Positions 1 to 64,000 of a stretch of DNA of 64,000 nt are shown piece after piece; position 1 is the first letter of the stretch, and the number at the start of each line of letters is the position of its first letter. The notes beneath the pieces are model-generated. The model was not told where the DNA came from, did no database searches, and saw nothing but the letters and a program-made list of their open reading frames with translations. Made by a program: the position numbers and the translations under genes. The DNA lies in contig NZ_JAAIXZ010000011.1 in the NCBI RefSeq assembly GCF_010894435.1, positions 248,001-312,000 of the forward strand. The letters run 5' to 3'. Origin of the DNA: Pyxidicoccus trucidator. Its GTDB lineage: Bacteria > Myxococcota > Myxococcia > Myxococcales > Myxococcaceae.

Positions 1-201
1 GCCCTGGGCGAGGCCCACGGGGCGCCCTTCCTGGACGCCCAGCAGCTCGAAGAGGGCCACGCCGTGCAGCGCAAGGCCACCCCCCACCAGCACGCGGCCC
101 ACCGTGGCCAGGGCCTCGGTCTGTCGGACGAGGTAGGCAAGGTAGAGCACGGCGGCGATGCCATAGGCGTGGCAGGCGAGTGAGACGAGCGTATGGCTCA
201 T
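1..201 (-). CDS. Cytochrome c assembly (CcsA/HemX-like) protein, N-terminal part
   Basis: This is a partial gene. The ATG is at 199-201 on the minus strand and the frame runs off the left edge after 67 codons. The visible residues form two hydrophobic helices (about residues 4-24 and 34-52) separated by a short polar loop, as in the first membrane segments of CcsA/HemX-type proteins that help deliver or attach haem to periplasmic c-type cytochromes. The conserved Trp-rich haem-handling motif of the family would lie outside the window, so the family call rests only on topology and general resemblance. In other bacteria such genes often sit beside hemA, which cannot be checked here. Confidence 0.5.
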   Translation of the reverse strand, partial: MSHTLVSLACHAYGIAAVLYLAYLVRQTEALATVGRVLVGGGLALHGVALFELLGVQEGRPVGLAQG

Positions 202-225
202 GGGCACAGGCTCTCAACCACGAGA

Positions 226-308
226 GACGGGCGAATCAGCCCGCCTTGTTGGCGATGGGCGGCTGCGCCCATCTTGTTTTGAAGACGGGCGAATCAGCCC
301 ATCTTGTT
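226..308. repeat. Three-unit hairpin repeat at a gene 3' end
   Basis: Three units of 28-30 bp lie head to tail. On the minus strand each begins AACAAG, and each contains an imperfect palindrome GGGC-N6-GCCC. The first unit includes the last three codons and the stop of the upstream minus-strand gene (ends 294). The other two are non-coding copies downstream of it. The middle unit has a perfect 7-bp stem (254-260 with 267-273). Confidence 0.7.
254..280 (+). terminator. Hairpin with T-rich tail
   Basis: A 7-bp perfect stem with a 6-base loop (254-273) is followed on the plus strand by TTGTTTT (274-280). It looks like an intrinsic terminator for plus-strand transcription, although no plus-strand gene ends here. 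It may instead block antisense transcription into the minus-strand genes or act as a bidirectional barrier. Confidence 0.35.
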
Positions 309-668
309 GAGGATGAAGGCGGCCAGCAGATCCGCCTCGGAGTCGGGCTTCTTCGCCGCCCCTTCCGGCTTGGGGGCCGAGACCTCCGCTACATACCCCG
401 GGACCACCTCGTAGGCGTTGTCGCCCACCAGCACCGAGTCGGCCATCTGCTCGGCCCCCAGGCGGGCGAGCTGCTCCTCGGTCTTCACCCGGGCCACCAA
501 CCCCTGGGAGTCCTCGCCCGACACGAGCTGGACGAAGTGCACCGCCGGGGTGAGGGGGAAGGTCGTACCACCCTCCGCCATGACCACCAGCTTGCCTTCG
601 CGCAGGTCCGCTTTGTCCGCCAGCGCCCACTCCTCGAGCTGGGCCTGGGGCAGGAAGAGCTTCGTCAC
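294..668 (-). CDS. Conserved hypothetical protein, 124 aa
   Basis: I do not recognise this small acidic protein of 124 residues. There is no signal peptide, membrane segment or cysteine. The first 60 residues (MTKLFLPQAQLEEW onward) look like a compact alpha/beta fold. Residues about 95-112 are a Pro/Lys/Glu-rich linker, and the protein ends in a short amphipathic helix. It may be a PilZ-like or small binding domain with a tail tether, but that is a guess. The gene sits between the CcsA-like gene and the divergent thioredoxin gene and ends inside a hairpin repeat array. Confidence 0.6.
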   Translation of the reverse strand: MTKLFLPQAQLEEWALADKADLREGKLVVMAEGGTTFPLTPAVHFVQLVSGEDSQGLVARVKTEEQLARLGAEQMADSVLVGDNAYEVVPGYVAEVSAPKPEGAAKKPDSEADLLAAFILNKMG

Positions 669-781
669 GCCGGCCAGCTTACACCACCCTCCTCTCGCGC
701 GGGGGGTGGTTCAGGGGAATGGGTTGAAACGAGGTCCGTCCGGCCGCATCTGTCCGGCCAGACGGGCTGATGCCCGGGCCG

Positions 782-810
782 TTCTTGCAGGGCCATTGGA
801 CGCGTACTAG
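782..810 (+). promoter_or_regulatory. Candidate sigma-70-type promoter of thioredoxin gene
   Basis: TTCTTG (782-787) and TACTAG (805-810) are separated by 17 bp, a good spacing for a housekeeping promoter, and lie 45 bp before the thioredoxin ATG. The assignment is by eye only. Confidence 0.35.
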
Positions 811-854
811 AGGACGCGCCGGATTTGGCCGGAAGAGGGCCTGAAGGAGACACC

Positions 855-1184
855 ATGGCAGGCGCTGACGTGACGAATATCGGGGATGGCGACTTCAAGC
901 AGCAGGTCCTGGACTCCCAGGAGCCCGTGCTGGTGGACTTCTGGGCCACCTGGTGCGCCCCGTGCCGGGCCATCGCCCCGGCCCTGGACGCCCTGGCCAC
1001 CCAGTACAAGGGCCAGGTGAAGTTCACCAAGCTGAACATCGATGACAACCAGGACACGCCGCAGCAGTACGGCGTCCGGTCCATCCCCACGCTGCTCATC
1101 TTCAAGGGCGGCCAGGTGGTGGAGCAGATTGTCGGCGCGGTGCCCAAGGCCCGCATCGAGGCCGCGCTGCAGAAGGCCCTGTAG
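855..1184 (+). CDS. trxA: Thioredoxin
   Basis: This is a cytoplasmic protein disulfide reductase of 109 residues, the normal length for a single-domain thioredoxin. The active site WCAPC is near residues 31-35, preceded by the conserved LVDFWA strand. The cis-proline stretch SIPTL (about residues 75-79) and the C-terminal GxV...I helix are present. The central Gly-Pro of E. coli TrxA is Ala-Pro here, a common variation. The ATG at 855 was chosen because AAGGAG lies at 844-849; an upstream in-frame start would add ten unlikely residues. It would be recycled by thioredoxin reductase, which is not in this window. It converges with the PPK2 gene. Confidence 0.93.
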   Translation: MAGADVTNIGDGDFKQQVLDSQEPVLVDFWATWCAPCRAIAPALDALATQYKGQVKFTKLNIDDNQDTPQQYGVRSIPTLLIFKGGQVVEQIVGAVPKARIEAALQKAL

Positions 1185-1199
1185 TCCGGAGGCCGAGCG

Positions 1200-1225
1200 C
1201 GCGGGAGAGCGAGTGCCCTCCCGCG
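1200..1225. terminator. Hairpin between convergent genes
   Basis: A perfect 8-bp inverted repeat (1200-1207 with 1218-1225, 10-base loop) sits between the thioredoxin stop and the end of the convergent PPK2 gene. There is no T-run on either strand, so it is a candidate bidirectional terminator or barrier rather than a textbook intrinsic terminator. Confidence 0.4.
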
Positions 1226-1237
1226 TGTCGCCCCACC

Positions 1238-2020
1238 CTACTTCTCCAGCAGCTCCGCGCACCGGCGCAGCACCTCCAGCCGCGTATGGCGCTTGTCGTT
1301 CCCCGCCACCACGTGCCACGGCGCGTCCGGCCGGTGGGTGCGGTCCAGCATGTCCTGGATGGCCCCCTCGTACTTCTTCCACTTCGAGCGGTTGCGCCAG
1401 TCCTCCGGCCCCAGCTTGTAACGCTTGAAGGGGTCCTTCTCACGCGCCCGGAAGCGCTTGAGCTGCATCTGTTTATCAATGTGGATGAAAAACTTCGCCA
1501 TGCGTACGCCGTCGTCGGTGAGCATGCGCTCGAAGGCATTGATTTCGTCGTAGGCACGCCGCCACTCGGCTGGCTTCGCGAAGCCCTCCACCCGCTCCAC
1601 CAGCACCCGCCCGTACCAGCTCCGGTCGAACACACACACCTCCCCGGTGCCCGGCGTCTTCCGCCAGAAGCGCCAGAGGTAGTGGTGCCGCTGCTCCTCC
1701 TGGGACGGCGTGCCGATGGGCCAGACCTTGTACCCGCGCGGGTCCATCAGCGAGGTGAGCCGGCGGATGGCGCCTCCCTTGCCCGACGCGTCCCAGCCCT
1801 CGAACACGAGGACGGCCCGGCGCCCGGACAGCCAGGCCTGGATCTGCAGCTGGAAGACCCGCTCCTGGAGGGCCTCCAGCTCTTTTTCATACGCCTCGTT
1901 GCTCTCCACCGAGGCCGACAAATCCACGGCGCTCAGTGACAGCGTGCCTGGAGGACATACGGGAAATACGTATCCCTTTGCAGCCTTGTCATCAATTTGC
2001 TGTGAACGTTTACGAGTCAT
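1238..2020 (-). CDS. ppk2: Polyphosphate kinase 2 family protein
   Basis: Members of this family transfer phosphate between inorganic polyphosphate and nucleotides. The 260 residues contain the PPK2 core: Walker A (FEGWDASGKGG, about residues 73-83), the lid/Walker B segment VFDRSWYGR near residue 130, and the conserved C-terminal KWKKYEGAIQDML stretch. The length fits a single-domain PPK2. The NDP- or NMP-preferring subclass cannot be told by eye. The gene is divergent from the small DNA-binding protein gene at 2120 and shares an AT-rich 99-bp intergenic region with it. No ppk1 or exopolyphosphatase gene is nearby. Confidence 0.9.
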   Translation of the reverse strand: MTRKRSQQIDDKAAKGYVFPVCPPGTLSLSAVDLSASVESNEAYEKELEALQERVFQLQIQAWLSGRRAVLVFEGWDASGKGGAIRRLTSLMDPRGYKVWPIGTPSQEEQRHHYLWRFWRKTPGTGEVCVFDRSWYGRVLVERVEGFAKPAEWRRAYDEINAFERMLTDDGVRMAKFFIHIDKQMQLKRFRAREKDPFKRYKLGPEDWRNRSKWKKYEGAIQDMLDRTHRPDAPWHVVAGNDKRHTRLEVLRRCAELLEK

Positions 2021-2041
2021 GACAGACCCTGCAAGGTTGTA

Positions 2042-2071
2042 TTGACAGCGATGACTTCACCCGCCAAATAG
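2042..2071 (+). promoter_or_regulatory. Candidate promoter in divergent AT-rich region
   Basis: A consensus TTGACA (2042-2047) is followed after 18 bp by AAATAG (2066-2071), 49 bp before the ATG at 2120. The 2021-2119 stretch is unusually AT-rich for this genome and must carry the promoters for both the PPK2 gene (minus) and the small regulator (plus). Confidence 0.4.
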
Positions 2072-2119
2072 GTAAAGAGCAGTGTCTGTATTCATTGACT
2101 GTTTTCACATGGAGTATTC

Positions 2120-2455
2120 ATGGCACGTCCACGCAAAGAATTGTCCAACGTCCCGCTGACGCCAGCCATGGTGAACTGGGCGGAAGCGTTGGGAGACGCC
2201 ATCGGCCGGGGCATGCTGCGCGCGCTCAACACCGGAATGCCGTCACTGGGTAGCAATAGCACGGGTCACAACACCGTGACGGCCGGGCGCCGCCGCGGCC
2301 GTCCGCCCAAGATGCTGGCGAGCGGAAACATGATTTCGTCGGACCGCCTCTGCACGGTGGACGGCTGTACGCGTGAGCAGCGCTCGAAGGGGCTGTGCTC
2401 GGCGCACTACCAGGCCGAGCGTCGTCGCCAGCTGTCGGGCGGCAAGCAGGCCTGA
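2120..2455 (+). CDS. Small AT-hook and zinc-knuckle-like protein
   Basis: This 111-residue basic protein probably binds DNA. Residues about 57-64 read GRRRGRPPK, a classic AT-hook core (GRP flanked by basic residues). Residues about 75-96 carry C-x4-C-x8-C-x2-H (CTVDGC...CSAHY), a compact zinc-knuckle seen in many small myxobacterial and phage proteins. The N-terminal half is a helical region with no recognised domain. Start: ATG with GGAG at 2111-2114. Myxobacteria use AT-hook proteins such as CarD in transcription complexes, so a chromatin or promoter role is likely, but the specific target is unknown. Confidence 0.75.
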   Translation: MARPRKELSNVPLTPAMVNWAEALGDAIGRGMLRALNTGMPSLGSNSTGHNTVTAGRRRGRPPKMLASGNMISSDRLCTVDGCTREQRSKGLCSAHYQAERRRQLSGGKQA

Positions 2456-2566
2456 TTCACCGACGCACGCGGAGTTTCGCCCACGGCCCTGGGCGACCCG
2501 TTGGCGTCAGGCGCTCCCCACACCCCTCGTGCGCCAGGATGTCGAGCCGCTGGAGCCGGACCCGGC

Positions 2567-3289
2567 CTACCCGCCCTGCCAGGGGTCCACGGTGGCGGTG
2601 GTGGCCTTGAGCAGCTCCCAGGCGGCCAGCACGTCCACGACACGCTCCACCTCGTTGGGCAGTGAGCGGGCCCGCTGAGACTTCAGATACTCCTCCGCGA
2701 ACGCGCGCAGGCGCATGCCCACGAACAGGCGCGCCAGTGCCACCTCCGTCTGCCCGCTGAAGTCGATGAAGCGGATGCCGAAGCCGGTGCGCCCGTCCGG
2801 CCCCTCGGAGCGCTCCTCGCGGACGATTTCCGCGCGCGCCAGCACCGGCGCGGCGCCGGGCTCCAGCGAGAAGCGCACCCCCAGCACCGTCCCCATGGGC
2901 AGGTAGAAGGTGCTCTCCAGGAAGGCCCCGCTGACGCTGACGTTGATGGAGGTGAAGCTCGCGGAGAAGCGGCGATTGCTGCCCTCCCCCTCCACCCACA
3001 CCTCGAAGCGCGTGGCCAGCTGGGCCCGGGGGAACTGCCGGTGCTCGGCCTCCCCCTGGTTCATCTCGATGAGCGGCGCGAGGGGCTTGCGCGGCTCCAG
3101 CGCGCCTCCCGCCAGTGGCCGGGATTCCGGAGCCCCTCCCGCCACCGGGCGGGATGCCGGAGCCCCTCCCGCCACCGGGCGGGAAACCGGAGCGCTGACC
3201 GCCGGACGGGACTCCCGGGCCAACGTCGGCTCCTCCGCTACCGCCGCGCGCGACGTCCCACTCCCCTTCTGGGCAACCTTCCTCTGCAT
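2567..3289 (-). CDS. PilZ-domain protein with decapeptide-repeat linker
   Basis: This is a probable cyclic-di-GMP receptor of 240 residues. The N-terminal 75 residues are a Pro/Ala/Arg linker holding at least three copies of a ten-residue unit (SRPVAGGAP plus one residue), encoded by a 30-bp tandem repeat. The PilZ domain follows: the RxxxR motif is RQFPR near residue 84, and the second motif is NVSVSG (N-x-S-x-x-G) about 30 residues later, so both c-di-GMP-contacting motifs look intact. A helical C-terminal tail ends the protein. It lies downstream of rodA on the same strand, 119 bp away, and could be read through from the cell-shape cluster. PilZ proteins often steer motility or envelope processes. 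Confidence 0.85.
   Translation of the reverse strand: MQRKVAQKGSGTSRAAVAEEPTLARESRPAVSAPVSRPVAGGAPASRPVAGGAPESRPLAGGALEPRKPLAPLIEMNQGEAEHRQFPRAQLATRFEVWVEGEGSNRRFSASFTSINVSVSGAFLESTFYLPMGTVLGVRFSLEPGAAPVLARAEIVREERSEGPDGRTGFGIRFIDFSGQTEVALARLFVGMRLRAFAEEYLKSQRARSLPNEVERVVDVLAAWELLKATTATVDPWQGG
3097..3195. repeat. 30-bp coding minisatellite
   Basis: The 30-bp unit is present about 3.3 times (clear copies 3121-3150 and 3151-3180, diverged flanks) and encodes the SRPVAGGAP-type decapeptide repeat of the PilZ protein linker. The unit length is a multiple of three, so copy-number change would keep the frame. Confidence 0.8.
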
Positions 3290-3354
3290 GGCTCGACCTC
3301 CACCTGCCTGGAAGCTACCGCCTTCCCACCCGGAATGGTGGGTTGTTTCCTACA

Positions 3355-3372
3355 CCCCCACCCAGGTGGGGG
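3355..3372. terminator. GC-rich hairpin downstream of rodA
   Basis: A near-perfect palindrome (8-bp arms 3355-3362 and 3365-3372) lies between the rodA stop and the PilZ gene. It has no T-run, so it is a candidate attenuator or factor-dependent terminator site rather than a proven terminator. Confidence 0.35.
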
Positions 3373-3408
3373 CGGGGACGGGCAACCCGGGCGGGGCGGC
3401 CCCGAGGC

Positions 3409-4560
3409 TCAGAACATGTGTCGGCGCATGCTGATGTTCACCAGCAGGCCGATGCTGAGCATGACGGACATCATGGACGAGCCGCCGTAGCTCATCAGCG
3501 GAAGGGTGATGCCCGTCACCGGCAGCAGGCCGATGACCATGCCGATGTTCTCGAACACCTGCCAGAACAGCATGGCCACCACGCCCACCGCCACGAAGGC
3601 GCCGAACCTGTCGCGGGCGCTGAACCCCACGCCCAGGCCGAAGATGAAGATGGCGCCATACAGCAGCAACAGCAGCACGCACATCATGAAGCCGTGCTCC
3701 TCCGCCCACACGGAGAAGATGAAGTCCGTGTGCTGCTCGGGGAGGAAGCGCAGGCCCGTCTGCGTCCCCTCGCGCCAGCCCTTGCCGGACACGCCACCGC
3801 TGCCCACCGCGATTTTCGACTGCGCCGCGTGGTAGCCGCTGCCGCGCAAATCCGCCTCCGGGTCCAACCACCCGGAGATGCGCTGGCTCTGGTGCTTCTT
3901 CAGGTGGTGCCGGACGATGGTGGGGCGCGGCTCGGGCACCTCGCGGATGTAGTCGTTCCAGATGACGATGGCGCCCGCGAGGATGCCGGCCACCAGCGTG
4001 GCCACCAGGTACCAGCGCACCTTGCCGAACAGGATGACGGTGAGCGAGGACAGGCCAATCATCAGCGCGGTGCCCAGGTCCGGCTGCACCAGCACCAGCG
4101 CGAAGGGCACGAACACGACGAGCAGGGGCTTCCACAGCCGCATCAGGCCGTAGGACGGCTCATTGGGCCGGAAGTCGTCGTGGTAGACCTTGGCCAGCAT
4201 CAGCACGACGCCAATCTTCATGAACTCCGCGGGCTGCAGGCGGAACGGGCCGATGATGAACCAGCTCTCCGCGCCCTTGGCGGTGTGGCCGAAGAGGCGC
4301 AGCGCGAGCAGCGCGACGATGTTGGCCACGTAGATGGGCAGCGCCATGCGCTGAATCCAGCGGTAGTCCACCAGGCACACCACCAGCACCGCCACCATGC
4401 CCAGCCCCAGGTACAGGGCCTGGCTGGACCAGACGGGCGAGTGCGGCGGGCGCGAGGCCGACGCGAGATTCCAGATGCCCAGGAGGCACACCGCCAGCAC
4501 GCAGAAGATGAGGCCCCAGGGAATGTGGGGCACCATCCGGCGCTCAATCCGCAGTTGCAC
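3409..4560 (-). CDS. rodA: Rod-shape peptidoglycan glycosyltransferase RodA
   Basis: This is a SEDS-family polytopic membrane protein of 383 residues that polymerises glycan strands with its partner PBP2 during cell elongation. About ten hydrophobic segments are visible. Family signatures are the GPFRLQPAEFMKIG stretch (about residue 105), the QPDLGTA motif near residue 160 (containing the catalytic-type Asp) and the C-terminal PLMSYGGSS. The GTG at 4560 overlaps the end of the PBP2 gene by 17 bp; an ATG at 4536 is an alternative start. Gene order mreC-mreD-PBP2-rodA is classical. mreB is not in the window. Confidence 0.93.
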   Translation of the reverse strand: MQLRIERRMVPHIPWGLIFCVLAVCLLGIWNLASASRPPHSPVWSSQALYLGLGMVAVLVVCLVDYRWIQRMALPIYVANIVALLALRLFGHTAKGAESWFIIGPFRLQPAEFMKIGVVLMLAKVYHDDFRPNEPSYGLMRLWKPLLVVFVPFALVLVQPDLGTALMIGLSSLTVILFGKVRWYLVATLVAGILAGAIVIWNDYIREVPEPRPTIVRHHLKKHQSQRISGWLDPEADLRGSGYHAAQSKIAVGSGGVSGKGWREGTQTGLRFLPEQHTDFIFSVWAEEHGFMMCVLLLLLYGAIFIFGLGVGFSARDRFGAFVAVGVVAMLFWQVFENIGMVIGLLPVTGITLPLMSYGGSSMMSVMLSIGLLVNISMRRHMF

Positions 4561-6580
4561 GCGTCTCGTCCTCTTCGTCTCCCGGCAACCGCGCCGGAGG
4601 CAGCACGCCCCGCGTCAGCGCCGCCTCGTCGGCGCTCGGCGCGCGCGACAGGGACGGCGTGTAGGGCTGGTTGGGACGCGGCGGCGGCGCCGTGGCGTCC
4701 TGCTTCTTCAAGTCGAAGTACTTCTGGATGACGGCCATCGCCGTGGGCGCGGCGTCCGCGCCGCCGTGGCCGCCGTGCTCGTTCAGCACGACGATGGCCA
4801 GCTCCGGCTTGTCCGCCGGCGCGAAGCCGGCGAACCACGCGTGGTCTCTCTCGAAGAAGCTCATCTGGTGCGTCTTCAGACGCACCGCCCCGAGCCGGGC
4901 CACCTGCGCGGTGCCCGTCTTCGCCGCCACCTTCATGTCCTTGTTGGTGATGCCCGCCATGCGCGCGCGGTACGCGGTGCCGCCCGGCTCCTGGGCCACC
5001 TTCACCAGGCCCTCAATCACCGCGGCGAGGTGCGCGGGGGGAAGGTCCACCCGGCGCACCACCTCCGGCTTGAACTCCTCGACGACCTGCCCGTCCAGGT
5101 TCTCCAGCCGCTGCACCATCTGCGGCTTGTAGAGCGTGCCCCCGTTGGCGATGGCCGCGTACACCAGCGCCAGCTGCAGCGGCGTCACGTTGTTGTCGCC
5201 CTGGCCGATGGCGCTGTTGAGCGCCATGCCCTTGGTGTAGCCGCCGGGCGACGCCTTGTCGTGGTACGTGCTGGTCGGCATGATGCCCGGCACCTCGGCC
5301 ACCACGTTGATGCCCGTGGGAGCGCCCAGGCCCAGCGCCTTGCCCATCTCTCCAATCGGGTCCAGGCCGATGGTGTCCGCCACCTTGTAGAACCAGGTGT
5401 CGCAGGACGTCTTCATCGCGTGGTAGCCGTCCATGTGCCCGTGGCCGCTGTCCTTGTGGCAGCGCCAGGTGCGCGCGCCCAGCCGGTAGCCACCGGGGCA
5501 GTTCACCGACGTCTCCGGGCGGAAGGCGCCCGACTTGAAGGCGGCCAGCTGCGTGACGACCTTGAAGGTGGAGCCCGGGCTGTAGTGCTCGGCGGCCACG
5601 CGGTTGATCATCGGCTCCAGCGGATCTCTCGACAGCAGCGCCATCTGCGCGGGCGTCACGCGGCCGGTGAGCAGGTTGGGGTCGAACCCCGGCCGGGACA
5701 CCAGCGCCTTGATGAAGCCGGTGTTGACTTCGATGGCCACCACCGCACCCGTCACGCCCGGGAAGGCGCGCTCGGCCTCCTCCTGGAGGCGCATGTCGAT
5801 GGACAGCACCAGGTTGCTGCCCGCGAGGGGCGGCACCACGGCGTTGTCGCCCAGCTTGTCGTTGAGCTCGTCAATCGTCTGGCCGCGCGCGTTCACCACT
5901 TCCTTGCGCACGCCGTCGGTGCCGCGCAGGCGCTGCTCGAAGTAGCGCTCCAGGCCGCGCCGGCCGATGTAGTCACCCAGGGCGTACCGCCCACCGTCGC
6001 CGTTGAGCCGCTCCAGTTCCTCCTGGGTGATTTCGTTCATGTAGCCCAGCACGTGCGACAGCACGGTGTTGGTCCGGTAGAAGCGGTGCGGGACGGGCGC
6101 CACCTCCACGCCGTCCAGGATGTCGCGCCGGGCGGCGAGCCGGTCGTACTCGTCGCGCGTGAGGTCCACGCGCACCGGCACCGGCTGGAAGGGGGCGTTG
6201 CGGCGCCCCATGCGCACCGTGTCCTCCACCTTCTTGCGCTGGTCCGCGTCCCACTGGAGCAGCTCCGCCAGGCGCGGAATCACCTGCTCGAAGCAGTCCG
6301 TGCAGAAGGCCGGCGTGACGAAGGCGTCGAAGGACGGACGGCTGTCCACGAGGATGGTGCCGCGCGCGTCCTTGATGACGCCGCGGTCGGCGCGCAGCCG
6401 CACCTCCTTCACGAAGTTGGCCACGCTCTTGGCGGAGTACTCCTCGCCCCGCGTAATCTGAAGCCGGTAGAGCTGGATGGACAGCAGCGCCAGGCCCAGC
6501 GACATGGCCAGGCCCAGCCACAGGAAGCGCCGCTTCAGCTCGCGACCCGGCGTCGTGTTGCCCAGCGTCGGAGGCGTCAC
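4544..6580 (-). CDS. mrdA: Penicillin-binding protein 2 (elongation transpeptidase)
   Basis: This is a class B PBP of 678 residues that cross-links peptidoglycan in the elongation complex with RodA, MreC and MreD. It has one N-terminal membrane anchor (about residues 17-37), a PBP dimerisation domain with the RGxI motif (DRGVIKDARG near residue 62), and a transpeptidase domain with SPGST-FK (serine nucleophile, S-x-x-K as STFK), the SxN-equivalent and the KTGTAQ motif. The C-terminus has an extra Pro/Ala/Asp-rich tail of about 45 residues. The GTG at 6578-6580 was chosen because it overlaps the mreD stop as GTGA, the usual translational-coupling arrangement; the longer upstream frame lies inside mreD. 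Confidence 0.93.
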   Translation of the reverse strand: MTPPTLGNTTPGRELKRRFLWLGLAMSLGLALLSIQLYRLQITRGEEYSAKSVANFVKEVRLRADRGVIKDARGTILVDSRPSFDAFVTPAFCTDCFEQVIPRLAELLQWDADQRKKVEDTVRMGRRNAPFQPVPVRVDLTRDEYDRLAARRDILDGVEVAPVPHRFYRTNTVLSHVLGYMNEITQEELERLNGDGGRYALGDYIGRRGLERYFEQRLRGTDGVRKEVVNARGQTIDELNDKLGDNAVVPPLAGSNLVLSIDMRLQEEAERAFPGVTGAVVAIEVNTGFIKALVSRPGFDPNLLTGRVTPAQMALLSRDPLEPMINRVAAEHYSPGSTFKVVTQLAAFKSGAFRPETSVNCPGGYRLGARTWRCHKDSGHGHMDGYHAMKTSCDTWFYKVADTIGLDPIGEMGKALGLGAPTGINVVAEVPGIMPTSTYHDKASPGGYTKGMALNSAIGQGDNNVTPLQLALVYAAIANGGTLYKPQMVQRLENLDGQVVEEFKPEVVRRVDLPPAHLAAVIEGLVKVAQEPGGTAYRARMAGITNKDMKVAAKTGTAQVARLGAVRLKTHQMSFFERDHAWFAGFAPADKPELAIVVLNEHGGHGGADAAPTAMAVIQKYFDLKKQDATAPPPRPNQPYTPSLSRAPSADEAALTRGVLPPARLPGDEEDETRATAD

Positions 6581-7077
6581 CGCAGCAACCCCATGGGGCG
6601 TTCCTGGCTGGCCTCGAAGCGGCGCAGCAGCGGGAAGAGCGCCAGCGCGGCGGCCCCCGTCAGCATGACCTGGAGGGGCACACCCGACAGCAGCGAGGAC
6701 GTGCTGCCCTCCTTCACCGTCAGCCACGTGAAGAACGCGGCCAGCACGCTGTGCCCCACGTCCGCGCCCATGGCGAACAGCGCGAAGGACATGGCGCCGC
6801 GCACGTCCACGAAGGTGGACACCAGCCGGCCCACCAGGAAGGTGAAGACGGCGAGGAAGGTATACAGGCCCGTGGGCTGGCCGCTCATCAAGTCCAGCAG
6901 GTAGCCCACCGCGAACGCGGTGACGGCCCCCTCGAGCATCGTCGCGCGCAGCGCGAGGAAGGCCACCAGCACCACGGTGACGTCAATGCGGCCGAGCACC
7001 AGGCCCGCCTGCTTCACCACCACCGACTCCAGCGTGAGCAACGCCAGCGCGAGAGCCACTGTCACCAGGAACTTCAT
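6577..7077 (-). CDS. mreD: Rod shape-determining protein MreD
   Basis: This small integral membrane protein of 166 residues has five to six hydrophobic segments, including the family-like stretch ALRATMLEGAVTAFAVGYLLDLMSGQPTG split by short loops; the GY-x2-DL-x-SG element is typical of MreD. It links MreC to the RodA/PBP2 synthases in the inner membrane. The start overlaps the mreC end by 4 bp, and the end overlaps the PBP2 start, so three genes are translationally chained. Confidence 0.9.
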   Translation of the reverse strand: MKFLVTVALALALLTLESVVVKQAGLVLGRIDVTVVLVAFLALRATMLEGAVTAFAVGYLLDLMSGQPTGLYTFLAVFTFLVGRLVSTFVDVRGAMSFALFAMGADVGHSVLAAFFTWLTVKEGSTSSLLSGVPLQVMLTGAAALALFPLLRRFEASQERPMGLLR

Positions 7078-7934
7078 TTCGACGCGCCCTCCGCGGTGCT
7101 TCCCGGCGCCATGGCGCTGTAGGGGCTGCCCACCACCAACACCTCTTCCAGCTTGCTCGTGTCCACTGCCGGGACGATGTCCGCACCCTGGAACATGCCG
7201 TGCTCCTTCTTCTCCAGGTTCGTCACCCGGCCCACCACCACGCCCGGCGGGTAGATGCCGTCCGTGCCCGCGGTGATGATGAGGTCGCCGTCCTCCACAT
7301 CCTCGGTGCGCAGCATGTTCTCCAGCTTGAGCGGCCCGGCCCCCGTCCCCGCAGCCGTACCACGCGCCCGCGAGCGCTGCACCCGCACCGCCACCCGGCT
7401 CTGCGGGTCCGTCACCAGCGCCACGTCCGCGTAGCCGCCCGTCGCGCGGATGACCTGCCCGACGATTCCGTCCGGCGTCACCACGGACATGCCGCGGAAC
7501 ACGCCGTCCGTCTCTCCGCTGCTGATGCGCACCGACAGGAGCTTCGCCACCGGATTGACTCCTACCACCCGCGCCGGAATCTCCGGCCCCGACTCGGCCT
7601 CCGCGTAGCCCAGCAGCTTGCGAAGCCGCTCGTTCTCCGTGCGGGCCTCACCCAGCGACTGCACGGCCGCCCGCAACTGGAGGTTCTCCAGGCGCAGCGC
7701 GTCATTCTCCTGCCGCACCCCGCGCAGGTCCAGATAGCCCTGCACGGCGGCCACGGTGCCTTCAATCGTGGTGGTGAGCGCCTGCTGGACGGGTGACGTC
7801 AGGGCGATGACGGCCCGGTCGATGGGGTTCGGGTCCCTGCCCTTCCGCCCGCTCAGCAGGAAGGCGACGAGCGGGTAGAGCAGCAGGACGCCCACGATGA
7901 GGAGGCGGCGGTACCGCTTGAGGAGCGACAACAA
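7074..7934 (-). CDS. mreC: Rod shape-determining protein MreC
   Basis: This is a bitopic periplasmic scaffold of 286 residues. It has an N-terminal membrane helix (about residues 10-28), a coiled-coil (about 65-115, rich in Glu/Leu/Arg heptads) and two six-stranded beta-barrel lobes with the typical GxSVVTPDGIVGQV and ITAGTDGIYPPGVVVGRV elements. It coordinates the elongation machinery. The start is uncertain: TTG codons at 7934 and 7931 are the only upstream options, and the sequence before them is pyrimidine-rich with no clear ribosome-binding site. The C-terminus is a low-complexity Ala/Gly/Ser tail. Confidence 0.9.
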   Translation of the reverse strand: MLSLLKRYRRLLIVGVLLLYPLVAFLLSGRKGRDPNPIDRAVIALTSPVQQALTTTIEGTVAAVQGYLDLRGVRQENDALRLENLQLRAAVQSLGEARTENERLRKLLGYAEAESGPEIPARVVGVNPVAKLLSVRISSGETDGVFRGMSVVTPDGIVGQVIRATGGYADVALVTDPQSRVAVRVQRSRARGTAAGTGAGPLKLENMLRTEDVEDGDLIITAGTDGIYPPGVVVGRVTNLEKKEHGMFQGADIVPAVDTSKLEEVLVVGSPYSAMAPGSTAEGASK

Positions 7935-8003
7935 GGGGCAGTAGTCCCAGGGAGAAGGGGTGGGAACGGGAGGGGCGGGAGCGCGCTAAACTCTCTAAAT
8001 CGC

Positions 8004-8032
8004 TTGCATTTTCCGGTGCGTTGTCCTAGGCA
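8004..8032 (+). promoter_or_regulatory. Possible promoter of ppiD-like gene
   Basis: TTGCAT (8004-8009) and TAGGCA (8027-8032), with 17 bp between, lie in the locally AT-richer part of the 220-bp divergent region between mreC and the isomerase gene. The -10 match is weak. Confidence 0.25.
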
Positions 8033-8155
8033 GTCAAGGCCCTGTATCGATGGTGGCTGAAGCTCCACCACCCACCGGCCGGGCTACCAACAACACCGCG
8101 TCGCGAGTCCTTCCGCACGGGTTTTCTCGGCGCGTTTGCCCTCGAAGTGACGACA

Positions 8156-9727
8156 ATGGACGGTCTGAATCCCCGGAAGGTCTTCTCCCTGCTGTTCATC
8201 ATCGCCATCGCGGTGGTGTTCACGCTGTCGTTCGGGCCGGGCAGCAGCGGCTTCAGCGGCACGGGTACGGCGACGACGGCGCCTGGCTCGGTGGCGACGG
8301 TGAATGGCAAGGAAATCCCGGTGCGCGACTTCGCCACCCAGTGGGCGCGCCAGATGAACTTCCTGCGCTCGCAGGGGAGCCCCATCCCGGAGTCCATGGC
8401 CCGGCAGTTCGGCATGCACAACCAGGTGCTCGACCGGCTGGTCAACACCGAGCTGCTCGCCCAGGCGGCCGAGCGGCACGGCATCACCGCCTCGGACGAC
8501 GAGCTGCGCAAGCTGATCCACCAGAACCCGGACTTCCACAACAAGGAGGGCCAGTTCGACATGCAGCGCTACTCGCAGGTGCTGCGCGACTTCTACCGGA
8601 AGACGCCGCCGGACTTCGAGAGCGAGCTGCGCCGCCAGCTGGCCGCCCAGAAGATGGTGGACGTGGTGCGCGCCAATGCGGTGGTGTCGGACGACGAGGT
8701 CCGCGCCCGCTTCGAGAAGGAGGGCAACCAGGCGAAGGTCGTCTTCGCGCGCTTCCTGCCCACCATGTACGCCGACAAGGTGCCGGCCCCCACCGCCGCG
8801 CAGCTGGCGGAGTGGAAGAAGGCGCACGAGAAGGAGATCAAGGACTACTTCGAGGCCAACCGCTTCGTGTACCAGCAGCCGGAGCGCATCCGTGCGCGGC
8901 AGGTGCTGGTGAAGCTGGCCCCGGACGCCACCGCCGAGCAGAAGGCCCAGGCGAAGGCCAGGGCCGAGGCGCTGCGCAAGGAGATTGATGGCGGCAAGGA
9001 CTTCGCCACCGTGGCGCGCGAGAGCAGCGAGGACCCGGGCAGCAAGGCGCGGGGTGGAGACCTGGGCTGGGTGGAGCGCGGCAGCTGGGAGCCGGTGCTG
9101 GCCAACGTGGCCTTCGCGCTGAAGGCGGGCGAGGTGACGCAGCCGGTGGAGACGAAGTTCGGCGTGCACCTGGTGAAGGTGGAGGAGAAGCAGGCCGCCC
9201 AGGACAAGAAGCTGGAAGAGGTCCAGGACGAGATTGCCACCACGCTCTTCAAGCAGGAGCGCGCCAAGGAGGTGGCCCGCGCCGAGGCCGACAAGGCCCT
9301 GGCCGCCGTCAAGGGCGGCAAGACGCTGAAGGAGCTGTTCCCCTCGGAGAAGGAGCAGCCGGCAATCCTTCGCTTCGAGACGGAGACGCGTCCCGAGGCG
9401 GTGGAGACGGACAGCTTCACGGCCGAGGGTGAGGCGGTGCCGCACCTGGGCCCCGCGCCCGCGCTGGTGAAGGCGGCCTTCGCCGCCACCGGCCCGCAGG
9501 TGCTGGACCAGGCCTTCCCGGTGGGCGAGGGCTTCGTGGTGGCGCAGGTGGTGGAGCGCCAGAAGCCGGACGCCGCGGGCTTCGACAAGCGCAAGGAGGA
9601 GCTGCGCGCCCAGGCCCGTCAGGCCAAGCAGATCGAGCTGACGGAGTCCTTCCTCAAGGCCCTCAAGAAGAACGGCACGATTGTCACGAACACCGAGGCC
9701 ATCGACTCGGTGGTGGGCGCGGGGTAG
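8156..9727 (+). CDS. PpiD/SurA-type peptidyl-prolyl isomerase chaperone
   Basis: This is a periplasmic folding factor anchored in the inner membrane. One hydrophobic segment near the N-terminus (about residues 10-28) is followed by a SurA-N-like helical region with the VNGKEIPVRDF signature. A parvulin (PpiC) rotamase domain spans about residues 245-350 and includes RARQVLVK, the DFATVARESSEDPGSKARGGDLG core and GVHLVKVEE. The C-terminal helical region (about 350-520) completes a PpiD-like architecture of about 523 residues. The ATG at 8156 is preferred because GAAG sits 9 bp upstream; an in-frame GTG at 8147 is an alternative. A strong terminator follows, so this is probably a single-gene unit. 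Confidence 0.88.
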   Translation: MDGLNPRKVFSLLFIIAIAVVFTLSFGPGSSGFSGTGTATTAPGSVATVNGKEIPVRDFATQWARQMNFLRSQGSPIPESMARQFGMHNQVLDRLVNTELLAQAAERHGITASDDELRKLIHQNPDFHNKEGQFDMQRYSQVLRDFYRKTPPDFESELRRQLAAQKMVDVVRANAVVSDDEVRARFEKEGNQAKVVFARFLPTMYADKVPAPTAAQLAEWKKAHEKEIKDYFEANRFVYQQPERIRARQVLVKLAPDATAEQKAQAKARAEALRKEIDGGKDFATVARESSEDPGSKARGGDLGWVERGSWEPVLANVAFALKAGEVTQPVETKFGVHLVKVEEKQAAQDKKLEEVQDEIATTLFKQERAKEVARAEADKALAAVKGGKTLKELFPSEKEQPAILRFETETRPEAVETDSFTAEGEAVPHLGPAPALVKAAFAATGPQVLDQAFPVGEGFVVAQVVERQKPDAAGFDKRKEELRAQARQAKQIELTESFLKALKKNGTIVTNTEAIDSVVGAG

Positions 9728-9762
9728 CACTCCCGCACAGCGGTTGAAGCCCCACGGGGGCC

Positions 9763-9801
9763 GGGCCGAGGGTGTTCCCCTCCCCGGCCCTCGGCCTTTT
9801 T
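9763..9801 (+). terminator. Intrinsic terminator after ppiD-like gene
   Basis: A 9-bp GC-rich stem (9764-9772 with 9788-9796) is followed directly by five T residues (9797-9801), 36 bp downstream of the stop. This is a textbook rho-independent terminator. Confidence 0.8.
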
Positions 9802-9826
9802 GGAGGGGCCCGCGAAGGCCCCGCCG

Positions 9827-10912
9827 TCAGCGCGCGGGGAAGTCCGAGGAGCCGGTGTCCGGCGTGGTGGGCACGGCCACGCAGATGCCGTCGCGGCCCC
9901 GGGCCTTGGCCGCGTACATGGCGAAGTCCGCGGCGCGGATGAGGTCCAGGGCGGACATGGAGTGGTCCGGGAAGGTGGCCACGCCGACGCTGGCGGTGAG
10001 GCGCGCGTCCAGGCCGTGCTCGCGGAGGAAGGAGCGCCCGCGGAAGGACTCGCAGATGCGCTGGCCGATGAGGGTGGCGCCCTCCAAGTCCGTCTCCACC
10101 AACAGCATGGCGAACTCGTCCCCGCCGTAGCGGAAGACGGCGTCCAGGTTCTGCCGGCCCAGGGTGATGAGCAGCTCCCCCACCTCCTTGAGGGCGGCGC
10201 TGCCCATCAGGTGGCCGTGGCTGTCGTTGATGCTCTTGAAGTGGTCCAGGTCCAGGAAGACGAGCGACAGCGGGTGGCGGAAGCGCGCGGCGCGCTTCAC
10301 CTCGTGGTCCAGCAGCGCGCGCAGGTGCCGGGCGTTGTAGCAGCCGGTGTGCTCGTCGGTAATCGTCAGCTCCTGCACCCGGCGGAAGTTGCGCGCGTTC
10401 TCAATCGCGATGGCCGCGTAGTCGGCGATGGCGGTGAGGATGGTGAGGTCCTCGTTGGTGAAGGGCGGGTCGGCGGGGCCGTTGACCAGCTCGATGATGC
10501 CCAGCACCCGGCCCCGGGCGAGCAGGGGCACGGCGAGGATGGAGCGGGTGTGGAAGGCGGAGGCCTGGTCGAAGCGGGGGGAGAAGCTGGGGTCCCCGCC
10601 CACGTCATGGACGAGCCGGGCGACGCCGGAGGTGAAGACGGCGCCGGCAATGCCCTCGCCGGGGTTGAGCTGGAGGCCCTTGAGGACGTCCGCCCCGTCA
10701 CCCACCGCGATTTCGAAGTAGAGCTTCCCGGAGCGCTCGTCCTGGAGGATGAGGGACCAGTTGCGAGGCAGCAGCAGGCTGCTGACCTTCTGCATGACGA
10801 GCGCCAGCACCTCGCGCAACTCCAGGGTGGAGGTCAGCGCTTTGGCCATCTCGTTGAAGGCGGCCAGCTGCTCCACCGTCCGCTTCATGGCCGAGAGGTC
10901 CGCGGGCTTCAT
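9827..10912 (-). CDS. GAF-GGDEF diguanylate cyclase
   Basis: This 361-residue cytoplasmic protein makes cyclic di-GMP. The GAF sensor domain spans about residues 12-175 ([34 protein letters not shown]). The GGDEF domain spans about 185-345 with an intact active site [10 protein letters not shown], the [10 protein letters not shown] metal-binding segment and the ASVGVA C-terminal strand. The inhibitory I-site, normally R-x-x-D five residues before GGDEF, has the Asp but not the Arg in register (QNLD), so product inhibition may be altered. No receiver domain or membrane segment is visible, so the ligand is presumably soluble. The gene is divergent from maf. Confidence 0.93.
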
Positions 10913-10965
10913 CCGTAGAGTCCACTCCGAGGCGCAAGTCTGCTAAGGCCGACCCGAGCCGTAAC

Positions 10966-11565
10966 ATGCACCCGAACGCGGAGCAAACGTTGCTGATTCT
11001 TGCCTCGGCCTCGCCCCGGCGCAGGGAGCTGCTGTCTCAGCTGGGACTCTCCTTTACCGTCTCGGCGGCGGACATCGACGAGACACCCCGGGAGGGGGAG
11101 GCGGCCGAGGCCTACGTGCTGAGGCTGGCCCGGGAGAAGGCCCTGGCCGTGGCCGCCCGCCACCCCGGCGCCTGGGTGCTGGCCGCGGACACCACCGTGG
11201 CGCTGGGCCCGGAGCTGCTGGGCAAGCCCCGGGATGCCGAGGAGGCGAGCGCCATGCTGTCCCGCCTCTCTGGCCGCACCCACGAGGTCCACACCGGCGT
11301 GGCGCTGGCGGGCCGACACTCGGAGGCGCTCGTCGTGCGCACCCGGGTCACCTTCCGGGCCCTCAGCCCGGGGGAGATTGCCTGGTACGCGGGCACCGGC
11401 GAGCCGCTGGACAAGGCGGGCGCCTACGCCGTCCAGGGCAAGGGTGGCTTCCTGGTGGCGGCGGTGGAGGGCAGCCCCACCAACGTCATCGGCCTGCCGC
11501 TGGGAGAGACGCTGGCGCTGCTGGCGCGCGCCGGGGTGCCGCTGCCGTGGAGGGCCGGGGCATGA
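10966..11565 (+). CDS. maf: Maf nucleoside-triphosphate pyrophosphatase
   Basis: This is a house-cleaning pyrophosphatase of 199 residues that removes non-canonical or modified nucleotides (dTTP/UTP or m7GTP class), linked in some bacteria to septum control. The signature motifs are all present: [12 protein letters not shown] near residue 12, ADIDET, the ADTTVAL metal-binding strand near 75, GKPRDAEEA, and [16 protein letters not shown] near 147. The start ATG at 10966 has no strong ribosome-binding site. The stop overlaps the next ATG as ATGA, coupling it to yggS. Confidence 0.92.
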
Positions 11566-12233
11566 GTGACAGCGTGGCGGAGCGGCTGGCGGCGGTGCGC
11601 GAGCGGGTGGCCGCCGCGTGCGCGCGCGCCGGGCGGCCCGTGGAGTCGGTGACGCTGGTGGCCGTCTCCAAGCTGAAGCCGGCGGCCCTCATCCGCGAGG
11701 CGTACGCGGCGGGCCAGCGGGACTTCGGGGAGAACTACGCGCAGGAGCTGCGGGACAAGGCCGCGGAGCTGGCGGACCTGGAGGGGCTGCGCTGGCATGC
11801 CATCGGCCCCCTGCAGACGAACAAAGTGAAGTACGTGGCGCGCGTGGCCGGCGCCTTCCACGCCCTGGACCGGGTGGAAGTGGCGAGAGAGCTGTCCAAA
11901 CGGCGCGAGGGCGCGCCTCCCCTGCCCTGCTACGTGGAGGTCAACGTGGGCGGCGAGTCCACCAAGAGCGGCCTCGAGCCCGGAGCGCTGGAGGCCTTCC
12001 TCGCGGAGGCGCGCGCCCTGCCCGGCCTCCAGCTGGTGGGGCTCATGTCGCTGCCGCCCCCCTCGGACGACGAGGCGCGGGCGCGTGGGTACTTCCGCGC
12101 GCTGCGCGAGCTGGCGCGGACGCACGGCCTGCCCGGCCTGTCCATGGGCACCACGCACGACTTCGAGCTGGCCATCCAGGAAGGGGCCAGCGTGGTCCGC
12201 GTGGGCACCGCCATCTTCGGCGAGCGGGCCTGA
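11562..12233 (+). CDS. yggS: YggS-family PLP homeostasis protein
   Basis: This is a single-domain pyridoxal-phosphate-binding barrel protein (PLPBP/YggS) of 223 residues that buffers vitamin B6 and affects amino-acid metabolism. The lysine that binds PLP is in LVAVSKLKP (near residue 37). [29 protein letters not shown] and [17 protein letters not shown]-type strands follow, ending with [11 protein letters not shown]. The ATG at 11562 is chosen because it overlaps the maf stop (ATGA) with GGAGGG upstream; a start at 11547 would lie inside maf. Pairing with maf is common in operons. Confidence 0.92.
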
Positions 12234-12243
12234 CGCCGCGCCC

Positions 12244-12459
12244 TCATATCTCCTTGAACTTCACCCGGCCTTCCGAGGTGACGGTGACCTTGAACTCGGA
12301 GCCGCAGTAGTTGCAGCGCACCTCTTCCCCATGGGCGGGCGGCTCGTCCAGGGGGTTGTGGGCGTTGCAGGACGGACACTCGAACTCCTTCGCGCGCTTG
12401 CCCCCGCCGGAGCCCGTGTCCTTCTCGTCATCGTCGAAATCGAAGCCACCGCCGGACAT
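12244..12459 (-). CDS. Small zinc-ribbon protein
   Basis: This acidic 71-residue protein has two CxxC knuckles (CPSC about residue 28 and CNYC about residue 49), typical of a zinc ribbon related to the rubredoxin-like or regulatory-protein FmdB style. The N-terminal 20 residues are a Gly/Asp/Lys-rich disordered tail. It may be a small nucleic-acid- or protein-binding adaptor. It converges with yggS (10-bp gap) and has its own upstream region shared with the DUF3108 gene. No specific function can be given. Confidence 0.75.
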   Translation of the reverse strand: MSGGGFDFDDDEKDTGSGGGKRAKEFECPSCNAHNPLDEPPAHGEEVRCNYCGSEFKVTVTSEGRVKFKEI

Positions 12460-12777
12460 CGGAGCCCCTCCGCGTGTGTGCCGCCCGGGGTGGGCGGCCC
12501 GGGAGGGAGGCTACCAGCGGTGTCGGCGGGTGGACACCGCAAGCCGCATGGAGGGCGGCCGGGCTCGGGCCCGAAAGAGGCGTCCCGTGGGCCATGCATG
12601 CGAGAGTGTGGCCCCCGCGACGCTTCCACCATGCCCCCTGGTGGAGGGAGCGGGCAGCCGTTGAATGCCTGGCCACCAGGCACGTCAATGGAAATGCGGC
12701 ACGGCGGGATGGGTTCGGGGGCGGGTCTGGCGGACTCAGGCCAGGCTACTTAACTTCCAAGCGAGGGAGCTCACTCG
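12460..12777. other. Non-coding gap with inverted repeat
   Basis: This is a 318-bp divergent region between the zinc-ribbon and DUF3108 genes. I see no credible coding frame. The only notable element is a perfect 6-bp inverted repeat GCCTGG-CCA-CCAGGC at 12667-12681, about 100 bp before the DUF3108 ATG, which could be an operator. Confidence 0.4.
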
Positions 12778-13581
12778 ATGCGTGCGCAGTCCAAGTGGGG
12801 GTTCGCGGCGGTGCTGGCGGGCCTGGTGTGGTCGGCTACGGCCACGGCCCAGGAGTCCGCCAACCCGGCGTTCGGCCCCGGTGAGCAGTCCCAGTATCGG
12901 GTGAAGTACCTCGGCGTGACGGCGGGCACCGCGCAGGTGACGGTGGGCGCCCCCATGAAGCAGTGGGGCGAAGAGGTGTGGCCCATCATCGCCCTGGCGC
13001 GCTCGCAGGACGTCATCGGCGTGTGGCCCATCAAGGACAAGTTCGTCTCCTACTGGCAGGCCGGTGGGCAGCGCGTGCTGGGCAGTGACTTGCACGCGGA
13101 CGAGAACGGCAAGCGCCGCCGCATGCGCATCAAGATGCAGCCGGACGGCAAGAGCGCCCTGGTGGTGAAGCAGAAGGAGGGCGAGTCGCCCCGCGAGTCC
13201 ACGCGTGATTTGGAGCAGGGGACGCTGGACGTGACGGGCGCCACCTTCGCGCTGCGCAACCTCGACCTGGCGGTGGGCCAGGAGCATGCCTATCCCGTCT
13301 TCACCGGCAGCAAGACCTTCACCATGCGCGCGAAGGTGGAAGCGCGCGAGGCGATGAACACGGCGCTGGGGCCCAAGGAGGTCTTCAAGCTGCGCGTGCA
13401 GGCGGAGTTCGGCGGCAGCCTGACGTCGAAGCGGGACATGTTCGTGTACCTCACCACCGACCCCAGCCACGTGCCGGTGCGCGTGGAGGCGGAGTTCGCG
13501 CTGGGGACGATGGTGGCGGAAATCACCGACCACAAGCCGGGGCGCATCATGGCGGTGGCCCGGGCGGAGAACGGCGAGTAG
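12778..13581 (+). CDS. DUF3108-family exported protein
   Basis: This is a secreted protein of 267 residues. The cleavable signal peptide occupies about residues 1-24 (ends ATAQ). The rest is beta-rich and matches the DUF3108 pattern: opening YRVKYLGVTAGTA, a central WPI..D element, and a C-terminal PVRVEAEFALGTMVAEI strand pair. DUF3108 proteins are periplasmic or outer-membrane-associated and structurally resemble lipoprotein-carrier barrels; no enzymatic role is established. Together with the DUF4091 gene 26 bp downstream and a second DUF3108 gene it forms a three-gene set on one strand. Confidence 0.8.
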   Translation: MRAQSKWGFAAVLAGLVWSATATAQESANPAFGPGEQSQYRVKYLGVTAGTAQVTVGAPMKQWGEEVWPIIALARSQDVIGVWPIKDKFVSYWQAGGQRVLGSDLHADENGKRRRMRIKMQPDGKSALVVKQKEGESPRESTRDLEQGTLDVTGATFALRNLDLAVGQEHAYPVFTGSKTFTMRAKVEAREAMNTALGPKEVFKLRVQAEFGGSLTSKRDMFVYLTTDPSHVPVRVEAEFALGTMVAEITDHKPGRIMAVARAENGE

Positions 13582-13607
13582 CGAGCGCTGGGGAGTGAAG
13601 GGGGCGG

Positions 13608-15305
13608 ATGGGCGCGGGATGGGCGTGGGCAGTGGTGGCGGCGATGGCCGCCACTCCAGGGCCGCAGGTGGTGTCGCCCCTGGTGAAGATTCGTCCGGGC
13701 GAAGCGGTGCAGGGTCGCCGCGACGCCCGGCTCAGCGTGGCGCGCGGCGAGTGCGAGGCCACGCAGGTGGTGCTGCCCGGGCGCGTGGAGCGCGTCCGGG
13801 TGGAGCCGCTGGCGCTCGCGGGCCCCGGCGCCGCGCTGAAGCCGTCCGTGTGGCGCCAGGTCTTCGTGGACGTGAAGACGCCGTCCAATGGAGAGGGCCG
13901 GAGCGGCCCCTGGCCGGATGCGCTGGTGCCGGTGGAGGCCCCCATCCAGGCCCCGTCCGGAGCCACGAGCCTGCCCACCGTCCTCTACGTGGAGGTGTGC
14001 GCGCCGGAGAAGCAGAAGCCGGGCACGTACCGCGGCGAGCTGCGGGTGAAGGCGGGGGACGCGGCACCCATGCCGGTGCCCTTCTCCGTGGAGGTGCAGC
14101 CCTTCGCGCTGCCGACCACGGCGTCGCTGCCCACCAGCTTCGGCGTGTCGCTGTACAGCATCGCCCGGGGCCACGGCCTGTCGCCCGAGGCGCCCGAGGC
14201 GCGGGAGCTGCTGCGCGCGTACGGGCGCACCCTGCTGGAGCACCGGGTGAGCGCGCACGGCCTGAGCATGTCGCCGCCGCCGGTGCGCTTCGAGAATGGC
14301 AAGCCGGTGGTGGACTGGCGCGCGTACGACGCGGAGGTGGGGCCCTTCCTCGACGGCAGCCTGCTGCCCTCCGGGGCGCGCTTCACCACCGCCGAGGTGC
14401 GCGACAACAAGCAGGCGAGCACCGACGCGGAGAAGGCGGCGTATTACCGCGCCTTCGTCGAGCACTTCCGGAAGAAGGGCTGGCCGGCGCAGCTCTTCTT
14501 CTACGCCAAGGACGAGCCGAAGCCGGAGGACGTGCCGCTGGTGCACGCACAGGCGAAGCGGGTGCGCGCCGCCGGGGGCATCCCCGTGCTCGTCACCAGC
14601 CCGCTGGATGACGCACTGCGCGGCGCGGCGGACATCCTCACGCCCACCCTCAACTGCTTCTACCCGCGCCCCGGGCCACAGACGTGCCGCAACGTGGTGC
14701 CGACCCGCACGCTGCGTGGGCGCCTGCCGAAGGGCGCGAAGGTGTGGTGGTACCAGAGCTGCAACTCGCACGGGTGCAACGGCGGGCCGCCGGAGGACAA
14801 GACGGTGGACGCGGCCTACAGCGGGTGGGCCTCCTACATGGTGGACCACCCCGCCCCCCTGAACCGGGCCATGGGGGTGCTGGCCTTCTCCTCCGGGGTG
14901 GACGGCGAGCTCTATTTCGACACCGTCTTCGCCTACAACACGAAGAAGGACCCCTGGACGGACGTCTTCGAGTTCGGCGGCAACGGCGACGGCACCCTCT
15001 TCTACCCGGGCACTCCGGCGCGGCTGGGGATGACGGGCCACCAGCCCGTGGTCAGTTTGCGCCTCAAGCACATCCGCGACGGGCTGGAGGACTACGAGTA
15101 CCTCCGGCTGCTGGCGGAGCTGGGGGATGCCACCTTTGCCCAGGCAGCCGCGCGACGGCTGGCCCGCTCGGGTTGGGACATCACCCGGGATGCGGGAGAA
15201 TGGGAAGCGGTCCGTCAGGAAGTCACGGCCCGGCTGCGCGAGCGGTGGGCCCAATCCGAATATGTGAAGCGCCCGGGCCGTCAGACGCCCAACAGCACCC
15301 CGTAG
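13608..15305 (+). CDS. DUF4091 (glycoside-hydrolase-like) exported protein
   Basis: This 565-residue protein has a hydrophobic N-terminus (about residues 4-15) that may act as a signal peptide. The N-terminal half is a beta-sandwich typical of proteins preceding a DUF4091 barrel (KPGTYRGELRV). The second half has the barrel-like motifs LFFYAKDEP (an acidic pair suited to catalysis), VWWYQSCNSHGCNG, the buried GWASYMVDH and RLKHIRDGLEDYEYLRLL, which is the conserved DUF4091 C-terminal helix. DUF4091 proteins are found beside carbohydrate-active enzymes, so polysaccharide processing is plausible. It lies between two DUF3108 genes with short gaps (26 and 19 bp), so co-transcription is likely. 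Confidence 0.82.
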   Translation: MGAGWAWAVVAAMAATPGPQVVSPLVKIRPGEAVQGRRDARLSVARGECEATQVVLPGRVERVRVEPLALAGPGAALKPSVWRQVFVDVKTPSNGEGRSGPWPDALVPVEAPIQAPSGATSLPTVLYVEVCAPEKQKPGTYRGELRVKAGDAAPMPVPFSVEVQPFALPTTASLPTSFGVSLYSIARGHGLSPEAPEARELLRAYGRTLLEHRVSAHGLSMSPPPVRFENGKPVVDWRAYDAEVGPFLDGSLLPSGARFTTAEVRDNKQASTDAEKAAYYRAFVEHFRKKGWPAQLFFYAKDEPKPEDVPLVHAQAKRVRAAGGIPVLVTSPLDDALRGAADILTPTLNCFYPRPGPQTCRNVVPTRTLRGRLPKGAKVWWYQSCNSHGCNGGPPEDKTVDAAYSGWASYMVDHPAPLNRAMGVLAFSSGVDGELYFDTVFAYNTKKDPWTDVFEFGGNGDGTLFYPGTPARLGMTGHQPVVSLRLKHIRDGLEDYEYLRLLAELGDATFAQAAARRLARSGWDITRDAGEWEAVRQEVTARLRERWAQSEYVKRPGRQTPNSTP

Positions 15306-15324
15306 TCCTTGTGGAAGGAAAAGG

Positions 15325-16230
15325 ATGAGCTCCATGCGCACCCTCCTCGCGGCCTGGCTGTCGCTGTCCACCGCCACCGCCTGGGCCCAGCTGCCGGACT
15401 CGGATGCGGACAAACCGGAGGCCGAGAAGGCCGAGGCGGCGACCGCGAAGGAGAAGGAGGTCCCCCTCACCGTGGCCCCATGCGCGAATGCGCTGCCCGC
15501 GCTGCGCACGCCCATGGCCTTCATGCCCGGCGAGGTGCTCGAGTTCGACCTGGACGCCATGGGCGCGCAGGCCGGGAAGATGACCATGCGCGTGCAGAAG
15601 CAGAAGGACGGGCACCTGCCGGTGGAGGTGGAGGCGAAGACCAACTCCTTCTTCTCCAAGGTGCGCCGCGTCCACGGCAGCGCCATCACCTACCTGCACC
15701 CGCGCACGCTGCGCCCCAAGCGCTACATCGAGGACACCACGGAGAACGAGCAGCGCCGCAAGGTGGAGGTCGCCTTCGGCCCCAAGGACCGCTCCGTGAA
15801 GGTGGACTACCAGATTGGCAAGCGGCCCAAGGGCCAGTTCAACTACACCTACGACAAGGACGGCCTGGACGTGGCCGGCTCCATCTACCTGCTGCGCCAA
15901 TTGCCGCTGCAGGAGAACCTCCAGGTGTGCTTCGACGTGTACGGCGTGCGCCGCTTGTGGCGCATGCAGGGCGCGGTGGTGAAGCGCGAGCAGGTCACCA
16001 CCCCGCTGGGCCAGTTCAACGCCTGGCACATGCAGGGCACCGCCATCCGCCTGGACCGCCCCAGGCAGAAGCGCGAGGTCCACGTGTGGATTTCCGACGA
16101 CGCCCGCCGCCTGCCCCTGGCCGCCGTGGGCACCCTGGACCTGGGCGCCGTACGCGCCACCCTCACCGGCGTCTCCCGCCCCGGCGAGAAGCGCCAGGAG
16201 GCCGGCGGCGAAGAGGACATGAAGTGGTGA
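15325..16230 (+). CDS. Second DUF3108-family exported protein
   Basis: This 301-residue secreted protein has a signal peptide at about residues 1-21 (ends AWAQ), then an acidic low-complexity spacer of about 30 residues. The DUF3108 domain begins with MAFMPGEVLEFDLDAMGAQAG. The C-terminal GQFNAWHMQGTAIR and VHVWISDDARRLPL elements are characteristic of the family. It is the larger of the two paralogues flanking the DUF4091 gene; pairwise similarity is low by eye, so the duplication is old or the genes were assembled separately. Start: ATG with AAGGAAAAGGATG context just upstream. Confidence 0.8.
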   Translation: MSSMRTLLAAWLSLSTATAWAQLPDSDADKPEAEKAEAATAKEKEVPLTVAPCANALPALRTPMAFMPGEVLEFDLDAMGAQAGKMTMRVQKQKDGHLPVEVEAKTNSFFSKVRRVHGSAITYLHPRTLRPKRYIEDTTENEQRRKVEVAFGPKDRSVKVDYQIGKRPKGQFNYTYDKDGLDVAGSIYLLRQLPLQENLQVCFDVYGVRRLWRMQGAVVKREQVTTPLGQFNAWHMQGTAIRLDRPRQKREVHVWISDDARRLPLAAVGTLDLGAVRATLTGVSRPGEKRQEAGGEEDMKW

Positions 16231-16264
16231 GGGGCTGAGACACCCGCATCCTCCCGCGGCTCCC

Positions 16265-16300
16265 GAAGCCCGTGGCCCTCCGCCGCGGGCTTCTTCTTTT
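16265..16300 (+). terminator. Intrinsic terminator after DUF3108 set
   Basis: A perfect 8-bp stem (16265-16272 with 16286-16293) is followed by a T-rich tail (TTCTTTT, to 16300). It separates the DUF3108/DUF4091 set from the iron-related cluster. Confidence 0.8.
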
Positions 16301-16310
16301 CCCGTCAATT

Positions 16311-16329
16311 GATAACGGTTTGCAAAATC
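16311..16329 (+). promoter_or_regulatory. Candidate Fur box
   Basis: A 19-bp AT-rich site matches the E. coli Fur consensus (GATAATGATAATCATTATC) at 12 of 19 positions, including GATAA at the left end and ATC at the right. It lies 33 bp before the porin ATG, directly after the terminator, in one of the most AT-rich stretches of the window. The downstream imelysin gene belongs to an iron-regulated family, which supports the call. Confidence 0.5.
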
Positions 16330-16361
16330 AAAATCATGAGCGTACGGTGCGCGCCGCTCCG

Positions 16362-17696
16362 ATGCCTGCTCGCGCGCCCCGTCCGCTGTCGCTTCTCCTG
16401 TGTGTCCCGCTGCTGCTGTCCGCCCTGACCGCCTGGGCGGACGAGGCGGAAGCGAAGAAGCCGGAGGAGGAGGACGCGCGCCCGAAGCTGGAGCTGGAGC
16501 TGGGGGGCTACGCGGACCTGCAGTTCGCCTACTTCAACCACGGAGAGAACCAGAACCGGGCACGCGGCTCGCAGCGCGACTCGCGACTGGCGTTCGACAC
16601 CACGCGGCTGGTGCTGGCGCTGGAGGCGGGCCTGCCCGAGTACGGACTGGAGGCCGAGGTGGAGGTGGAGTTCGAGCACGGCGGCACGGGCTCCGCGCTC
16701 GAGCTGGAGTACGAGGAGTTCGGCGAGTTCGAGCAGGAGGTGGACAAGGGCGGCGAGGTGCTGGTGGAGGAGCTGTACCTGTCCAAGAAGCTGGGCCGGC
16801 ACGCGTCGCTCACGGTGGGCCGCTTCTACGTCGCGGTGGGCACGCTGAGTGACTCCTACCGCCCCACCGACTACCTGGGCACGGTGCGCTCCGAGGCGGA
16901 GACGCTCATCATCCCCAACACCTGGGACGAGATGGGCGTGCAGCTGAGGTGGCAGGCGCCCTGGGGCCTGCGCCTCACCGGGCAGCTGGTCAACGGGCTG
17001 GACTCCACGGGCTTCAGCTCGCAATTGTGGGTGGTGGGCGGGCACCAGCGCCGCTTCGAGGTGGTGCGTGCCACGGACCTGGCGCTGGTGGCGCGCGCGG
17101 ACGTCAACCGCTTCGAGGGGCTGACCTTCGGCGCGTCCGGCTACTACGGCGACACCACGCGCAACCGCCCCAAGCCGGACCTGGTCCAGCAGTGCGAGAC
17201 GACGAACGAGAACGTGGTGGCGCCTTGCGGCTACGTGTCCGCCCCGCTGCTCGTCCTCGACGCGCACCTGTCGTTGCAGCGGGGGCCCTGGCGCGCGAAG
17301 GCGCTGGTGATGTGGGGCCACCTGAGCAACGCGGAGCAGGTGTCCCAGCGCAACGCGCGCCTGTCCAACCTGCTGGGCGTGCTGCGCACCCCGGTGTCCG
17401 ACAACGCGCTGGCCGTCTGGGGCGAGCTGGGCTTCGACGTGGCGCCGGCGCTGGCCCTGGGCGACGCGCACCAGCTCTCTCCCTTCGTCCGTGTGGACTA
17501 CGCGGACACGCAGTTCCGCCCGCGCGCCGAGCTCTTCGACAACCCGCGCTTCCGCCGCACCGTCTACGCGGTGGGCGCGTCCTACACGCTGGAGGGCGTG
17601 GCCTTCGCGAAGCTCGACTTCAGCCACCGCCGCCTCGGCGCTTCCACGTTCCGGCCGGAGAACACGCTTCGTGCCTCCACCGGCTTCTCCTACTGA
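16362..17696 (+). CDS. Outer-membrane porin-like beta-barrel protein
   Basis: This is an exported 444-residue protein with a signal peptide at about residues 1-27 (ends TAWA). The mature protein alternates strand-like segments (LELELGGYADLQFAYF, TTRLVLALEAG and so on) and ends in FSY, the aromatic C-terminal residue typical of outer-membrane barrels. It resembles phosphate- or anion-selective OprO/OprP-type porins in general design. An unusually acidic stretch near residues 100-130 is rich in Glu. The ATG at 16362 is chosen because it opens a good signal peptide; the frame extends upstream but through the terminator. It heads the imelysin/di-haem cluster and is probably its outer-membrane channel. 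Confidence 0.8.
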   Translation: MPARAPRPLSLLLCVPLLLSALTAWADEAEAKKPEEEDARPKLELELGGYADLQFAYFNHGENQNRARGSQRDSRLAFDTTRLVLALEAGLPEYGLEAEVEVEFEHGGTGSALELEYEEFGEFEQEVDKGGEVLVEELYLSKKLGRHASLTVGRFYVAVGTLSDSYRPTDYLGTVRSEAETLIIPNTWDEMGVQLRWQAPWGLRLTGQLVNGLDSTGFSSQLWVVGGHQRRFEVVRATDLALVARADVNRFEGLTFGASGYYGDTTRNRPKPDLVQQCETTNENVVAPCGYVSAPLLVLDAHLSLQRGPWRAKALVMWGHLSNAEQVSQRNARLSNLLGVLRTPVSDNALAVWGELGFDVAPALALGDAHQLSPFVRVDYADTQFRPRAELFDNPRFRRTVYAVGASYTLEGVAFAKLDFSHRRLGASTFRPENTLRASTGFSY

Positions 17697-17719
17697 CACC
17701 CCCGCAAGGAAGGACTCCC

Positions 17720-18817
17720 ATGCCCCGCTTCTCCCTCCCCCTCCGCCTCATGCTGGCGCCCGTGCTCGTGTCGGGCGCGCTGACGCTTGGCGCCTGCAAC
17801 GACGAGGACTGCTGCTCCGTGCCCCAGGATACGGTGGACGCGGCCATCATCAGCACCTTCGCGGACCAGGTAGTGGTGCCCACGTACCAGGACCTCGCCA
17901 CGTCGCTGACGACCCTGGACTCGGCCGCGCGGGCGCTGCAGGCCGACCCCTCGCAGGAGCGCCTGACCGCGGCGAAGACGGCGTGGTTCGCCGCGCGCAT
18001 CCCGTGGGAGGAGAGCGAGTCCTTCCTCTTCGGCCCGGTGGACAGCTACGGCTTCGACCCGGCGCTGGACAGCTGGCCGGTGAACCGCACGGACCTGGAC
18101 GCGGTGCTCGCCAGCAATGACCCGCTGACGGCCGAGTACGTCCGCAACCTCCAGGAGACGCAGAAGGGCTTCCACACGGTGGAGTACCTGCTCTTCGGCG
18201 ACGGCGGCACGAAGCAGGTGGGCGACTTCACGACGCGGCAGTTCGAGTACCTCACCGCCATCACCCTGGAGATGAAGACCATCTCCACGTCGCTGTCGGA
18301 CGCGTGGACGAAGGGCTTCGACGGCCGACCGCCGTACCGGGACACGCTGGCCAACGCGGGCCAGTCCGGCAACACGGCCTACCCGTCCACCCAGGCCGCG
18401 GCCCAGGAGATGGTGGGCGGCATCATCAACATCCTCGACGAGGTGGCCAACGGGAAGATTGCCGACCCGTACGACGCGAAGGACCCGAACCTGGTGGAGA
18501 GCCAGTTCGCGTACAACTCGCTGAGCGACTTCAGCAACAACCTCGACAGCGTGCTGCACGTGTACCGCGGCTTCGGGGACACCGTGGCGACGGCGCAGCA
18601 CTCGCTGCGGACCCTGGTGGGGGCGAACTCGGCGCTGGACACCCGCATCATCTCCGAGCTGGACGCGGCCCAGGACGCGCTCGCGCGGATTCCCGAGCCC
18701 TTCCGCGAGTCCATCCGCGACCCGGCGTCCGCGGATGAAATCGAGGCCGCGCAGGCCGCCATCCGCAAGCTCCAGACCACCTTCGAGTCGGAAGTGCTGC
18801 CGCTCGTCACCCGCTGA
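17720..18817 (+). CDS. Imelysin-family iron-responsive lipoprotein
   Basis: This is a periplasmic or outer-membrane lipoprotein of 365 residues. The signal peptide has a lipobox LGAC near residue 25. The mature part is an all-helical imelysin (M75) fold with the signature GxHxxE as GFHTVE near residue 153, and an IPWEESESFLFGPV helix in the first repeat. Imelysins such as IrpA and EfeO-like proteins bind iron and serve high-affinity iron uptake rather than proteolysis. The start has a strong ribosome-binding site (AAGGAAGGA, 17706-17713). It lies 23 bp after the porin gene and 27 bp before the di-haem oxidase gene, so an operon is very likely. Confidence 0.9.
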   Translation: MPRFSLPLRLMLAPVLVSGALTLGACNDEDCCSVPQDTVDAAIISTFADQVVVPTYQDLATSLTTLDSAARALQADPSQERLTAAKTAWFAARIPWEESESFLFGPVDSYGFDPALDSWPVNRTDLDAVLASNDPLTAEYVRNLQETQKGFHTVEYLLFGDGGTKQVGDFTTRQFEYLTAITLEMKTISTSLSDAWTKGFDGRPPYRDTLANAGQSGNTAYPSTQAAAQEMVGGIINILDEVANGKIADPYDAKDPNLVESQFAYNSLSDFSNNLDSVLHVYRGFGDTVATAQHSLRTLVGANSALDTRIISELDAAQDALARIPEPFRESIRDPASADEIEAAQAAIRKLQTTFESEVLPLVTR

Positions 18818-18844
18818 CGGCGGGCCGTGACGTGGGGGGATGCC

Positions 18845-20185
18845 ATGCGACGTGCGTTGTTGATGATGGGAGCGCTGCTGCTGTGGACCCCTGGCTGTGG
18901 CGAGGACGCGCCGGGAGCACCGGCCGCACCGCCGCGCGCCGGAGGTGCGACGACCATCGATGACCGCACGTCGCTGGCCTTCGCCCAGCCGGCCCCCAAC
19001 CTGTCGCCGGAAGGGCAGGCGCTTCACCGGGTGGGCGACGGGGCCTTTGCCGCGGTCTTCGTGCCCGCGCCCGCGCCCGTCAACCCGGGGCTGGGGCCCG
19101 TGTACAACAACACCTCCTGCAACGGCTGCCACCTGCGCAACGGGCGGGGCATGCCGGTGATGGGCCCGGGCCCGCAGCGCACGCAATTGCTCGTCCGGGT
19201 GAGCCTGCCGGACGGCACACCGGAGCACCCCAACGGCGCGGTGCCAGTCCCCGGCTTCGGCTTCCAGGTCCAGGACCAGGCCAACTACGGCGTCCGGCCG
19301 GAAGCCGCTGTCACGGTGGAGTGGGTGGAAACCCAGGGGCGCTACGCGGACGGCACGCCCTACTCACTGCGCACGCCACGGGTGAGCATCTCACCGAAGG
19401 ATGGCGCGTCCCTGCCCGAGCGGATGCTGACGTCGCTGCGACTGCCCCCGCCGGTGTTCGGACTGGGGCTGCTGGAAGCGGTGGACGTGTCCACGCTGCG
19501 GGCGCTGGCGGACCCGGATGACCGGAACGGGGATGGCATCTCCGGGCGGATGAACGAGGTGTGGGACGTGGCGGCGCGCGCGCTGGCGCCGGGCCGGTTC
19601 GGGTGGAAGGCGAACAGCCCGCACCTCACGCAGCAGTCCGCCGAGGCGTACGTCAACGACATGGGGGTGACCAATCCCCTCTTCCCCGAGGCGGACGGCA
19701 CGCACGAGCTCTCGCGCGACACGCTGGAGGCGGCGGTCTTCTACTCGCAGTCGCTCGGCGTCCCCGCGCGCACGGCGCTGGACGACGCGGAGGTGAAGCG
19801 CGGCGAGGCGCTCTTCCAGACGCTGGGCTGCGAGCAGTGCCACCGCGAGTCGCTGGAGACGGGCGCGTACCCGGTCGCCGAAATGGCGCACCAGCGCATC
19901 CATCCGTACACAGACCTGCTGCTGCACGACCTCGGGCCAGGGCTGGCGGACGGGCGGCCGGATGGCGCGGCCACCGGCGCCGAGTGGCGCACGCCCGCGC
20001 TGTGGGGCCTGGGGCTGACGCAAACGGTGCTGCCGTACGCGACCTATCTGCATGACGGCCGGGCCCTCACGCTGGAGGAGGCCATCCTCTGGCACGGCGG
20101 CGAGGCCGAGACGGCCCGCGAAGGCTTCCGCGTGCTGTCCGCCGAGGACCGCGCGGCGGTGGTGGAGTTCCTGGGCTCGCTCTGA
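18845..20185 (+). CDS. Di-haem c-type oxidoreductase (DUF1111, MauG/peroxidase-like)
   Basis: This is a lipoprotein of 446 residues with lipobox PGC near residue 24. Two CxxCH haem-binding sites are visible: CNGCH near residue 97 and CEQCH near residue 330. The DUF1111 elements NGRGMPVMGPG and the C-terminal LWGLGLTQTVLPYATYLHDGRALTLEEAILWHGGEA frame (given here in parts: AILWHGGEA) are present. Such periplasmic cytochromes are regularly encoded next to imelysins and may oxidise or reduce iron for capture. The ATG at 18845 is preferred over 18827 because it gives a proper lipoprotein signal. Confidence 0.9.
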   Translation: MRRALLMMGALLLWTPGCGEDAPGAPAAPPRAGGATTIDDRTSLAFAQPAPNLSPEGQALHRVGDGAFAAVFVPAPAPVNPGLGPVYNNTSCNGCHLRNGRGMPVMGPGPQRTQLLVRVSLPDGTPEHPNGAVPVPGFGFQVQDQANYGVRPEAAVTVEWVETQGRYADGTPYSLRTPRVSISPKDGASLPERMLTSLRLPPPVFGLGLLEAVDVSTLRALADPDDRNGDGISGRMNEVWDVAARALAPGRFGWKANSPHLTQQSAEAYVNDMGVTNPLFPEADGTHELSRDTLEAAVFYSQSLGVPARTALDDAEVKRGEALFQTLGCEQCHRESLETGAYPVAEMAHQRIHPYTDLLLHDLGPGLADGRPDGAATGAEWRTPALWGLGLTQTVLPYATYLHDGRALTLEEAILWHGGEAETAREGFRVLSAEDRAAVVEFLGSL

Positions 20186-20239
20186 CGGCTTCGCGGGCAC
20201 CGCCGGAAAATTGACGGAGTGATACTGGCCTGTAGCGTC

Positions 20240-20611
20240 ATGGGCATGCCCCCTCCGGCCCTCGCCCTCGCCGCCCCCGCGCTTCCGCGCCGCGCCGACC
20301 CGGTCCGCGTGGCCGTGGAGCGCCTCGCGCAGTCCCTTCCGGCCCGCACGGATGCGGCCGTGCTCGTGGACCTGCTGGAGGACGACCTTCGCGAGGGGCT
20401 GGACGCACTGGGTGACGTGGCGACGCACTTCAGCAACCTGCTGGGCACGCTGCGCACCGGGGAACTGACGCCAGTGGCGCTGATGGATGCGGGCGAGGAC
20501 CTGCGCGTCCTCCAGCGCCTGGACTCCCTGCACGACATCATCGTCCAGCTCCGCAAGCGCCTGTCCCACGCCGCGGGCCTGAAGCGCCAGACGCACGTCC
20601 GCACGCGCTGA
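20240..20611 (+). CDS. Hypothetical helical protein, 123 aa
   Basis: I do not recognise this 123-residue protein. After an Ala/Pro-rich N-terminus the sequence is almost entirely amphipathic helix, with Leu/Ala/Asp-rich stretches at about residues 30-75 and 85-115, so a helical bundle or small adaptor is likely. Start choices are ATG at 20240 or 20246; a GTG at 20219 is also in frame. It follows the di-haem gene by 54 bp but has no obvious functional tie, and it converges with the Pro-rich gene. Confidence 0.5.
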   Translation: MGMPPPALALAAPALPRRADPVRVAVERLAQSLPARTDAAVLVDLLEDDLREGLDALGDVATHFSNLLGTLRTGELTPVALMDAGEDLRVLQRLDSLHDIIVQLRKRLSHAAGLKRQTHVRTR

Positions 20612-20633
20612 GGCCGCTCGCCCGTTCCGCCCG

Positions 20634-22433
20634 TCAGATGCTGGGCGGAACCGCCGTTCCTCCGGGCGAGGTCGCCGGAGCCGCGGGTGTCGCGGCCGCG
20701 GGCCCCGCCGTCGTGGTGCTCGCGCCCGGCGACACGTTGGCGGGCGCGGGCGAGGCCGGAAGTGGCGTGGCCGGGGCCGCGTTGAGCGGCGCGGGCGTGC
20801 CCAGCAGCGGGGGTGCCTGCCCGGCGTTGAGTGGCGCGGGCGAGCCCAGCAACGCGGACGGAGGCGTCGCCGTGTCCGAGCTCAACGGCGGAGGCGTGGC
20901 GATGATGCCCGTGCTCGACTGGGCCGTCCCCAGGAACGCGTCGAAGGTGCCGGTGTCCGTCGGCTGCACCCCGAAGAAGCCGAAGGTGGCCACGGCCTGT
21001 GGCGGGGGATTGGTCGTCGCCGGCCCGAAGCCGGACGGAGTCCCCGGCGGCGCCGTCCCCGGAACCACCGCACCGTCCGCGGCCGGCTGCGAGCCCGGCG
21101 CGGGCGTGCCCGGAAGGGAGCCCGAGATGTTCACTGGTGGATTCGGCGCGCCCGTGACGGGGAAGGTGCCGCTCGTCACGTCGGGCGTCACCGGCAGCCC
21201 TGGAACCACCGAGCCCGGCAGCGACGGCCCCGCCACCGAGCCCGGCGGCGTCACCAGCGCGCCACCCGCCACCCCCGCCACCGACGGCTGCCCCGTCCCT
21301 TCCAGCGCGCCCGAGCCCTCCGCGGGCACCGGAGTGGTCGCCGTCACCGGCCCGCCCACGAGGTCCGGGTCGGTGACCGGAGGGGGCGCACCAAGGTCCG
21401 TCGTGCCCGGAATCACCGTCGGCCCCACGGCCGTCCCCGAGCCGCCGGTGCCGGTGGTCGCTCCACCCACGGTCACCACGCCGCCCCCTTCGGTGGCGAC
21501 GATGTCCCGGCCGCCACCCGCCACGCCCACGTCCGTCGCCGCGCCCGGAGTCGTCTCCGGAGCACCGCCCGGCGCGGTGGCCAGGTCGTCGGACGGAGCC
21601 TCCTCGGTCCCCAGCGCGTCCTCGGCGGGCTCGGGCGAACCCGTGAGCGGAGCCCCGAGAATGGTGACGGGCGGCACGGGCGAGAGCGAGCTCCAGTCCG
21701 CCGGAGGATTGCCCCGGTTCTCCACCACGGCCCGCGAGGCCACGGACGCGCCGTCGACGGAGATGGACACGTCCTCCAGCACGAACTGGATGAAGCCGCG
21801 AGGCTCCGCCGAGGCGGGCAGGTTCCACACCAGCACCACCAGCTCCGTGTCCCCGTAGCGCGCCTGCCGCAGCAGCCGGTGCGTGTCGTCGTCCGCGTAC
21901 GTGCCCGCGGCCAGCGCCGCCGCGTGGACGAAGGCCGTGTCCGTGAGGAGCTGCCCGTTGCGCCACACGCTGCCCACGCCCCACACCGCCGCCGCCGCGT
22001 GCGTGCGCGTCATCGCCGCCCAGCCCAGGCCGCTGTCGCCGTAGAGCGGGATGTCCAGCAACACCCCTCCCCCAATCGCGTGCGGAGGCGGGCGGGGAAG
22101 CGGGCCCGAGGCGGCCTGCCCCCTCACCTGGGGCGGCGGGAAGCCCGGGCGCGTCAGCTCCACCCGGTACTCCACGACACCAAGCCGGAAGGTGGCCGAA
22201 AGCTGCCCCAGGTCGCCGTACGTGGCGCCAGGCAGGGACACCCTGTCCTCGACGGACAGGGAGGCGCTACCCGTGCCTCGCTCGGCCAGGTCGGTGAAGG
22301 GCAGTGGACCGTGGATGAAGAAGCCGTCCGGCCGCTCGGTCCGCGCGCTGGCCTCCCGGCCCTCGAACGTGAACCCACCTGGCGACGCAGCCAGGAAACC
22401 GGACAGTAGAAGCGTGGTGAAGGGTCCCGCCAT
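20634..22433 (-). CDS. Exported Pro/Gly/Thr-rich protein with low-complexity tail
   Basis: This 599-residue protein has a signal peptide at about residues 1-17 and a folded N-terminal domain to about residue 245 that is beta-rich (ARTERPDGFFIHGPLPF, YGDTELVVLVWNLPAS, ISVDGASVASRAVVENRG). The remaining 350 residues are a Gly/Pro/Thr/Ala/Val tail with repeated motifs of the type GSPAPLNAG, GTPAPLNA and PASPAPANV near the end. The tail probably forms an extended surface stalk or wall- or matrix-spanning linker. No catalytic motif is seen. The opposite strand is also open here, but only this strand gives a signal peptide plus a domain-like sequence. Confidence 0.7.
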   Translation of the reverse strand: MAGPFTTLLLSGFLAASPGGFTFEGREASARTERPDGFFIHGPLPFTDLAERGTGSASLSVEDRVSLPGATYGDLGQLSATFRLGVVEYRVELTRPGFPPPQVRGQAASGPLPRPPPHAIGGGVLLDIPLYGDSGLGWAAMTRTHAAAAVWGVGSVWRNGQLLTDTAFVHAAALAAGTYADDDTHRLLRQARYGDTELVVLVWNLPASAEPRGFIQFVLEDVSISVDGASVASRAVVENRGNPPADWSSLSPVPPVTILGAPLTGSPEPAEDALGTEEAPSDDLATAPGGAPETTPGAATDVGVAGGGRDIVATEGGGVVTVGGATTGTGGSGTAVGPTVIPGTTDLGAPPPVTDPDLVGGPVTATTPVPAEGSGALEGTGQPSVAGVAGGALVTPPGSVAGPSLPGSVVPGLPVTPDVTSGTFPVTGAPNPPVNISGSLPGTPAPGSQPAADGAVVPGTAPPGTPSGFGPATTNPPPQAVATFGFFGVQPTDTGTFDAFLGTAQSSTGIIATPPPLSSDTATPPSALLGSPAPLNAGQAPPLLGTPAPLNAAPATPLPASPAPANVSPGASTTTAGPAAATPAAPATSPGGTAVPPSI

Positions 22434-22500
22434 CGACGCTGCCTCCTTGTCTCACAAGGTAGGCAGCGGAGCGGGGAACGGCAGTCCCCTCTCCGAAAGA

Positions 22501-23019
22501 CTAGATGAGACCCCGGGCGCGGCGAATCTGCTCGACCGTCTTGTTGTACTCGATGTCGAAGGCGCTGGTGCCCTCCTGCAGGTGCTTCAGCCGGGAGCGG
22601 GCCTCCTTGTCGATTTCGTCGTCCACGTCCAGGTGCCGCTTCATCACCGCGAAGATCTTCTGACGCAGCACGTTGTCGGCGGCGTATACCTCTTCGACGT
22701 TCCGGCTGATGAGGAGGAACTCGATCATCTGGTTGATGACGTACTCGATGCCCTCGTCGCCCATCTTGAAGCCGCGAACGTCCGCCATCTCGCGCTTCAC
22801 CTGGTTGAACTTCGAGTAGTCATATCCGCGACGCTCCAGTGCCTCCCGCGTCGCCTGGTTCACACGCTCCTCGTTGGCGAGGTACTCGCGCATGATGGCC
22901 GACAGGTCCATTTCGGCGTCAGCCACGCGCATCGGCTCCACCTCGATGTCCCCGTCCTGCATGAGCTGCTGAATTCCCTCGCGCGAGATGATCGGGATCA
23001 CCTTCGGATACAGCCTCAT
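22501..23019 (-). CDS. DUF507-family protein
   Basis: This is a 172-residue helical cytoplasmic protein of the DUF507 family, found in delta-proteobacteria and Aquificae; its role is unknown. Recognisable elements are the N-terminal MRLYPKVIP, the duplicated layout of helices, EVEPMRVADAEMDL, VRGFKMGDEGIEYVINQMIEFLL and the C-terminal LQEGTSAFDIEY. The ATG at 23019 was chosen because GAGGGA lies upstream and the family starts there; an earlier codon would add nine odd residues. It has its own upstream promoter candidate and is separated from uvrC by a terminator. Confidence 0.88.
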   Translation of the reverse strand: MRLYPKVIPIISREGIQQLMQDGDIEVEPMRVADAEMDLSAIMREYLANEERVNQATREALERRGYDYSKFNQVKREMADVRGFKMGDEGIEYVINQMIEFLLISRNVEEVYAADNVLRQKIFAVMKRHLDVDDEIDKEARSRLKHLQEGTSAFDIEYNKTVEQIRRARGLI

Positions 23020-23064
23020 GTCGGTCCCTCGCCCTCTGTAAAACATGCTCGGAATCGTTCACCG

Positions 23065-23093
23065 CTATAAATCAGCGCCGAGCCCAGTCGCAA
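23065..23093 (-). promoter_or_regulatory. Candidate promoter of DUF507 gene
   Basis: Reading on the minus strand, TTGCGA (23093-23088) and TTATAG (23070-23065) are separated by 17 bp and lie about 46 bp before the ATG, the expected arrangement for a housekeeping promoter. Confidence 0.45.
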
Positions 23094-23095
23094 TG

Positions 23096-23121
23096 AAAAA
23101 CCCCGGGAACTTCGCGGTTCC
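23096..23121 (-). terminator. Possible intrinsic terminator after uvrC
   Basis: On the minus strand a 5-bp stem (GGAAC-CGCGAA-GTTCC) is followed by CGGGG and five T residues (23100-23096), about 36 bp downstream of the uvrC stop. The stem is short, so strength is uncertain. Confidence 0.45.
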
Positions 23122-23156
23122 AGCGCGCTTCCCCCGCAGTCTGAGGCGGAAATTAA

Positions 23157-25097
23157 TCACGCTGCACCGGGTGGCGACCCTCCCTGCGATTTTTCGTTCA
23201 CCGGCTCGCTCGCGTCGTCCAGCGACGCCTGACGTACCGGGTCCTCCTCGTCCTCTTCCGGGTGGCCATGAAGGCCCGCGTGGACCCGCTCGGCCACGGC
23301 GGGGCCCACCACTTCCGCCAGCTCCTCGATGGAGGCCTCCCCCACCCGCTTGAGCGAGCCGAAGTGGCGCAGCAGCGTCTTCCGCCGCGCCTCGCCCACC
23401 CCGGGAATGTCTTCCAGCGCCGAGTGCACCCGACTCTTGCGCAGGACCTGCTTCTGGAACGTGATTGCGAAACGGTGCGCTTCGTCCCGCATTCGCGTGA
23501 GCATGAACATCTCCGCGGAGTTCTGCTGGAGGACGATGGGGTCCTTCCGCCCCACCACGAAGATGCGCTCGGGGCTCTTCGCGCTCTCGGCGTCCCGGTC
23601 GAACACCTCCAGATCACGGCTCTTGGCCAGACCCACCACGTCCACGGTGTCCACGCCCAGGTCCTTCATGGCCGCGTGAGCGCTGGCGAGCTGGCCCTTG
23701 CCGCCGTCGATGACGAGCAGGTCCGGCAGGTCATTGTCCTCCAGTCCCCGCTTCAGCCGGCGCGTCACGACTTCGTACATGCTGGCGAAGTCGTCCTGCT
23801 TCTCCAGCGTCTTGATCTTGTACTTCCGGTAGCGCGACTTGTCCGCGTCGCCATCCGTCACCGCCACCTGCGACGCGACAATCGCCGAGCCCTGGAAGTG
23901 CGAGATGTCGAAGCACTCCATGCGGCGCGGGAAGTTGCGCAGGCCCAGCCGCTGCTGGAGCCGAGACAGGACGCCGTCCGTCTCGTCCTTGGTGCGGCGG
24001 CGCTCCAGGAAGGCCTGCTCGGCGTTCTTCACCGCCATCTGCACCAGGTCATGCTTCTCGCCGCGCTTGGGCACCAGCATCCGGACGCGCTCACCCTTGC
24101 GCTCGGAGAGCAGCGCCTCCAGGCCCCCGGTGCCGTCGTCGGGCTCCAGCGGCAGCAGCACCTCCTCGGGCACGAAGCTGCCCTGGTCGTAGTAGAGGTT
24201 CACGAACGAGGCGAGCAGCTCCGCGTCGGGGAACTCCTGGCTGCCGAAGGGGAAGGCCTGCCCGCCGTTGAGGCGGCCCTGCCGCACCCAGAGGACATAG
24301 AACATGATGCGGTCCCCCTCGCGGTAGAGGGAGAACACGTCCTGGTCCTTGAAGTCGGTGGTGGCGACCTTCTGTCGCTCCAGGCTGCGCTCAATCGCGC
24401 CGAGCTGATCCCTCAGGCGCGCGGCCTCCTCGAACTTCAGCTCCCGCGCGGCGCTCTTCATGCGCAGGCGCAGGCCCTCCACCAGCTCGTTGGCCTTGCC
24501 CTCCAGGAACATCGTCACTTCGTCCACGCTGCGGCGGTAATCCTCCTCGGGGACGGGGTGCACGCACGGCGCGGGGCAGCGGCCAATCTGGAACAGCAGG
24601 CACGGCCGCTTGCGATTGGCCAGCACGTGGTCCGTGCAGGTGCGCAGGCGGAAGAAGCGGTTGATGATGCGCAGCGTCTCGCGGATGGCGCCCGCGCTGG
24701 AGTACGGGCCGAAGTAGCGCGCGCCGTCCTTCTCGTACTTCCGGACGACTTCGAGGCGCGGGTACGCCTGCGTCCTGTCCAGCCGCAAGGAGATGAACTG
24801 CTTGTCGTCCTTGAGCAGGACGTTGAAGCGCGGCTTGTGCTTCTTGATCAGCTCGTTCTCGAGGAGCAGCGCCTCCTTCTCGTTGTTGACGAGCACCGTC
24901 TCCAGGTCGCCCAGCAGCTGATCCAACAGCGACACGAAGACGCGCGTGTCCCCGGTGCGCGTGAAGTACGAGCGCACGCGGTTGCGCAGGTTGATCGCCT
25001 TGCCCACGTAGATGACCTGCCCCCGGCGGTCCTTCATCAGGTACACGCCGGGCTCGGTGGGCAGTGACTCGAGCTTCTCCTGGAGCTTGGCGTCCAT
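23157..25097 (-). CDS. uvrC: Excinuclease ABC subunit C
   Basis: This is the nucleotide-excision-repair dual-incision nuclease of 646 residues. In order: a GIY-YIG domain (GVYLM near residue 18, VIYVGKA near 30) for the 3' cut; a Cys-containing segment (CTDHV...[13 protein letters not shown]); a UVR motif that binds UvrB ([16 protein letters not shown] near 217); an RNase-H-like UvrC domain for the 5' cut ([22 protein letters not shown]); and a C-terminal helix-hairpin-helix pair ([21 protein letters not shown]). A poorly conserved acidic tail of about 35 residues ends it. It follows uvrB by 18 bp and is almost certainly co-transcribed with it. Confidence 0.97.
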
Positions 25098-25115
25098 TCG
25101 CGCGGTCTCCCCGGA

Positions 25116-27230
25116 CTACCGGCGGCCCCGGGCCCCCGCGCCACCACCACCGCGCCCACGGCCCTTGCCACGTCCTCGCGCGGGCTCCTCGTCCGCCTTC
25201 TTCGCGGGCGCCTTCAGCAGCACGCGGGACGGCGGCTTCAGCCCCAGGTCCATGTCCTTGAGCAGCTGCACCCTGTCACGGTGCTCCGCCGCCTTCTCGA
25301 ACTGCATCTCGTCCGCGGCGGCGAGCATGTCCTTGGTGAACTCCGCGATGAGCCGCTTGATCTCCTTCGGCTGGAGCAGGTCGTCCTCGCCCTCGGCGGC
25401 CATGGGCAGGGAGCCCGACCCTTCCGCGTCGTAGACGTGCTCGGACAGGTCGGTGATGTTGCTCTTGACGGAGCGCGGGGTGATGCCGTGCGCCTCGTTG
25501 TGCTTCCGCTGGATGTCGCGGCGGCGGGTCGTCTCGTCCAGCGCCTTCTTCATCGAGTCGGTGATGCTGTCCGCGTACATGATGACGCGGCCGTGCAGGT
25601 TGCGCGCCGCGCGGCCGATGGTCTGGGTGAGGGACACGTGGCTGCGCAGGAAGCCCTCCTTGTCCGCGTCGAGGATGGCCACCAGCGACACCTCGGGGAT
25701 GTCCAGGCCCTCGCGCAGCAGGTTGATGCCCACCAGCACGTCGAACTCGCCCTTGCGCAAGTCCCGGATGATGGCCATGCGCTCAATCGCGTCGATGTCC
25801 GAGTGCAGGTAGCGCACGCGCACGCCCACGTCGGCGTAGTACTCGGTGAGGTCCTCCGCCATGCGCTTGGTGAGCGTCGTCACCAGGACGCGCTCCTTGC
25901 GGGCGACGCGCAGGCGCACCTCCTCCAGCAAGTCATCCACCTGGTTGCCCACGGGGCGCGTCTCCACCTCGGGGTCCGTCAGGCCCGTGGGGCGGATGAT
26001 CTGCTCCACCACCACGCCCTGGGACTTCTGCAGCTCGTACTCGGAAGGCGTCGCGGAGACGAACATCGCCTGGGGCACCAGCTCCTCGAACTCACCGAAC
26101 TTCAGCGGCCGGTTGTCCAGGGCGCTGGGCATGCGGAAGCCGAAGCTGACCAGCGTCTCCTTGCGCGCGCGGTCTCCCCGGTACATGGCGCCAATCTGCG
26201 GCACCGTCTGGTGGCTCTCGTCGATGAAGACCAGCAGGTCGCGCGGGAAGTAGTCGATGAGGCACGGGGGCGGCTCACCCGGGGCGCGGCCGGAGAAGTG
26301 GCGCGAGTAGTTCTCGATGCCGTTGCAGTAGCCGACCTGCTCAATCATCTCCAGGTCGAACATGGTGCGCTGCTCCAGCCGCTGCGCCTCCAGCAGCTTG
26401 CCCTCCTTCTTGAAGAGCTGGAGCTGCTCGGTCAGCTCGTCGCGGATGGTCTGCAGGGCGCGCTTGCGCACGTCCTCTCCGGCCACGTAGTGGCTCGCGG
26501 GGAAGATGACGATCTTGTCCAGCGCGCCAATCGTCACGCCGCGCAGCGGGTCGAACTCGATGATCTTCTCCACCTCGTCGCCGAAGAAGGAGATGCGCAC
26601 GGCGCGCTCCTCCTCGTAGGCGGGGAACACCTCGACGGTGTCGCCGCGCGCGCGGAAGGTGCCGCGGTGGAAGTCGAGGTCGTTGCGATCGTACTGGGCC
26701 TCCACCAGCCGGCGCATGAACGTGTCACGACCCATCTCCTGGCCCACGTCCGCGCGCACCGCCAGGTCCACGTAGCTGCGGGCCGCGCCCAGGCCGTAGA
26801 TGCAGGACACGCTGGCGACGATGATGACGTCGTCCCGGGTCCGCAGCGAGTGGGTGGCCGAGTGGCGCATCCGCTCGATGTTGTCGTTGATGGACGAGTC
26901 CTTCTCGATGAAGGTGTCCGTCGACGGGACGTAGGCCTCGGGCTGGTAGTAGTCGTAGTACGAGACGAAGTACTCGACGGCGTTGTTCGGAAACAGCGCC
27001 TTGAACTCGCCGTAGAGCTGGGCGGCCAGGGTTTTGTTGTGGGCGATGACCAGCGAGGGCCGCTTCACGTTGGCGATGACGTTCGCCATGGTGAACGTCT
27101 TGCCTGAACCGGTGACACCCAGGAGGGTCTGGTAGCGGTCGCCCCGTAGGACGCCCTCCGTGAGCTCTCCGATGGCCCTCGGCTGGTCGCCCTCGGGATT
27201 GTGTTCGCTGACGAGCTGGAAGTCCGGCAT
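25116..27230 (-). CDS. uvrB: Excinuclease ABC subunit B
   Basis: This is the damage-verifying helicase-like subunit of 704 residues. Walker A is GVTGSGKTF near residue 38. The beta-hairpin [12 protein letters not shown] lies near 92, the UvrB motif DESHQTVPQ near 340, and helicase motif VI region QTIGRAARN near 545. The C-terminal UVR domain ([28 protein letters not shown]) pairs with UvrC and is followed by a Lys/Arg/Gly-rich basic tail. The ATG at 27230 is preferred (family start MPDFQL); an in-frame GTG at 27248 is possible. Confidence 0.97.
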
Positions 27231-27309
27231 ATCCGTGGGATTTAACACTCCACGGAGGGGAAGACCGCCCGTTCGTGCCTGCCCGTCGAACGGAGGACGG
27301 AGCGCGTGT

Positions 27310-28986
27310 CTACTTCGACGCGCCCTCCTTCAGCGCCTCCAGGGCCTCCAGGCGGGCGGCCTCGAACTCGTCGCCCTTGTTCCAGCGCGGCAGCTCCGGA
27401 GTGCGCGCGACGTGGGCGCCGAGGAGGAAGAAGAGGCGGACGTCCTCCACGGCGCCGGAGAAGTCCCACTCCGGGCGCAGCTCGTCGGAGGGCTGGTGGT
27501 AGTGCTTCGCCTCCCACGCCTCGCGCTGCTGCTTGCCCCAGCCTTCCGGCCGCCCCACGAAGTCCATGCCGCTGCCGAAGTAGGCGGCGGGGATGCCCTG
27601 CTTCGCGAAGTTGAACTGGTCCGAGCGGTAGAAGAAGCCCCGGTCGGAGAGCTGGTCCGCCTTCACCACCCGCCCCTGCGTCTTCGCCAGGCCGGTGATG
27701 ATGGCGTCCAGGCTGGACTTGCCCAGGCCGATGACGGTGAGGTCCCGGGTGCGGCCGTGGATGTTCGCGCCGTCGATGTTGATGTTGGCGGCCACGAGGC
27801 CGGCCGGCACCGGCGGGTGCTCGGCGAGGTACTGCGAGCCCAGCAGGCCCTGCTCCTCGGCGGCCACGGCGGCGAAGAGGATGGAGCGGCGCGGCGGTTG
27901 GGGCAGCTCGCGGAAGGCCTTCGCCACCGCCAGCATGGCCGCCACGCCCGCCGCGTTGTCCAGGGCGCCGTTGTAGATGGTGTCCTCGCCCTCCTCCTTC
28001 CCCTGCTTCATGCCCAGGTGGTCGTGGTGTGCGCTGTACAGCACCACCTCGCGGGCCAGCTTCGCGTCGCTTCCGGGCAGCATCGCCAGCACGTTGGCGG
28101 TGGGCCGGCGGCGCACCTCGCTGGTGAAGCGCGCGGACACCTTCACCCCGAGCGGCACCGGCTGGAAGTCCCGCTTGCGCGCCGCGGCCTGGAGCGCGTC
28201 CAGCTCCTTGCCCGCGAGTTGGAGCACCCGGCGCGTGGCGGCCTCCGTGGTCCACGCCTTCACCTGCATGCGGGGGCCCTCGGCGGCGGGCAGCTCGAAC
28301 TGCTCGCCCGTCCACGACGTCTGCACCACCTGCCACGGGTAGCCCGCGCTGGGCGTGGTGTGGAGGATGATGGCGCCGGCCGCGCCCACCTTCGCCGCCT
28401 GCTCGTACTTGTAATCCCAGCGGCCGTACCAGAGCCGCGTGCGGCCCGCGAAGAGCTTGGGGTCGTCCTCGGGGTCGTTGTTGAGGATGAGCAGCGTCTT
28501 GCCGCGCAGGTCCATCCCCTTGAAGTCGTCCCACTCGTACTCGGGCGCCTGGATGCCGTAGCCGACGAAGACGAGCTCGGACTCCTCCAGCTTCGCCTCG
28601 GGCGCCTGCACGCCGGACACGGCGATGAAGTCCTCGTGGAACTTCAGCTCCGCCGTGCCCTGGGGCGCGCGGAACGTCATGCCCTTCGGGTGGCTGGTGA
28701 TGCCCACCAGGTCGAACCGCTGGAAGTACGAGCCATCCGCGGCCGCGGGCTTCATCCCGAGCGCCTCGAGCTGCGAGGCGATGTACGCCTGCCCGAGCGC
28801 GTCTCCCCGCGTGCCGGGGCCACGGCCCTCCAGCAGGTCGTGAGCGAGGAAGCGCACGTGTGCGCGCAGCACGTCCGGGACGATGGCCCCGGAGGCGGAC
28901 TTCTCCGCGGGGGTGACGAGCGGCGTGCGCTGCGCGAGCGCGGGGACGGCAACGAGGGCGAGGAGCAGGGACACCAGGCGCTTCAT
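27310..28986 (-). CDS. M28-family zinc aminopeptidase, exported
   Basis: This is a secreted metallopeptidase of 558 residues with a signal peptide at about residues 1-19 (ends ALAQ). A PA-domain-like insert (about 140-280) precedes the co-catalytic two-zinc M28 core: SAHHDHLG (first His), NGALDNAAG (bridging Asp), [10 protein letters not shown] (catalytic Glu pair), NINIDG (Asp) and the final His in HYHQPSDE, so all five ligands appear present. It likely degrades peptides outside the cell, consistent with a predatory, protein-feeding bacterium. The ATG at 28986 starts the signal peptide. Confidence 0.93.
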
Positions 28987-29034
28987 GGTGCCCGGAGCCC
29001 TAACACGAAGCTCCGGGAGCATGCAGCAGCCGCG

Positions 29035-30504
29035 TCAGCCGTGGGACGCGGCCACCTTCCACGTCGTGCCGGCAGGCGTGTCCATGATTTCCACGCCCCG
29101 GTCCTTCAGCGCGCCACGCACGCGGTCGGCCGCGGCGAAGTCCTTCGCGGCGCGGGCGGCGGCACGCTCGCCGAGCAGGCGCTCCACCTCCGCCACGTCG
29201 ATGCCCCGCTCGAGCACCGCCCTGTCGCGACGGCGCAGCAGCCACTGGCCCGCTTCGTCCTCGAAGAGGCCCAGGATTCCGGACACCCGGCGCACGTCCT
29301 CACGCAGCGCCTGGAGCGTGCGGCCCACCAGCGCCTTGTCCTTGACCGGCGGCTTGTCCACCAGCTCGTTCATCAGCACGAAGAGGCCGGACAGGACGCC
29401 CAGGGCGCCCGCGGTGTTGAAGTCGTCGTCCATGGCAGACTCGAACTCGGCGAACAGCTTGTGCGGCTCACCGTGGAGCGGCCCCTTGCCGAAGTCCTTG
29501 CCCGCCACGCGCTCGTCCACCTTGCGCAGCGTCTCGTAGAAGTACTCCATGCGCGCCTCCGCATCCGCCAGCGCCTTGTCGGCGAAGTTGAGCGGGTGGC
29601 GGTAGTGCGTGGAGAGGAAGAAGAAGCGCAGGGCCTCCGCGTCCACCTTGGCCAGGGCGTCGCGCAGGCGCACCACGTTGCCCAGCGACTTGGACATCTT
29701 CGCGCCTTCCAGGTCCAGGAAGCCGCAGTGCATCCAATACTTCGCGAACGGCTTGCCGCTGGCGGACTCGCTCTGGGCAATCTCGTTCTCGTGGTGGGGG
29801 AAGATGAGGTCCAGCGCGCCGCCGTGGATGTCGAACGTCTCGCCCAGGTAGCGCGCGCTCATGGCGGAGCACTCGATGTGCCAGCCCGGCCGGCCCGGTC
29901 CCCAGGGACTCTCCCAGGCGGGCTCACCCGGCTTGGCGCCCTTCCACAGCGCGAAGTCCAGCGGCTCGCGCTTCTGCTCGCCCGGATGCACGCGGTCGCC
30001 AGCGCACAGCTCGTCCAGGTTCCGCTTGGACAGCTTCGCGTAGTCCGCGTCACTGCTGACGGAGAAGTACACGTCGCCGTGCGAGGCGTACGCGTGCCCG
30101 TTGTCCACCAGCTTCTGGATGATGCCGAGGATTTCGGGGATGTGGTCGCTCACCTTGGGCGAGACGTCCGGCTCCAGCAGGTGCAGCGCCCGCGCGTCCT
30201 CGCGGAAGATCTCCACATAGCGGGCCGCCAGCGCCACCGGGGCCTCGCCCGTCTCCTGGGCGGCCTTGATGATCTTGTCGTCCACGTCCGTGTAGTTGCG
30301 GACGTACCGGACCTTCAGCCCCCGGTGACGGAGGTAGCGGACCACCACGTCGAACGAGGTGAAGGTGCGCGCGTTTCCAATGTGGATGTAGCTATAGGTC
30401 GTAGGACCACAGACATAGACCCCCACCTCGCCAGGGATGGCAGGCTCCAGCAGCTCCTTCTGCATGGTCATCGTGTTGAAGAGCCGGATGGATGGCGGGG
30501 TCAC
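29035..30504 (-). CDS. cysS: Cysteinyl-tRNA synthetase
   Basis: This class I aminoacyl-tRNA synthetase of 489 residues charges tRNA-Cys. The zinc-binding Cys is in YVCGPT near residue 31, the HIGH-type motif is HIGN near 41, and the other zinc ligands (Cys/His/Glu) lie in HIECSAMS and [10 protein letters not shown]. The KMSKS loop is AKMSKSLGN near 268. A C-terminal DALR-like helical domain follows ([25 protein letters not shown]). The GTG at 30504 was chosen because GGAGGA precedes it by about nine bases and the family starts with a few residues before LFNT; the frame remains open far upstream without homology. Confidence 0.95.
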
Positions 30505-30703
30505 TTGAAGCAATCCTCCTGTGTCCGTAGTCGTGGGTGTGGCCGACACTTTAGGATCCCGGTCCCCACACAGGCCAGCACTCACCGGGAATTCGCGAGG
30601 GGCGACGGGTCGCTGAGCACTACAGTTCACTGGCGCCGCGAAACTTCGGACGCCTGAGGACGGAGAACCCTCTTCGCCGCCCGCAATCAGGGAGAATGGC
30701 CGC

Positions 30704-31828
30704 ATGGCTCCACCCAATCCCAAGCGCCCGCCCCGCCCGCCCCGTCCGCCGGGCACGCAGGCGCCGAAGGACTCCGACGTGGAGCTGCCCTTCGATGATG
30801 ACGAAGTAGACCCCCTGAGGGCTGACGACCCGAGGCCGCAGCGCGTGCCCCAGTACCCGGCGGGCTCGCGCCGCAGCCGGCGGCAGGGCGGCGAGCGCGG
30901 CAGCAACGACAAGGAGCTGCCCCCCCGGTTCGACTGGGGCCACGAGTACTCGGACCCGGGCCACCCGCCCGCCTTCCTGTACGTCGAGCGAGGGCCCGGC
31001 GTCGGCCAGCTCGTGCCCGTGAAGCAGGGGCCGCTGGTGATGGGGCGCTCGTCCTCGTCGGACCTGCGGCTGCAGCACCCGTCCATCAGCCGGCGCCACG
31101 CGCAGCTCATCCGGCGCGCGGACCGCTTCTTCGTGAAGGACCTGAGCAGCCAGAACGGCACCTTCCTCAACCGCACCCGCGTCACCGCCGAGGCGGAGGT
31201 GATGCCGGGCGACGAAATCGCCATGGGCAACGCGCTGCTGCGCCTGCGCGGCCCGGGGGGCACGCCCGCCCTGGGCGTCCCCGCCATCACCGCCACCAAC
31301 ACCCTGGCCGACGGGGGACGGAAGCAGGGCATGCGCACCCTGGCCGTGGCGCTGACGGCCGCGGCCCTGGGCTCGGCCGTGGCGGCCCTCATCACCTTCG
31401 TGGCGCTGGGCCTCGGGGGCGACGACGGGCCCGGGAGCGTTCCTCCTCCGCCCGCGACGCGCACGGGCCCGTCGACGCCGGTGATCGACGCGGCCGGGCG
31501 TCCCGGGGCTGCCACCGCTTCCGAGAACCCGGCCGGCGCCGACACCCGTGCGTCCGAGGCCCCCGGGGAAGCACCCGCCAGCCCCAACGCCATGGAGGTA
31601 GCGCCCAGCTCGCCCGAGGCACGCCTGGAAACACCCACTGGCGCCGGGGACGTGGCGCGCGGCTCGCCCCAGGCCCGCGCGGAAGCCCTCGCCGGCCCTA
31701 GCGCGATGGATGTGGCGCGCGGCATCGCGGGCGCTTCGACGCCGCGTATGGCGGCCGGTGGCGCGAAGAATCGGACTGGAGCTGCCTCCCCGGCGAAAGC
31801 AGAAGTGCCGCGGCGCAACAAGAAGTGA
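30704..31828 (+). CDS. FHA-domain membrane protein
   Basis: This 374-residue protein has a Pro/Arg/Asp-rich N-terminal 85 residues. An FHA phosphothreonine-binding domain follows (about 90-190) with the conserved GRSSSSDLRLQHPSISRRHA and DLSSQNGTFLN motifs. Then come one membrane helix (about 215-240, MRTLAVALTAAALGSAVAAL) and an Ala/Pro/Ser/Gly-rich tail with loose repeats and a basic end. The predicted topology puts the FHA domain in the cytoplasm, where it could read Ser/Thr-kinase signals, and the tail outside. Myxobacteria have many such kinase-linked FHA proteins. Its kinase partner is not in the window. Confidence 0.85.
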   Translation: MAPPNPKRPPRPPRPPGTQAPKDSDVELPFDDDEVDPLRADDPRPQRVPQYPAGSRRSRRQGGERGSNDKELPPRFDWGHEYSDPGHPPAFLYVERGPGVGQLVPVKQGPLVMGRSSSSDLRLQHPSISRRHAQLIRRADRFFVKDLSSQNGTFLNRTRVTAEAEVMPGDEIAMGNALLRLRGPGGTPALGVPAITATNTLADGGRKQGMRTLAVALTAAALGSAVAALITFVALGLGGDDGPGSVPPPPATRTGPSTPVIDAAGRPGAATASENPAGADTRASEAPGEAPASPNAMEVAPSSPEARLETPTGAGDVARGSPQARAEALAGPSAMDVARGIAGASTPRMAAGGAKNRTGAASPAKAEVPRRNKK

Positions 31829-31837
31829 GAGGTGGCC

Positions 31838-32485
31838 TCAGCGCCGCCGCAGCCCCTTGAACAGCAGCACCGCGTTGAGGGCGATGAAGGCGAGCAGCGC
31901 CAGGGACACCAGCACGAGTCCCCGGTCCGCTCCCGGCTGCTCACCCTCGATGAGCAGCCACAGCCGTCCCTCGTGGGGCTGGAGCTCACCCATGCTCCTC
32001 AGCAGCGCGAGCGCCTCGCGGTAGCGCGGCGCGTCCTCTTCCGACAGCAGCCGCCCCCGCACCGCGAAGGGCCGCTGATCCGGCTGTGGCGGCGGGCGCC
32101 CCGGCGTCCACTGCTCTCCGGACAGGGCGCCCCGGCGCACCACGAAGGGCGACTCGCGCAGGCCCACCAGCACGTAGAGGTTGCCGTCGGCCTGCTCATA
32201 GGCGCCCCGCGCCGTGGGGATGCCGTGCACCTGCGCGTAGCGGTTGGAGACGAGCGCCTCGTGCCGGTACGCGCCCTCGGTGCCCAGCGTCAGCGGAGAC
32301 CTCGGGGAGAAGAAGTACGCCAGGTCCAGGCGCTGCATGCCCAGCAACGCCAGGGCCACGGCAATGGCCACGAGCGCCGCCAGGGGCTTCACGCCCACGC
32401 GGCGGCGCGCGGCCCGCGCCTCCAATTCGGCGATGCGGCGGTCCCGCTCGTCCTGCTCCGTCGATGTGGACAGCGGCTCGCTCAT
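31838..32485 (-). CDS. Two-TM membrane protein with periplasmic domain
   Basis: I do not recognise the family. The 215-residue protein has a basic, coiled-coil-prone N-terminus, a membrane helix at about residues 33-50, a hydrophilic domain of about 130 residues, and a second helix at about 190-207 followed by a short basic end. This layout resembles SURF1-like topology, but no SURF1 signature is seen. The gene converges with the FHA gene (9-bp gap). Confidence 0.6.
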   Translation of the reverse strand: MSEPLSTSTEQDERDRRIAELEARAARRRVGVKPLAALVAIAVALALLGMQRLDLAYFFSPRSPLTLGTEGAYRHEALVSNRYAQVHGIPTARGAYEQADGNLYVLVGLRESPFVVRRGALSGEQWTPGRPPPQPDQRPFAVRGRLLSEEDAPRYREALALLRSMGELQPHEGRLWLLIEGEQPGADRGLVLVSLALLAFIALNAVLLFKGLRRR

Positions 32486-32574
32486 GGCCCGGACATGGCG
32501 TGGCGTGGAAAGACGAAGCCCCGAGCTCCCATGAAGGGAACCCGGGGCGGGGAGTCTGGGCGGAGGCCCGACAG

Positions 32575-33069
32575 CTAGGCGAGGTTGAAGATCTTCTTCA
32601 GGTCCGACTCGATCTCTTCCTCGGTGCAGTCCTTGGCCAGCGACAGCTCCTTGATGAGCAGCGAGCGCGCGGTGTCCAGCATCTTGCGCTCACCGAAGGA
32701 CAGGTCCTTGTCACCCTTCAGGAGGTAGAGGTCGCGCAGCACCTCGGCGATCTCGAAGACGGAGCCCGTCTTGATCTTCTCCATGTACTCCCGGTAGCGA
32801 CGGTTCCACGTGGTGGAGTCGACCGAGATGTCCTTCTCCTTGAGGATGGAGTAGACCTGCTTGACGTCCTCCTCGCTGATGATCTCGCGGAGGCCGACCG
32901 ACCCGACCTTGTTGATCGGGATCATGATCCGCATCCCGTTCTCAAGGATGCGCAGCACGTAGAACGACTGGCGTTGCCCGGCCACTTCGGTGTGCTCGAT
33001 GCCCATCACCTCGCCGACGCCCTGGCCCGGATAAACCGCCTTGTCACCAGTCTTGAAGCTGGTCTGCAC
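32575..33069 (-). CDS. cdnL: CdnL, CarD-type RNA polymerase-binding factor
   Basis: At 164 residues this matches the length of the myxobacterial CarD-N-terminal-like protein. It stabilises open complexes at sigma-A promoters by contacting RNA polymerase beta with its N-terminal Tudor-like domain (TSFKTGDKAVYPGQGVGEV, VLRILENGMRIMIP) and DNA with its helical C-terminal domain. The Trp in STTWNRRYREYMEKI (near residue 88) is the residue known to prop open the upstream edge of the bubble. It is essential in Myxococcus xanthus. Start: GTG with GGAGG eight bases upstream. It lacks the AT-hook tail that distinguishes CarD. Confidence 0.95.
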   Translation of the reverse strand: MQTSFKTGDKAVYPGQGVGEVMGIEHTEVAGQRQSFYVLRILENGMRIMIPINKVGSVGLREIISEEDVKQVYSILKEKDISVDSTTWNRRYREYMEKIKTGSVFEIAEVLRDLYLLKGDKDLSFGERKMLDTARSLLIKELSLAKDCTEEEIESDLKKIFNLA

Positions 33070-33114
33070 TAACTGCCTCCTTGAAAGACTCGATGCCGGC
33101 CTTTCAGCCGGGCA

Positions 33115-33143
33115 CTACTACCACAAACCACATCCACGGGCAA
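33115..33143 (-). promoter_or_regulatory. Candidate promoter of cdnL
   Basis: On the minus strand TTGCCC (33143-33138) and TAGTAG (33120-33115) are 17 bp apart and lie about 46 bp before the GTG start. The divergent region also holds TTGACC-N18-TACGTT (33154-33183) on the plus strand, a possible comEC promoter. Confidence 0.4.
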
Positions 33144-33200
33144 CGATAACGCCTTGACCACCCCTTACGCGGCCGACTACGTTGTCGGTTTTCGTACGCG

Positions 33201-35786
33201 GTGTCGCCGGGTGTGCGAGCCCGCGTGACGGTGGCGGGTGGGGGTCGGGCGGTGGATCGTCATGCGTGGCGCGACCTGGGGTCGCGGCCTCTATTCTTTC
33301 CCGCGCTGAGCCTCACGCTCGGCGCGCATAGCGCACCAGCAACAACGGTCGCTCCCTCGGCATTTCTGGTTTGCGGGGCTTTACTGGGAGCGCTCGGCCT
33401 TGCGCTCCCTCGCCTGCCTGGTGCCCACCTCACCGTGCTGCTCGCACTCTGGGCGACGGGGGCGGGACTCGCCTCCTGGGAAGCACGGGTGGAGGTACCG
33501 GCGAAGCTCGCGGCGGGCGGCCCGGCGATGCTGGAGGGTGAGACGGAGCGCGTGGAGCGCTTCGACGGCACCACCCGGGTGCGCGTGGCGGTGGCCCGTG
33601 CCGGGGCTCCCGACGCGTCCCTGGAGCCGGCCCGCTTCCGGGTGAGCCTTTCGGTTCGAGGCGACGTCATGGAGCTGCTGCCCGGGCAGCGTGTGCGGGT
33701 GGAGACGCGGCTCGCGCCGGACGCGCCTCCCGCCAACCCGGGCGAGAAGGACTTCGGCGTCGCGCGACGGCGGCAGGGCGTGGTGTTCACCGGAGGGACG
33801 GATGCGGGGCGCCTGCTGGTGCTCTCCCCTGCCCCGGGCTGGCGGAGCGTGCTGGAGGAGACGCGGGCCCGGCTCGCCGTGGCGGTGCACGCGGTAGCGC
33901 CCTCGCGAGACGCGGCGGCGCTGTTCCTCACGCTGGCCGCGGGCCAACGCGCGGAATTGGACGACGCGTGGGAGGAGGCGTTCTCCCGCGCGGGGCTCGC
34001 GCATGTGCTGAGCGTCAGCGGGCTGCATGTCGCGGCGCTGGCGCTGATGACGCTCGCGCTGCTGCGGCGCGGGCTGGTGCGCGCGGGGGCCCGGTGGCGG
34101 AAGCTGGACGCACGGCAGGTGGCGGCGCCCGCGGCGGTGCCCTTCGTCTGGGCCTACGTGCTCTTCACCGGCAACCAGCCTCCGGCGGTGCGCTCGGCGG
34201 TGATGGCCACGGTGGTGTTGCTGGGACTGGCGCTGTGGCGGCGCGCGGATGGCCTCAACGGGCTGGCCGCCGCGGCGGTGGTGCTGGTGGCGTGGGCGCC
34301 CTCCAGCGTGGTGGACCTGTCGCTGCGGCTGTCGTTCCTCGCGGTGCTGGGGCTGGTGCTCCTGTCCCCCGCGCTGAGGCAGGCCCTGCCGCTGGCGCCA
34401 CCGGACCCGCGCGAGCCCCGGCGGGTGCGGCGCCTGTGGGGGCAGGCTCGCGAGACGGTGGCGCAGACCTTGAGCGCGAGCGCCGCCGCCACGCTGGCGG
34501 GGCTTCCCGTGGTGGCCTCGGCCTTCGGACGGGTGAGCCTGGCCGGGCTCGTCTCCAACGTCGTCGCCCTGCCCCTCTGCGGGCTGCTCACCGGGCTGGC
34601 CGCGGGCGGGGCCGCGCTGTTCGTGGTGGCGCCGGTGCTCGCCACGCCGGTGCTATGGGCCGGCGCGTGGGCCTCCGAGCTGCTGCTGGCCATCACCCGC
34701 CTCTTCGCCGCCGCGCCCCTGGCCACGGTGGAGGTGCCCGAGCTGGGAGGGGTGGCGGCGGCGCTGTACGCGGCGGGGCTGTTGACGTGGTCACTCGGCA
34801 CGGGGCGCTGGAGGTGGGGCGGCTGGCTGACGCCCGTGGCGCTCGTGGGGGCGGTGCTGGTGCCCCGGCTGATGCCCGAGCCGGGCCTGCGCGTCACCTT
34901 CCTCTCCGTGGGCCAGGGGGACGCGGTGGTGCTCAGCTCCCGGGGCCACCATGCGCTGGTGGACGGAGGCGGCGTGCCCGGAGGAATGGACACCGGGGCC
35001 CGCTTCGTCCTCCCCTTCCTGCGTCACCAGGGCATCTCCCGGCTGGACCTGGCCGTGCTGTCCCATCCGCATCCGGACCATGCGCTGGGGCTGGCCTCGG
35101 CGCTGACGCAGGTGACCACGGAGCGACTATGGCTTCCGGCGGGTGACGTCGACGGCCCGCTGACGCGGCAGGTGGTGGCCGCGGCGCGCGAGGCGCGGGT
35201 GGAGGAGGTGCAGGCCGGCCACTCGCCACTGCGCCTGGGCGAGGCCACGCTGGAAGTACTGGGGCCGCCCGGCCCCGAGCAGCGCGAGCTGCTGGAGGGC
35301 GTGAATGACCGCAGCGTGGCCGTGCTGGTGCGGCACGGCGACGTCACCGTGCTGCTCGCGGGCGACGTGGAGGAGGACGGAGAGGCGACACTGGTGGACG
35401 GGCTCGGGCCAGTGACGGTGGTGAAGGCGCCGCACCATGGCTCGCGCACGTCCTCCACGGAGGCCCTGCTGGAGCGGACGCGGCCCCGGCATGTCGTCTT
35501 CTGCGTGGGGCGGCGCAACCGCTACGGCTTCCCGCATCCGGAGGTGGAGGCGCGCTACCGGGCGCAGGGCAGTGAGTGCTGGCGGACAGACCTGGATGGC
35601 GCCGTCACCGTGGAGAGTGATGGGAAGGACGTCCGGCTGGTGTCCTTCCTGGCACGCGAGCCATCGCCAACGGAGGCCCGGGTTGCCGTCGGGGAGGGGC
35701 ATCCGCACCGTTGGGACGATGATTTCAGAGGACCTCGATCTCCAGCAGTTGACGGCCGAACTCAAGAACACGCTCGGCCCCGGTGA
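33201..35786 (+). CDS. comEC: ComEC/Rec2-type DNA uptake channel protein
   Basis: This is a polytopic inner-membrane protein of up to 861 residues that moves transforming single-stranded DNA into the cell. In order: an N-terminal membrane and DUF4131 OB-fold region (to about 200), the Competence domain with many helices and VLSVSGLHVAAL near 275, and a C-terminal metallo-beta-lactamase-like nuclease domain (about 600-830) with VGQGDAVVL, SHPHPDHALG and the GDVEEDGE element. All canonical parts are present, so it is a full-length gene. The start is uncertain: several GTG codons occur, and GTG at 33252 has a better purine-rich leader than GTG at 33201. Confidence 0.92.
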   Translation: MSPGVRARVTVAGGGRAVDRHAWRDLGSRPLFFPALSLTLGAHSAPATTVAPSAFLVCGALLGALGLALPRLPGAHLTVLLALWATGAGLASWEARVEVPAKLAAGGPAMLEGETERVERFDGTTRVRVAVARAGAPDASLEPARFRVSLSVRGDVMELLPGQRVRVETRLAPDAPPANPGEKDFGVARRRQGVVFTGGTDAGRLLVLSPAPGWRSVLEETRARLAVAVHAVAPSRDAAALFLTLAAGQRAELDDAWEEAFSRAGLAHVLSVSGLHVAALALMTLALLRRGLVRAGARWRKLDARQVAAPAAVPFVWAYVLFTGNQPPAVRSAVMATVVLLGLALWRRADGLNGLAAAAVVLVAWAPSSVVDLSLRLSFLAVLGLVLLSPALRQALPLAPPDPREPRRVRRLWGQARETVAQTLSASAAATLAGLPVVASAFGRVSLAGLVSNVVALPLCGLLTGLAAGGAALFVVAPVLATPVLWAGAWASELLLAITRLFAAAPLATVEVPELGGVAAALYAAGLLTWSLGTGRWRWGGWLTPVALVGAVLVPRLMPEPGLRVTFLSVGQGDAVVLSSRGHHALVDGGGVPGGMDTGARFVLPFLRHQGISRLDLAVLSHPHPDHALGLASALTQVTTERLWLPAGDVDGPLTRQVVAAAREARVEEVQAGHSPLRLGEATLEVLGPPGPEQRELLEGVNDRSVAVLVRHGDVTVLLAGDVEEDGEATLVDGLGPVTVVKAPHHGSRTSSTEALLERTRPRHVVFCVGRRNRYGFPHPEVEARYRAQGSECWRTDLDGAVTVESDGKDVRLVSFLAREPSPTEARVAVGEGHPHRWDDDFRGPRSPAVDGRTQEHARPR

Positions 35787-35973
35787 GCCCGTTGGCTACC
35801 TGCGCGGCAAGGCGCTCATGCGCGACGTGCTCGTGCACATGAAGAGCTTCTCGGAGCTCGAAGCCGAGGAGCTCATCGACACGCTGGAGCTCCGCGGCTT
35901 CCTGCGCTTCCTGGGCGATCCCTCCGAGCGTTCGGTGGCGGACGCCCACTGGGAAATCTCCCCGCACGCGTAG
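35719..35973 (+). CDS. Small acidic hypothetical protein, 84 aa
   Basis: I do not recognise this 84-residue acidic helical protein (starts MISEDLDLQQLTAELK). It overlaps the 3' end of comEC by 68 bp in another frame. Beyond the comEC stop, codon positions and composition are protein-like (MKSFSELEAEELIDTLELRG), so it is probably real. The overlap implies it was formed by, or is coupled to, comEC. Confidence 0.55.
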   Translation: MISEDLDLQQLTAELKNTLGPGEPVGYLRGKALMRDVLVHMKSFSELEAEELIDTLELRGFLRFLGDPSERSVADAHWEISPHA

Positions 35974-35996
35974 GGCGCGGGGCGGCGCCCCTCACC

Positions 35997-37199
35997 TCAC
36001 TGGAAGGTCAACCACGCGAAGCGCGGCAGCGCGTGGAAGTCGCCGATGAAGAGCGGCGAGAAGGCCTGGCCTTCCACCGATTTGCGTCCGTGGTGCTCCA
36101 GCCGGTAGAGGTTGAAGCGCCAGCGGTCGCCCTTCCTGGGCGGTACGTGGGGCACCTCGGCCAGACGCGCGAAGGGAATCTGGAGCTCCACCGTCCACCC
36201 CTGGTCCCGGTCCGACGGGTCATCCAGCGTGCCGCGGACCTTCAGCGCCGTCTTCATGCCCGAGTCCCAGGAGCGGTCCATGCCCTGCCGCCGCGCGGGG
36301 AAGTACGCGTCGAAGATGACGTTGTGCGGGGACACCTGCAGCTCGTTGTACGTGCGCCCGTCCGCGTTGGCGTCGAGGAAGATTTCCACCACCTCCTGCT
36401 CGTAGATGGGGTCATCGCGGTTGCGCAGCGTGCCCCAGAGGTCCGGGTCCTCGACGTCGAAGGCCACGTACAGATTCGCGTCGTCGTAGACGAGGCGCGC
36501 CTCGGTGCGGAGCTGGGCGGGGCGTCCGTCGAAGCTGCCGCGCAGCACCACGGGCCGGGCGTCCTTCCACGCGGCATCGTCCAGCACGCCGTCGAGGGTG
36601 GGAGGCTTCACCGCGCGGGTGACGACATACTCGGGCAGCTCCGCGGCGGCGCCGTCACCGAGCTTCGGCCCGAGCATCCGCTGGGCGCCGTCATGGACGC
36701 GCGCATCGTCCACGGGAAGGCGCTCCTCGCCGCGCCAGAAGCCGAGCACCACGCGCGCGGGCACGCTCGGCATGGGCACGGAGTGGACGTCCTCGATGAC
36801 CTTGCCCACGGGCCACGTCGCGAGCGGCGCCGCGCCGTCCTGGAACTCGTGGTCGGCGTTGAAGAGCATGCTCCCGCTGGAGGCATCCACCACGTGGACG
36901 AAGAAGCCGTAGCCCTGGGGCGGGGGACGCTGCGCATGGAAGTAGTGGGACAGGCGCACCTGCTCGCCGGGCGCGGCGCGCTCCGGCGTCACCTTGCTGC
37001 CCAGGTACACCACCGCGCCGCCCGCGAAGGTGGCGCCGCTGCGGAAGGTGAGGTCCGTGGGCGCGGCGTCAAGGCTGCGAGCCTGCGTGGGCGCGGGCAG
37101 ACGGGGTGCGCGATGGGGCGGACCGGCCTGCTCATCGCGGCAGGCCGCGGCGAGGCACGTGAGCGTCAGGAGGAGGAGGACACGGGACGGGAGGCGCAT
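35997..37199 (-). CDS. CBM9-like lipoprotein
   Basis: This is an exported lipoprotein of 400 residues with lipobox LAAAC near residue 20. The first half (about 50-185) is a beta-rich region of unknown family. The second half (about 195-400) matches the DOMON-like carbohydrate-binding family 9 fold found in many bacterial surface proteins: the opening PTLDGVLDDAAWKDA, LYVAFDVEDPDLWG, DDPIYEQEVVEIFLD, and GWTVELQIPFARLAEVP near the end. The ligand may be a sugar or haem-like group. No partner enzyme is adjacent. Confidence 0.82.
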   Translation of the reverse strand: MRLPSRVLLLLTLTCLAAACRDEQAGPPHRAPRLPAPTQARSLDAAPTDLTFRSGATFAGGAVVYLGSKVTPERAAPGEQVRLSHYFHAQRPPPQGYGFFVHVVDASSGSMLFNADHEFQDGAAPLATWPVGKVIEDVHSVPMPSVPARVVLGFWRGEERLPVDDARVHDGAQRMLGPKLGDGAAAELPEYVVTRAVKPPTLDGVLDDAAWKDARPVVLRGSFDGRPAQLRTEARLVYDDANLYVAFDVEDPDLWGTLRNRDDPIYEQEVVEIFLDANADGRTYNELQVSPHNVIFDAYFPARRQGMDRSWDSGMKTALKVRGTLDDPSDRDQGWTVELQIPFARLAEVPHVPPRKGDRWRFNLYRLEHHGRKSVEGQAFSPLFIGDFHALPRFAWLTFQ

Positions 37200-37231
37200 C
37201 GGGGCCGGGTATCCTAGCGAGCTTCTCGGGA

Positions 37232-37372
37232 GATGGGTCGGAGTGTCGGCTCGTCACGGCTCGCCTGGCGCGCTTCCCAGACGATGGGCCGGGTGTCGGC
37301 TCGTCAAGGCTCGCCTGGCGCGTGCCCCGGGCGATGGGCGGAGTGTCGGCACGTGAAGGCTCGCGGTGGCCC
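37232..37372. repeat. 50-51-bp tandem repeat, 2.8 copies
   Basis: Three units start at 37232, 37283 and 37333. Each begins GATGGG, followed by GTGTCGGC and a GGCTCGC element. The copies are about 85-90 percent alike by eye. They fill most of the 273-bp gap between the CBM9-like lipoprotein and the DUF2071 gene and do not code for a convincing protein. Confidence 0.8.
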
Positions 37373-37472
37373 ACCCGGAGGCCGAGCCCAGGACCTATGT
37401 TCCATCAGTGCGGTGAATCGGGGCCCCTGCCCGGGTTGGACGGGCGCCCGCCACGCGCGTTACGAAAAGGGC

Positions 37473-38243
37473 ATGCGCCCCTTCCTGACGGCCACGTGGC
37501 GGTATCTCGTGATGCTCAACTACGAGGTGGACCCGGACGTGCTGCGGCCCCTGGTGCCCTCGGGCACGGAGCTGGACACGTGGCAGGGAAAGGCCTTCGC
37601 CAGCATGGTGGGCTTCCGCTTCCTGGACACGCGCGTGAAGGGCCTCGTCGTGCCGTTCCACCAGAACTTCGACGAGGTCAACCTGCGCTTCTACGTGCGG
37701 CACCAGGGCCCCGAGGGCTGGCGCCGGGGCGTGGTGTTCGTGAAGGAAATCGTCCCGCGTCTGGCCATCGCCACCGTGGCGCGCGTCCTCTACAACGAGC
37801 CGTACGTCGCCCTGCCCATGCGGCACACGGTGGAGATGCGCGACGCGGAGCACGGCACGCCGGGCCGGCTGGAGTACGCGTGGAGGGCCGGTGGGCGCTG
37901 GCAGCACCTGTCGGCGAAGACGCGCGGCGCCCCCCAGGCCAGCGCGCCGGGCTCGGAGGAGGAGTTCATCACCGAGCACTACTGGGGCTACACGCAGCAG
38001 CGTGACGGAGGTTGCGCGGAGTACCGCGTGGAGCACCCGCGATGGTCCGTGTGGCAGGTGGACGGGGTGGAGCTGGACTGTGATGTCCGCGGGCTGTACG
38101 GCGCGCGCTTCGAGCCGTTCCTGCGCGGGAAGCCTGGCTCGGCCTTCGTCGCGGATGGCTCGGAGGTGTCCGTCTACCCGGGAGCACGGCTGCCCCGGGT
38201 GGCGGGTGGGACAGCTGTCGCCGGTGTCGACCGGGCGGCCTGA
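37473..38243 (+). CDS. DUF2071 (YqjF-like) protein
   Basis: This 256-residue cytoplasmic protein belongs to the DUF2071 family, related in fold to acetoacetate decarboxylase. Family elements are the N-terminal FLTATWRYLVMLNYEVDPDVL, PSGTELDTW, GKAFASMVGF and the central VPFHQNFDEVNLRFYVR. No catalytic role is established; members are often near regulators of oxidative or solvent stress. The start ATG at 37473 has AAAAGGGC just upstream; the frame is open further up, but that region is tandem repeat. Confidence 0.85.
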   Translation: MRPFLTATWRYLVMLNYEVDPDVLRPLVPSGTELDTWQGKAFASMVGFRFLDTRVKGLVVPFHQNFDEVNLRFYVRHQGPEGWRRGVVFVKEIVPRLAIATVARVLYNEPYVALPMRHTVEMRDAEHGTPGRLEYAWRAGGRWQHLSAKTRGAPQASAPGSEEEFITEHYWGYTQQRDGGCAEYRVEHPRWSVWQVDGVELDCDVRGLYGARFEPFLRGKPGSAFVADGSEVSVYPGARLPRVAGGTAVAGVDRAA

Positions 38244-38372
38244 ATCACGCCCTCGCGGGCGGCGGCCGTCCCGGGGCCTGGACGGCCCGCACGCCTCGTG
38301 GACGCTCCCGTCCGGCAACCCCGCGAAACCCGGGGCGTCAGGCCGGCCCGGGCGTTGCTCCCGGCCAGGGGC

Positions 38373-39299
38373 ATGCGCTTCGAATTCGAACACCTGGGCA
38401 CCACCACGCCGTTCGAGCTGTCCGAGGGTCAGCACCTGCTCGGCGGCGGCTCCGAGGACCACATCCGGCTGGAGGGGCTTCCCCCGAAGCTGCTGACCCT
38501 GCGCATCGAAGCCCAGCGCCTCATGGTGGAGGCGGCGCGCACGTTCTCGGTGAATGGAGTCCTCGCCCCGCCCGGCGTGCCCCGACTCGTCGTGCCGGGA
38601 GAGGCGCTCGGCCTGCCGGAGGAGATGTGCCTGCGGGTGCTCCAGGAAGCCACGGGTGAGCGCGGCGTGGGCACCGTGGCCGTGCTCAAGGGGCTGCTCA
38701 CGGGCGCGGCCGAGCTGTCGCCATCCCGGGCGGCCACCCTCACCTGCCTCACCGGCCTGGACGTCGGCCGCACGCACGCCCTCGCGGAGCCGTGTACGGA
38801 GCTGGGCCGGGGAAGCGAGGTGGCGCTCCGCCTGCGCGACAGGGCCGTGTCCCGGACCCATGCCCGCATCCTCCACGGCGAGGTCGGCTTCACACTGGAG
38901 GACCTGGGCAGCCCCAATGGCGTCTACCTCAATGGTCAGCGCGTGCAGGGACGGGCTCCGCTGGTGGATGGAGACGTCATCGAAATGGGCCGCTCACTGC
39001 TGCGCTTCCAGGCCCCGATGGAGGAACCGCCGCCCCCGCCTCCGGAGCCCACACCGCCGCCCGAAGCCGCCACGCCGGAGGCCGGGGCAGCCCCCGAGCC
39101 GGAGTCGGCGGGACAGCCCGGAAGCGCCTTGATGCCAACCCCTCCGCCCCAGGCGGACGCTTCTGCCTCCGGGACGCAGCCAGACGCGGCCCAACCCCCG
39201 CCACGCAAGGCGCGCGGGGAATGGTGGCTGATTGGCCTGGGCGCGGTGGCGGCCCTCGTCGGGCTCGTCGTCACCTACGCGCTGGCAAGCGGTGGCTAG
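38373..39299 (+). CDS. FHA-domain protein with C-terminal membrane anchor
   Basis: This is a 308-residue tail-anchored protein. An N-terminal region of about 125 residues looks like a degenerate FHA-like fold (MRFEFEHLGTTTPFELSEGQ). A canonical FHA domain is at about 130-210 with GRGSEVALRLRDRAVSRTHA and DLGSPNGVYLNG. A Pro/Glu/Ala linker of about 60 residues and one C-terminal helix (about 285-303, LGAVAALVGLVVTYALA) follow. It would read phosphothreonine marks at the membrane. It sits 130 bp after the DUF2071 gene and converges with the PH-domain gene (4-bp gap). Confidence 0.85.
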   Translation: MRFEFEHLGTTTPFELSEGQHLLGGGSEDHIRLEGLPPKLLTLRIEAQRLMVEAARTFSVNGVLAPPGVPRLVVPGEALGLPEEMCLRVLQEATGERGVGTVAVLKGLLTGAAELSPSRAATLTCLTGLDVGRTHALAEPCTELGRGSEVALRLRDRAVSRTHARILHGEVGFTLEDLGSPNGVYLNGQRVQGRAPLVDGDVIEMGRSLLRFQAPMEEPPPPPPEPTPPPEAATPEAGAAPEPESAGQPGSALMPTPPPQADASASGTQPDAAQPPPRKARGEWWLIGLGAVAALVGLVVTYALASGG

Positions 39300-39303
39300 G
39301 CGC

Positions 39304-39735
39304 TCAGCCCGCCATCGGCGCCAGCCCGGCCCGCTCCACGAGAATCCGGGCGAGCCGCTGGTGGTGCTGGAAGAAGCTGGTGAAGTGGACGAAGCCCCAC
39401 TTCCCCCGGATGGCGTAGACCGTCACCGGGCCGGGCATCACATCCAGCTTGCGGATGTCGGAGAAGGAGAAGCGCCGGGTGCGGACCATGCCCCGGTAGG
39501 TGATGCCCCGCGCGTCCACGACGATGAGCGTGCGCGCGTAGTACGCGAGCGAGACACCGAAGAAGAGGACGAAGAACCCCGCCGAGAGGAAGGTCTTCAG
39601 CGGCACTTCATCGAAGCGGAACAGGTACAGCAGCACCGCTATCCACAAGAGGCCCGCCACGGCCATCGAGGCCGCCAGGACCTTACGGGGTCGGAAGACC
39701 TGCCGTCCGTCCACATCCGCGTCGCGCCCGGTCAT
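39304..39735 (-). CDS. Bacterial PH-domain membrane protein
   Basis: A 143-residue protein with two adjacent membrane helices (about 20-38 and 47-66), then a compact beta-rich domain (about 68-135) of the bacterial pleckstrin-homology type (TLIVVDARGITYRGM, RRFSFSDIRKLDVMPG, WGFVHFTSFFQHHQRLARIL). Such proteins are common, with lipid- or protein-binding roles. No enzyme function is suggested. Confidence 0.6.
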   Translation of the reverse strand: MTGRDADVDGRQVFRPRKVLAASMAVAGLLWIAVLLYLFRFDEVPLKTFLSAGFFVLFFGVSLAYYARTLIVVDARGITYRGMVRTRRFSFSDIRKLDVMPGPVTVYAIRGKWGFVHFTSFFQHHQRLARILVERAGLAPMAG

Positions 39736-39798
39736 GCCTCCAAATTAATGCTTGGAGCTGACACGGTCCACCCGCCCCCCTGCCTCCCTGCCCGGCGC

Positions 39799-41193
39799 TC
39801 AACGCAACTTCGCGGCCTTCTGTCGGGATTCCTCCTGGAGCTGAGACCGCACGTCAGTAGCGGACGAGCTCGCATAGCGCTCATAGAGCCCCCGGGCCTC
39901 CGCGTTGCGACCCAGCGCACGGTACGACTCGGCCAGGCCGTACAGGGGCGAGGCCGACCCGGGCTCCAGCTCCATGGCGTACTGGTAGTCCGACGCCGCC
40001 TCCGCATAGCGCCGCAGGCCGATGTTGGCGCTGCCGCGCGCGGTGTAGGCCACCGCCAGCATGGGCTCCAGTTGGATGGCCTGGGTGAGGCTGGTGAGTG
40101 CGCCGCCGTAGTCCCGGCTGCCGATGCGCTGCACGCCCTGCTCGTACGCGCGCCGGGCCTGGGCCCGCGTCGTGTCCGCCACCGGACCGGAGCCGGGGAG
40201 CTGGCCGGCTGCCTGGGGTGACGCGCCCGCCTGCGACATCTTCGTCCGCGCCCGGGCCACGTTGTCCTGCGCGCTCTGGCGGATGGCGGCGTCCTCGGTG
40301 AGCGTCGCCGCGCGCTCCCACTTCTCCACCGCCTGCCCGTAGTAGCCGAGCACCGCCATCGCGTTGCCCAGCTTGAAGAGGGCCTCCACGTGGCCGGCGT
40401 CCGCATGTGTCGCGTCCAGGAAGGCGAAGGCCGCCTCGCGGTAGCGGCGCTCCTTCATCAGCGCATGCCCGTCCCGGATGCGGGCGGCCGCCAGCGCCGG
40501 GTTCTGCGTGCGCTCCGCATCGGCCACCCCGCCGGCGCTCGCGGGACGTGACTCGGGGAACACGGCCGGCGACTCCGCCGCGCTCGGGAGGGCCTCGGGC
40601 TGCGCAGGGGCCGCGGCGACGGAGGTAGGGACAGTCGTGGTGGCCGGCAGCGGCGCGGCGCCCATGGCGGTCAGGTGCTCACGGGCCTTGCGCACCCAGA
40701 TCTGCTCCCCGGGGCGCTTCTCGCGCGCGACGTACTCCTGGTACGCGGGAACCGCCTTGTCCTTCTGGCCGAGCTGCCGGTAGCTCTCGCCGAGCCCGTA
40801 GTAGCCGTCCGTGTCGTTCGGCTCGAGCTGCGTGTAGCGCTCGTACGCCTGGGCCGCCGTGGCGGCGTCGCCCGCCTTGCGCGCGGCATAGCCCAGGTTG
40901 AAGAACGCCATCTTGAGCTGGGGGTCCGCCTGGGTGGCCTCGCGGAAGCGGGCAATGGCCTCGCTCACCTGTCCCTGCCGGAAGAGCACGCTGCCCAGCC
41001 CGTTGAGCGCGGCGGCGTAGCCCGGCGTGGCCGCGAGGGCCTCACGGTAGGCCGTGGCGGCCTCGTCCACCCTGCCAGCCGACATCGCAGCCTCGCCGCG
41101 CTCGAAGGCGGACCGGGCCGGGGCGGACGGCTCCGCGGCGCCCAGGAGAAGCACCGTGGACACGGCGACGACGAAGCTGCGCAGGACGACCAT
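39799..41193 (-). CDS. Exported TPR-repeat protein
   Basis: This 464-residue protein has a signal peptide at about residues 1-20. Two blocks of tetratricopeptide repeats follow: three to four repeats at about 28-170 (for example AALNGLGSVLFRQGQVSEAIARF) and four to five at about 235-445 (ALTSLTQAIQLEPMLAVAYTARG), separated by an Ala/Pro/Thr linker of about 60 residues. It is a protein-interaction scaffold in the periplasm or outer membrane; TPR proteins of this shape support motility and assembly complexes in myxobacteria. Its partners are unknown. It lies downstream of purA on the same strand with a 113-bp gap. Confidence 0.82.
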   Translation of the reverse strand: MVVLRSFVVAVSTVLLLGAAEPSAPARSAFERGEAAMSAGRVDEAATAYREALAATPGYAAALNGLGSVLFRQGQVSEAIARFREATQADPQLKMAFFNLGYAARKAGDAATAAQAYERYTQLEPNDTDGYYGLGESYRQLGQKDKAVPAYQEYVAREKRPGEQIWVRKAREHLTAMGAAPLPATTTVPTSVAAAPAQPEALPSAAESPAVFPESRPASAGGVADAERTQNPALAAARIRDGHALMKERRYREAAFAFLDATHADAGHVEALFKLGNAMAVLGYYGQAVEKWERAATLTEDAAIRQSAQDNVARARTKMSQAGASPQAAGQLPGSGPVADTTRAQARRAYEQGVQRIGSRDYGGALTSLTQAIQLEPMLAVAYTARGSANIGLRRYAEAASDYQYAMELEPGSASPLYGLAESYRALGRNAEARGLYERYASSSATDVRSQLQEESRQKAAKLR

Positions 41194-41306
41194 GACGGCT
41201 CCCAGGGGTGACTGACTGGAAGCCGTAGCAGAAACCGCGGGCCGCGTCAGCCCACCTTCCGGCCGATGAACCGCCCCGAAGCGGGCCTGGAACGAGCCCG
41301 CCCCGG

Positions 41307-42629
<1,323 letters not shown>

Positions 42630-45600
42630 TTAGCACGCGCGGGGGGCCGGGTGACAGTGTTCCGAGAAGCCACAATGCAGGGCCTGGCAGGCCGCCCTCT
42701 CTCGCCCGGGCCAGTCCCCCCGCACCTCCCCACGGGCCAGCGCCTGGACGGCCCTGGCGAGCCGCCTGGCCGCCTCCTCCAGCCCCTTCGCGCCCGCCAG
42801 CCACTCCGGCTCCGGGTGGGGCTCTCCCAGGAAGACCACCCCCACCCGCACCGGCACCCCTTCACGCACCATCCGCCGCGCCGCCAACTCCAGCGCGGCC
42901 AGCTCGTGGGTGTACGCCGCCGCGCCCACCGGGTGTCGCCCTCCCGACTTCAGGGACAGCACCACCGCCTCGCCCTCGGGTGACTCCCAGAGGAGGTCCA
43001 CCTCGCCCTCCAGGGCCGCCCCACCGTCCAGTGGAAGAACGAAGGACAGCCCCCGGTGGATGGCCTGCGACGGGGACACCGCCATGCGCCGCGCCAGCTC
43101 CATGCCGAGGAACCGCTCCACGGTGCCCAGCACCTCTTCCATGCCCGCTTCGTCCGGGAGCACGCCCGCGTCGCGCAGCAGCCCGTCCAGGTGCGCGCGC
43201 CGCTCCGCGGGCTCCACGTCGGGGGCCGCGGCGAGCCGCAGGTCCACACCTCGCAGCAGGCGCAGGGTGAGGCTCTCCGGGCTCTCGGCGGGCAGCCAGC
43301 CGTCGGGCTCCACCAGCGGCGGCGCGCCCCGGGGTGGCGCCTCCCAGGGCCACGGTGCCCCACGGAGTCCCAGCCGGTGCAGGTAGTGGAAGCGCCGGGG
43401 GCACGCGAGGAAGTCCTGCACCGCGCTCACGGACGACACCGCCGTGCTCGGAGCCTCGCGCGCCTCGGCGCCGCGCACCCGCAACAGCGCGGCCTCCACG
43501 CGGGCCCCTGCGCGCGCCATGGCCTCCGGCCCGGGTGGCTCCGGGTCCGCGGGCGGCGGGAGCGAGTCCACGTCCAAATCGTCCACGAGCTCGCGCAGCT
43601 CCGCGTCCACCTCCAGGCGCGCGTCGATGAGGTGCCACCACGAGTCCTTGCCCGCGCGAGGCTCCGCGCCGCCCGACAGCACCAGCATGTCCCGGGCGCG
43701 GGTGAGGGCCACGTAGAGAAGACGGCGGTACTCGGCGTCCTCGCGCGCCTTCAGCTCCGCCCTCACCGCGTCGAAGCGCTTGGAGGTGTAGTCGTCGTCC
43801 AGCGAGTCCGGCACCCAGGGGCGCAGGGAGATGCCGTGCGAGCGCTCGAAGTGGGCGCGCGCGCTGGTGGTGCGCCGCCGCCCGCCGAGCGCCGGCACCA
43901 CGACGATGGGCCACTCCAGCCCCTTGGCGCGGTGGATGGTGAGCAGCTGCACCGCGCGCGGGTCTCCCGCGTCCAGCAGGTCCGCCTGCGCCTCGGTGGG
44001 GTCATTCTCCGCCAGCATGCGCAGCTCGCGCGCGAAGGCCACACACCCGCCCGTGCCGCGCTCGTCCCGCCGCGACGCCAGCGACAGCAGCTTCTCCACG
44101 TTGGCGCTCGCCTGCTCCGCGTAGGGAGAGCCCGCCAGCGCCTCGCGGTAGCCCGTTGCGTCCAGCGCCGACAGCAGCAGCTCCCGCACGCCCAGCCTGT
44201 CCCGCTCGCGCCGCAGCGCGGGCAGCGCGCCGAGGAAGCGCTCCAGCCGGAGCCGCTCGCGCTCCGGGAGGGACTCCAGCACCTGGGAGTCCGCCAGCCG
44301 CGACGACAGCAGCGACAGGGGCTGGTCCCCCGCGAGGAGGAACAGCGACGCATCCGACAAGCCCACCAGCGGAGAGCGCAGCACCGCGGCGAAGGCCAGC
44401 GAGTCCTCCGCGTCCGCCAGCAGCGCCAGCAGCGAGGCCAGGTCCAGCACCTCCTGCGCGCCGTAGAAGCCGCGCCCGCGCAGCACCCGGTGCGGCACGC
44501 CGTGGCGGATGAGCGCCTGCCGGTACACCTCCAGGTGCGTGAAGGTCCGGAAGAGCATGGCCACGTCGCCGCCGCGCGCCGGGCGCAGCCCCTCTCCGTC
44601 CTCGCGCTCCACGGAGGGCGGAGCCCCGGGCGCCAGCAGACACCGCAGCCGCCGCGCCACCGAGTCCGCGTCCAGCCAGCGCAGGTCCGCCGCCGTGTCC
44701 GCCTCCTCCAGTTGCAGCCGCTCCACCACCGGCGCCTCGGTCAGCGACGGGCGCACCGCGGACAGGTCGTCCTCCTCGGGGACGTACACCACCTCGAACG
44801 GGCGTGGCGCCTGTGCGTCGGCGGCGACGAGCACCCCCGCGAAGGTGCGGTTGAAGAAGGACAAGAGCCCCGGCACCGAGCGGCGGTTGTGCTGGAGGAA
44901 GCCGCGCGTGCCGCCCTCGTCCTCAATCTTCTTCGCCAGCACGGAGAAGACGGAGACGTCCGCGCCGCGGAACTCGTAGATGGACTGCTTGCGGTCACCC
45001 ACCGCGCAGAGGAAGGCGGGCTCCAGCGGCAGCGCCGTCACCACGTCCGCACCCGGCGGCAGCTCGCGCGGCCCGTCCTCTCGCCGCTCCGCGAGCAGCA
45101 GCACCAATTCCAGCTGGAGGCGGTTGGTGTCCTGGAACTCGTCCACCAGCAGCGCGCCGATGCGCTCCTGCACCTGCCGGCGGAACTCCGGGAAGTCGCG
45201 CAGCAAGTCTCGCGACTTCACCAGCAGCGACGTGAAGTCGAACACGTTGCGCCGGGACAGCTCGGTGTCGTGGCGCTCCTCCACCTGCCCCAGCAGCGCG
45301 CGGAAGGTGGCCTCGAAGGGGGCGGTGCGCCACGCGGCCCAGGCGTCGTCCAGCCGGGGCACGGAGCCGTCGCTCTTGCCGAAGACGCGCCAGTACAGCT
45401 CGCGCACGGGGGCCGCGGCGCCCTTGCTCAGCCGCGCGTGGTTGCGCCCGTCCGCCTTGAAGCAGGCCCGCATCCACGGGAAGCGCTCGCCCGTGCCGAA
45501 GTTCTCCGCCGTCATCCCGTTGAGAGCGCGCTCCAGCCCACCCAGCAGCCGGCTCCACTCGCTCTTCGCATCCAGCCCCCGCGCCTCGGAGCACAGGCGA

Positions 45601-46292
45601 AGACAGTCCGCCATCGCCTCCTCCAGCTCCGTGCGGGCCTCCGCCGCGTCGCCCACGGCGGCCGTGGCGGCACGCAGCCCCTCCTCGCGCAGCTTGCGGT
45701 AGACGGACACCAGCGCGGCCACCAGCCCGTCGGAGAAGCCCGAGCCGGAGAAGCCCAGCTCCTGGCACAGCTCGCGCACCTGCGCGTCGCCTTCCTCCAG
45801 CGCGTCCAGCACCACGCGCTCGCACACGTCCTGCACGAGGCTCGAGGCCTCCAGCTCGTCCAGCACCTCGAAGTTCGGGTCGATGCCCACCGCCGGAGGC
45901 GCGCGGCGCAGCAGCTGCCCGCAGAGCGAGTGGAAGGTGCCCACGGTGGCGCCGCCCAGCTCCTCGCGGAGCTGCCGCCACGCGTCCGGCAGGGGGAAGG
46001 GCTTGTCCAGCCGCTCCAGCGAGGCGCGCAGCTCCACCTCCTGGTCCTGCCGCGTGTCGCCCTGGGCCAGCCCGTCCAGGCGCTGGCGCACGCGCGAGCG
46101 CATCTCCGCGGCGGCCTTGTCCGTGAAGGTGAGCATGCACAGCCGCGACGGGCGCACCGCCGCGCCGGCCTCTCGCGCGCCCGCCAGCAGGTGCAGCGTC
46201 ATCGTCACCAGGCTGTACGTCTTGCCCGCGCCGGCGCCCGCCATCAGGGCGAGATTGCGCTCCAGCGCGAACTTGGAGGGCCCGCCGCTCAT
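42630..46292 (-). CDS. addA: AddA-type recombination helicase/nuclease subunit
   Basis: This UvrD-family helicase of 1220 residues processes double-strand-break ends for RecA with AddB. Walker A is AGAGAGKT near residue 20; motif II is VDEFQDTN, motif III GDRKQSIYEFRGAD, motif V IHRAKGLEWP and motif VI YVALTRARD. The C-terminal RecB-like nuclease domain keeps the first acidic residue (GEVD, D1099) and the Lys (K1115), but the usual DYK reads SLK, so a catalytic Asp is missing (S1113). Cys964, Cys1202, Cys1207 and Cys1213 form a C...C-x4-C-x5-C pattern like an iron-sulfur nuclease clasp. The ATG at 46292 overlaps the addB stop (ATGA) with GGAGGAGGG upstream. Confidence 0.9.
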   Translation of the reverse strand: MSGGPSKFALERNLALMAGAGAGKTYSLVTMTLHLLAGAREAGAAVRPSRLCMLTFTDKAAAEMRSRVRQRLDGLAQGDTRQDQEVELRASLERLDKPFPLPDAWRQLREELGGATVGTFHSLCGQLLRRAPPAVGIDPNFEVLDELEASSLVQDVCERVVLDALEEGDAQVRELCQELGFSGSGFSDGLVAALVSVYRKLREEGLRAATAAVGDAAEARTELEEAMADCLRLCSEARGLDAKSEWSRLLGGLERALNGMTAENFGTGERFPWMRACFKADGRNHARLSKGAAAPVRELYWRVFGKSDGSVPRLDDAWAAWRTAPFEATFRALLGQVEERHDTELSRRNVFDFTSLLVKSRDLLRDFPEFRRQVQERIGALLVDEFQDTNRLQLELVLLLAERREDGPRELPPGADVVTALPLEPAFLCAVGDRKQSIYEFRGADVSVFSVLAKKIEDEGGTRGFLQHNRRSVPGLLSFFNRTFAGVLVAADAQAPRPFEVVYVPEEDDLSAVRPSLTEAPVVERLQLEEADTAADLRWLDADSVARRLRCLLAPGAPPSVEREDGEGLRPARGGDVAMLFRTFTHLEVYRQALIRHGVPHRVLRGRGFYGAQEVLDLASLLALLADAEDSLAFAAVLRSPLVGLSDASLFLLAGDQPLSLLSSRLADSQVLESLPERERLRLERFLGALPALRRERDRLGVRELLLSALDATGYREALAGSPYAEQASANVEKLLSLASRRDERGTGGCVAFARELRMLAENDPTEAQADLLDAGDPRAVQLLTIHRAKGLEWPIVVVPALGGRRRTTSARAHFERSHGISLRPWVPDSLDDDYTSKRFDAVRAELKAREDAEYRRLLYVALTRARDMLVLSGGAEPRAGKDSWWHLIDARLEVDAELRELVDDLDVDSLPPPADPEPPGPEAMARAGARVEAALLRVRGAEAREAPSTAVSSVSAVQDFLACPRRFHYLHRLGLRGAPWPWEAPPRGAPPLVEPDGWLPAESPESLTLRLLRGVDLRLAAAPDVEPAERRAHLDGLLRDAGVLPDEAGMEEVLGTVERFLGMELARRMAVSPSQAIHRGLSFVLPLDGGAALEGEVDLLWESPEGEAVVLSLKSGGRHPVGAAAYTHELAALELAARRMVREGVPVRVGVVFLGEPHPEPEWLAGAKGLEEAARRLARAVQALARGEVRGDWPGRERAACQALHCGFSEHCHPAPRAC

Positions 46293-49200
46293 CCGCCCTC
46301 CTCCGTCATGCGGCGCTCGGTAATCCGGCACACGGCGCGGAAGCCACACGTGCCGCAGTCCTGGGGCCGCGCGGCGAACCGGCCCTCGCGCAGGGTGTTC
46401 ACCAGCGACTCCACCGCGTTGGGCAGGTTGAGGCCGTTCTTCTCCGCCACCTGCGCGCGCACCTCGGGGTCCGTGGACAGCAGCTCGTCCACCTCCTGTG
46501 AGGAGACGACCTCGGACAGGTGGATGGTGGCGCCGGTGCGCAGCGAGAACCACGCCGCCTGCTTCGCCTCGCGGTGGCCGCTCTCGCGCGCCGCGAAGAG
46601 GTACAGCGGGAGCTGGAAGTCCGACGTGAGGAGCTTCTCCTTCAGCGCGCGCTTGTCCAGCCGCCCTGACTTGTAGTCGATGACGCCCACGTCGCCGCCC
46701 GCCATGTCGAGCCGGTCAATCTTCCCCTCGAAGACGATGGCGTCCCCGCCAATCGGGAGGATGACGTTGCGCCATTTGTCATCCTGGGCGGCGGGGCCGA
46801 ACTGCAGCTCGAAGCCCTCCGGCACCAGCTTCTCGAAGGGCAGGCCGCGCCGCTCGTCCACGAGGATGCGCCGGGCCATCGCGCGGGCGCGCTCGTGCGC
46901 CAGCTTCCACAGCTCCCGGTGGCCCACGTGGTGGAACTTCTCGAAGTGCTTGATGGCCGTCTTGAGCGCCCCCTCCAGCACCTCGTCCGGGACTTCCTCC
47001 GGCGCCTTGCCCAGCAGGCCATGCTCCTTGAGCGCCTTGAACACCTCCTCCACCACCTGGTGCCAGAAGGTGCCGCGCCCGCGCGCGTCGAACTCCTCGC
47101 CCGGCTGGTCCGGCTCCGCCACCTTGAGACCGTACGTGAGGAAGCCCTGGAAGCCGCAGTTGCCGAAGCGCGCCAGCGCCGACGCGGACAGCGGGCGGGT
47201 GAGGTCGAAGCGGAACGTCTCGCGCAGGGACTCGCGCAGCGTGTTCGCATCCACCGAGCCCGAGTACGGCCCCGGCTGCCGGTTCGGGTCCCCGAAGAAG
47301 AACAGGCGCTCCATCTCCACCAGCGACAGCTCGCGCGCGCCCGCGTACCAGAGCTCCTTGTCGAACTGGCGCCGCAGCAGCGGGGCCGCCGCGTCCGGCT
47401 CGGTGACGCGCAGCTTCGGCTGCGCCAGCGCCTCCAGCGCCACGCAGCGGCGCAACTCCGCCTCGGTGAGCACCTCGTCCAGCGGCGGAATGGGCGGCAG
47501 CGAGCGCGGCGTCCACTTCAGCGCGGTGAGCCGGCGCACCTCCTCCAGGAACGCGGAGGGCACCTGCTCCTGTCCGCCCGACGCCTCCATGGCGAAGGAC
47601 AGGCTCACCGTCTCCTCGGCGACGGCCAGCGCGCTGGCGAACAGCAACCGGTCCTCGGTGAGGCGCCACGCCGCGCGGTCCTCGAACTCGCCGCCCGTGA
47701 GGCGGAACACGTCGCGGCCCAGGTGCTGGTTGAGCGCCGAGCGCTCCGCGTCCGCCAGCAGCGGAGACGGCGCGTCCCGCCCGGGGAAGCGGCCCTCCGT
47801 CATGCCCGCGAGGAAGAGGTGGCGGAAGGTGCGGCCCGGCAGCTCGGCCACGTCGAGCACCTCCACCGCGGCGCTCCGGGGCCCCCGGGGCGGCAGGTGG
47901 GCGTCCGCCATGGCATCGCGCAGCCACCGGCCGAAGGTGCGCCGACGCAGCTTCGGTCCGCCCCCCACGGCCTTCATCATCCGCAGCAGCCCCTGCACGC
48001 GCTGGCGGAGCGCCTCGCGCGCGGCCTCGTCGCGCGCCCGGGCATCCACCGCCCGGGCCCCCAGGCCGCCTTCCTCGCGCGGCTCCAGCGGCCCTTCGGT
48101 GTCCACCAGGCCCAGCCGCTCCACCGCGTGCCACCATGCGGTGAGCAGCTCCTCGGCGGTGCCCTCCTCGGGGATGCGGCGGCAGAAGTCCACCAGCAGC
48201 ATGCAGCGCTCGCGCAGCACCTGCACGGCGTGGACGCGGTTGCCGGCCTCCTTCTTCTGCGCGCCATAGAGCGCGAGCAGCCGCCGGGCCAGCCCGTCCA
48301 GGCGCACGTCATACGCGCCACGGTTCCGGTGCGCGCCCAGCCGGTCATCCCGCACGGCGGCGAGGGCGAAGAGGCTCGCGGGCGCGTCCGGGCCGCCGCG
48401 TGACAGCGTGGGGGCATAGCGGCTGCCCACCAGCTCCGCCACGCGCTCGGCGGGAAAACCATCCTCCACCAGCGTGGGCAAATCCAACGCCAGGCGCACC
48501 GGGCCGGCCAGGGCCAGCGGCTCGCCCCAGGGCAGGCGCACCGGCACGCCCAGCTCGCCCAGCGTCTCCGCGAGCCACCCGGCCTCCGGCCCCAGCTCCC
48601 TCAGGGCGATGACGATGTCCCCGGGCGAGGCCCCCTCGGCGATGAGCCGCCGCACGTCGCGGGCGACGAGGCGCGCCTCCTCGCGGGCCGTGGCCGCGCT
48701 CCACATGCGCAGGGCGGGCACCGCGTCCTTCAGCACGTCGCGCGGGGCGTTCGGCGAGAAGAGGTGGCGGCCCAGGTCGATGAGGGGCCGGCCCTCGAAG
48801 GTGACGTCCGCCTTGAAGAGGTCCACGTGCGGCATCGTCTCGCCGCGGTTCTCGAAGGCGCGGAAGAGGGACGCCAGCGCCGCGTCCGCCACCGGCGAGC
48901 CGCCCACCGGCGTCTCCACCCGCAGCGTCACCCGGCGCGACTCGCACGCCGCCGCCAGCGCCAGCAGCAGCTCCAGTCCGGAGGGCCGCACGTCGTAGAT
49001 GCCATGCAGCACGAGCGCGCCCACGCCCTCCCAGCCCACCGGCCACGCGCCCCGGCCCAGGGCCTCGCGGGCACCGCGCATGATGTCCTCGCGGTCCGCC
49101 AGCCCCAGCTCCGCCATCTTCTGCTCGTAGAGGTGGTACAGGCGGGCGAGCACCCGTCCCCTCTTCTGCCTGTCCGCCGGCAGCACCTCCACGGCGTCCT

Positions 49201-49528
49201 GCAGCTCGCGCGCGGTGAGGCGGCCGGCCTTCAAGTCCAGCACCACCTCCAGCGCGGCGCGCGCGAAGGCGGGCTCACGGACGTACTCGCCGAACGGAGT
49301 GGGCCCCAGGGCCTGCCCCAGCGAGGCCACCACCGCTCGCGCGGCCACCGCCGGGCACGGGCGCCGGTTCAGCTCGCGCGCGCCGCCCAGGCCCTGCAGC
49401 AGCTCGTCCCAGGTGAGCAGGTGCGTGCCCACCGCCAGGCCGCCCGCCTCCCCCAGGGCCCGCAGCGCGGCCTGTCGCCGGCCGGCATCGGGGAACACGT
49501 GGAGGGTGCGGCCAGGACGGGGGGGCAT
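46289..49528 (-). CDS. addB: AddB-type nuclease subunit (PD-(D/E)XK, Fe-S)
   Basis: This is the AddA partner of 1079 residues. The N-terminal part is a helicase-like fold with no intact Walker A (VFPDAGRRQAAL), as in several AddB proteins. The C-terminal nuclease has an intact RecB motif (GKIDRLD...VIDYKSG). The four cysteines that clasp the nuclease with a 4Fe-4S cluster are visible: Cys791 in FGNCGFQ, and Cys1058-x2-Cys1061-x5-Cys1067 at the C-terminus. This subunit should therefore supply the cutting activity of the complex. It is the first gene of the addB-addA pair. Confidence 0.9.
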   Translation of the reverse strand: MPPRPGRTLHVFPDAGRRQAALRALGEAGGLAVGTHLLTWDELLQGLGGARELNRRPCPAVAARAVVASLGQALGPTPFGEYVREPAFARAALEVVLDLKAGRLTARELQDAVEVLPADRQKRGRVLARLYHLYEQKMAELGLADREDIMRGAREALGRGAWPVGWEGVGALVLHGIYDVRPSGLELLLALAAACESRRVTLRVETPVGGSPVADAALASLFRAFENRGETMPHVDLFKADVTFEGRPLIDLGRHLFSPNAPRDVLKDAVPALRMWSAATAREEARLVARDVRRLIAEGASPGDIVIALRELGPEAGWLAETLGELGVPVRLPWGEPLALAGPVRLALDLPTLVEDGFPAERVAELVGSRYAPTLSRGGPDAPASLFALAAVRDDRLGAHRNRGAYDVRLDGLARRLLALYGAQKKEAGNRVHAVQVLRERCMLLVDFCRRIPEEGTAEELLTAWWHAVERLGLVDTEGPLEPREEGGLGARAVDARARDEAAREALRQRVQGLLRMMKAVGGGPKLRRRTFGRWLRDAMADAHLPPRGPRSAAVEVLDVAELPGRTFRHLFLAGMTEGRFPGRDAPSPLLADAERSALNQHLGRDVFRLTGGEFEDRAAWRLTEDRLLFASALAVAEETVSLSFAMEASGGQEQVPSAFLEEVRRLTALKWTPRSLPPIPPLDEVLTEAELRRCVALEALAQPKLRVTEPDAAAPLLRRQFDKELWYAGARELSLVEMERLFFFGDPNRQPGPYSGSVDANTLRESLRETFRFDLTRPLSASALARFGNCGFQGFLTYGLKVAEPDQPGEEFDARGRGTFWHQVVEEVFKALKEHGLLGKAPEEVPDEVLEGALKTAIKHFEKFHHVGHRELWKLAHERARAMARRILVDERRGLPFEKLVPEGFELQFGPAAQDDKWRNVILPIGGDAIVFEGKIDRLDMAGGDVGVIDYKSGRLDKRALKEKLLTSDFQLPLYLFAARESGHREAKQAAWFSLRTGATIHLSEVVSSQEVDELLSTDPEVRAQVAEKNGLNLPNAVESLVNTLREGRFAARPQDCGTCGFRAVCRITERRMTEEGG

Positions 49529-49780
49529 TCGGGAGCGGATTGTAGAACGACCGGGCGGGTGGCTTTCATGCTCGTTTACGAGCCCGCCGCCCAGGTCCTC
49601 TCAACGCTCGCCCGCCTGCCCTGCCTGGGAAGGGAGACTTCCCGGGCTTCGCAGAGGACGTTCTCCATGGAGGCCGCGACGCCGCCGTTGTTCAGCGCGT
49701 CGATGGCCGCGCGAATCGCATCGCCGTCACTCGAGCGGTCGATGAGGTCCTCGTCGAAGGTGTTCGCATCCGGCCGGGAC
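49529..49780. other. Gap with possible gene remnant
   Basis: The 252 bp between addB and the GNAT gene contain, on the minus strand, an open stretch of about 70 codons (49576 to about 49790) with protein-like acidic composition (NTFDEDLIDRSSDGDAI onward, ending TWAAGS). It has no start codon of its own because it enters from the 3' end of the GNAT gene in another frame. It may be a decayed gene or 3' end. No regulatory motif stands out. Confidence 0.35.
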
Positions 49781-50569
49781 TCACGGGTGGGCGGGGGCCG
49801 CGGCGTCGACGTAGAACAGCATCCGGGTGATGAACCGGAAGCCGACGCGCTCGTAGAGGCGGCCGGCCTCCTCGGTGATGGTGCTGAGGAAGAGCACCTC
49901 CACCCCTCGCGCGAAGGCCTCTTCGGCCGCGCGGGAGACCACGGCGGCGCCAATGCCCCGGCCCCGCCACTCCTGGAGCGTCGCCACGCCCGCGAGCTCC
50001 GAGGTGCCGTCATGGGGCGGAGTCACCAGCCCGCCCGACACCGGGTGCCCCTCCATCCTCGCCAGGAACGCGCGGCCGTCCTTGAGGTCGGCGAGGGTCT
50101 TCGAGACCTCCTCGTCGCTCACCACGGGAGTCGTCCCCGGGTTGAAGCCCTGCTGCGTGGTGGCGCAGAACTCGCGAACCTCCTCGCGGGGTGACTCCGG
50201 CGAGAGCACCGAGACGGTGAGCCCCTGGGGCGCCGGGAAGGGGACGTAGGTGTCCCGCGTGCAGACCATCAGCCGGGCCTCGGCCTCCTGCTTGTAGCCG
50301 GCGTCGCGCAGCCGGCCGGACAGCTCGGGGGCCAGCTCGTCGACGTATTCGAAGCGGGGCACGCGATTCCGGGCCTCGAACTCCGAGCGGAGCTTCCGGA
50401 GGGCCTCGCGCGTGTCCCCCGTCACCGGCCCGTCGGGGATGGCGTAGTTCAGGTAGACCATCGCATCGAACGGGTGGAAGAAGGCCGTGAAGGGCGGCAC
50501 GTGGACGGACGTGTACCGCTCACTCGCGGCGTGGCGCATGGAAGCCTGAAGGCGTTCGACGAGGCTCAT
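49781..50569 (-). CDS. GNAT-family N-acetyltransferase
   Basis: This 262-residue acetyl-CoA-dependent transferase has an N-terminal half that is a degenerate GNAT-like fold. The C-terminal GNAT domain has the acetyl-CoA loop QEWRGRGIG in motif A (about residue 197) and the AGRLYERVGF motif B helix near 238. The substrate is unknown. The ATG at 50569 overlaps the stop of the upstream GNAT gene by 4 bp (ATGA), so the two are coupled. Confidence 0.85.
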   Translation of the reverse strand: MSLVERLQASMRHAASERYTSVHVPPFTAFFHPFDAMVYLNYAIPDGPVTGDTREALRKLRSEFEARNRVPRFEYVDELAPELSGRLRDAGYKQEAEARLMVCTRDTYVPFPAPQGLTVSVLSPESPREEVREFCATTQQGFNPGTTPVVSDEEVSKTLADLKDGRAFLARMEGHPVSGGLVTPPHDGTSELAGVATLQEWRGRGIGAAVVSRAAEEAFARGVEVLFLSTITEEAGRLYERVGFRFITRMLFYVDAAAPAHP

Positions 50570-51426
50570 GGGCGCGCACCGTAGCAGGCGTCGAGGCGCG
50601 TGAAGGAATGGACGAACTCCAATTGGGAGAGCGTCGGGTACGAGAACCCCGCGCCGAGGAAGAACCGGTCAACCAGCCCCTCCGGGACGATGGCACTCAC
50701 CGCCAGCGGCTTGCCCGGCCAGGCGGCGGCCAGCGCACGGAGCAGCCTGCGTCCGGCGCCCTGGCCCCGCGCTTCTGGCGCCACGGCCAGCGCACGCACC
50801 GCGAGCGTCGGCGCGGAGACGTCCCCGAGCACCGCCACGGCCGGCCCGAGCCGGAACGCGCGCGCGGGCAGCGCCAGCCCCGCCACCGTGGCCGGCGCCA
50901 GCTGCCAGGGCAGGTCGTCCGGGAGCAGCCGCGCGCAGGCCAGCGGCTCCACCTCCTCCAGCGCGGCCGGCTCCGCCGACGGAGTCCCCACGAAGCCCAC
51001 CAGCCTTCGCACGCGCTGGAAGCCCAGGCGCTCGTAGAGCTTCACCGCGGGGGCGTTCTGCTCGATGACCTCCAGCACCATCCGCGTGTCCCCACGGACG
51101 CGGGCCTCCTCCAGCAGCGGCAGCAACATGCCGGCCCCCAGCTTGCGGTTGCGGTGCGAGGGCACGATGCCCATGCCGGCGACGCGGCTCACCCTGCCCC
51201 GCCGGGCCATCAGCACCAGACCCACCGGCTCGCCCTCCACCCGCGCGACTCGGCTTTCCGTCAGGGAGATGTGCTCGCTCCGCACGCGCGCGTCGAACAG
51301 CGCCGGCGCGTCGGGGATGGTGACGAAGTACCCCTCGAACGAGCGGGCAAAGAGCGTGGAGAGAGAGCGAAGCGACAGGTCCGAGGCGGGCGTGAGTTCC
51401 ATGCGGTCTGACCAGGTGGGAGACAT
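50566..51426 (-). CDS. Tandem-domain GNAT acetyltransferase
   Basis: This 286-residue protein contains two GNAT folds. The first (about 10-155) has the acetyl-CoA loop HRNRKLGAGM and PAVKLYERLGFQRV. The second (about 165-285) has the loop PEARGQGAGRRLL. This two-lobe layout is like mycothiol-synthase or aminoglycoside-type double GNATs. Substrate unknown. The ATG at 51426 or 51402 are both possible; the further upstream start is less likely. It is translationally linked to the next GNAT gene. Confidence 0.82.
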   Translation of the reverse strand: MSPTWSDRMELTPASDLSLRSLSTLFARSFEGYFVTIPDAPALFDARVRSEHISLTESRVARVEGEPVGLVLMARRGRVSRVAGMGIVPSHRNRKLGAGMLLPLLEEARVRGDTRMVLEVIEQNAPAVKLYERLGFQRVRRLVGFVGTPSAEPAALEEVEPLACARLLPDDLPWQLAPATVAGLALPARAFRLGPAVAVLGDVSAPTLAVRALAVAPEARGQGAGRRLLRALAAAWPGKPLAVSAIVPEGLVDRFFLGAGFSYPTLSQLEFVHSFTRLDACYGARP

Positions 51427-51483
51427 CCCGTCTCTAGCAAATCCCCTGGCCCACGCGAGCCGCCATGGCACACCGACAGGCCG

Positions 51484-52428
51484 TCAGGCCTCGGAGCGGC
51501 GCGCGCCCACCCGTTCCCACGGAGGCGTGCCCGCATACCGCTCCGCCAGGAAGGAGACGAAGGCCTTCACCTTCGACGGCACCAGTCGCCCTGGTGGGTG
51601 GACGGCGAAGATGCCGGTGTCGGGCACCGACCAGCCTTCGAGCAACCGGACCAGCCTCCCGGCGCGCAGGTCCTCCGCGATGAGGAACGTGGCCAGCACG
51701 GTGACGCCGCAGCCGCCCACGGCCGCCAGCCGGAGCGCCTCGGCATTGTCCGCGACCAGCACCGCGCGGCCACGCGCCGCGACCCGCTCGTCTCCCCGCT
51801 GGAGGTGCCACACGTTCCCCTCCGAGAGGGGGCTGAAGTAGAGGCACGCGTGGTGGGACAGGTCCTCGGGCTTCGTGAGCGGCCTGCGGCCTCGCAGATA
51901 GCCGGGCGCCGCGCAGAGGATGCGGTGGTTGGTGGCGAGCCGGCGGACCACGAGGCTGGAGTCCGTCAGCGCGCCGATGCGGATGGCCACATCGAAGCCC
52001 TCCTGCACGAGGTCCACGTACCGGTCCATGAACGAGAGCTCCAGCCCGATGCGCGGGTAGCGACGCATGAACTCCGGCAGCAGCGGCGCCACCTGGAGCT
52101 GCCCGAACAGGTTCGGCACGGCCACGCGCAGCCGGCCCCGAGGCTCCCCCGCCAGCCCGGAGACGAGCGCCTCCGCGTCCTCCACCCGGGTGAGCACGTC
52201 GGCACAGCGCTCCAGATAGAGCGTCCCCGCCTCCGTGAGCGACACATGGCGCGTGGTCCGTCGCAGGAGCGCGGTGCCCAGCGCGTCCTCCAGGCGGGCG
52301 ATGCGCCGGCTCAGCGCGGAAGCACTGATGCCGAGCTCCCGCGCCGCGTCCGCGAAGCTCAAGACGCGCGCCACCGCGGTGAAGCTGAGCATGTCCTCCA
52401 GCCGGTCCCTCAACGCCAGACGCTCCAT
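51484..52428 (-). CDS. LysR-family transcriptional regulator
   Basis: This 314-residue protein has an N-terminal winged helix-turn-helix (about residues 12-70, SFADAARELGISASALSRRIARLEDALG) and a LysR substrate-binding domain (about 95-300) with the typical RLRVAVPNLFG opening and the YVDLVQEGFDVAIRIG stretch of the CrgA/DhcR-like subgroup. Its inducer is unknown. It is divergent from the SMP-30-like gene, the usual arrangement for a LysR target, with two palindromes between them. Confidence 0.93.
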   Translation of the reverse strand: MERLALRDRLEDMLSFTAVARVLSFADAARELGISASALSRRIARLEDALGTALLRRTTRHVSLTEAGTLYLERCADVLTRVEDAEALVSGLAGEPRGRLRVAVPNLFGQLQVAPLLPEFMRRYPRIGLELSFMDRYVDLVQEGFDVAIRIGALTDSSLVVRRLATNHRILCAAPGYLRGRRPLTKPEDLSHHACLYFSPLSEGNVWHLQRGDERVAARGRAVLVADNAEALRLAAVGGCGVTVLATFLIAEDLRAGRLVRLLEGWSVPDTGIFAVHPPGRLVPSKVKAFVSFLAERYAGTPPWERVGARRSEA

Positions 52429-52447
52429 GCCGCGCTCCTTCCGATTG

Positions 52448-52462
52448 TTGCACGCGACGCAA
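52448..52462. promoter_or_regulatory. LysR-type operator candidate (TTGC-N7-GCAA)
   Basis: A perfect 4-bp inverted repeat with 7-bp spacer, containing the T-N11-A core typical of LysR boxes, lies 20 bp upstream of the LysR start in the 235-bp divergent region. Confidence 0.45.
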
Positions 52463-52512
52463 GAGTCTAATGCAGCGCTCCCCGATGATGCGGCGGAAGC
52501 CGTGGGCTACTT

Positions 52513-52523
52513 GTGCATTGCAC
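52513..52523. promoter_or_regulatory. Palindrome GTGCA-T-TGCAC in divergent region
   Basis: A perfect 11-bp palindrome lies in the middle of the LysR/SMP-30-like intergenic region, about 140 bp before the SMP-30-like ATG. It may be a second regulator contact or an unrelated operator. Confidence 0.35.
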
Positions 52524-52663
52524 GCATCGACAACGCGAGGGCCGGCCGCGGAGTGGACGGCGGGTACGCCATCGCCTGCCACCGAGCCTGGAGCTTCGAG
52601 CCTCTGCCCGACTCCGAGCCTCGCCTCAAACGCTGACTCGCGGCATCGACAAGGACCTACACC

Positions 52664-53677
52664 ATGAAACACCTACAATTGACCGCCACCCTGCTTGCGA
52701 GCCTTCTCGCCCTTCTCCCGATGAGCCTGGGAGCCACCCCGGTGGAAGCACGCCACGAGCGCCTGCCCCTGCCCATGGGCTTCGCGTATCCCAATGGCAT
52801 CGCCCACGCGGAGGACGGAACGCTCTTCGTCGGCTCGGTCTCGACTGGCCGCATCCTGCGCCGGCCGCCGGGAGGCGACTGGACGGTGCTGTTCCCCGGC
52901 TCGGAGGACGTGTTCTCCGTGACGAGCCTCCGGCTGGATGTGCCGCGTGGACTGCTGTGGGGCACCTCGCCGGACGTCATGGGCCTGCTGCGCCCCGATG
53001 GAACTCTGGGCCGGCGCACGCCCCGGCTCTTCTCCGTGGAGGTGAGTACCGGAGAGGTGCGGAAGCTTGTCCCCTTGCCGGAGGGGGGCCTGGGCAACGA
53101 CCTCACCGTCGCGCCGGATGGGGGCCTGTACGTGACGGACAGCAACCGGGCCGCCGTGCTCCACCTGCGCCCTGGAGGGGAGCGGCTGGAGACATATGTC
53201 TCCGATGCACGCTTCCAGGCGAAGGGCTCGGGCATGGCCAACATCGGCCCCGCGGGCATCGCGTTGGCGCCGGACGGGCGGACGCTCGCGGTCAACACCT
53301 TCGGGCCGGGGCGACTCTTTCTCGTCCGCGCGAGTGGACCCGGCGCGGCACCCACGGTGAGCGAGGTGGAGCTGCCGCGCCGCCTGGAGAACCCGGATGG
53401 GATGCGCTTCGCTCCGGATGGACGGCTGCTCGTGCTGGAGGGGGCGACGAACAGTGGGAATGGACGCGTGGTCCGCATCGACGTGCTCGGGAAGGCGTCC
53501 GGGCCCAGGGCCATCGAGGTGCTCGCCTCCGGCATGGAGTCCCCCGTCAACCTCACGGTGGCGAAGGATGGCCGGGTGTGGGTCACCGAGGCACGGCTGC
53601 GCGACCGGCTGCTGCGAGGCACGGCGGCGAAGGTGCCAGACGCGTTCTGGGTGACGGCACTGCCCGCCAGGGAGTGA
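52664..53677 (+). CDS. SMP-30/gluconolactonase-like beta-propeller, exported
   Basis: This 337-residue protein has a signal peptide at about residues 1-24. The rest is a six-bladed beta-propeller of the SMP-30/strictosidine-synthase type: repeated blade motifs such as GIAHAEDGTLFVGSV, LTVAPDGGLYVTDS, GIALAPDGRTLAVN, GMRFAPDGRLLVLEG and LTVAKDGRVWVTEA. It may hydrolyse a lactone or ester outside the cytoplasm, but the metal ligands cannot be assigned by eye. It is divergent from the LysR gene and is probably its target. Confidence 0.85.
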   Translation: MKHLQLTATLLASLLALLPMSLGATPVEARHERLPLPMGFAYPNGIAHAEDGTLFVGSVSTGRILRRPPGGDWTVLFPGSEDVFSVTSLRLDVPRGLLWGTSPDVMGLLRPDGTLGRRTPRLFSVEVSTGEVRKLVPLPEGGLGNDLTVAPDGGLYVTDSNRAAVLHLRPGGERLETYVSDARFQAKGSGMANIGPAGIALAPDGRTLAVNTFGPGRLFLVRASGPGAAPTVSEVELPRRLENPDGMRFAPDGRLLVLEGATNSGNGRVVRIDVLGKASGPRAIEVLASGMESPVNLTVAKDGRVWVTEARLRDRLLRGTAAKVPDAFWVTALPARE

Positions 53678-53869
53678 GCAACGGGACGCACAAAACCCAT
53701 CGGAGCGCATCGGCCCGCGAAGGCCCCTCGCCTTCCGGGACGCGTCGCCATTCGAGCATGAGTAGACCGCACACGGTTCGCGTGCAGGGCGTGAGTGCAC
53801 CACCGGCGCTTCAATACCGGCAAGAGGACTGGGCGCCGCCGCGAGGTTGCCGGACGCCCCGGATGAGGG

Positions 53870-54544
53870 CTCCTTCGCGCCTGGAGGTGGCGTGCCTGTG
53901 CCTCGTGGCCCGGAGCCTTCCGCACGCGCCAGGGCGCGCCAGAGAGCATCGGCCGAGGACTGCACTTCGACTTCACCCACCCTGGCGCCCTGCCGGGCCG
54001 CGCGCGCCAGCTCCAACAGCGTGCCCCACACCAGCCCCTCGCCCACCAGGCTGCAGCCCGGTGTCAGCACTCCCTCCTTCTCGCCCTTCTCCAGCACCTC
54101 GCGCACCAGTGCGCGGGTGGCTCCTCCGTTCGACTGTGGCAGGAGAGCACCCGGAATCCGGGGCCCGGGGGCAGGGGCGGACTGCGCCCCATACTCATGC
54201 GCATGCCAGTGCAGGAAGGTGAAGCCGAAGAGGTCCGGATGCCGCAGCGCCCACCCGACCAGTTCCCACCAGAAGGCGTAGAAGGCCCGGCCGAAGTCCA
54301 CGCCCGGCTGCACATGCTTCATGAAGAAGGCGACGTCGGCCCGGTAGCTGAGTTCCCTCTCGGCGTAGTCGCGCACGGCCAGCGCCAGGCCCTGCTTGCT
54401 GCCGTAGTGCCGGTACAGCGTGCCCACCGAGAAGCGCATGGCCCGCGCCAGCTCGCAGGCCTGCACGTTGTCGTAGCCCCGCCGCGCCAGCAGCGCCGCC
54501 GCCGCGTACATGGCCTCGGCGTGCATCATCTCCAGAATCCACAT
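53870..54544 (-). CDS. TetR-family regulator without an in-frame stop
   Basis: The N-terminal HTH (about residues 8-55: AAALLARRGYDNVQACELARAMRFSVGTLYRHYGSK) and a helical ligand domain to about residue 215 are typical of TetR. The coordinates given here end where homology-like sequence stops; the frame itself has no stop until 52673, running antisense through the whole SMP-30-like gene (623 codons). The tail past about residue 225 is Pro/Arg/Gly-rich with no domain. The gene has probably lost its stop by mutation or frameshift; a one-base shift would end at a TGA around 53811-53813. A GAACGTTC-centred palindrome lies 37 bp upstream. Confidence 0.6.
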
Positions 54545-54580
54545 CCCCTGCCCCTCCCCGCCCCCAGACGGCTGCCGGCC

Positions 54581-54598
54581 GGAATGAACGTTCCTTCC
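54581..54598. promoter_or_regulatory. TetR-type operator candidate
   Basis: An 18-bp near-perfect palindrome (16 of 18 positions symmetrical, centred on GAACGTTC) sits 37 bp before the TetR start. This is the expected position and shape for an autoregulatory TetR operator. Confidence 0.6.
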
Positions 54599-54719
54599 GC
54601 CAGTACCTGTCTACCGGGAGGGTCTGACATGGGCCGAGCGCACGACCGTGGAGCAACAGCCCCACTTCGGACAGCCAGGCGGTGGGACTCCGTTCGACAT
54701 CGCTGGGGAAATGGCGTCA

Positions 54720-54862
54720 GGCAGGCTTCGCGGCACCGTGGGGACACTTCCACGTCTGGAATCAAGCGGCCGGGATGTCACCGCCCGCTCGCGGCACCGT
54801 GGGACGCAACGGCGTTCGGAGTCAGGCGGCCTGGATGTCGCCGCTTGCTCGCGGCACCGTGA
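54720..54862. repeat. 60-bp tandem repeat at cyclase 3' end
   Basis: The element GCGGCACCGT starts at 54730, 54791 and 54851 (spacing 61 and 60 bp). The last copy codes for the C-terminal residues of the adenylyl cyclase; the others lie beyond its stop. Each intervening unit carries GGATGTC and a CGGC-rich segment, so the units are duplicated copies of the gene's 3' end. Confidence 0.75.
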
Positions 54863-56324
54863 AGAGGCTCATCGGCTCCGCGACGCCCTTGAGGGAGACC
54901 GACTCCACCTCCTGGACCTCCAGCGTACCCGTGAGCCGCCGGGCCACCTCCGCGCTGAAGAGGAGCGAGGGCCGTGGCTCGCGGGCGTGGCTCTCGATGC
55001 GCGCGGCCACGTTGACGGCGTGGCCGATGACGGTGAACTCCAGCCGCTCCGCGCTGCCCAGATAGCCCGCGACGACCTCGCCCGCGTGGATGCCGATGCC
55101 CGCCCGCAGGCACAGCCCCCGCTCGGCGAGTCGCGCATTGTAGCCCTCCAGGCGCTGCTGCATCTCCCTCGCGGCGGCCACGGCGGACTCAGCCGGATTG
55201 CCCGTGCCCCCGGTGAGGCCGAAGACCGCCAGCACCGCGTCGCCGATGAACTTGTCCACCATGCCACCATGCTTCTGGATGGCGGCCACCATCTCCCCGA
55301 AGTAGCCGTTGAGCACCCCGATGAGGTCCTCCGGGGCGAGCGACTCGGACAGGGGCGTGAAGTCGCGCAGGTCACTGAAGAGCAGGACGACATCGCGCCG
55401 CTGTCCGCCCAGCTCCGTGGCGCGTCCCGGGCGCGCGAACTTCTCGATGAACTCGTTGGCCACCTGCGGCGAGACGAAGCGGCCAAAGGCCTCTCGGATG
55501 CGCTCCCGCAGGCGGAGCCCGTCCGCCATGTCGTTGATGCCCAGGGCGACGAGGCCCAGCTCGTCCGGACGGCTCGTGGCCGCGTGCGGATGGAGGTCTC
55601 CGCCGCCGACCCGGCGCACCGCCTCCAGCAGCCGCTCCGAGTCCCTCCGCAGGCTGCGCCCGTAGGCCAGGGCCGCGACGAGCGCCGCCACGGTGATTGC
55701 CGCGGCGAGCAGCATGGCCTCGCGCATGGACTGGTCGAGCACGACCTCGAGCTGGGGCGCCCCCAGCATGTGCAGGTCCCCCACCATGCGCGCCAGGGTG
55801 AGCAGCAGCACCACCACGGGGATGGTGGTGAAGAGGACGTAGCCCTCCATGAGCCGGTGGCCCAGCCGCTCACGCAGCTGCGCCGCGGGAGAGGCCGTCG
55901 ACGACTGGAGCTGCTCGAAGAGGAGGTACTCCACCTGGGCGACGAGGCCCCCGCCGAGCAGCCAGTACCCGACGCCGAGCTTCACGTGGCTGAAGAAAGG
56001 GAACGTCGGGTACCACAAGAGATGCAGCCCGAAGGCCACGAAGCCCGTCACCACCCAGGTGGCGACCGACAGCAGATAGGCCTGCCGGGCCTGCGTGCGG
56101 CGCCCGTCCGGCTCCGGCGCAAGGTGGAACACCCCTTCGCGCAGGAGGATGTGGACCGCGGAGAGGGCCAGGACGGTGTGAAGCAACACGTGCGGGGGCA
56201 GCGCGCAGATGTAGGTGCAGACCAGCCTCGCGTAGAGGTACGTGAACGCGCCTACCAGGAGCGTTCCTCCATGCAGCGCGAGGCGGACCTTGAGCGGAAA
56301 CCGGGCGGAGGAAGGGGTCGTCAT
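54822..56324 (-). CDS. Membrane class III adenylyl/guanylyl cyclase
   Basis: This 500-residue signalling enzyme has six membrane helices in the N-terminal 215 residues. A HAMP-like segment (about 215-275) and a class III cyclase domain (about 290-480) follow. Both metal-binding Asp residues are present (LFSDLRDFT near residue 315 and DKFIGDAVLAVFG near 360), and the KFIGD Lys that contacts the base is kept. The residue normally Asp or Thr in TVIGDxVN is His here (VIGHAVNVAAR), so adenine selection may differ. The transition-state Asn and Arg (NVAAR) are present. Start: ATG at 56324. Confidence 0.9.
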   Translation of the reverse strand: MTTPSSARFPLKVRLALHGGTLLVGAFTYLYARLVCTYICALPPHVLLHTVLALSAVHILLREGVFHLAPEPDGRRTQARQAYLLSVATWVVTGFVAFGLHLLWYPTFPFFSHVKLGVGYWLLGGGLVAQVEYLLFEQLQSSTASPAAQLRERLGHRLMEGYVLFTTIPVVVLLLTLARMVGDLHMLGAPQLEVVLDQSMREAMLLAAAITVAALVAALAYGRSLRRDSERLLEAVRRVGGGDLHPHAATSRPDELGLVALGINDMADGLRLRERIREAFGRFVSPQVANEFIEKFARPGRATELGGQRRDVVLLFSDLRDFTPLSESLAPEDLIGVLNGYFGEMVAAIQKHGGMVDKFIGDAVLAVFGLTGGTGNPAESAVAAAREMQQRLEGYNARLAERGLCLRAGIGIHAGEVVAGYLGSAERLEFTVIGHAVNVAARIESHAREPRPSLLFSAEVARRLTGTLEVQEVESVSLKGVAEPMSLFTVPRASGDIQAA

Positions 56325-56630
56325 GGTGCGTTAGGCCCCGAGACTCTAGGCCATCTACCGGCAGCGCGTGGGTCCACCTCTCTCGACTGCCTGCTCCACG
56401 GGCCTGACTTCCGGGCCTTCTCCCAACGCCCCAACGTGCTCGCGGCTGATCAACGTTGTCGCAGTGCCGCGCTTCCGGTCCGCCAACGTGCGCACAGCGC
56501 AGCGTGAACCCACCGTGCCAGCGGGCCCCCGCCCTCGTGTGTACGCTGCATCCCGGTGTGAGCTGGCTCCCCGCGTCGAGCCGCCGCCGGAAGGTGGAAC
56601 GGTGAGGCGGGAGGACCCTATGCTCCGACC
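56325..56630. other. Non-coding gap between cyclase and PAP2 genes
   Basis: In 306 bp I see no convincing coding frame. A perfect 8-bp palindrome CAACGTTG lies at 56451-56458, with a related half-site CAACGT at 56432-56437. A purine-rich GGGAGGA tract precedes the PAP2 start. Nothing else stands out. Confidence 0.35.
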
Positions 56631-57536
56631 GTGCGCTCCTCTCCCACCGCTGTCGCGATTGCCCTCCTGCTGGCCCTCGCCCCGCTGTCCCGCGCCTCCG
56701 CCCAGTCGGGCACGGATGAGCCCCGGCTCCACGAGCTCCGCTTCGACTGGGCCCGGGACGGCGCCATCACCGGCGTGGCCGGCGCGCTGTGGATTTCCAG
56801 CGAGACCTTCCTCAAGGACGACCTGGCGCCGGCCCAGTGCCGCTGGTGCGACCGCGCTCCGGACGGCACCGACACGCTCAACCGCCTGGACCGCTGGGGC
56901 CGAGGGCTCGCCGGAGAGACAGAGCAGTCGCGCAGCCGGGCCAACACTTGGAGCAACATCCTGGGCTTCGGCGTGGTCCCCGCCAGCGTGCTGGGCCTCC
57001 AGTACGCGGTGGGCCACGGCTCGGGCGCGCCGAGCCGGTTCTTCACCCAGGACGCCACCATCATCATCCAAAGCGCGGTGCTCTCCTCGCTGGCCAACCA
57101 GACGGTGAAGTTCATCGTCGGCCGCGAGCGCCCCTTCGTGCACCAGCTCCCCGAGGACCAGAAGGGCCTCACCGCGCACCCGACCGACAACAACCTCTCG
57201 TTCTACAGCGGCCACACCAACCTGATGTTCGCGATGGTCGTCTCCGCGGGCACCGTGGCGGCGATGCGCGGCTATGAAAACCAGGCGTGGATCTGGGCCG
57301 TGGGGCTGCCGCTCGCCACCTCGGTGGGCCTGCTGCGAATGGGCGCGGACAAGCACTACCTCAGCGACGTGGCCACCGGCGCCCTGTTGGGCTCGGCATT
57401 CGGCCTGGCCGTGCCGCTGCTGCTGCATGGCCGCACGGGCACGACGGAGCCCGCCGCCTCCCGCGTCGGCGTCGGCGGCGTGCGGATGGTGCCCATGGCC
57501 GGAGCCCGCATGGCGGGAATCTCGGGCAGCTTCTGA
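56631..57536 (+). CDS. PAP2-family phosphatase, exported/membrane
   Basis: This 301-residue protein has a signal-like N-terminus (about residues 1-24, ending ASAQ). The three PAP2 phosphatase motifs are visible: KFIVGRERP (K-x6-RP), YSGHTN (the SGH triad) and LRMGADKHYLSD (R-x5-H-x3-D). The family dephosphorylates lipid pyrophosphates and phosphatidates outside the membrane. No partner is adjacent. It uses a GTG start (56631); a nearby ATG is out of frame. Confidence 0.88.
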   Translation: MRSSPTAVAIALLLALAPLSRASAQSGTDEPRLHELRFDWARDGAITGVAGALWISSETFLKDDLAPAQCRWCDRAPDGTDTLNRLDRWGRGLAGETEQSRSRANTWSNILGFGVVPASVLGLQYAVGHGSGAPSRFFTQDATIIIQSAVLSSLANQTVKFIVGRERPFVHQLPEDQKGLTAHPTDNNLSFYSGHTNLMFAMVVSAGTVAAMRGYENQAWIWAVGLPLATSVGLLRMGADKHYLSDVATGALLGSAFGLAVPLLLHGRTGTTEPAASRVGVGGVRMVPMAGARMAGISGSF

Positions 57537-57537
57537 G

Positions 57538-58446
57538 TCAGTACCCGGCGCCCGCCGGAGTCCCCTCGCCATCACTGGCCTGCGCCGGCAGGCAGGACAT
57601 GTCCCAGCGCTGACCGGTCTCCCACGCCACGGCGCCCGACGTGCCCCAGCCGGCGCGGACCGCCTCGCGACCCTCGTACTCCAGCCAGAAGACGGACTCC
57701 TGCGGCCGGGCCGCCTGGTCCAGACAGGCGATGCGCGTGGCCGGCCGGCCCGGCCCCTCCAGCGTCACCGCGAAGGCCTTGTGCGAGTGGCCACACAGCA
57801 GCCACCGGGGATGCACCGCGTCCACCAGCCGCCGCGTCACCGGGTTGCCAATCCAATACGAGGGCAGCGGCCGGGGCGGCACCGGGTTCTCCTCGCGCGC
57901 CCGCTGGACGATGCCCCGGGGCCACTCGTGCACCAGCATCAGGTCCACGTCGCGCAGCGAGGACAGCCGCTCCACCTCCGCCGTGCGGAAGTAGCCGGCC
58001 TGCTTCACCGTGTCCTGGGTGGTGGGCCGCTTCAGCGGCTGCTCGATGAAGCGTGGCGCGTGGATGCCGGACAGGTACCCCACCCGCAGCCCGCGCAGCT
58101 CGCGCAGCCCCGCGCGGCCCAGGTAGAACACGTCCGGGGCCAGCTCGCCGCCGTCCTGCAAGTCGTGCAGCGCCTCGAAGTCCTCGTTGTTGCCGCCAAT
58201 GAAGAACAGCGGCCGCTTCACCCGGCGCACCCCGTCCGCGTACTCCGCGAACTCGGCCGGCATGAGGCGCTTGGCCGCCTTGCGCCGCTGGTCATCCGGG
58301 TGGCGGAAGGCCTCCACGTCCCCCACCGCCAGCACCAGGTCCACGCGGCGGCCACGCGCCTGCTCCAGCGCGTCCAGCCACGTCTCCACGCGGTGGAAGC
58401 GGCCATGGATGTCACCCACGGCCGCGACAAGGAGGGATTCCGGCAT
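57538..58446 (-). CDS. Dbr1-like calcineurin-type metallophosphoesterase
   Basis: This 302-residue phosphoesterase has the motifs GDIHG (11-15), GDVEAF (42-47), GGNNE (84-88), LVHEWPRGI (His173) and CGHSH (His220, His222). The region between motifs and the segments HEWPRGI and IGNPVTRRLV...LLCGHSHKAFAV resemble eukaryotic RNA lariat debranching enzyme Dbr1 and Drn1/CWF19-type proteins more than ordinary bacterial phosphatases. In Dbr1 the third motif is GGNHE; here the His is Asn, so the catalytic acid may be lost or supplied elsewhere. The ATG at 58446 starts with MPESLL, preceded by GGGTGAG. Substrate unknown. Confidence 0.8.
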   Translation of the reverse strand: MPESLLVAAVGDIHGRFHRVETWLDALEQARGRRVDLVLAVGDVEAFRHPDDQRRKAAKRLMPAEFAEYADGVRRVKRPLFFIGGNNEDFEALHDLQDGGELAPDVFYLGRAGLRELRGLRVGYLSGIHAPRFIEQPLKRPTTQDTVKQAGYFRTAEVERLSSLRDVDLMLVHEWPRGIVQRAREENPVPPRPLPSYWIGNPVTRRLVDAVHPRWLLCGHSHKAFAVTLEGPGRPATRIACLDQAARPQESVFWLEYEGREAVRAGWGTSGAVAWETGQRWDMSCLPAQASDGEGTPAGAGY

Positions 58447-58634
58447 CTCACCCGGAAGGCTGCACGGCCCTCCCCCGCCCTGTCGAGTCATCTTTGCCCG
58501 CATGCAGCCAATGGCTGACAAATCCTCTCGACTGCCCCGGGACCCGCCGGGCGTCCCGGAGGGGAGAAATGACCGGGGGCGCCCCGCCTCTCGGCGTGAG
58601 CGCCCCCCGGGAAGCCGCCTGACTGAAGCGGGGC

Positions 58635-61577
58635 CTAGCAGCCCAGCGGGTACGTCACCTCCACCATGGCGCCGGGCGCGGGGGCCGCGGTGCGCTCGAA
58701 GAGGATGGAGTTGGTGCCCGCGTCATACTCCCAGCCGGACGTCACCTGGACGCCGTCCACCACCACGACAATCCGCGACGGGTCCGCCGGCTCCTCGGTC
58801 AGCCGGAACCGCCGGTTGGGGCCGAAGGCGCTGTTGGACAGCTTCTCCAGGGACGCGGCCCAGTTGGGCGTGCAGATGCTCTCCACCGTGCCCCCCGTGG
58901 CCTGGGCCAGCTGGATGTAGCGGCTGCCCGAGCTGCTGGAGGTGGGACAGGTGCCCAAGTCCAGCGGCCCCACAATGGCATTGATGCTCAGCTTCGACGG
59001 GTCATTGCCCTTCAGCGCCCGGAAGTACGTCTCGTAGAAGGGCACCGGCTGCGCGCTGAAGTCCTCCTCGTCCGTCAGGAAGATGATGGCCAGCTTGGCG
59101 TCCTCGCGCAGGAAGCCGCCGTTGCCGTCGTTGGCCAGCGCGGTGCGCGGGTCGTCCGCCTGGTAGATGAGCGGATCCGACAGCGCGCGCCAGGCCGCGT
59201 CCAGGCCCTGCTCGTTCCAGTGGCACACCCCCACCCGGGTGTTGCTGGCGAAGACGGCCGCCGCGTTGGGCGTGGACGGGGTGATGATGCGCGGGCGGCT
59301 GCCATCCACCGGGAACAGGCGGCCATTCTCACCGCCCTGCGCGCCCCCCGGGCACTCGGACCAGCCGCCCGGAGACGCGTCCAGGCCCGTCGTCGTCACG
59401 CCGATGCGGTAGTCCACCGCCGCCTGGTTCGCCGCGCTCAGGAAGGCCGCGAAGTTCTGCCCCAGGCTCTGCTGCTCCTCCATCATGGAGCCGGAGTTAT
59501 CCACCACGAAGAGCACGTCCACCTTCACCTCGGACTCCTGGAAGAAGCGGTCCGTCTGCTCCGCCTTCGACACGCCGCGGCCGATGAGGCCTGCCGTGTA
59601 CTCGGAGCCGTCGGGCAACGTGAAGCGCAGCGTGGCCGCGTCGTCACCGTCGTCCACCGGCTGGTAGGTGGCGGACAGGTGCACCCGGCTGCCCTGGGGA
59701 ATGGTGTGCGGGAAGCCCACCGCGCCAGTCACGGTGAACTCCGTGCCCACCTGCTCCAGCGCCATGCCCTCCACCCGCACCGGGCCGATGCAGTCATTGA
59801 TGGCGATGAGCTCGCGGGAGCGCGGGCCGCAGGACAGCTTGGTGACGCCGTAGTCCACCGTGGTGGGCTGCACCGCGAAGCAGCCCTTCACGCCCTCGCC
59901 AGACACTTCCACCAGGGGGTGGCCCGCCGTCGGGCTGTTCACCCACGCCTCGGCCAGGCCGGAGAAGGGCCCCTCCGCGTCCGGCTTGAAAATCACCACC
60001 AGCGTCGCCTTCCGCCCCGGCTCCAGCACGCCATTCTGCACGGGCAGGGCGGTGAAGGCCGCGTCCGAGCCCGGGACGAGCTGCATGGAGGCCAGGTAGC
60101 ACGCCTCCGAGCCGGTGTTGCGCACCGACACGCCGAGCGCCACCTGCGCGCCCACCGGGACCTTCCCGAAGCGCAGCCGCGGAGGAATGTCATACTGGCA
60201 GGGCTTGAAGACGCGGCCCTCGCCCGCCAGCGTCACCGCCTCCGTGGACGAGGCGGCGCGGGTGCGCACGGTGACGGCCAGTTGCCCCGCGCTGTGAGTC
60301 AGCAGGCCGACGCGCGGGCTGAAGGTGACGCCCACCAGCGTCGTCCCACCGGCCGGCACCGCCACGCTCGCGGGCGCCTGCGCCAGGGTGAAGAAGCCGC
60401 CCTGGAGCGTGTCCAGTTGCAGGTTGCTCACCAGCACCTCCTCCCGGCAGCGGTTGATGACCTGCACCTGGCGCGTGGCCGTCATGCCCTCCGCCACCAC
60501 GCCGAAGTCCACCTTCCGGGGGAGCACGGTGACGCAGGAGGTGCCACCCTCGCCCGCCAGCGACACCTTGGGGCCCGGCGCCGTCGTGCCCTGCTCGCGC
60601 ACGCCCACCTCCACCCGGCCGTCCCGCACCCGGCCCAGCGCCGCCGGAGTGAAGGCCACGCGCAGCTCCACCGCCGCGCCCGGCGCCAGCAGGCCGCCCG
60701 CCAGCACCGGCGCGTTCACCACCTTGAAGACGTCGCCGGGGTTGTCGAGGAAGCGCGCCCCGTCATAGCTCAGCGGCACCGTGCCCTGGTTGCGCACGGT
60801 GATGGACTGCTCCGCGGTGGCGCCCAGCGCCACGCGCCCGAAGTCCACGCGCAGCGGCGTCACCTCCAGCTTGGAAGCGACGCCCAGGCCGCTCAGCGCA
60901 ATCACCGCGGGCTCGCAGCCCTCGCACACCACCACGTGCAGCGCCGCCTCGGCGGAGCCCAGGCGCTTGGGGGCGTAGGCCACCGGCACCACGCGCTCCT
61001 CGCCCGGCGCCAGCGTGGAGGACTGGCCGGCGCCCGCGGAGAACTGGTCCGCGTCCGAGCCCTGGACGGACAGCACCAGCGGGCTCTCCACGTCCGAGGG
61101 GTTGCGCACCGTCACCTCGCGCATCTCCACCAGGCCCATGGCCACGTTGCCGAAGTCGAGCGCCGTGTCCGGCACCTCGACGAAGGCCTTCACGCCGCGG
61201 CCATTCACCGGCACCACGCCCTCCACCTCGGCGTCGGTGAGGATTTCCACCATGCCCTGCACCACGCCCTCCACCCGCGGCGTGAAGTGGACCTCAATCT
61301 CCTGCTCGCCACCGGCGGACAGGGTGAAGGGCTCGAAGGGGGGAATCACCACGTTGGGCACGCTGGAGACGGCGCCCTCCACGCGGTACGAGGCGCGACC
61401 ACCGTTGGCGATCTTCAGCTTGAACGACTTGGTGCGTCCCAGGGCCGAGGGACCGAACTCAATCATCTCCGGGCGGACCACGAAGGCGCTCTTCGCCTTC
61501 TGGGAAGACGGCCGCTCACACGCCACGCCCATCACCAACGCCGCCGCCACCCACGCCACCCACAGCGCCCTTCGCAT
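58635..61577 (-). CDS. Large VWA lipoprotein with choice-of-anchor D repeats
   Basis: This 980-residue lipoprotein has a signal with lipobox GVAC near residue 19. Five to six tandem immunoglobulin-like choice-of-anchor D modules (about residues 35-670) carry the repeated RVDFGxVxxG signature, for example DFGNVAMG, DFGRVALG, DFGVVAEG and RFGKVPVG. A von Willebrand A domain follows from about 690 with the metal site DNSGS (FVVDNSGSMMEE). A beta-rich C-terminal stretch ends in LGC. Such proteins are displayed on myxobacterial cells and bind partners or matrix. The start ATG at 61577 has GGGAGGT upstream. Confidence 0.88.
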   Translation of the reverse strand: MRRALWVAWVAAALVMGVACERPSSQKAKSAFVVRPEMIEFGPSALGRTKSFKLKIANGGRASYRVEGAVSSVPNVVIPPFEPFTLSAGGEQEIEVHFTPRVEGVVQGMVEILTDAEVEGVVPVNGRGVKAFVEVPDTALDFGNVAMGLVEMREVTVRNPSDVESPLVLSVQGSDADQFSAGAGQSSTLAPGEERVVPVAYAPKRLGSAEAALHVVVCEGCEPAVIALSGLGVASKLEVTPLRVDFGRVALGATAEQSITVRNQGTVPLSYDGARFLDNPGDVFKVVNAPVLAGGLLAPGAAVELRVAFTPAALGRVRDGRVEVGVREQGTTAPGPKVSLAGEGGTSCVTVLPRKVDFGVVAEGMTATRQVQVINRCREEVLVSNLQLDTLQGGFFTLAQAPASVAVPAGGTTLVGVTFSPRVGLLTHSAGQLAVTVRTRAASSTEAVTLAGEGRVFKPCQYDIPPRLRFGKVPVGAQVALGVSVRNTGSEACYLASMQLVPGSDAAFTALPVQNGVLEPGRKATLVVIFKPDAEGPFSGLAEAWVNSPTAGHPLVEVSGEGVKGCFAVQPTTVDYGVTKLSCGPRSRELIAINDCIGPVRVEGMALEQVGTEFTVTGAVGFPHTIPQGSRVHLSATYQPVDDGDDAATLRFTLPDGSEYTAGLIGRGVSKAEQTDRFFQESEVKVDVLFVVDNSGSMMEEQQSLGQNFAAFLSAANQAAVDYRIGVTTTGLDASPGGWSECPGGAQGGENGRLFPVDGSRPRIITPSTPNAAAVFASNTRVGVCHWNEQGLDAAWRALSDPLIYQADDPRTALANDGNGGFLREDAKLAIIFLTDEEDFSAQPVPFYETYFRALKGNDPSKLSINAIVGPLDLGTCPTSSSSGSRYIQLAQATGGTVESICTPNWAASLEKLSNSAFGPNRRFRLTEEPADPSRIVVVVDGVQVTSGWEYDAGTNSILFERTAAPAPGAMVEVTYPLGC

Positions 61578-61908
61578 AACGACCTCCCACCACGCCCTGG
61601 GACTTCGAATCCGTCGCCGCGCTGATCCACGGCTCCGGGGGTGGGCCCTCTGCAACCCGGGTGCCCGCGATTCCCGGGGCGAAGACGTCGGAAGGCCGAC
61701 GCGGCAAACCTCTGGCCTCCCTGGGAAAGGCGTCGCACCGCGTGTGGAACGACATTTCCCATTCACCCCGAAGGACTGAAATTCCTTCAGTAAGCGCGGG
61801 TAACACACGGACACCCTGGACGACCGGGTGGGGCAGCCAGCTTCACCGAGCCCCAAAAGGCGCTGGAGCTCCGAAGCTCCGGCGCGCTGGGCTCAGGGAC
61901 TCCGGTGC
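61578..61908. other. Non-coding gap with AT-rich inverted repeat
   Basis: This 331-bp gap lies upstream of the VWA lipoprotein and downstream of the EamA gene. It has no credible gene. An inverted repeat ACTGAA-N5-TTCAGT (61775-61791) lies in its most AT-rich part, about 200 bp before the lipoprotein start, and may be an operator. A terminator occupies its far end. Confidence 0.4.
61855..61884 (-). terminator. Intrinsic terminator after EamA gene
   Basis: On the minus strand GCGC-C-GGAGCT-TCGG-AGCTCC-A-GCGC is followed by CTTTT. The 6-bp inner and 4-bp outer stems with a T-run lie about 25 bp past the EamA stop. Confidence 0.65.
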
Positions 61909-62811
61909 TCAGGCGGCGGGGCGCGACGCGGGGGCCAACAGCCGCCCCACCACGCCGGTGCCCCACAGCACGCCGCCCACGCACACCAGCGCGCCGGTGA
62001 CGGCCAGCGGCGACACGGCCTCGCCCAGCAGCAGCGCGCCCATCACCCACGAGAAGGCGGGCGTGAGCTGGGTGGCCACGCCCCCCGCCGCGGCGGTGAC
62101 GTAGCCAAAGGCATACGTGAAGGTCATCTGCGCCACCACGGACGTCAGGCCCACGCCCAGCAGCGGCAGCACCACGTCCCACCCCAGCGGCCGCCAGTCC
62201 TGCACCGCGAAGGGCAGGCTGAAGAGGAGGCCGAAGAGACAGAAGGAGAGGAAGACGGTGGCCGAGTCCGTGTCGTGCCGCAGCGCCCGCACCACCACCA
62301 CCGCCGCGCCGCCCAGCACCGCGGAGCCCATGCCCGCCCACGCGCCCAGGCCCATCTCCAGCGAGGCGCCCCCGTCCATGGTGCTCCACATCACCAGGCC
62401 CGCGCCCAGCGTGGTGAGCGCCAGCCCGGCCAGCAGCGGCCCGGTGACGCGCTCGCGCAGGAAGAGCCAGCCGATGATGGCCGCGTAGATGGGCCAGCAC
62501 GCATTGAGGAGCACCGCCGGCCCCACCGTCATCCGGTCGATGGCGACGAAGTACAGGTAGACGGCCGCGCCGCCGAAGATGCCGCGCAGCGCCCACAGCG
62601 ACAGGCGTCCGTAGCGCGGCCGGCGTCCCAGCACGGGGAAGTAGACGGCCAGGAACAGCAGCCCGATGACGAAGCGGCCGGACGCCACCTGCCCGGGGGA
62701 CAGGCGGCCCGCCAGCAGGCGGGTGCACAGCGCCATCACCGAGAAGAGGAAGCTCGAGAAGATGAGCAGCGGGACACCGCGGTAGCGCTCCGGAAGGACC
62801 CAGCGGTTCAT
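61909..62811 (-). CDS. EamA/DMT-family transporter
   Basis: This 300-residue inner-membrane protein has ten predicted helices in two EamA repeats of five. The repeat signature is seen as FVAIDRMTVGPAVLLN in the first half and FGYVTAAAGGVATQL in the second. The family exports metabolites or drugs by proton exchange; the substrate is not predictable. The ATG at 62811 is chosen because the upstream in-frame stretch is not hydrophobic and has no homology-like features; its ribosome-binding site is weak. The gene is divergent from uvrA. Confidence 0.85.
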   Translation of the reverse strand: MNRWVLPERYRGVPLLIFSSFLFSVMALCTRLLAGRLSPGQVASGRFVIGLLFLAVYFPVLGRRPRYGRLSLWALRGIFGGAAVYLYFVAIDRMTVGPAVLLNACWPIYAAIIGWLFLRERVTGPLLAGLALTTLGAGLVMWSTMDGGASLEMGLGAWAGMGSAVLGGAAVVVVRALRHDTDSATVFLSFCLFGLLFSLPFAVQDWRPLGWDVVLPLLGVGLTSVVAQMTFTYAFGYVTAAAGGVATQLTPAFSWVMGALLLGEAVSPLAVTGALVCVGGVLWGTGVVGRLLAPASRPAA

Positions 62812-62989
62812 GGACGCCGCGCACCCTACAGGGAAACGCCTCCCCCGCCAGCCCCGCCCTGCCCGCCCGGCCGCCCACCTGCCACATGTGGGATGAGCGT
62901 TGAAACCCGGCGCGTTGAGCGTCATTCACTCCACCCGTGCGAGTTTCCACGCACCGGAACACCCATTCAGTGGTAAACGGCCGCCCATC

Positions 62990-64000
62990 ATGTCCGAGCC
63001 CGACGTCATCTCCCTCCGAGGCGCCAAGGAGCACAACCTCAAGAACGTCTCCCTGGACATCCCCAAGAAGAAGCTCGTCGTCTTCACGGGGGTGTCAGGG
63101 TCCGGCAAGAGCTCGCTCGCCTTCGATACGCTCTACGCGGAAGGCCAGCGTCGCTACGTGGAGAGCCTCTCCGCCTATGCCCGGCAATTCCTGGGGCAGA
63201 TGGAGAAGCCGAAGTACGACACCATCCGGGGACTGTCGCCCACCATCTCCATCGAGCAGAAGGCGGCCAGCAACAACCCCCGCTCGACGGTGGGCACCGT
63301 CACCGAGGTGCATGACTACCTGCGCGTGCTCTACGCCTCCATCGGCGTGCAGCACTGCCCCAACTGCGGGCGCAAGGTGGGCAAGCAGAGCGCGCAGCAG
63401 ATTGTGGAGGAAATCCTCAAGTCCCCCGCCGGCACCAAGCTGCAAGTCCTGGCGCCCCTCGTCACCAACCGCAAGGGCGAGCACAAGGAACTGCTGGCCG
63501 AGGCGCAGAAGCGCGGCTTCTCCCGCGCGCGCATCGACGGGGTGCTGAAGAGCCTGGAGGAGCGCATCGAGCTGGACAAGAAGTCCAAGCACGACATCGC
63601 GCTCGTCATCGACCGGCTGGTGCTCAAGCCCGACTTGAAGACGCGCCTCACCGACTCGGTGGAGACGGCGCTGCGCGAGGGCAAGGGCACCCTCATCGTC
63701 ACCGACGAGAAGGGCACCCCCGCCTCGGACCGCGTCATGTCCGAGCTCAACGCGTGCCCCACCTGCGGCCTGTCCTTCGGCGAGCTGACGCCCGCGTCCT
63801 TCTCCTTCAACAACCCGCTGGGCATGTGCACGGACTGCAACGGCCTGGGCACCAAGCCGGAGATGGACCCGGACCTCATCGTCCCGGACCCGTCCCGCAC
63901 CATCCGCGACGGCGCCATTGAGCCCTGGGCCAGCGGCATGAATCGCGGCGAGGGCTGGACGGCGGACTTCGTGGAGAGCCTGGCCAAGGCGTTCAAGATT
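62990..64000 (+). CDS. uvrA: Excinuclease ABC subunit A, N-terminal third
   Basis: Partial: 337 codons are visible, running off the right edge; the full protein is about 940 residues. This damage-recognition ATPase has the first Walker A GVSGSGKSS near residue 31, the RYVESLSAYARQFLGQM stretch near 57, the Q-loop region near LSPTISIEQKAAS, the first zinc cysteines in HCPNCG, and a further CPTCG...CTDCNGLG zinc module near 255-280. It works with the UvrB and UvrC encoded near 23-27 kb in this window. Start: ATG at 62990. Confidence 0.95.
   Translation, partial: MSEPDVISLRGAKEHNLKNVSLDIPKKKLVVFTGVSGSGKSSLAFDTLYAEGQRRYVESLSAYARQFLGQMEKPKYDTIRGLSPTISIEQKAASNNPRSTVGTVTEVHDYLRVLYASIGVQHCPNCGRKVGKQSAQQIVEEILKSPAGTKLQVLAPLVTNRKGEHKELLAEAQKRGFSRARIDGVLKSLEERIELDKKSKHDIALVIDRLVLKPDLKTRLTDSVETALREGKGTLIVTDEKGTPASDRVMSELNACPTCGLSFGELTPASFSFNNPLGMCTDCNGLGTKPEMDPDLIVPDPSRTIRDGAIEPWASGMNRGEGWTADFVESLAKAFKI

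Follow-up and report, generated by a model that had tools for sequence, protein, structure and literature searches.

Gene A of Pyxidicoccus trucidator encodes a predicted metallophosphoesterase of 302 residues. As judged from sequence and fold comparisons, it is a relative of the lariat-debranching enzyme Dbr1 but not a Dbr1, nor is it metal-dead like CWF19L1 (Drn1), and it forms a subfamily of a bacterial Dbr1-like family that is named by none of the libraries searched. Our leading reading, to which we give a probability of roughly 0.4, is that A acts as a two-metal phosphoesterase on DNA or RNA-DNA ends in repair, and not as a dedicated retron enzyme. The gene lies on the minus strand at positions 57538–58446 of the window, by which we mean the whole 64,000-nucleotide stretch of contig NZ_JAAIXZ010000011.1 that was analyzed. 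We use “A” for this gene and its orthologues, and “B” for one further relative in the same genome; this genome (12.67 Mb, 136 contigs) holds one such additional relative, with 37% identity.

Cleavage of 2′,5′ branch bonds is generally regarded as a eukaryotic function. Bacteria make such bonds, in msDNA and in group II intron lariats, and msDNA was first found in this group of organisms. A Dbr1-like family in prokaryotes, one branch keeping the His and another complete in metal ligands but His-less, occurring in an msDNA-bearing group, makes two questions testable: whether there is a bacterial debranchase, and where Dbr1 and Drn1 originated. Subfamily A might also add a new end-processing factor to uvrA, addAB, and recJ. 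No bacterial Dbr1-like protein is described in the titles and abstract openings of the open-licence PMC papers listed by the searches, and two phage papers among them name Dbr1 only as an example of its superfamily.

The open reading frame begins with ATG at 58446 and its stop codon ends at 57538; a TTG at 58521 is a possible alternative start, but the aligned A proteins start at the ATG. The five motifs listed in the first-pass annotation are all present in this confirmed frame, and the case is stronger than it was first stated: GDIHG (with D12 and H14), GDVEAF (D43), GGNNE (N86 and N87), HEWPRGI (H173), and CGHSH (H220 and H222). The patterns GNNED, H[ED]WPRG, and GH[SQ]H each occur in all 39 A proteins compared, which were taken one each from 39 of the 69 A-bearing genomes. 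Values of dN/dS against 12 orthologues are 0.22–0.44, and A is, by this measure, under purifying selection. Given the PDB E-values reported below, the dN/dS values, and the invariance of the motifs in 39/39 proteins, the motif set in A is not a product of chance. In one genome (G100:C1:5535150-5536051), the A gene was matched in two overlapping frames and may be frameshift-broken or reflect an assembly error; this genome was counted as A-bearing and is absent from the 39 compared proteins. A sigma-70 promoter scan of 57300–58900 found none, and no RNA family was found with Rfam at gathering scores in 54000–63000.

Profile searches and structure prediction both place A nearest to Dbr1, then to CWF19L1. 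Using phmmer against the PDB, A matched Entamoeba Dbr1 at 2.3e-24 and CWF19L1 at 7.4e-9, with all others at 0.25 or worse, and a profile built from 13 A proteins gave 6.9e-28 for Dbr1, 9.8e-12 and 1.3e-4 for CWF19L1, and 0.52 for the next match. The corresponding values for B were 4.2e-29, 4.3e-4, and 0.26. A structure model of A (mean pLDDT 87.8, from an alignment of 56 proteins; residues 287–302 are under 50) aligned with Dbr1 at Z 29.3 over 252 residues (2.4 Å) and with CWF19L1 at Z 23.6 and 22.0, followed by aq_1956 (Z 18.6) and purple acid phosphatases (near 17). Foldseek with the same model returned Dbr1 at 2e-19, human CWF19L1 at 2e-16, and LpxH as the next family at 5e-7. For the model of a B-type protein (L056, mean pLDDT 94.3), Z was 32.2 with Dbr1, 24.8 and 22.9 with CWF19L1, and 18.7 with the next match. 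The Dbr1/Drn1 affinity proposed in the first-pass annotation is therefore borne out, standing far above that to any other metallophosphoesterase in both sequence and fold searches.

These searches do not assign A firmly to any nucleotide or UDP-sugar phosphatase family. Only the generic Metallophos model (PF00149, 1.4e-13) exceeded the Pfam cut-off for A; the six proteins scanned (A, B, and four relatives) matched generic Pfam phosphoesterase models only, and no NCBIfam model reached its cut-off in any of them. Named bacterial phosphoesterase families (YfcE, LpxH, and others) were considered for A and rejected, with no curated-family match above cut-off; the YfcE model, for example, scored 15 bits against a cut-off of 56. 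Two further metallophosphoesterase profiles, PADLOC PDC-S10 and PHROG 1649, matched A (0.0041 and 7.2e-8, respectively) and B (3.8e-9 and 1.1e-18), but distantly. Membership of a defence system was set aside, the PDC-S10 match to A being weak.

We mapped the Entamoeba Dbr1 residues named in PMC4176325 (all PMC papers are cited here from excerpts) onto 39 A, 62 B-type, four group C, two CWF19L1, and three Dbr1 sequences; the map left out near-copy and fragment loci and some close B copies, and used all 39 A proteins. The seven metal ligands of A (D12, H14, D43, N86, H173, H220, and H222) are invariant (39/39). Two of them lie in GDIH (residues 11–14, 58405–58416, on the minus strand like all parts of A given here), where A has Asp at the position of Dbr1 Cys14 in 39/39 proteins. 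In GGNNE, N86 is a metal ligand and N87 occupies the place of the catalytic His91 of Dbr1 (58186–58191; Asn at both in 39/39). The motif and residue map locate H173 in HEWPRG (57913–57930), and H220 and H222 in GHSH (57781–57792). Residues 126–154 (57985–58071) are equivalent to the lariat-recognition loop, which is given as residues 130–158 of Entamoeba Dbr1 (PMC4176325), and end at R154, the counterpart of Arg158, which is kept in 39/39 A proteins. The lariat-loop stretch has 31 residues in A, as in Entamoeba, but its length discriminates little, since it has 25 to 34 residues in B-type proteins and 27 in group C.

Entamoeba Dbr1 (PDB 4peh, 5k77) is the best match of A in sequence and fold and shares with it the metal ligands other than Cys14, the loop length, and Arg158. 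In contrast to Dbr1, A has not only Asp for Cys14 and Asn for His91, but also Arg for Tyr64 (39/39), lacks the C-terminal domain (Entamoeba 262–354; there are no helices beyond the core of A), and does not keep the loop residues that touch RNA in Dbr1 (K134, F136, F155, and H156); it is also bacterial and lies near DNA-repair genes. Where Dbr1 has the tyrosine at the branch base, A carries a basic run, R55, K56, K59, and R60, invariant in 13/13 proteins, which may bind phosphate. The excerpt of PMC4176325 describes the Cys of the first motif as absolutely conserved in Dbr1, with C14A and C14S failing complementation, and both Cys14 and the C-terminal domain as required by Entamoeba Dbr1 in a yeast complementation test; Tyr64, which belongs to the residue set of that paper, sandwiches the branch-point base, and the 2′ leaving group receives its proton from the catalytic His of GNHE (PMC10470207).

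Because Dbr1 carries Cys in its first motif (PMC4176325 and PMC10470207, as excerpted), GDIHG is the ordinary phosphoesterase form; the first-pass annotation was right that A has it, but not in counting it as a mark of Dbr1. Its observation that the GNHE His is replaced by Asn holds in 39/39 A proteins, and the same replacement occurs in both CWF19L1 sequences. CWF19L1 (PDB 8ro2, 8ro1), the second-best match of A, differs from it in having a longer chain (538 and 533 aa), with a C-terminal part beyond the phosphoesterase domain where the 302 residues of A have no further Pfam domain, and in having lost most metal ligands, whereas A keeps all seven. With these ligands kept and Cys14, His91, and Tyr64 replaced, A lacks the residues that define a Dbr1, yet it is not metal-dead in the manner of Drn1.

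The paralogue B (L002:1489-2325; G000:C6:38560-39315) carries GNHE, HDWPSG, and GHLH. It also keeps the Dbr1 segment EADL..M..P.KY..LGDF, and it shares about 35–37% identity with A. B-type proteins have Asp at position 14 (62/62), His at 91 (62/62), and, in 52 of 62, Tyr at 64. The bacterial GNHE Dbr1-like proteins, B and its relatives, therefore have the same fold as A but, unlike A, keep His91 and mostly Tyr64, and B is on these residues a better candidate debranchase than A. Its occurrence is patchy: with up to 15 candidates per genome scored, B was found in at least 30 of 156 genomes, all 30 of which also have A. The 77 loci with B-type relatives come from Myxococcota, Acidobacteriota, Planctomycetota, Cyanobacteriota, Actinomycetota, Pseudomonadota, Chloroflexota, Lentisphaerota, others, and two archaeal assemblies. 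A DEAD-box RNA helicase gene follows B in its own genome and in five relatives (6/97 loci), and one is also present at L053. Across 66 loci analyzed with a rough gene caller, no shared neighbour of B-type genes beyond generic families appeared in more than four; the generic ones were ABC ATPases (10/66) and kinase-like proteins (6/66), the latter named by eye. In Pleionea sp. CnH1-48 (L084:3271-6819), an RNA ligase gene, a gene for a protein with an AAA_33 kinase and an HD motif (the latter seen by eye), a second RNA ligase gene, and a Dbr1-like gene follow one another, an operon-like run that resembles a cassette for RNA repair to which a Dbr1-like gene belongs. Among the 97 loci, these ligases were matched at 1e-6 only there (L084 and L138, which are the same place), a threshold that distant ligases would escape.

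We took the surveyed family as Myxococcaceae and the phylum as Myxococcota, as inferred from named relatives. In the phylum, A is carried by 69 of 156 genomes with a completeness of 90% or more and by 71 of 195 when the limit is set at 40%; three distant matches (G003, G011, and G135; group C) were not counted. It occurs in every sampled genome of 12 of the 23 family genera and in none of the other 11, as well as in one genome of another family (51% identity). Being present in every sampled genome there, A is inherited as a core gene in these 12 genera. A search of 198 Acidobacteriota genomes yielded six matches, all of 149–169 bits and thus B-like, whereas A scores 441 bits or more; for other phyla, the search for A covered 14 genomes in each of which a relative had been found before, so that A may occur there too. 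A phage origin of A was rejected, a tblastn search of 50,697 phage records having returned nothing at 1e-5.

In the window, an addB-like gene for a PD-(D/E)XK nuclease of 1079 aa (46289–49528, minus strand; Pfam PDDEXK_1, 3.4e-35) is followed by other genes, then by a PAP2-type phosphatase gene (56631–57536, plus strand) convergent with A, A itself, a gene for a HYDIN/ASH-repeat protein upstream of A (58635–61856, minus strand; HYDIN/ASPM-like Ig repeats in Pfam), an EamA-type transporter gene (61909–62925, minus strand; assigned, like PAP2, by Pfam), and the 5′ part of uvrA (62900–64000, plus strand; Pfam UvrA_inter and UvrA_DNA-bind), which runs off the window. Both uvrA and addB are conserved neighbours. 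Across 12 genera, with a thirteenth A-bearing genus (g77) left out, one to five loci per genus show uvrA no more than 10 kb from A in 11 genera and an addB-like gene no more than 12 kb from it in at least seven; the addB count is a lower bound because 12–20 kb were examined in most loci. In the remaining five genera there was no addB in the 12–20 kb examined, and in genus g10 neither uvrA nor addB lies within 20 kb. The HYDIN/ASH-repeat gene lies close to A in nine of these 12 genera (g1, g3, g5, g6, g8, g9, g10, g17, and one lineage by position only), and its product has a VWA-like part near its end, by eye. A single terminator-like stem lies at 58574–58586 (0.2 expected by chance), and the HYDIN/ASH-repeat gene is perhaps a transcription unit separate from A. 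In one outlying lineage (L036, genome G129), the start of A overlaps the stop codon of a recJ-like gene by four bases, ATGA; this gene (L036:4152-6787) encodes DHH, DHHA1, and RecJ_OB domains. The recJ-A pair is suggestive, because branched RT-DNA is resistant to RecJ until DBR1 removes the branch (PMC8989520, in excerpt).

Phylogenetic trees were calculated in a quick version with 83 rows (19 of 77 fetched loci were dropped as near-copies or fragments, together with some close A and B copies) and a careful version with 59 rows (24 of the 83 dropped); both are to be read in light of their long branches and of only five eukaryotic sequences, two of them CWF19L1. In both, A is a single clade on a long stem (support 100 in the quick tree, 100/99 in the careful one). 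In the quick tree, A falls within the bacterial sequences and away from CWF19L1 and Dbr1 with support of 99; however, constraining A to group with CWF19L1 improved on that tree by 14 log units (p-AU 0.77). For the careful tree, the same grouping had a p-AU of 0.48, the constrained tree being 0.5 worse, and a grouping of A with Dbr1 had p 0.23; neither grouping is rejected by these values. Among the 83 sequences, the best bacterial match of human CWF19L1 is an A protein (47.0 bits; human Dbr1, 46.0), whereas Caenorhabditis elegans CWF19L1 scores 46.5 bits with actinobacterial members and 25.7 with A. Eukaryotic Dbr1 groups with an archaeal protein, L124, with moderate support (82 in the quick tree, 91/90 in the careful tree). 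The gene for this Dbr1-like protein (L124:5989-6732, archaeal assembly SI037S2_bin4) is near a run of ribosomal-protein-like genes.

The first-pass annotation had suggested that A could process or turn over msDNA or other branched nucleic acid. Retrons are indeed there: the source genome encodes two RTs of retron type XIII (L005 and L006) and two other RTs (L003 and L004), one of which, on the contig of the window, lies by a group II maturase domain. A is not beside any of them; the retron-type RTs are on other contigs, and on the contig of A itself about 99 kb separate it from the closest RT, whatever its type. We counted a retron RT wherever the retron RT profile matched at E 1e-30. By genome, co-occurrence with A was strong, both in the phylum (61/69 genomes with A vs. 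14/87 without, p 1e-20) and in the family (61/68 vs. 6/18, p 3e-6), but these counts repeat a few large genera in which A is near-universal. By genus (majority state), the association was 7/12 vs. 3/11 (Fisher p 0.21), with five genera having A and mostly no retron RT and three having a retron RT without A. Eight A genomes have no match to the profile at E 1e-30, including G129, which carries the recJ operon. For B in the family, the counts were 30/30 vs. 37/56 without B (p 9e-5), in which genera are repeated likewise and the B counts are lower bounds. The comparison across Myxococcota thus supports the suggestion by genome and not by genus; co-occurrence neither shows nor excludes a link between A and retrons, the genome counts favouring the earlier suggestion. 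Group II introns were also considered as a lariat source and rejected, as the maturase domain was not associated with A (22/69 with vs. 18/87 without) or B (8/30 vs. 32/126).

The reading we prefer, processing of nucleic-acid ends in repair, draws on the Dbr1-type fold, the kept metal site, purifying selection, the uvrA/addB/recJ neighbourhood, and two precedents, the effect of DBR1 and RecJ described above and a metallophosphoesterase gene of bacteria that keeps its place next to the gene of a nucleic-acid helicase (PMC8301817, in excerpt). A would be a cytosolic protein that binds a phosphate of nucleic acid where DNA ends or RNA joins DNA and hydrolyzes it with metal-activated water, without the His that protonates a ribose 2′-O leaving group. 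Such a step, by a housekeeping enzyme acting as an end-cleaning or structure-specific nuclease or phosphatase, may let exonucleases such as RecJ or AddAB proceed. Against this, gene order shared inside a single family may simply have been inherited and carry no functional meaning, only one genome has the recJ operon, and g10 has neither uvrA nor addB in the 20 kb examined; loss of the general-acid His may leave A with weak or no catalysis, and the Pleionea operon and the DEAD-box helicase beside B point to RNA, not DNA, for the wider family. It is possible, if doubtful, that A instead hydrolyzes a small molecule, such as a nucleotide, cyclic nucleotide, nucleotide-sugar, or other phosphoester. 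The generic Metallophos match, the missing C-terminal domain, and a two-metal site that is complete but lacks the GNHE His, as also in some small-molecule members of the superfamily (LpxH and YfcE), would suit this, but the YfcE model falls well short of its cut-off, LpxH gives no better than 0.25 in the sequence search and trails Dbr1 by far in fold, and A has DNA-repair genes in its neighbourhood.

We consider it unlikely that A debranches or trims msDNA or other 2′,5′-branched RNA-DNA from the host retrons, exposing a 5′ end to RecJ. The affinity to Dbr1, a loop of lariat-loop length with its Arg in 39/39 proteins, the two type XIII RTs with the by-genome counts, and the recJ operon read with PMC8989520 (in excerpt) all argue for such a role; the genus counts, the distance from RT genes, the eight A genomes without a retron RT match (the recJ-operon genome among them), and the absence of the catalytic His, the Cys, and the C-terminal domain argue against a special link to msDNA. 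A similarly low probability attaches to A as a binding or scaffolding protein related to a true debranchase, standing to an active partner B as Drn1/CWF19L1 does to Dbr1. The His-to-Asn change common to A and CWF19L1, the human CWF19L1 match, the p-AU values of 0.77 and 0.48, and the presence of A in all 30 B genomes are consistent with such a pair. However, A keeps the seven ligands of which CWF19L1 has lost most, B is unmatched in 39 of the 69 A genomes (its count being a lower bound), C. elegans CWF19L1 is closer to actinobacterial members, and the quick tree separates A from CWF19L1 with support of 99, A with Dbr1 having p 0.23 and the branches being long. A bolder version, which we regard as very improbable, is that myxobacteria hold counterparts of a whole lariat-turnover pair, an active B and a His-less, Drn1-like A, which would free branched or 5′-blocked nucleic acid, msDNA included, for RecJ or AddAB, the eukaryotic pair having descended from a prokaryotic one.

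B-related proteins also occur in phage, viral, and plasmid sequences. At 1e-3, 82 phage records (72 from Mycobacterium, seven from Streptomyces, and three from Rhodococcus phages) encode a B-related metallophosphoesterase, with about 27% identity among the 20 matches listed, e.g., in the Mycobacterium phages Optimus and Baka. One viral contig in IMG/VR encodes a B-type relative (29%), and a plasmid search with B gave five distant matches. A record labelled Comamonas sp. KCTC 72670 (L063) contains a typical myxobacterial B, 64% identical to B of the source genome, which may be explained by mislabelling of the record or by transfer.
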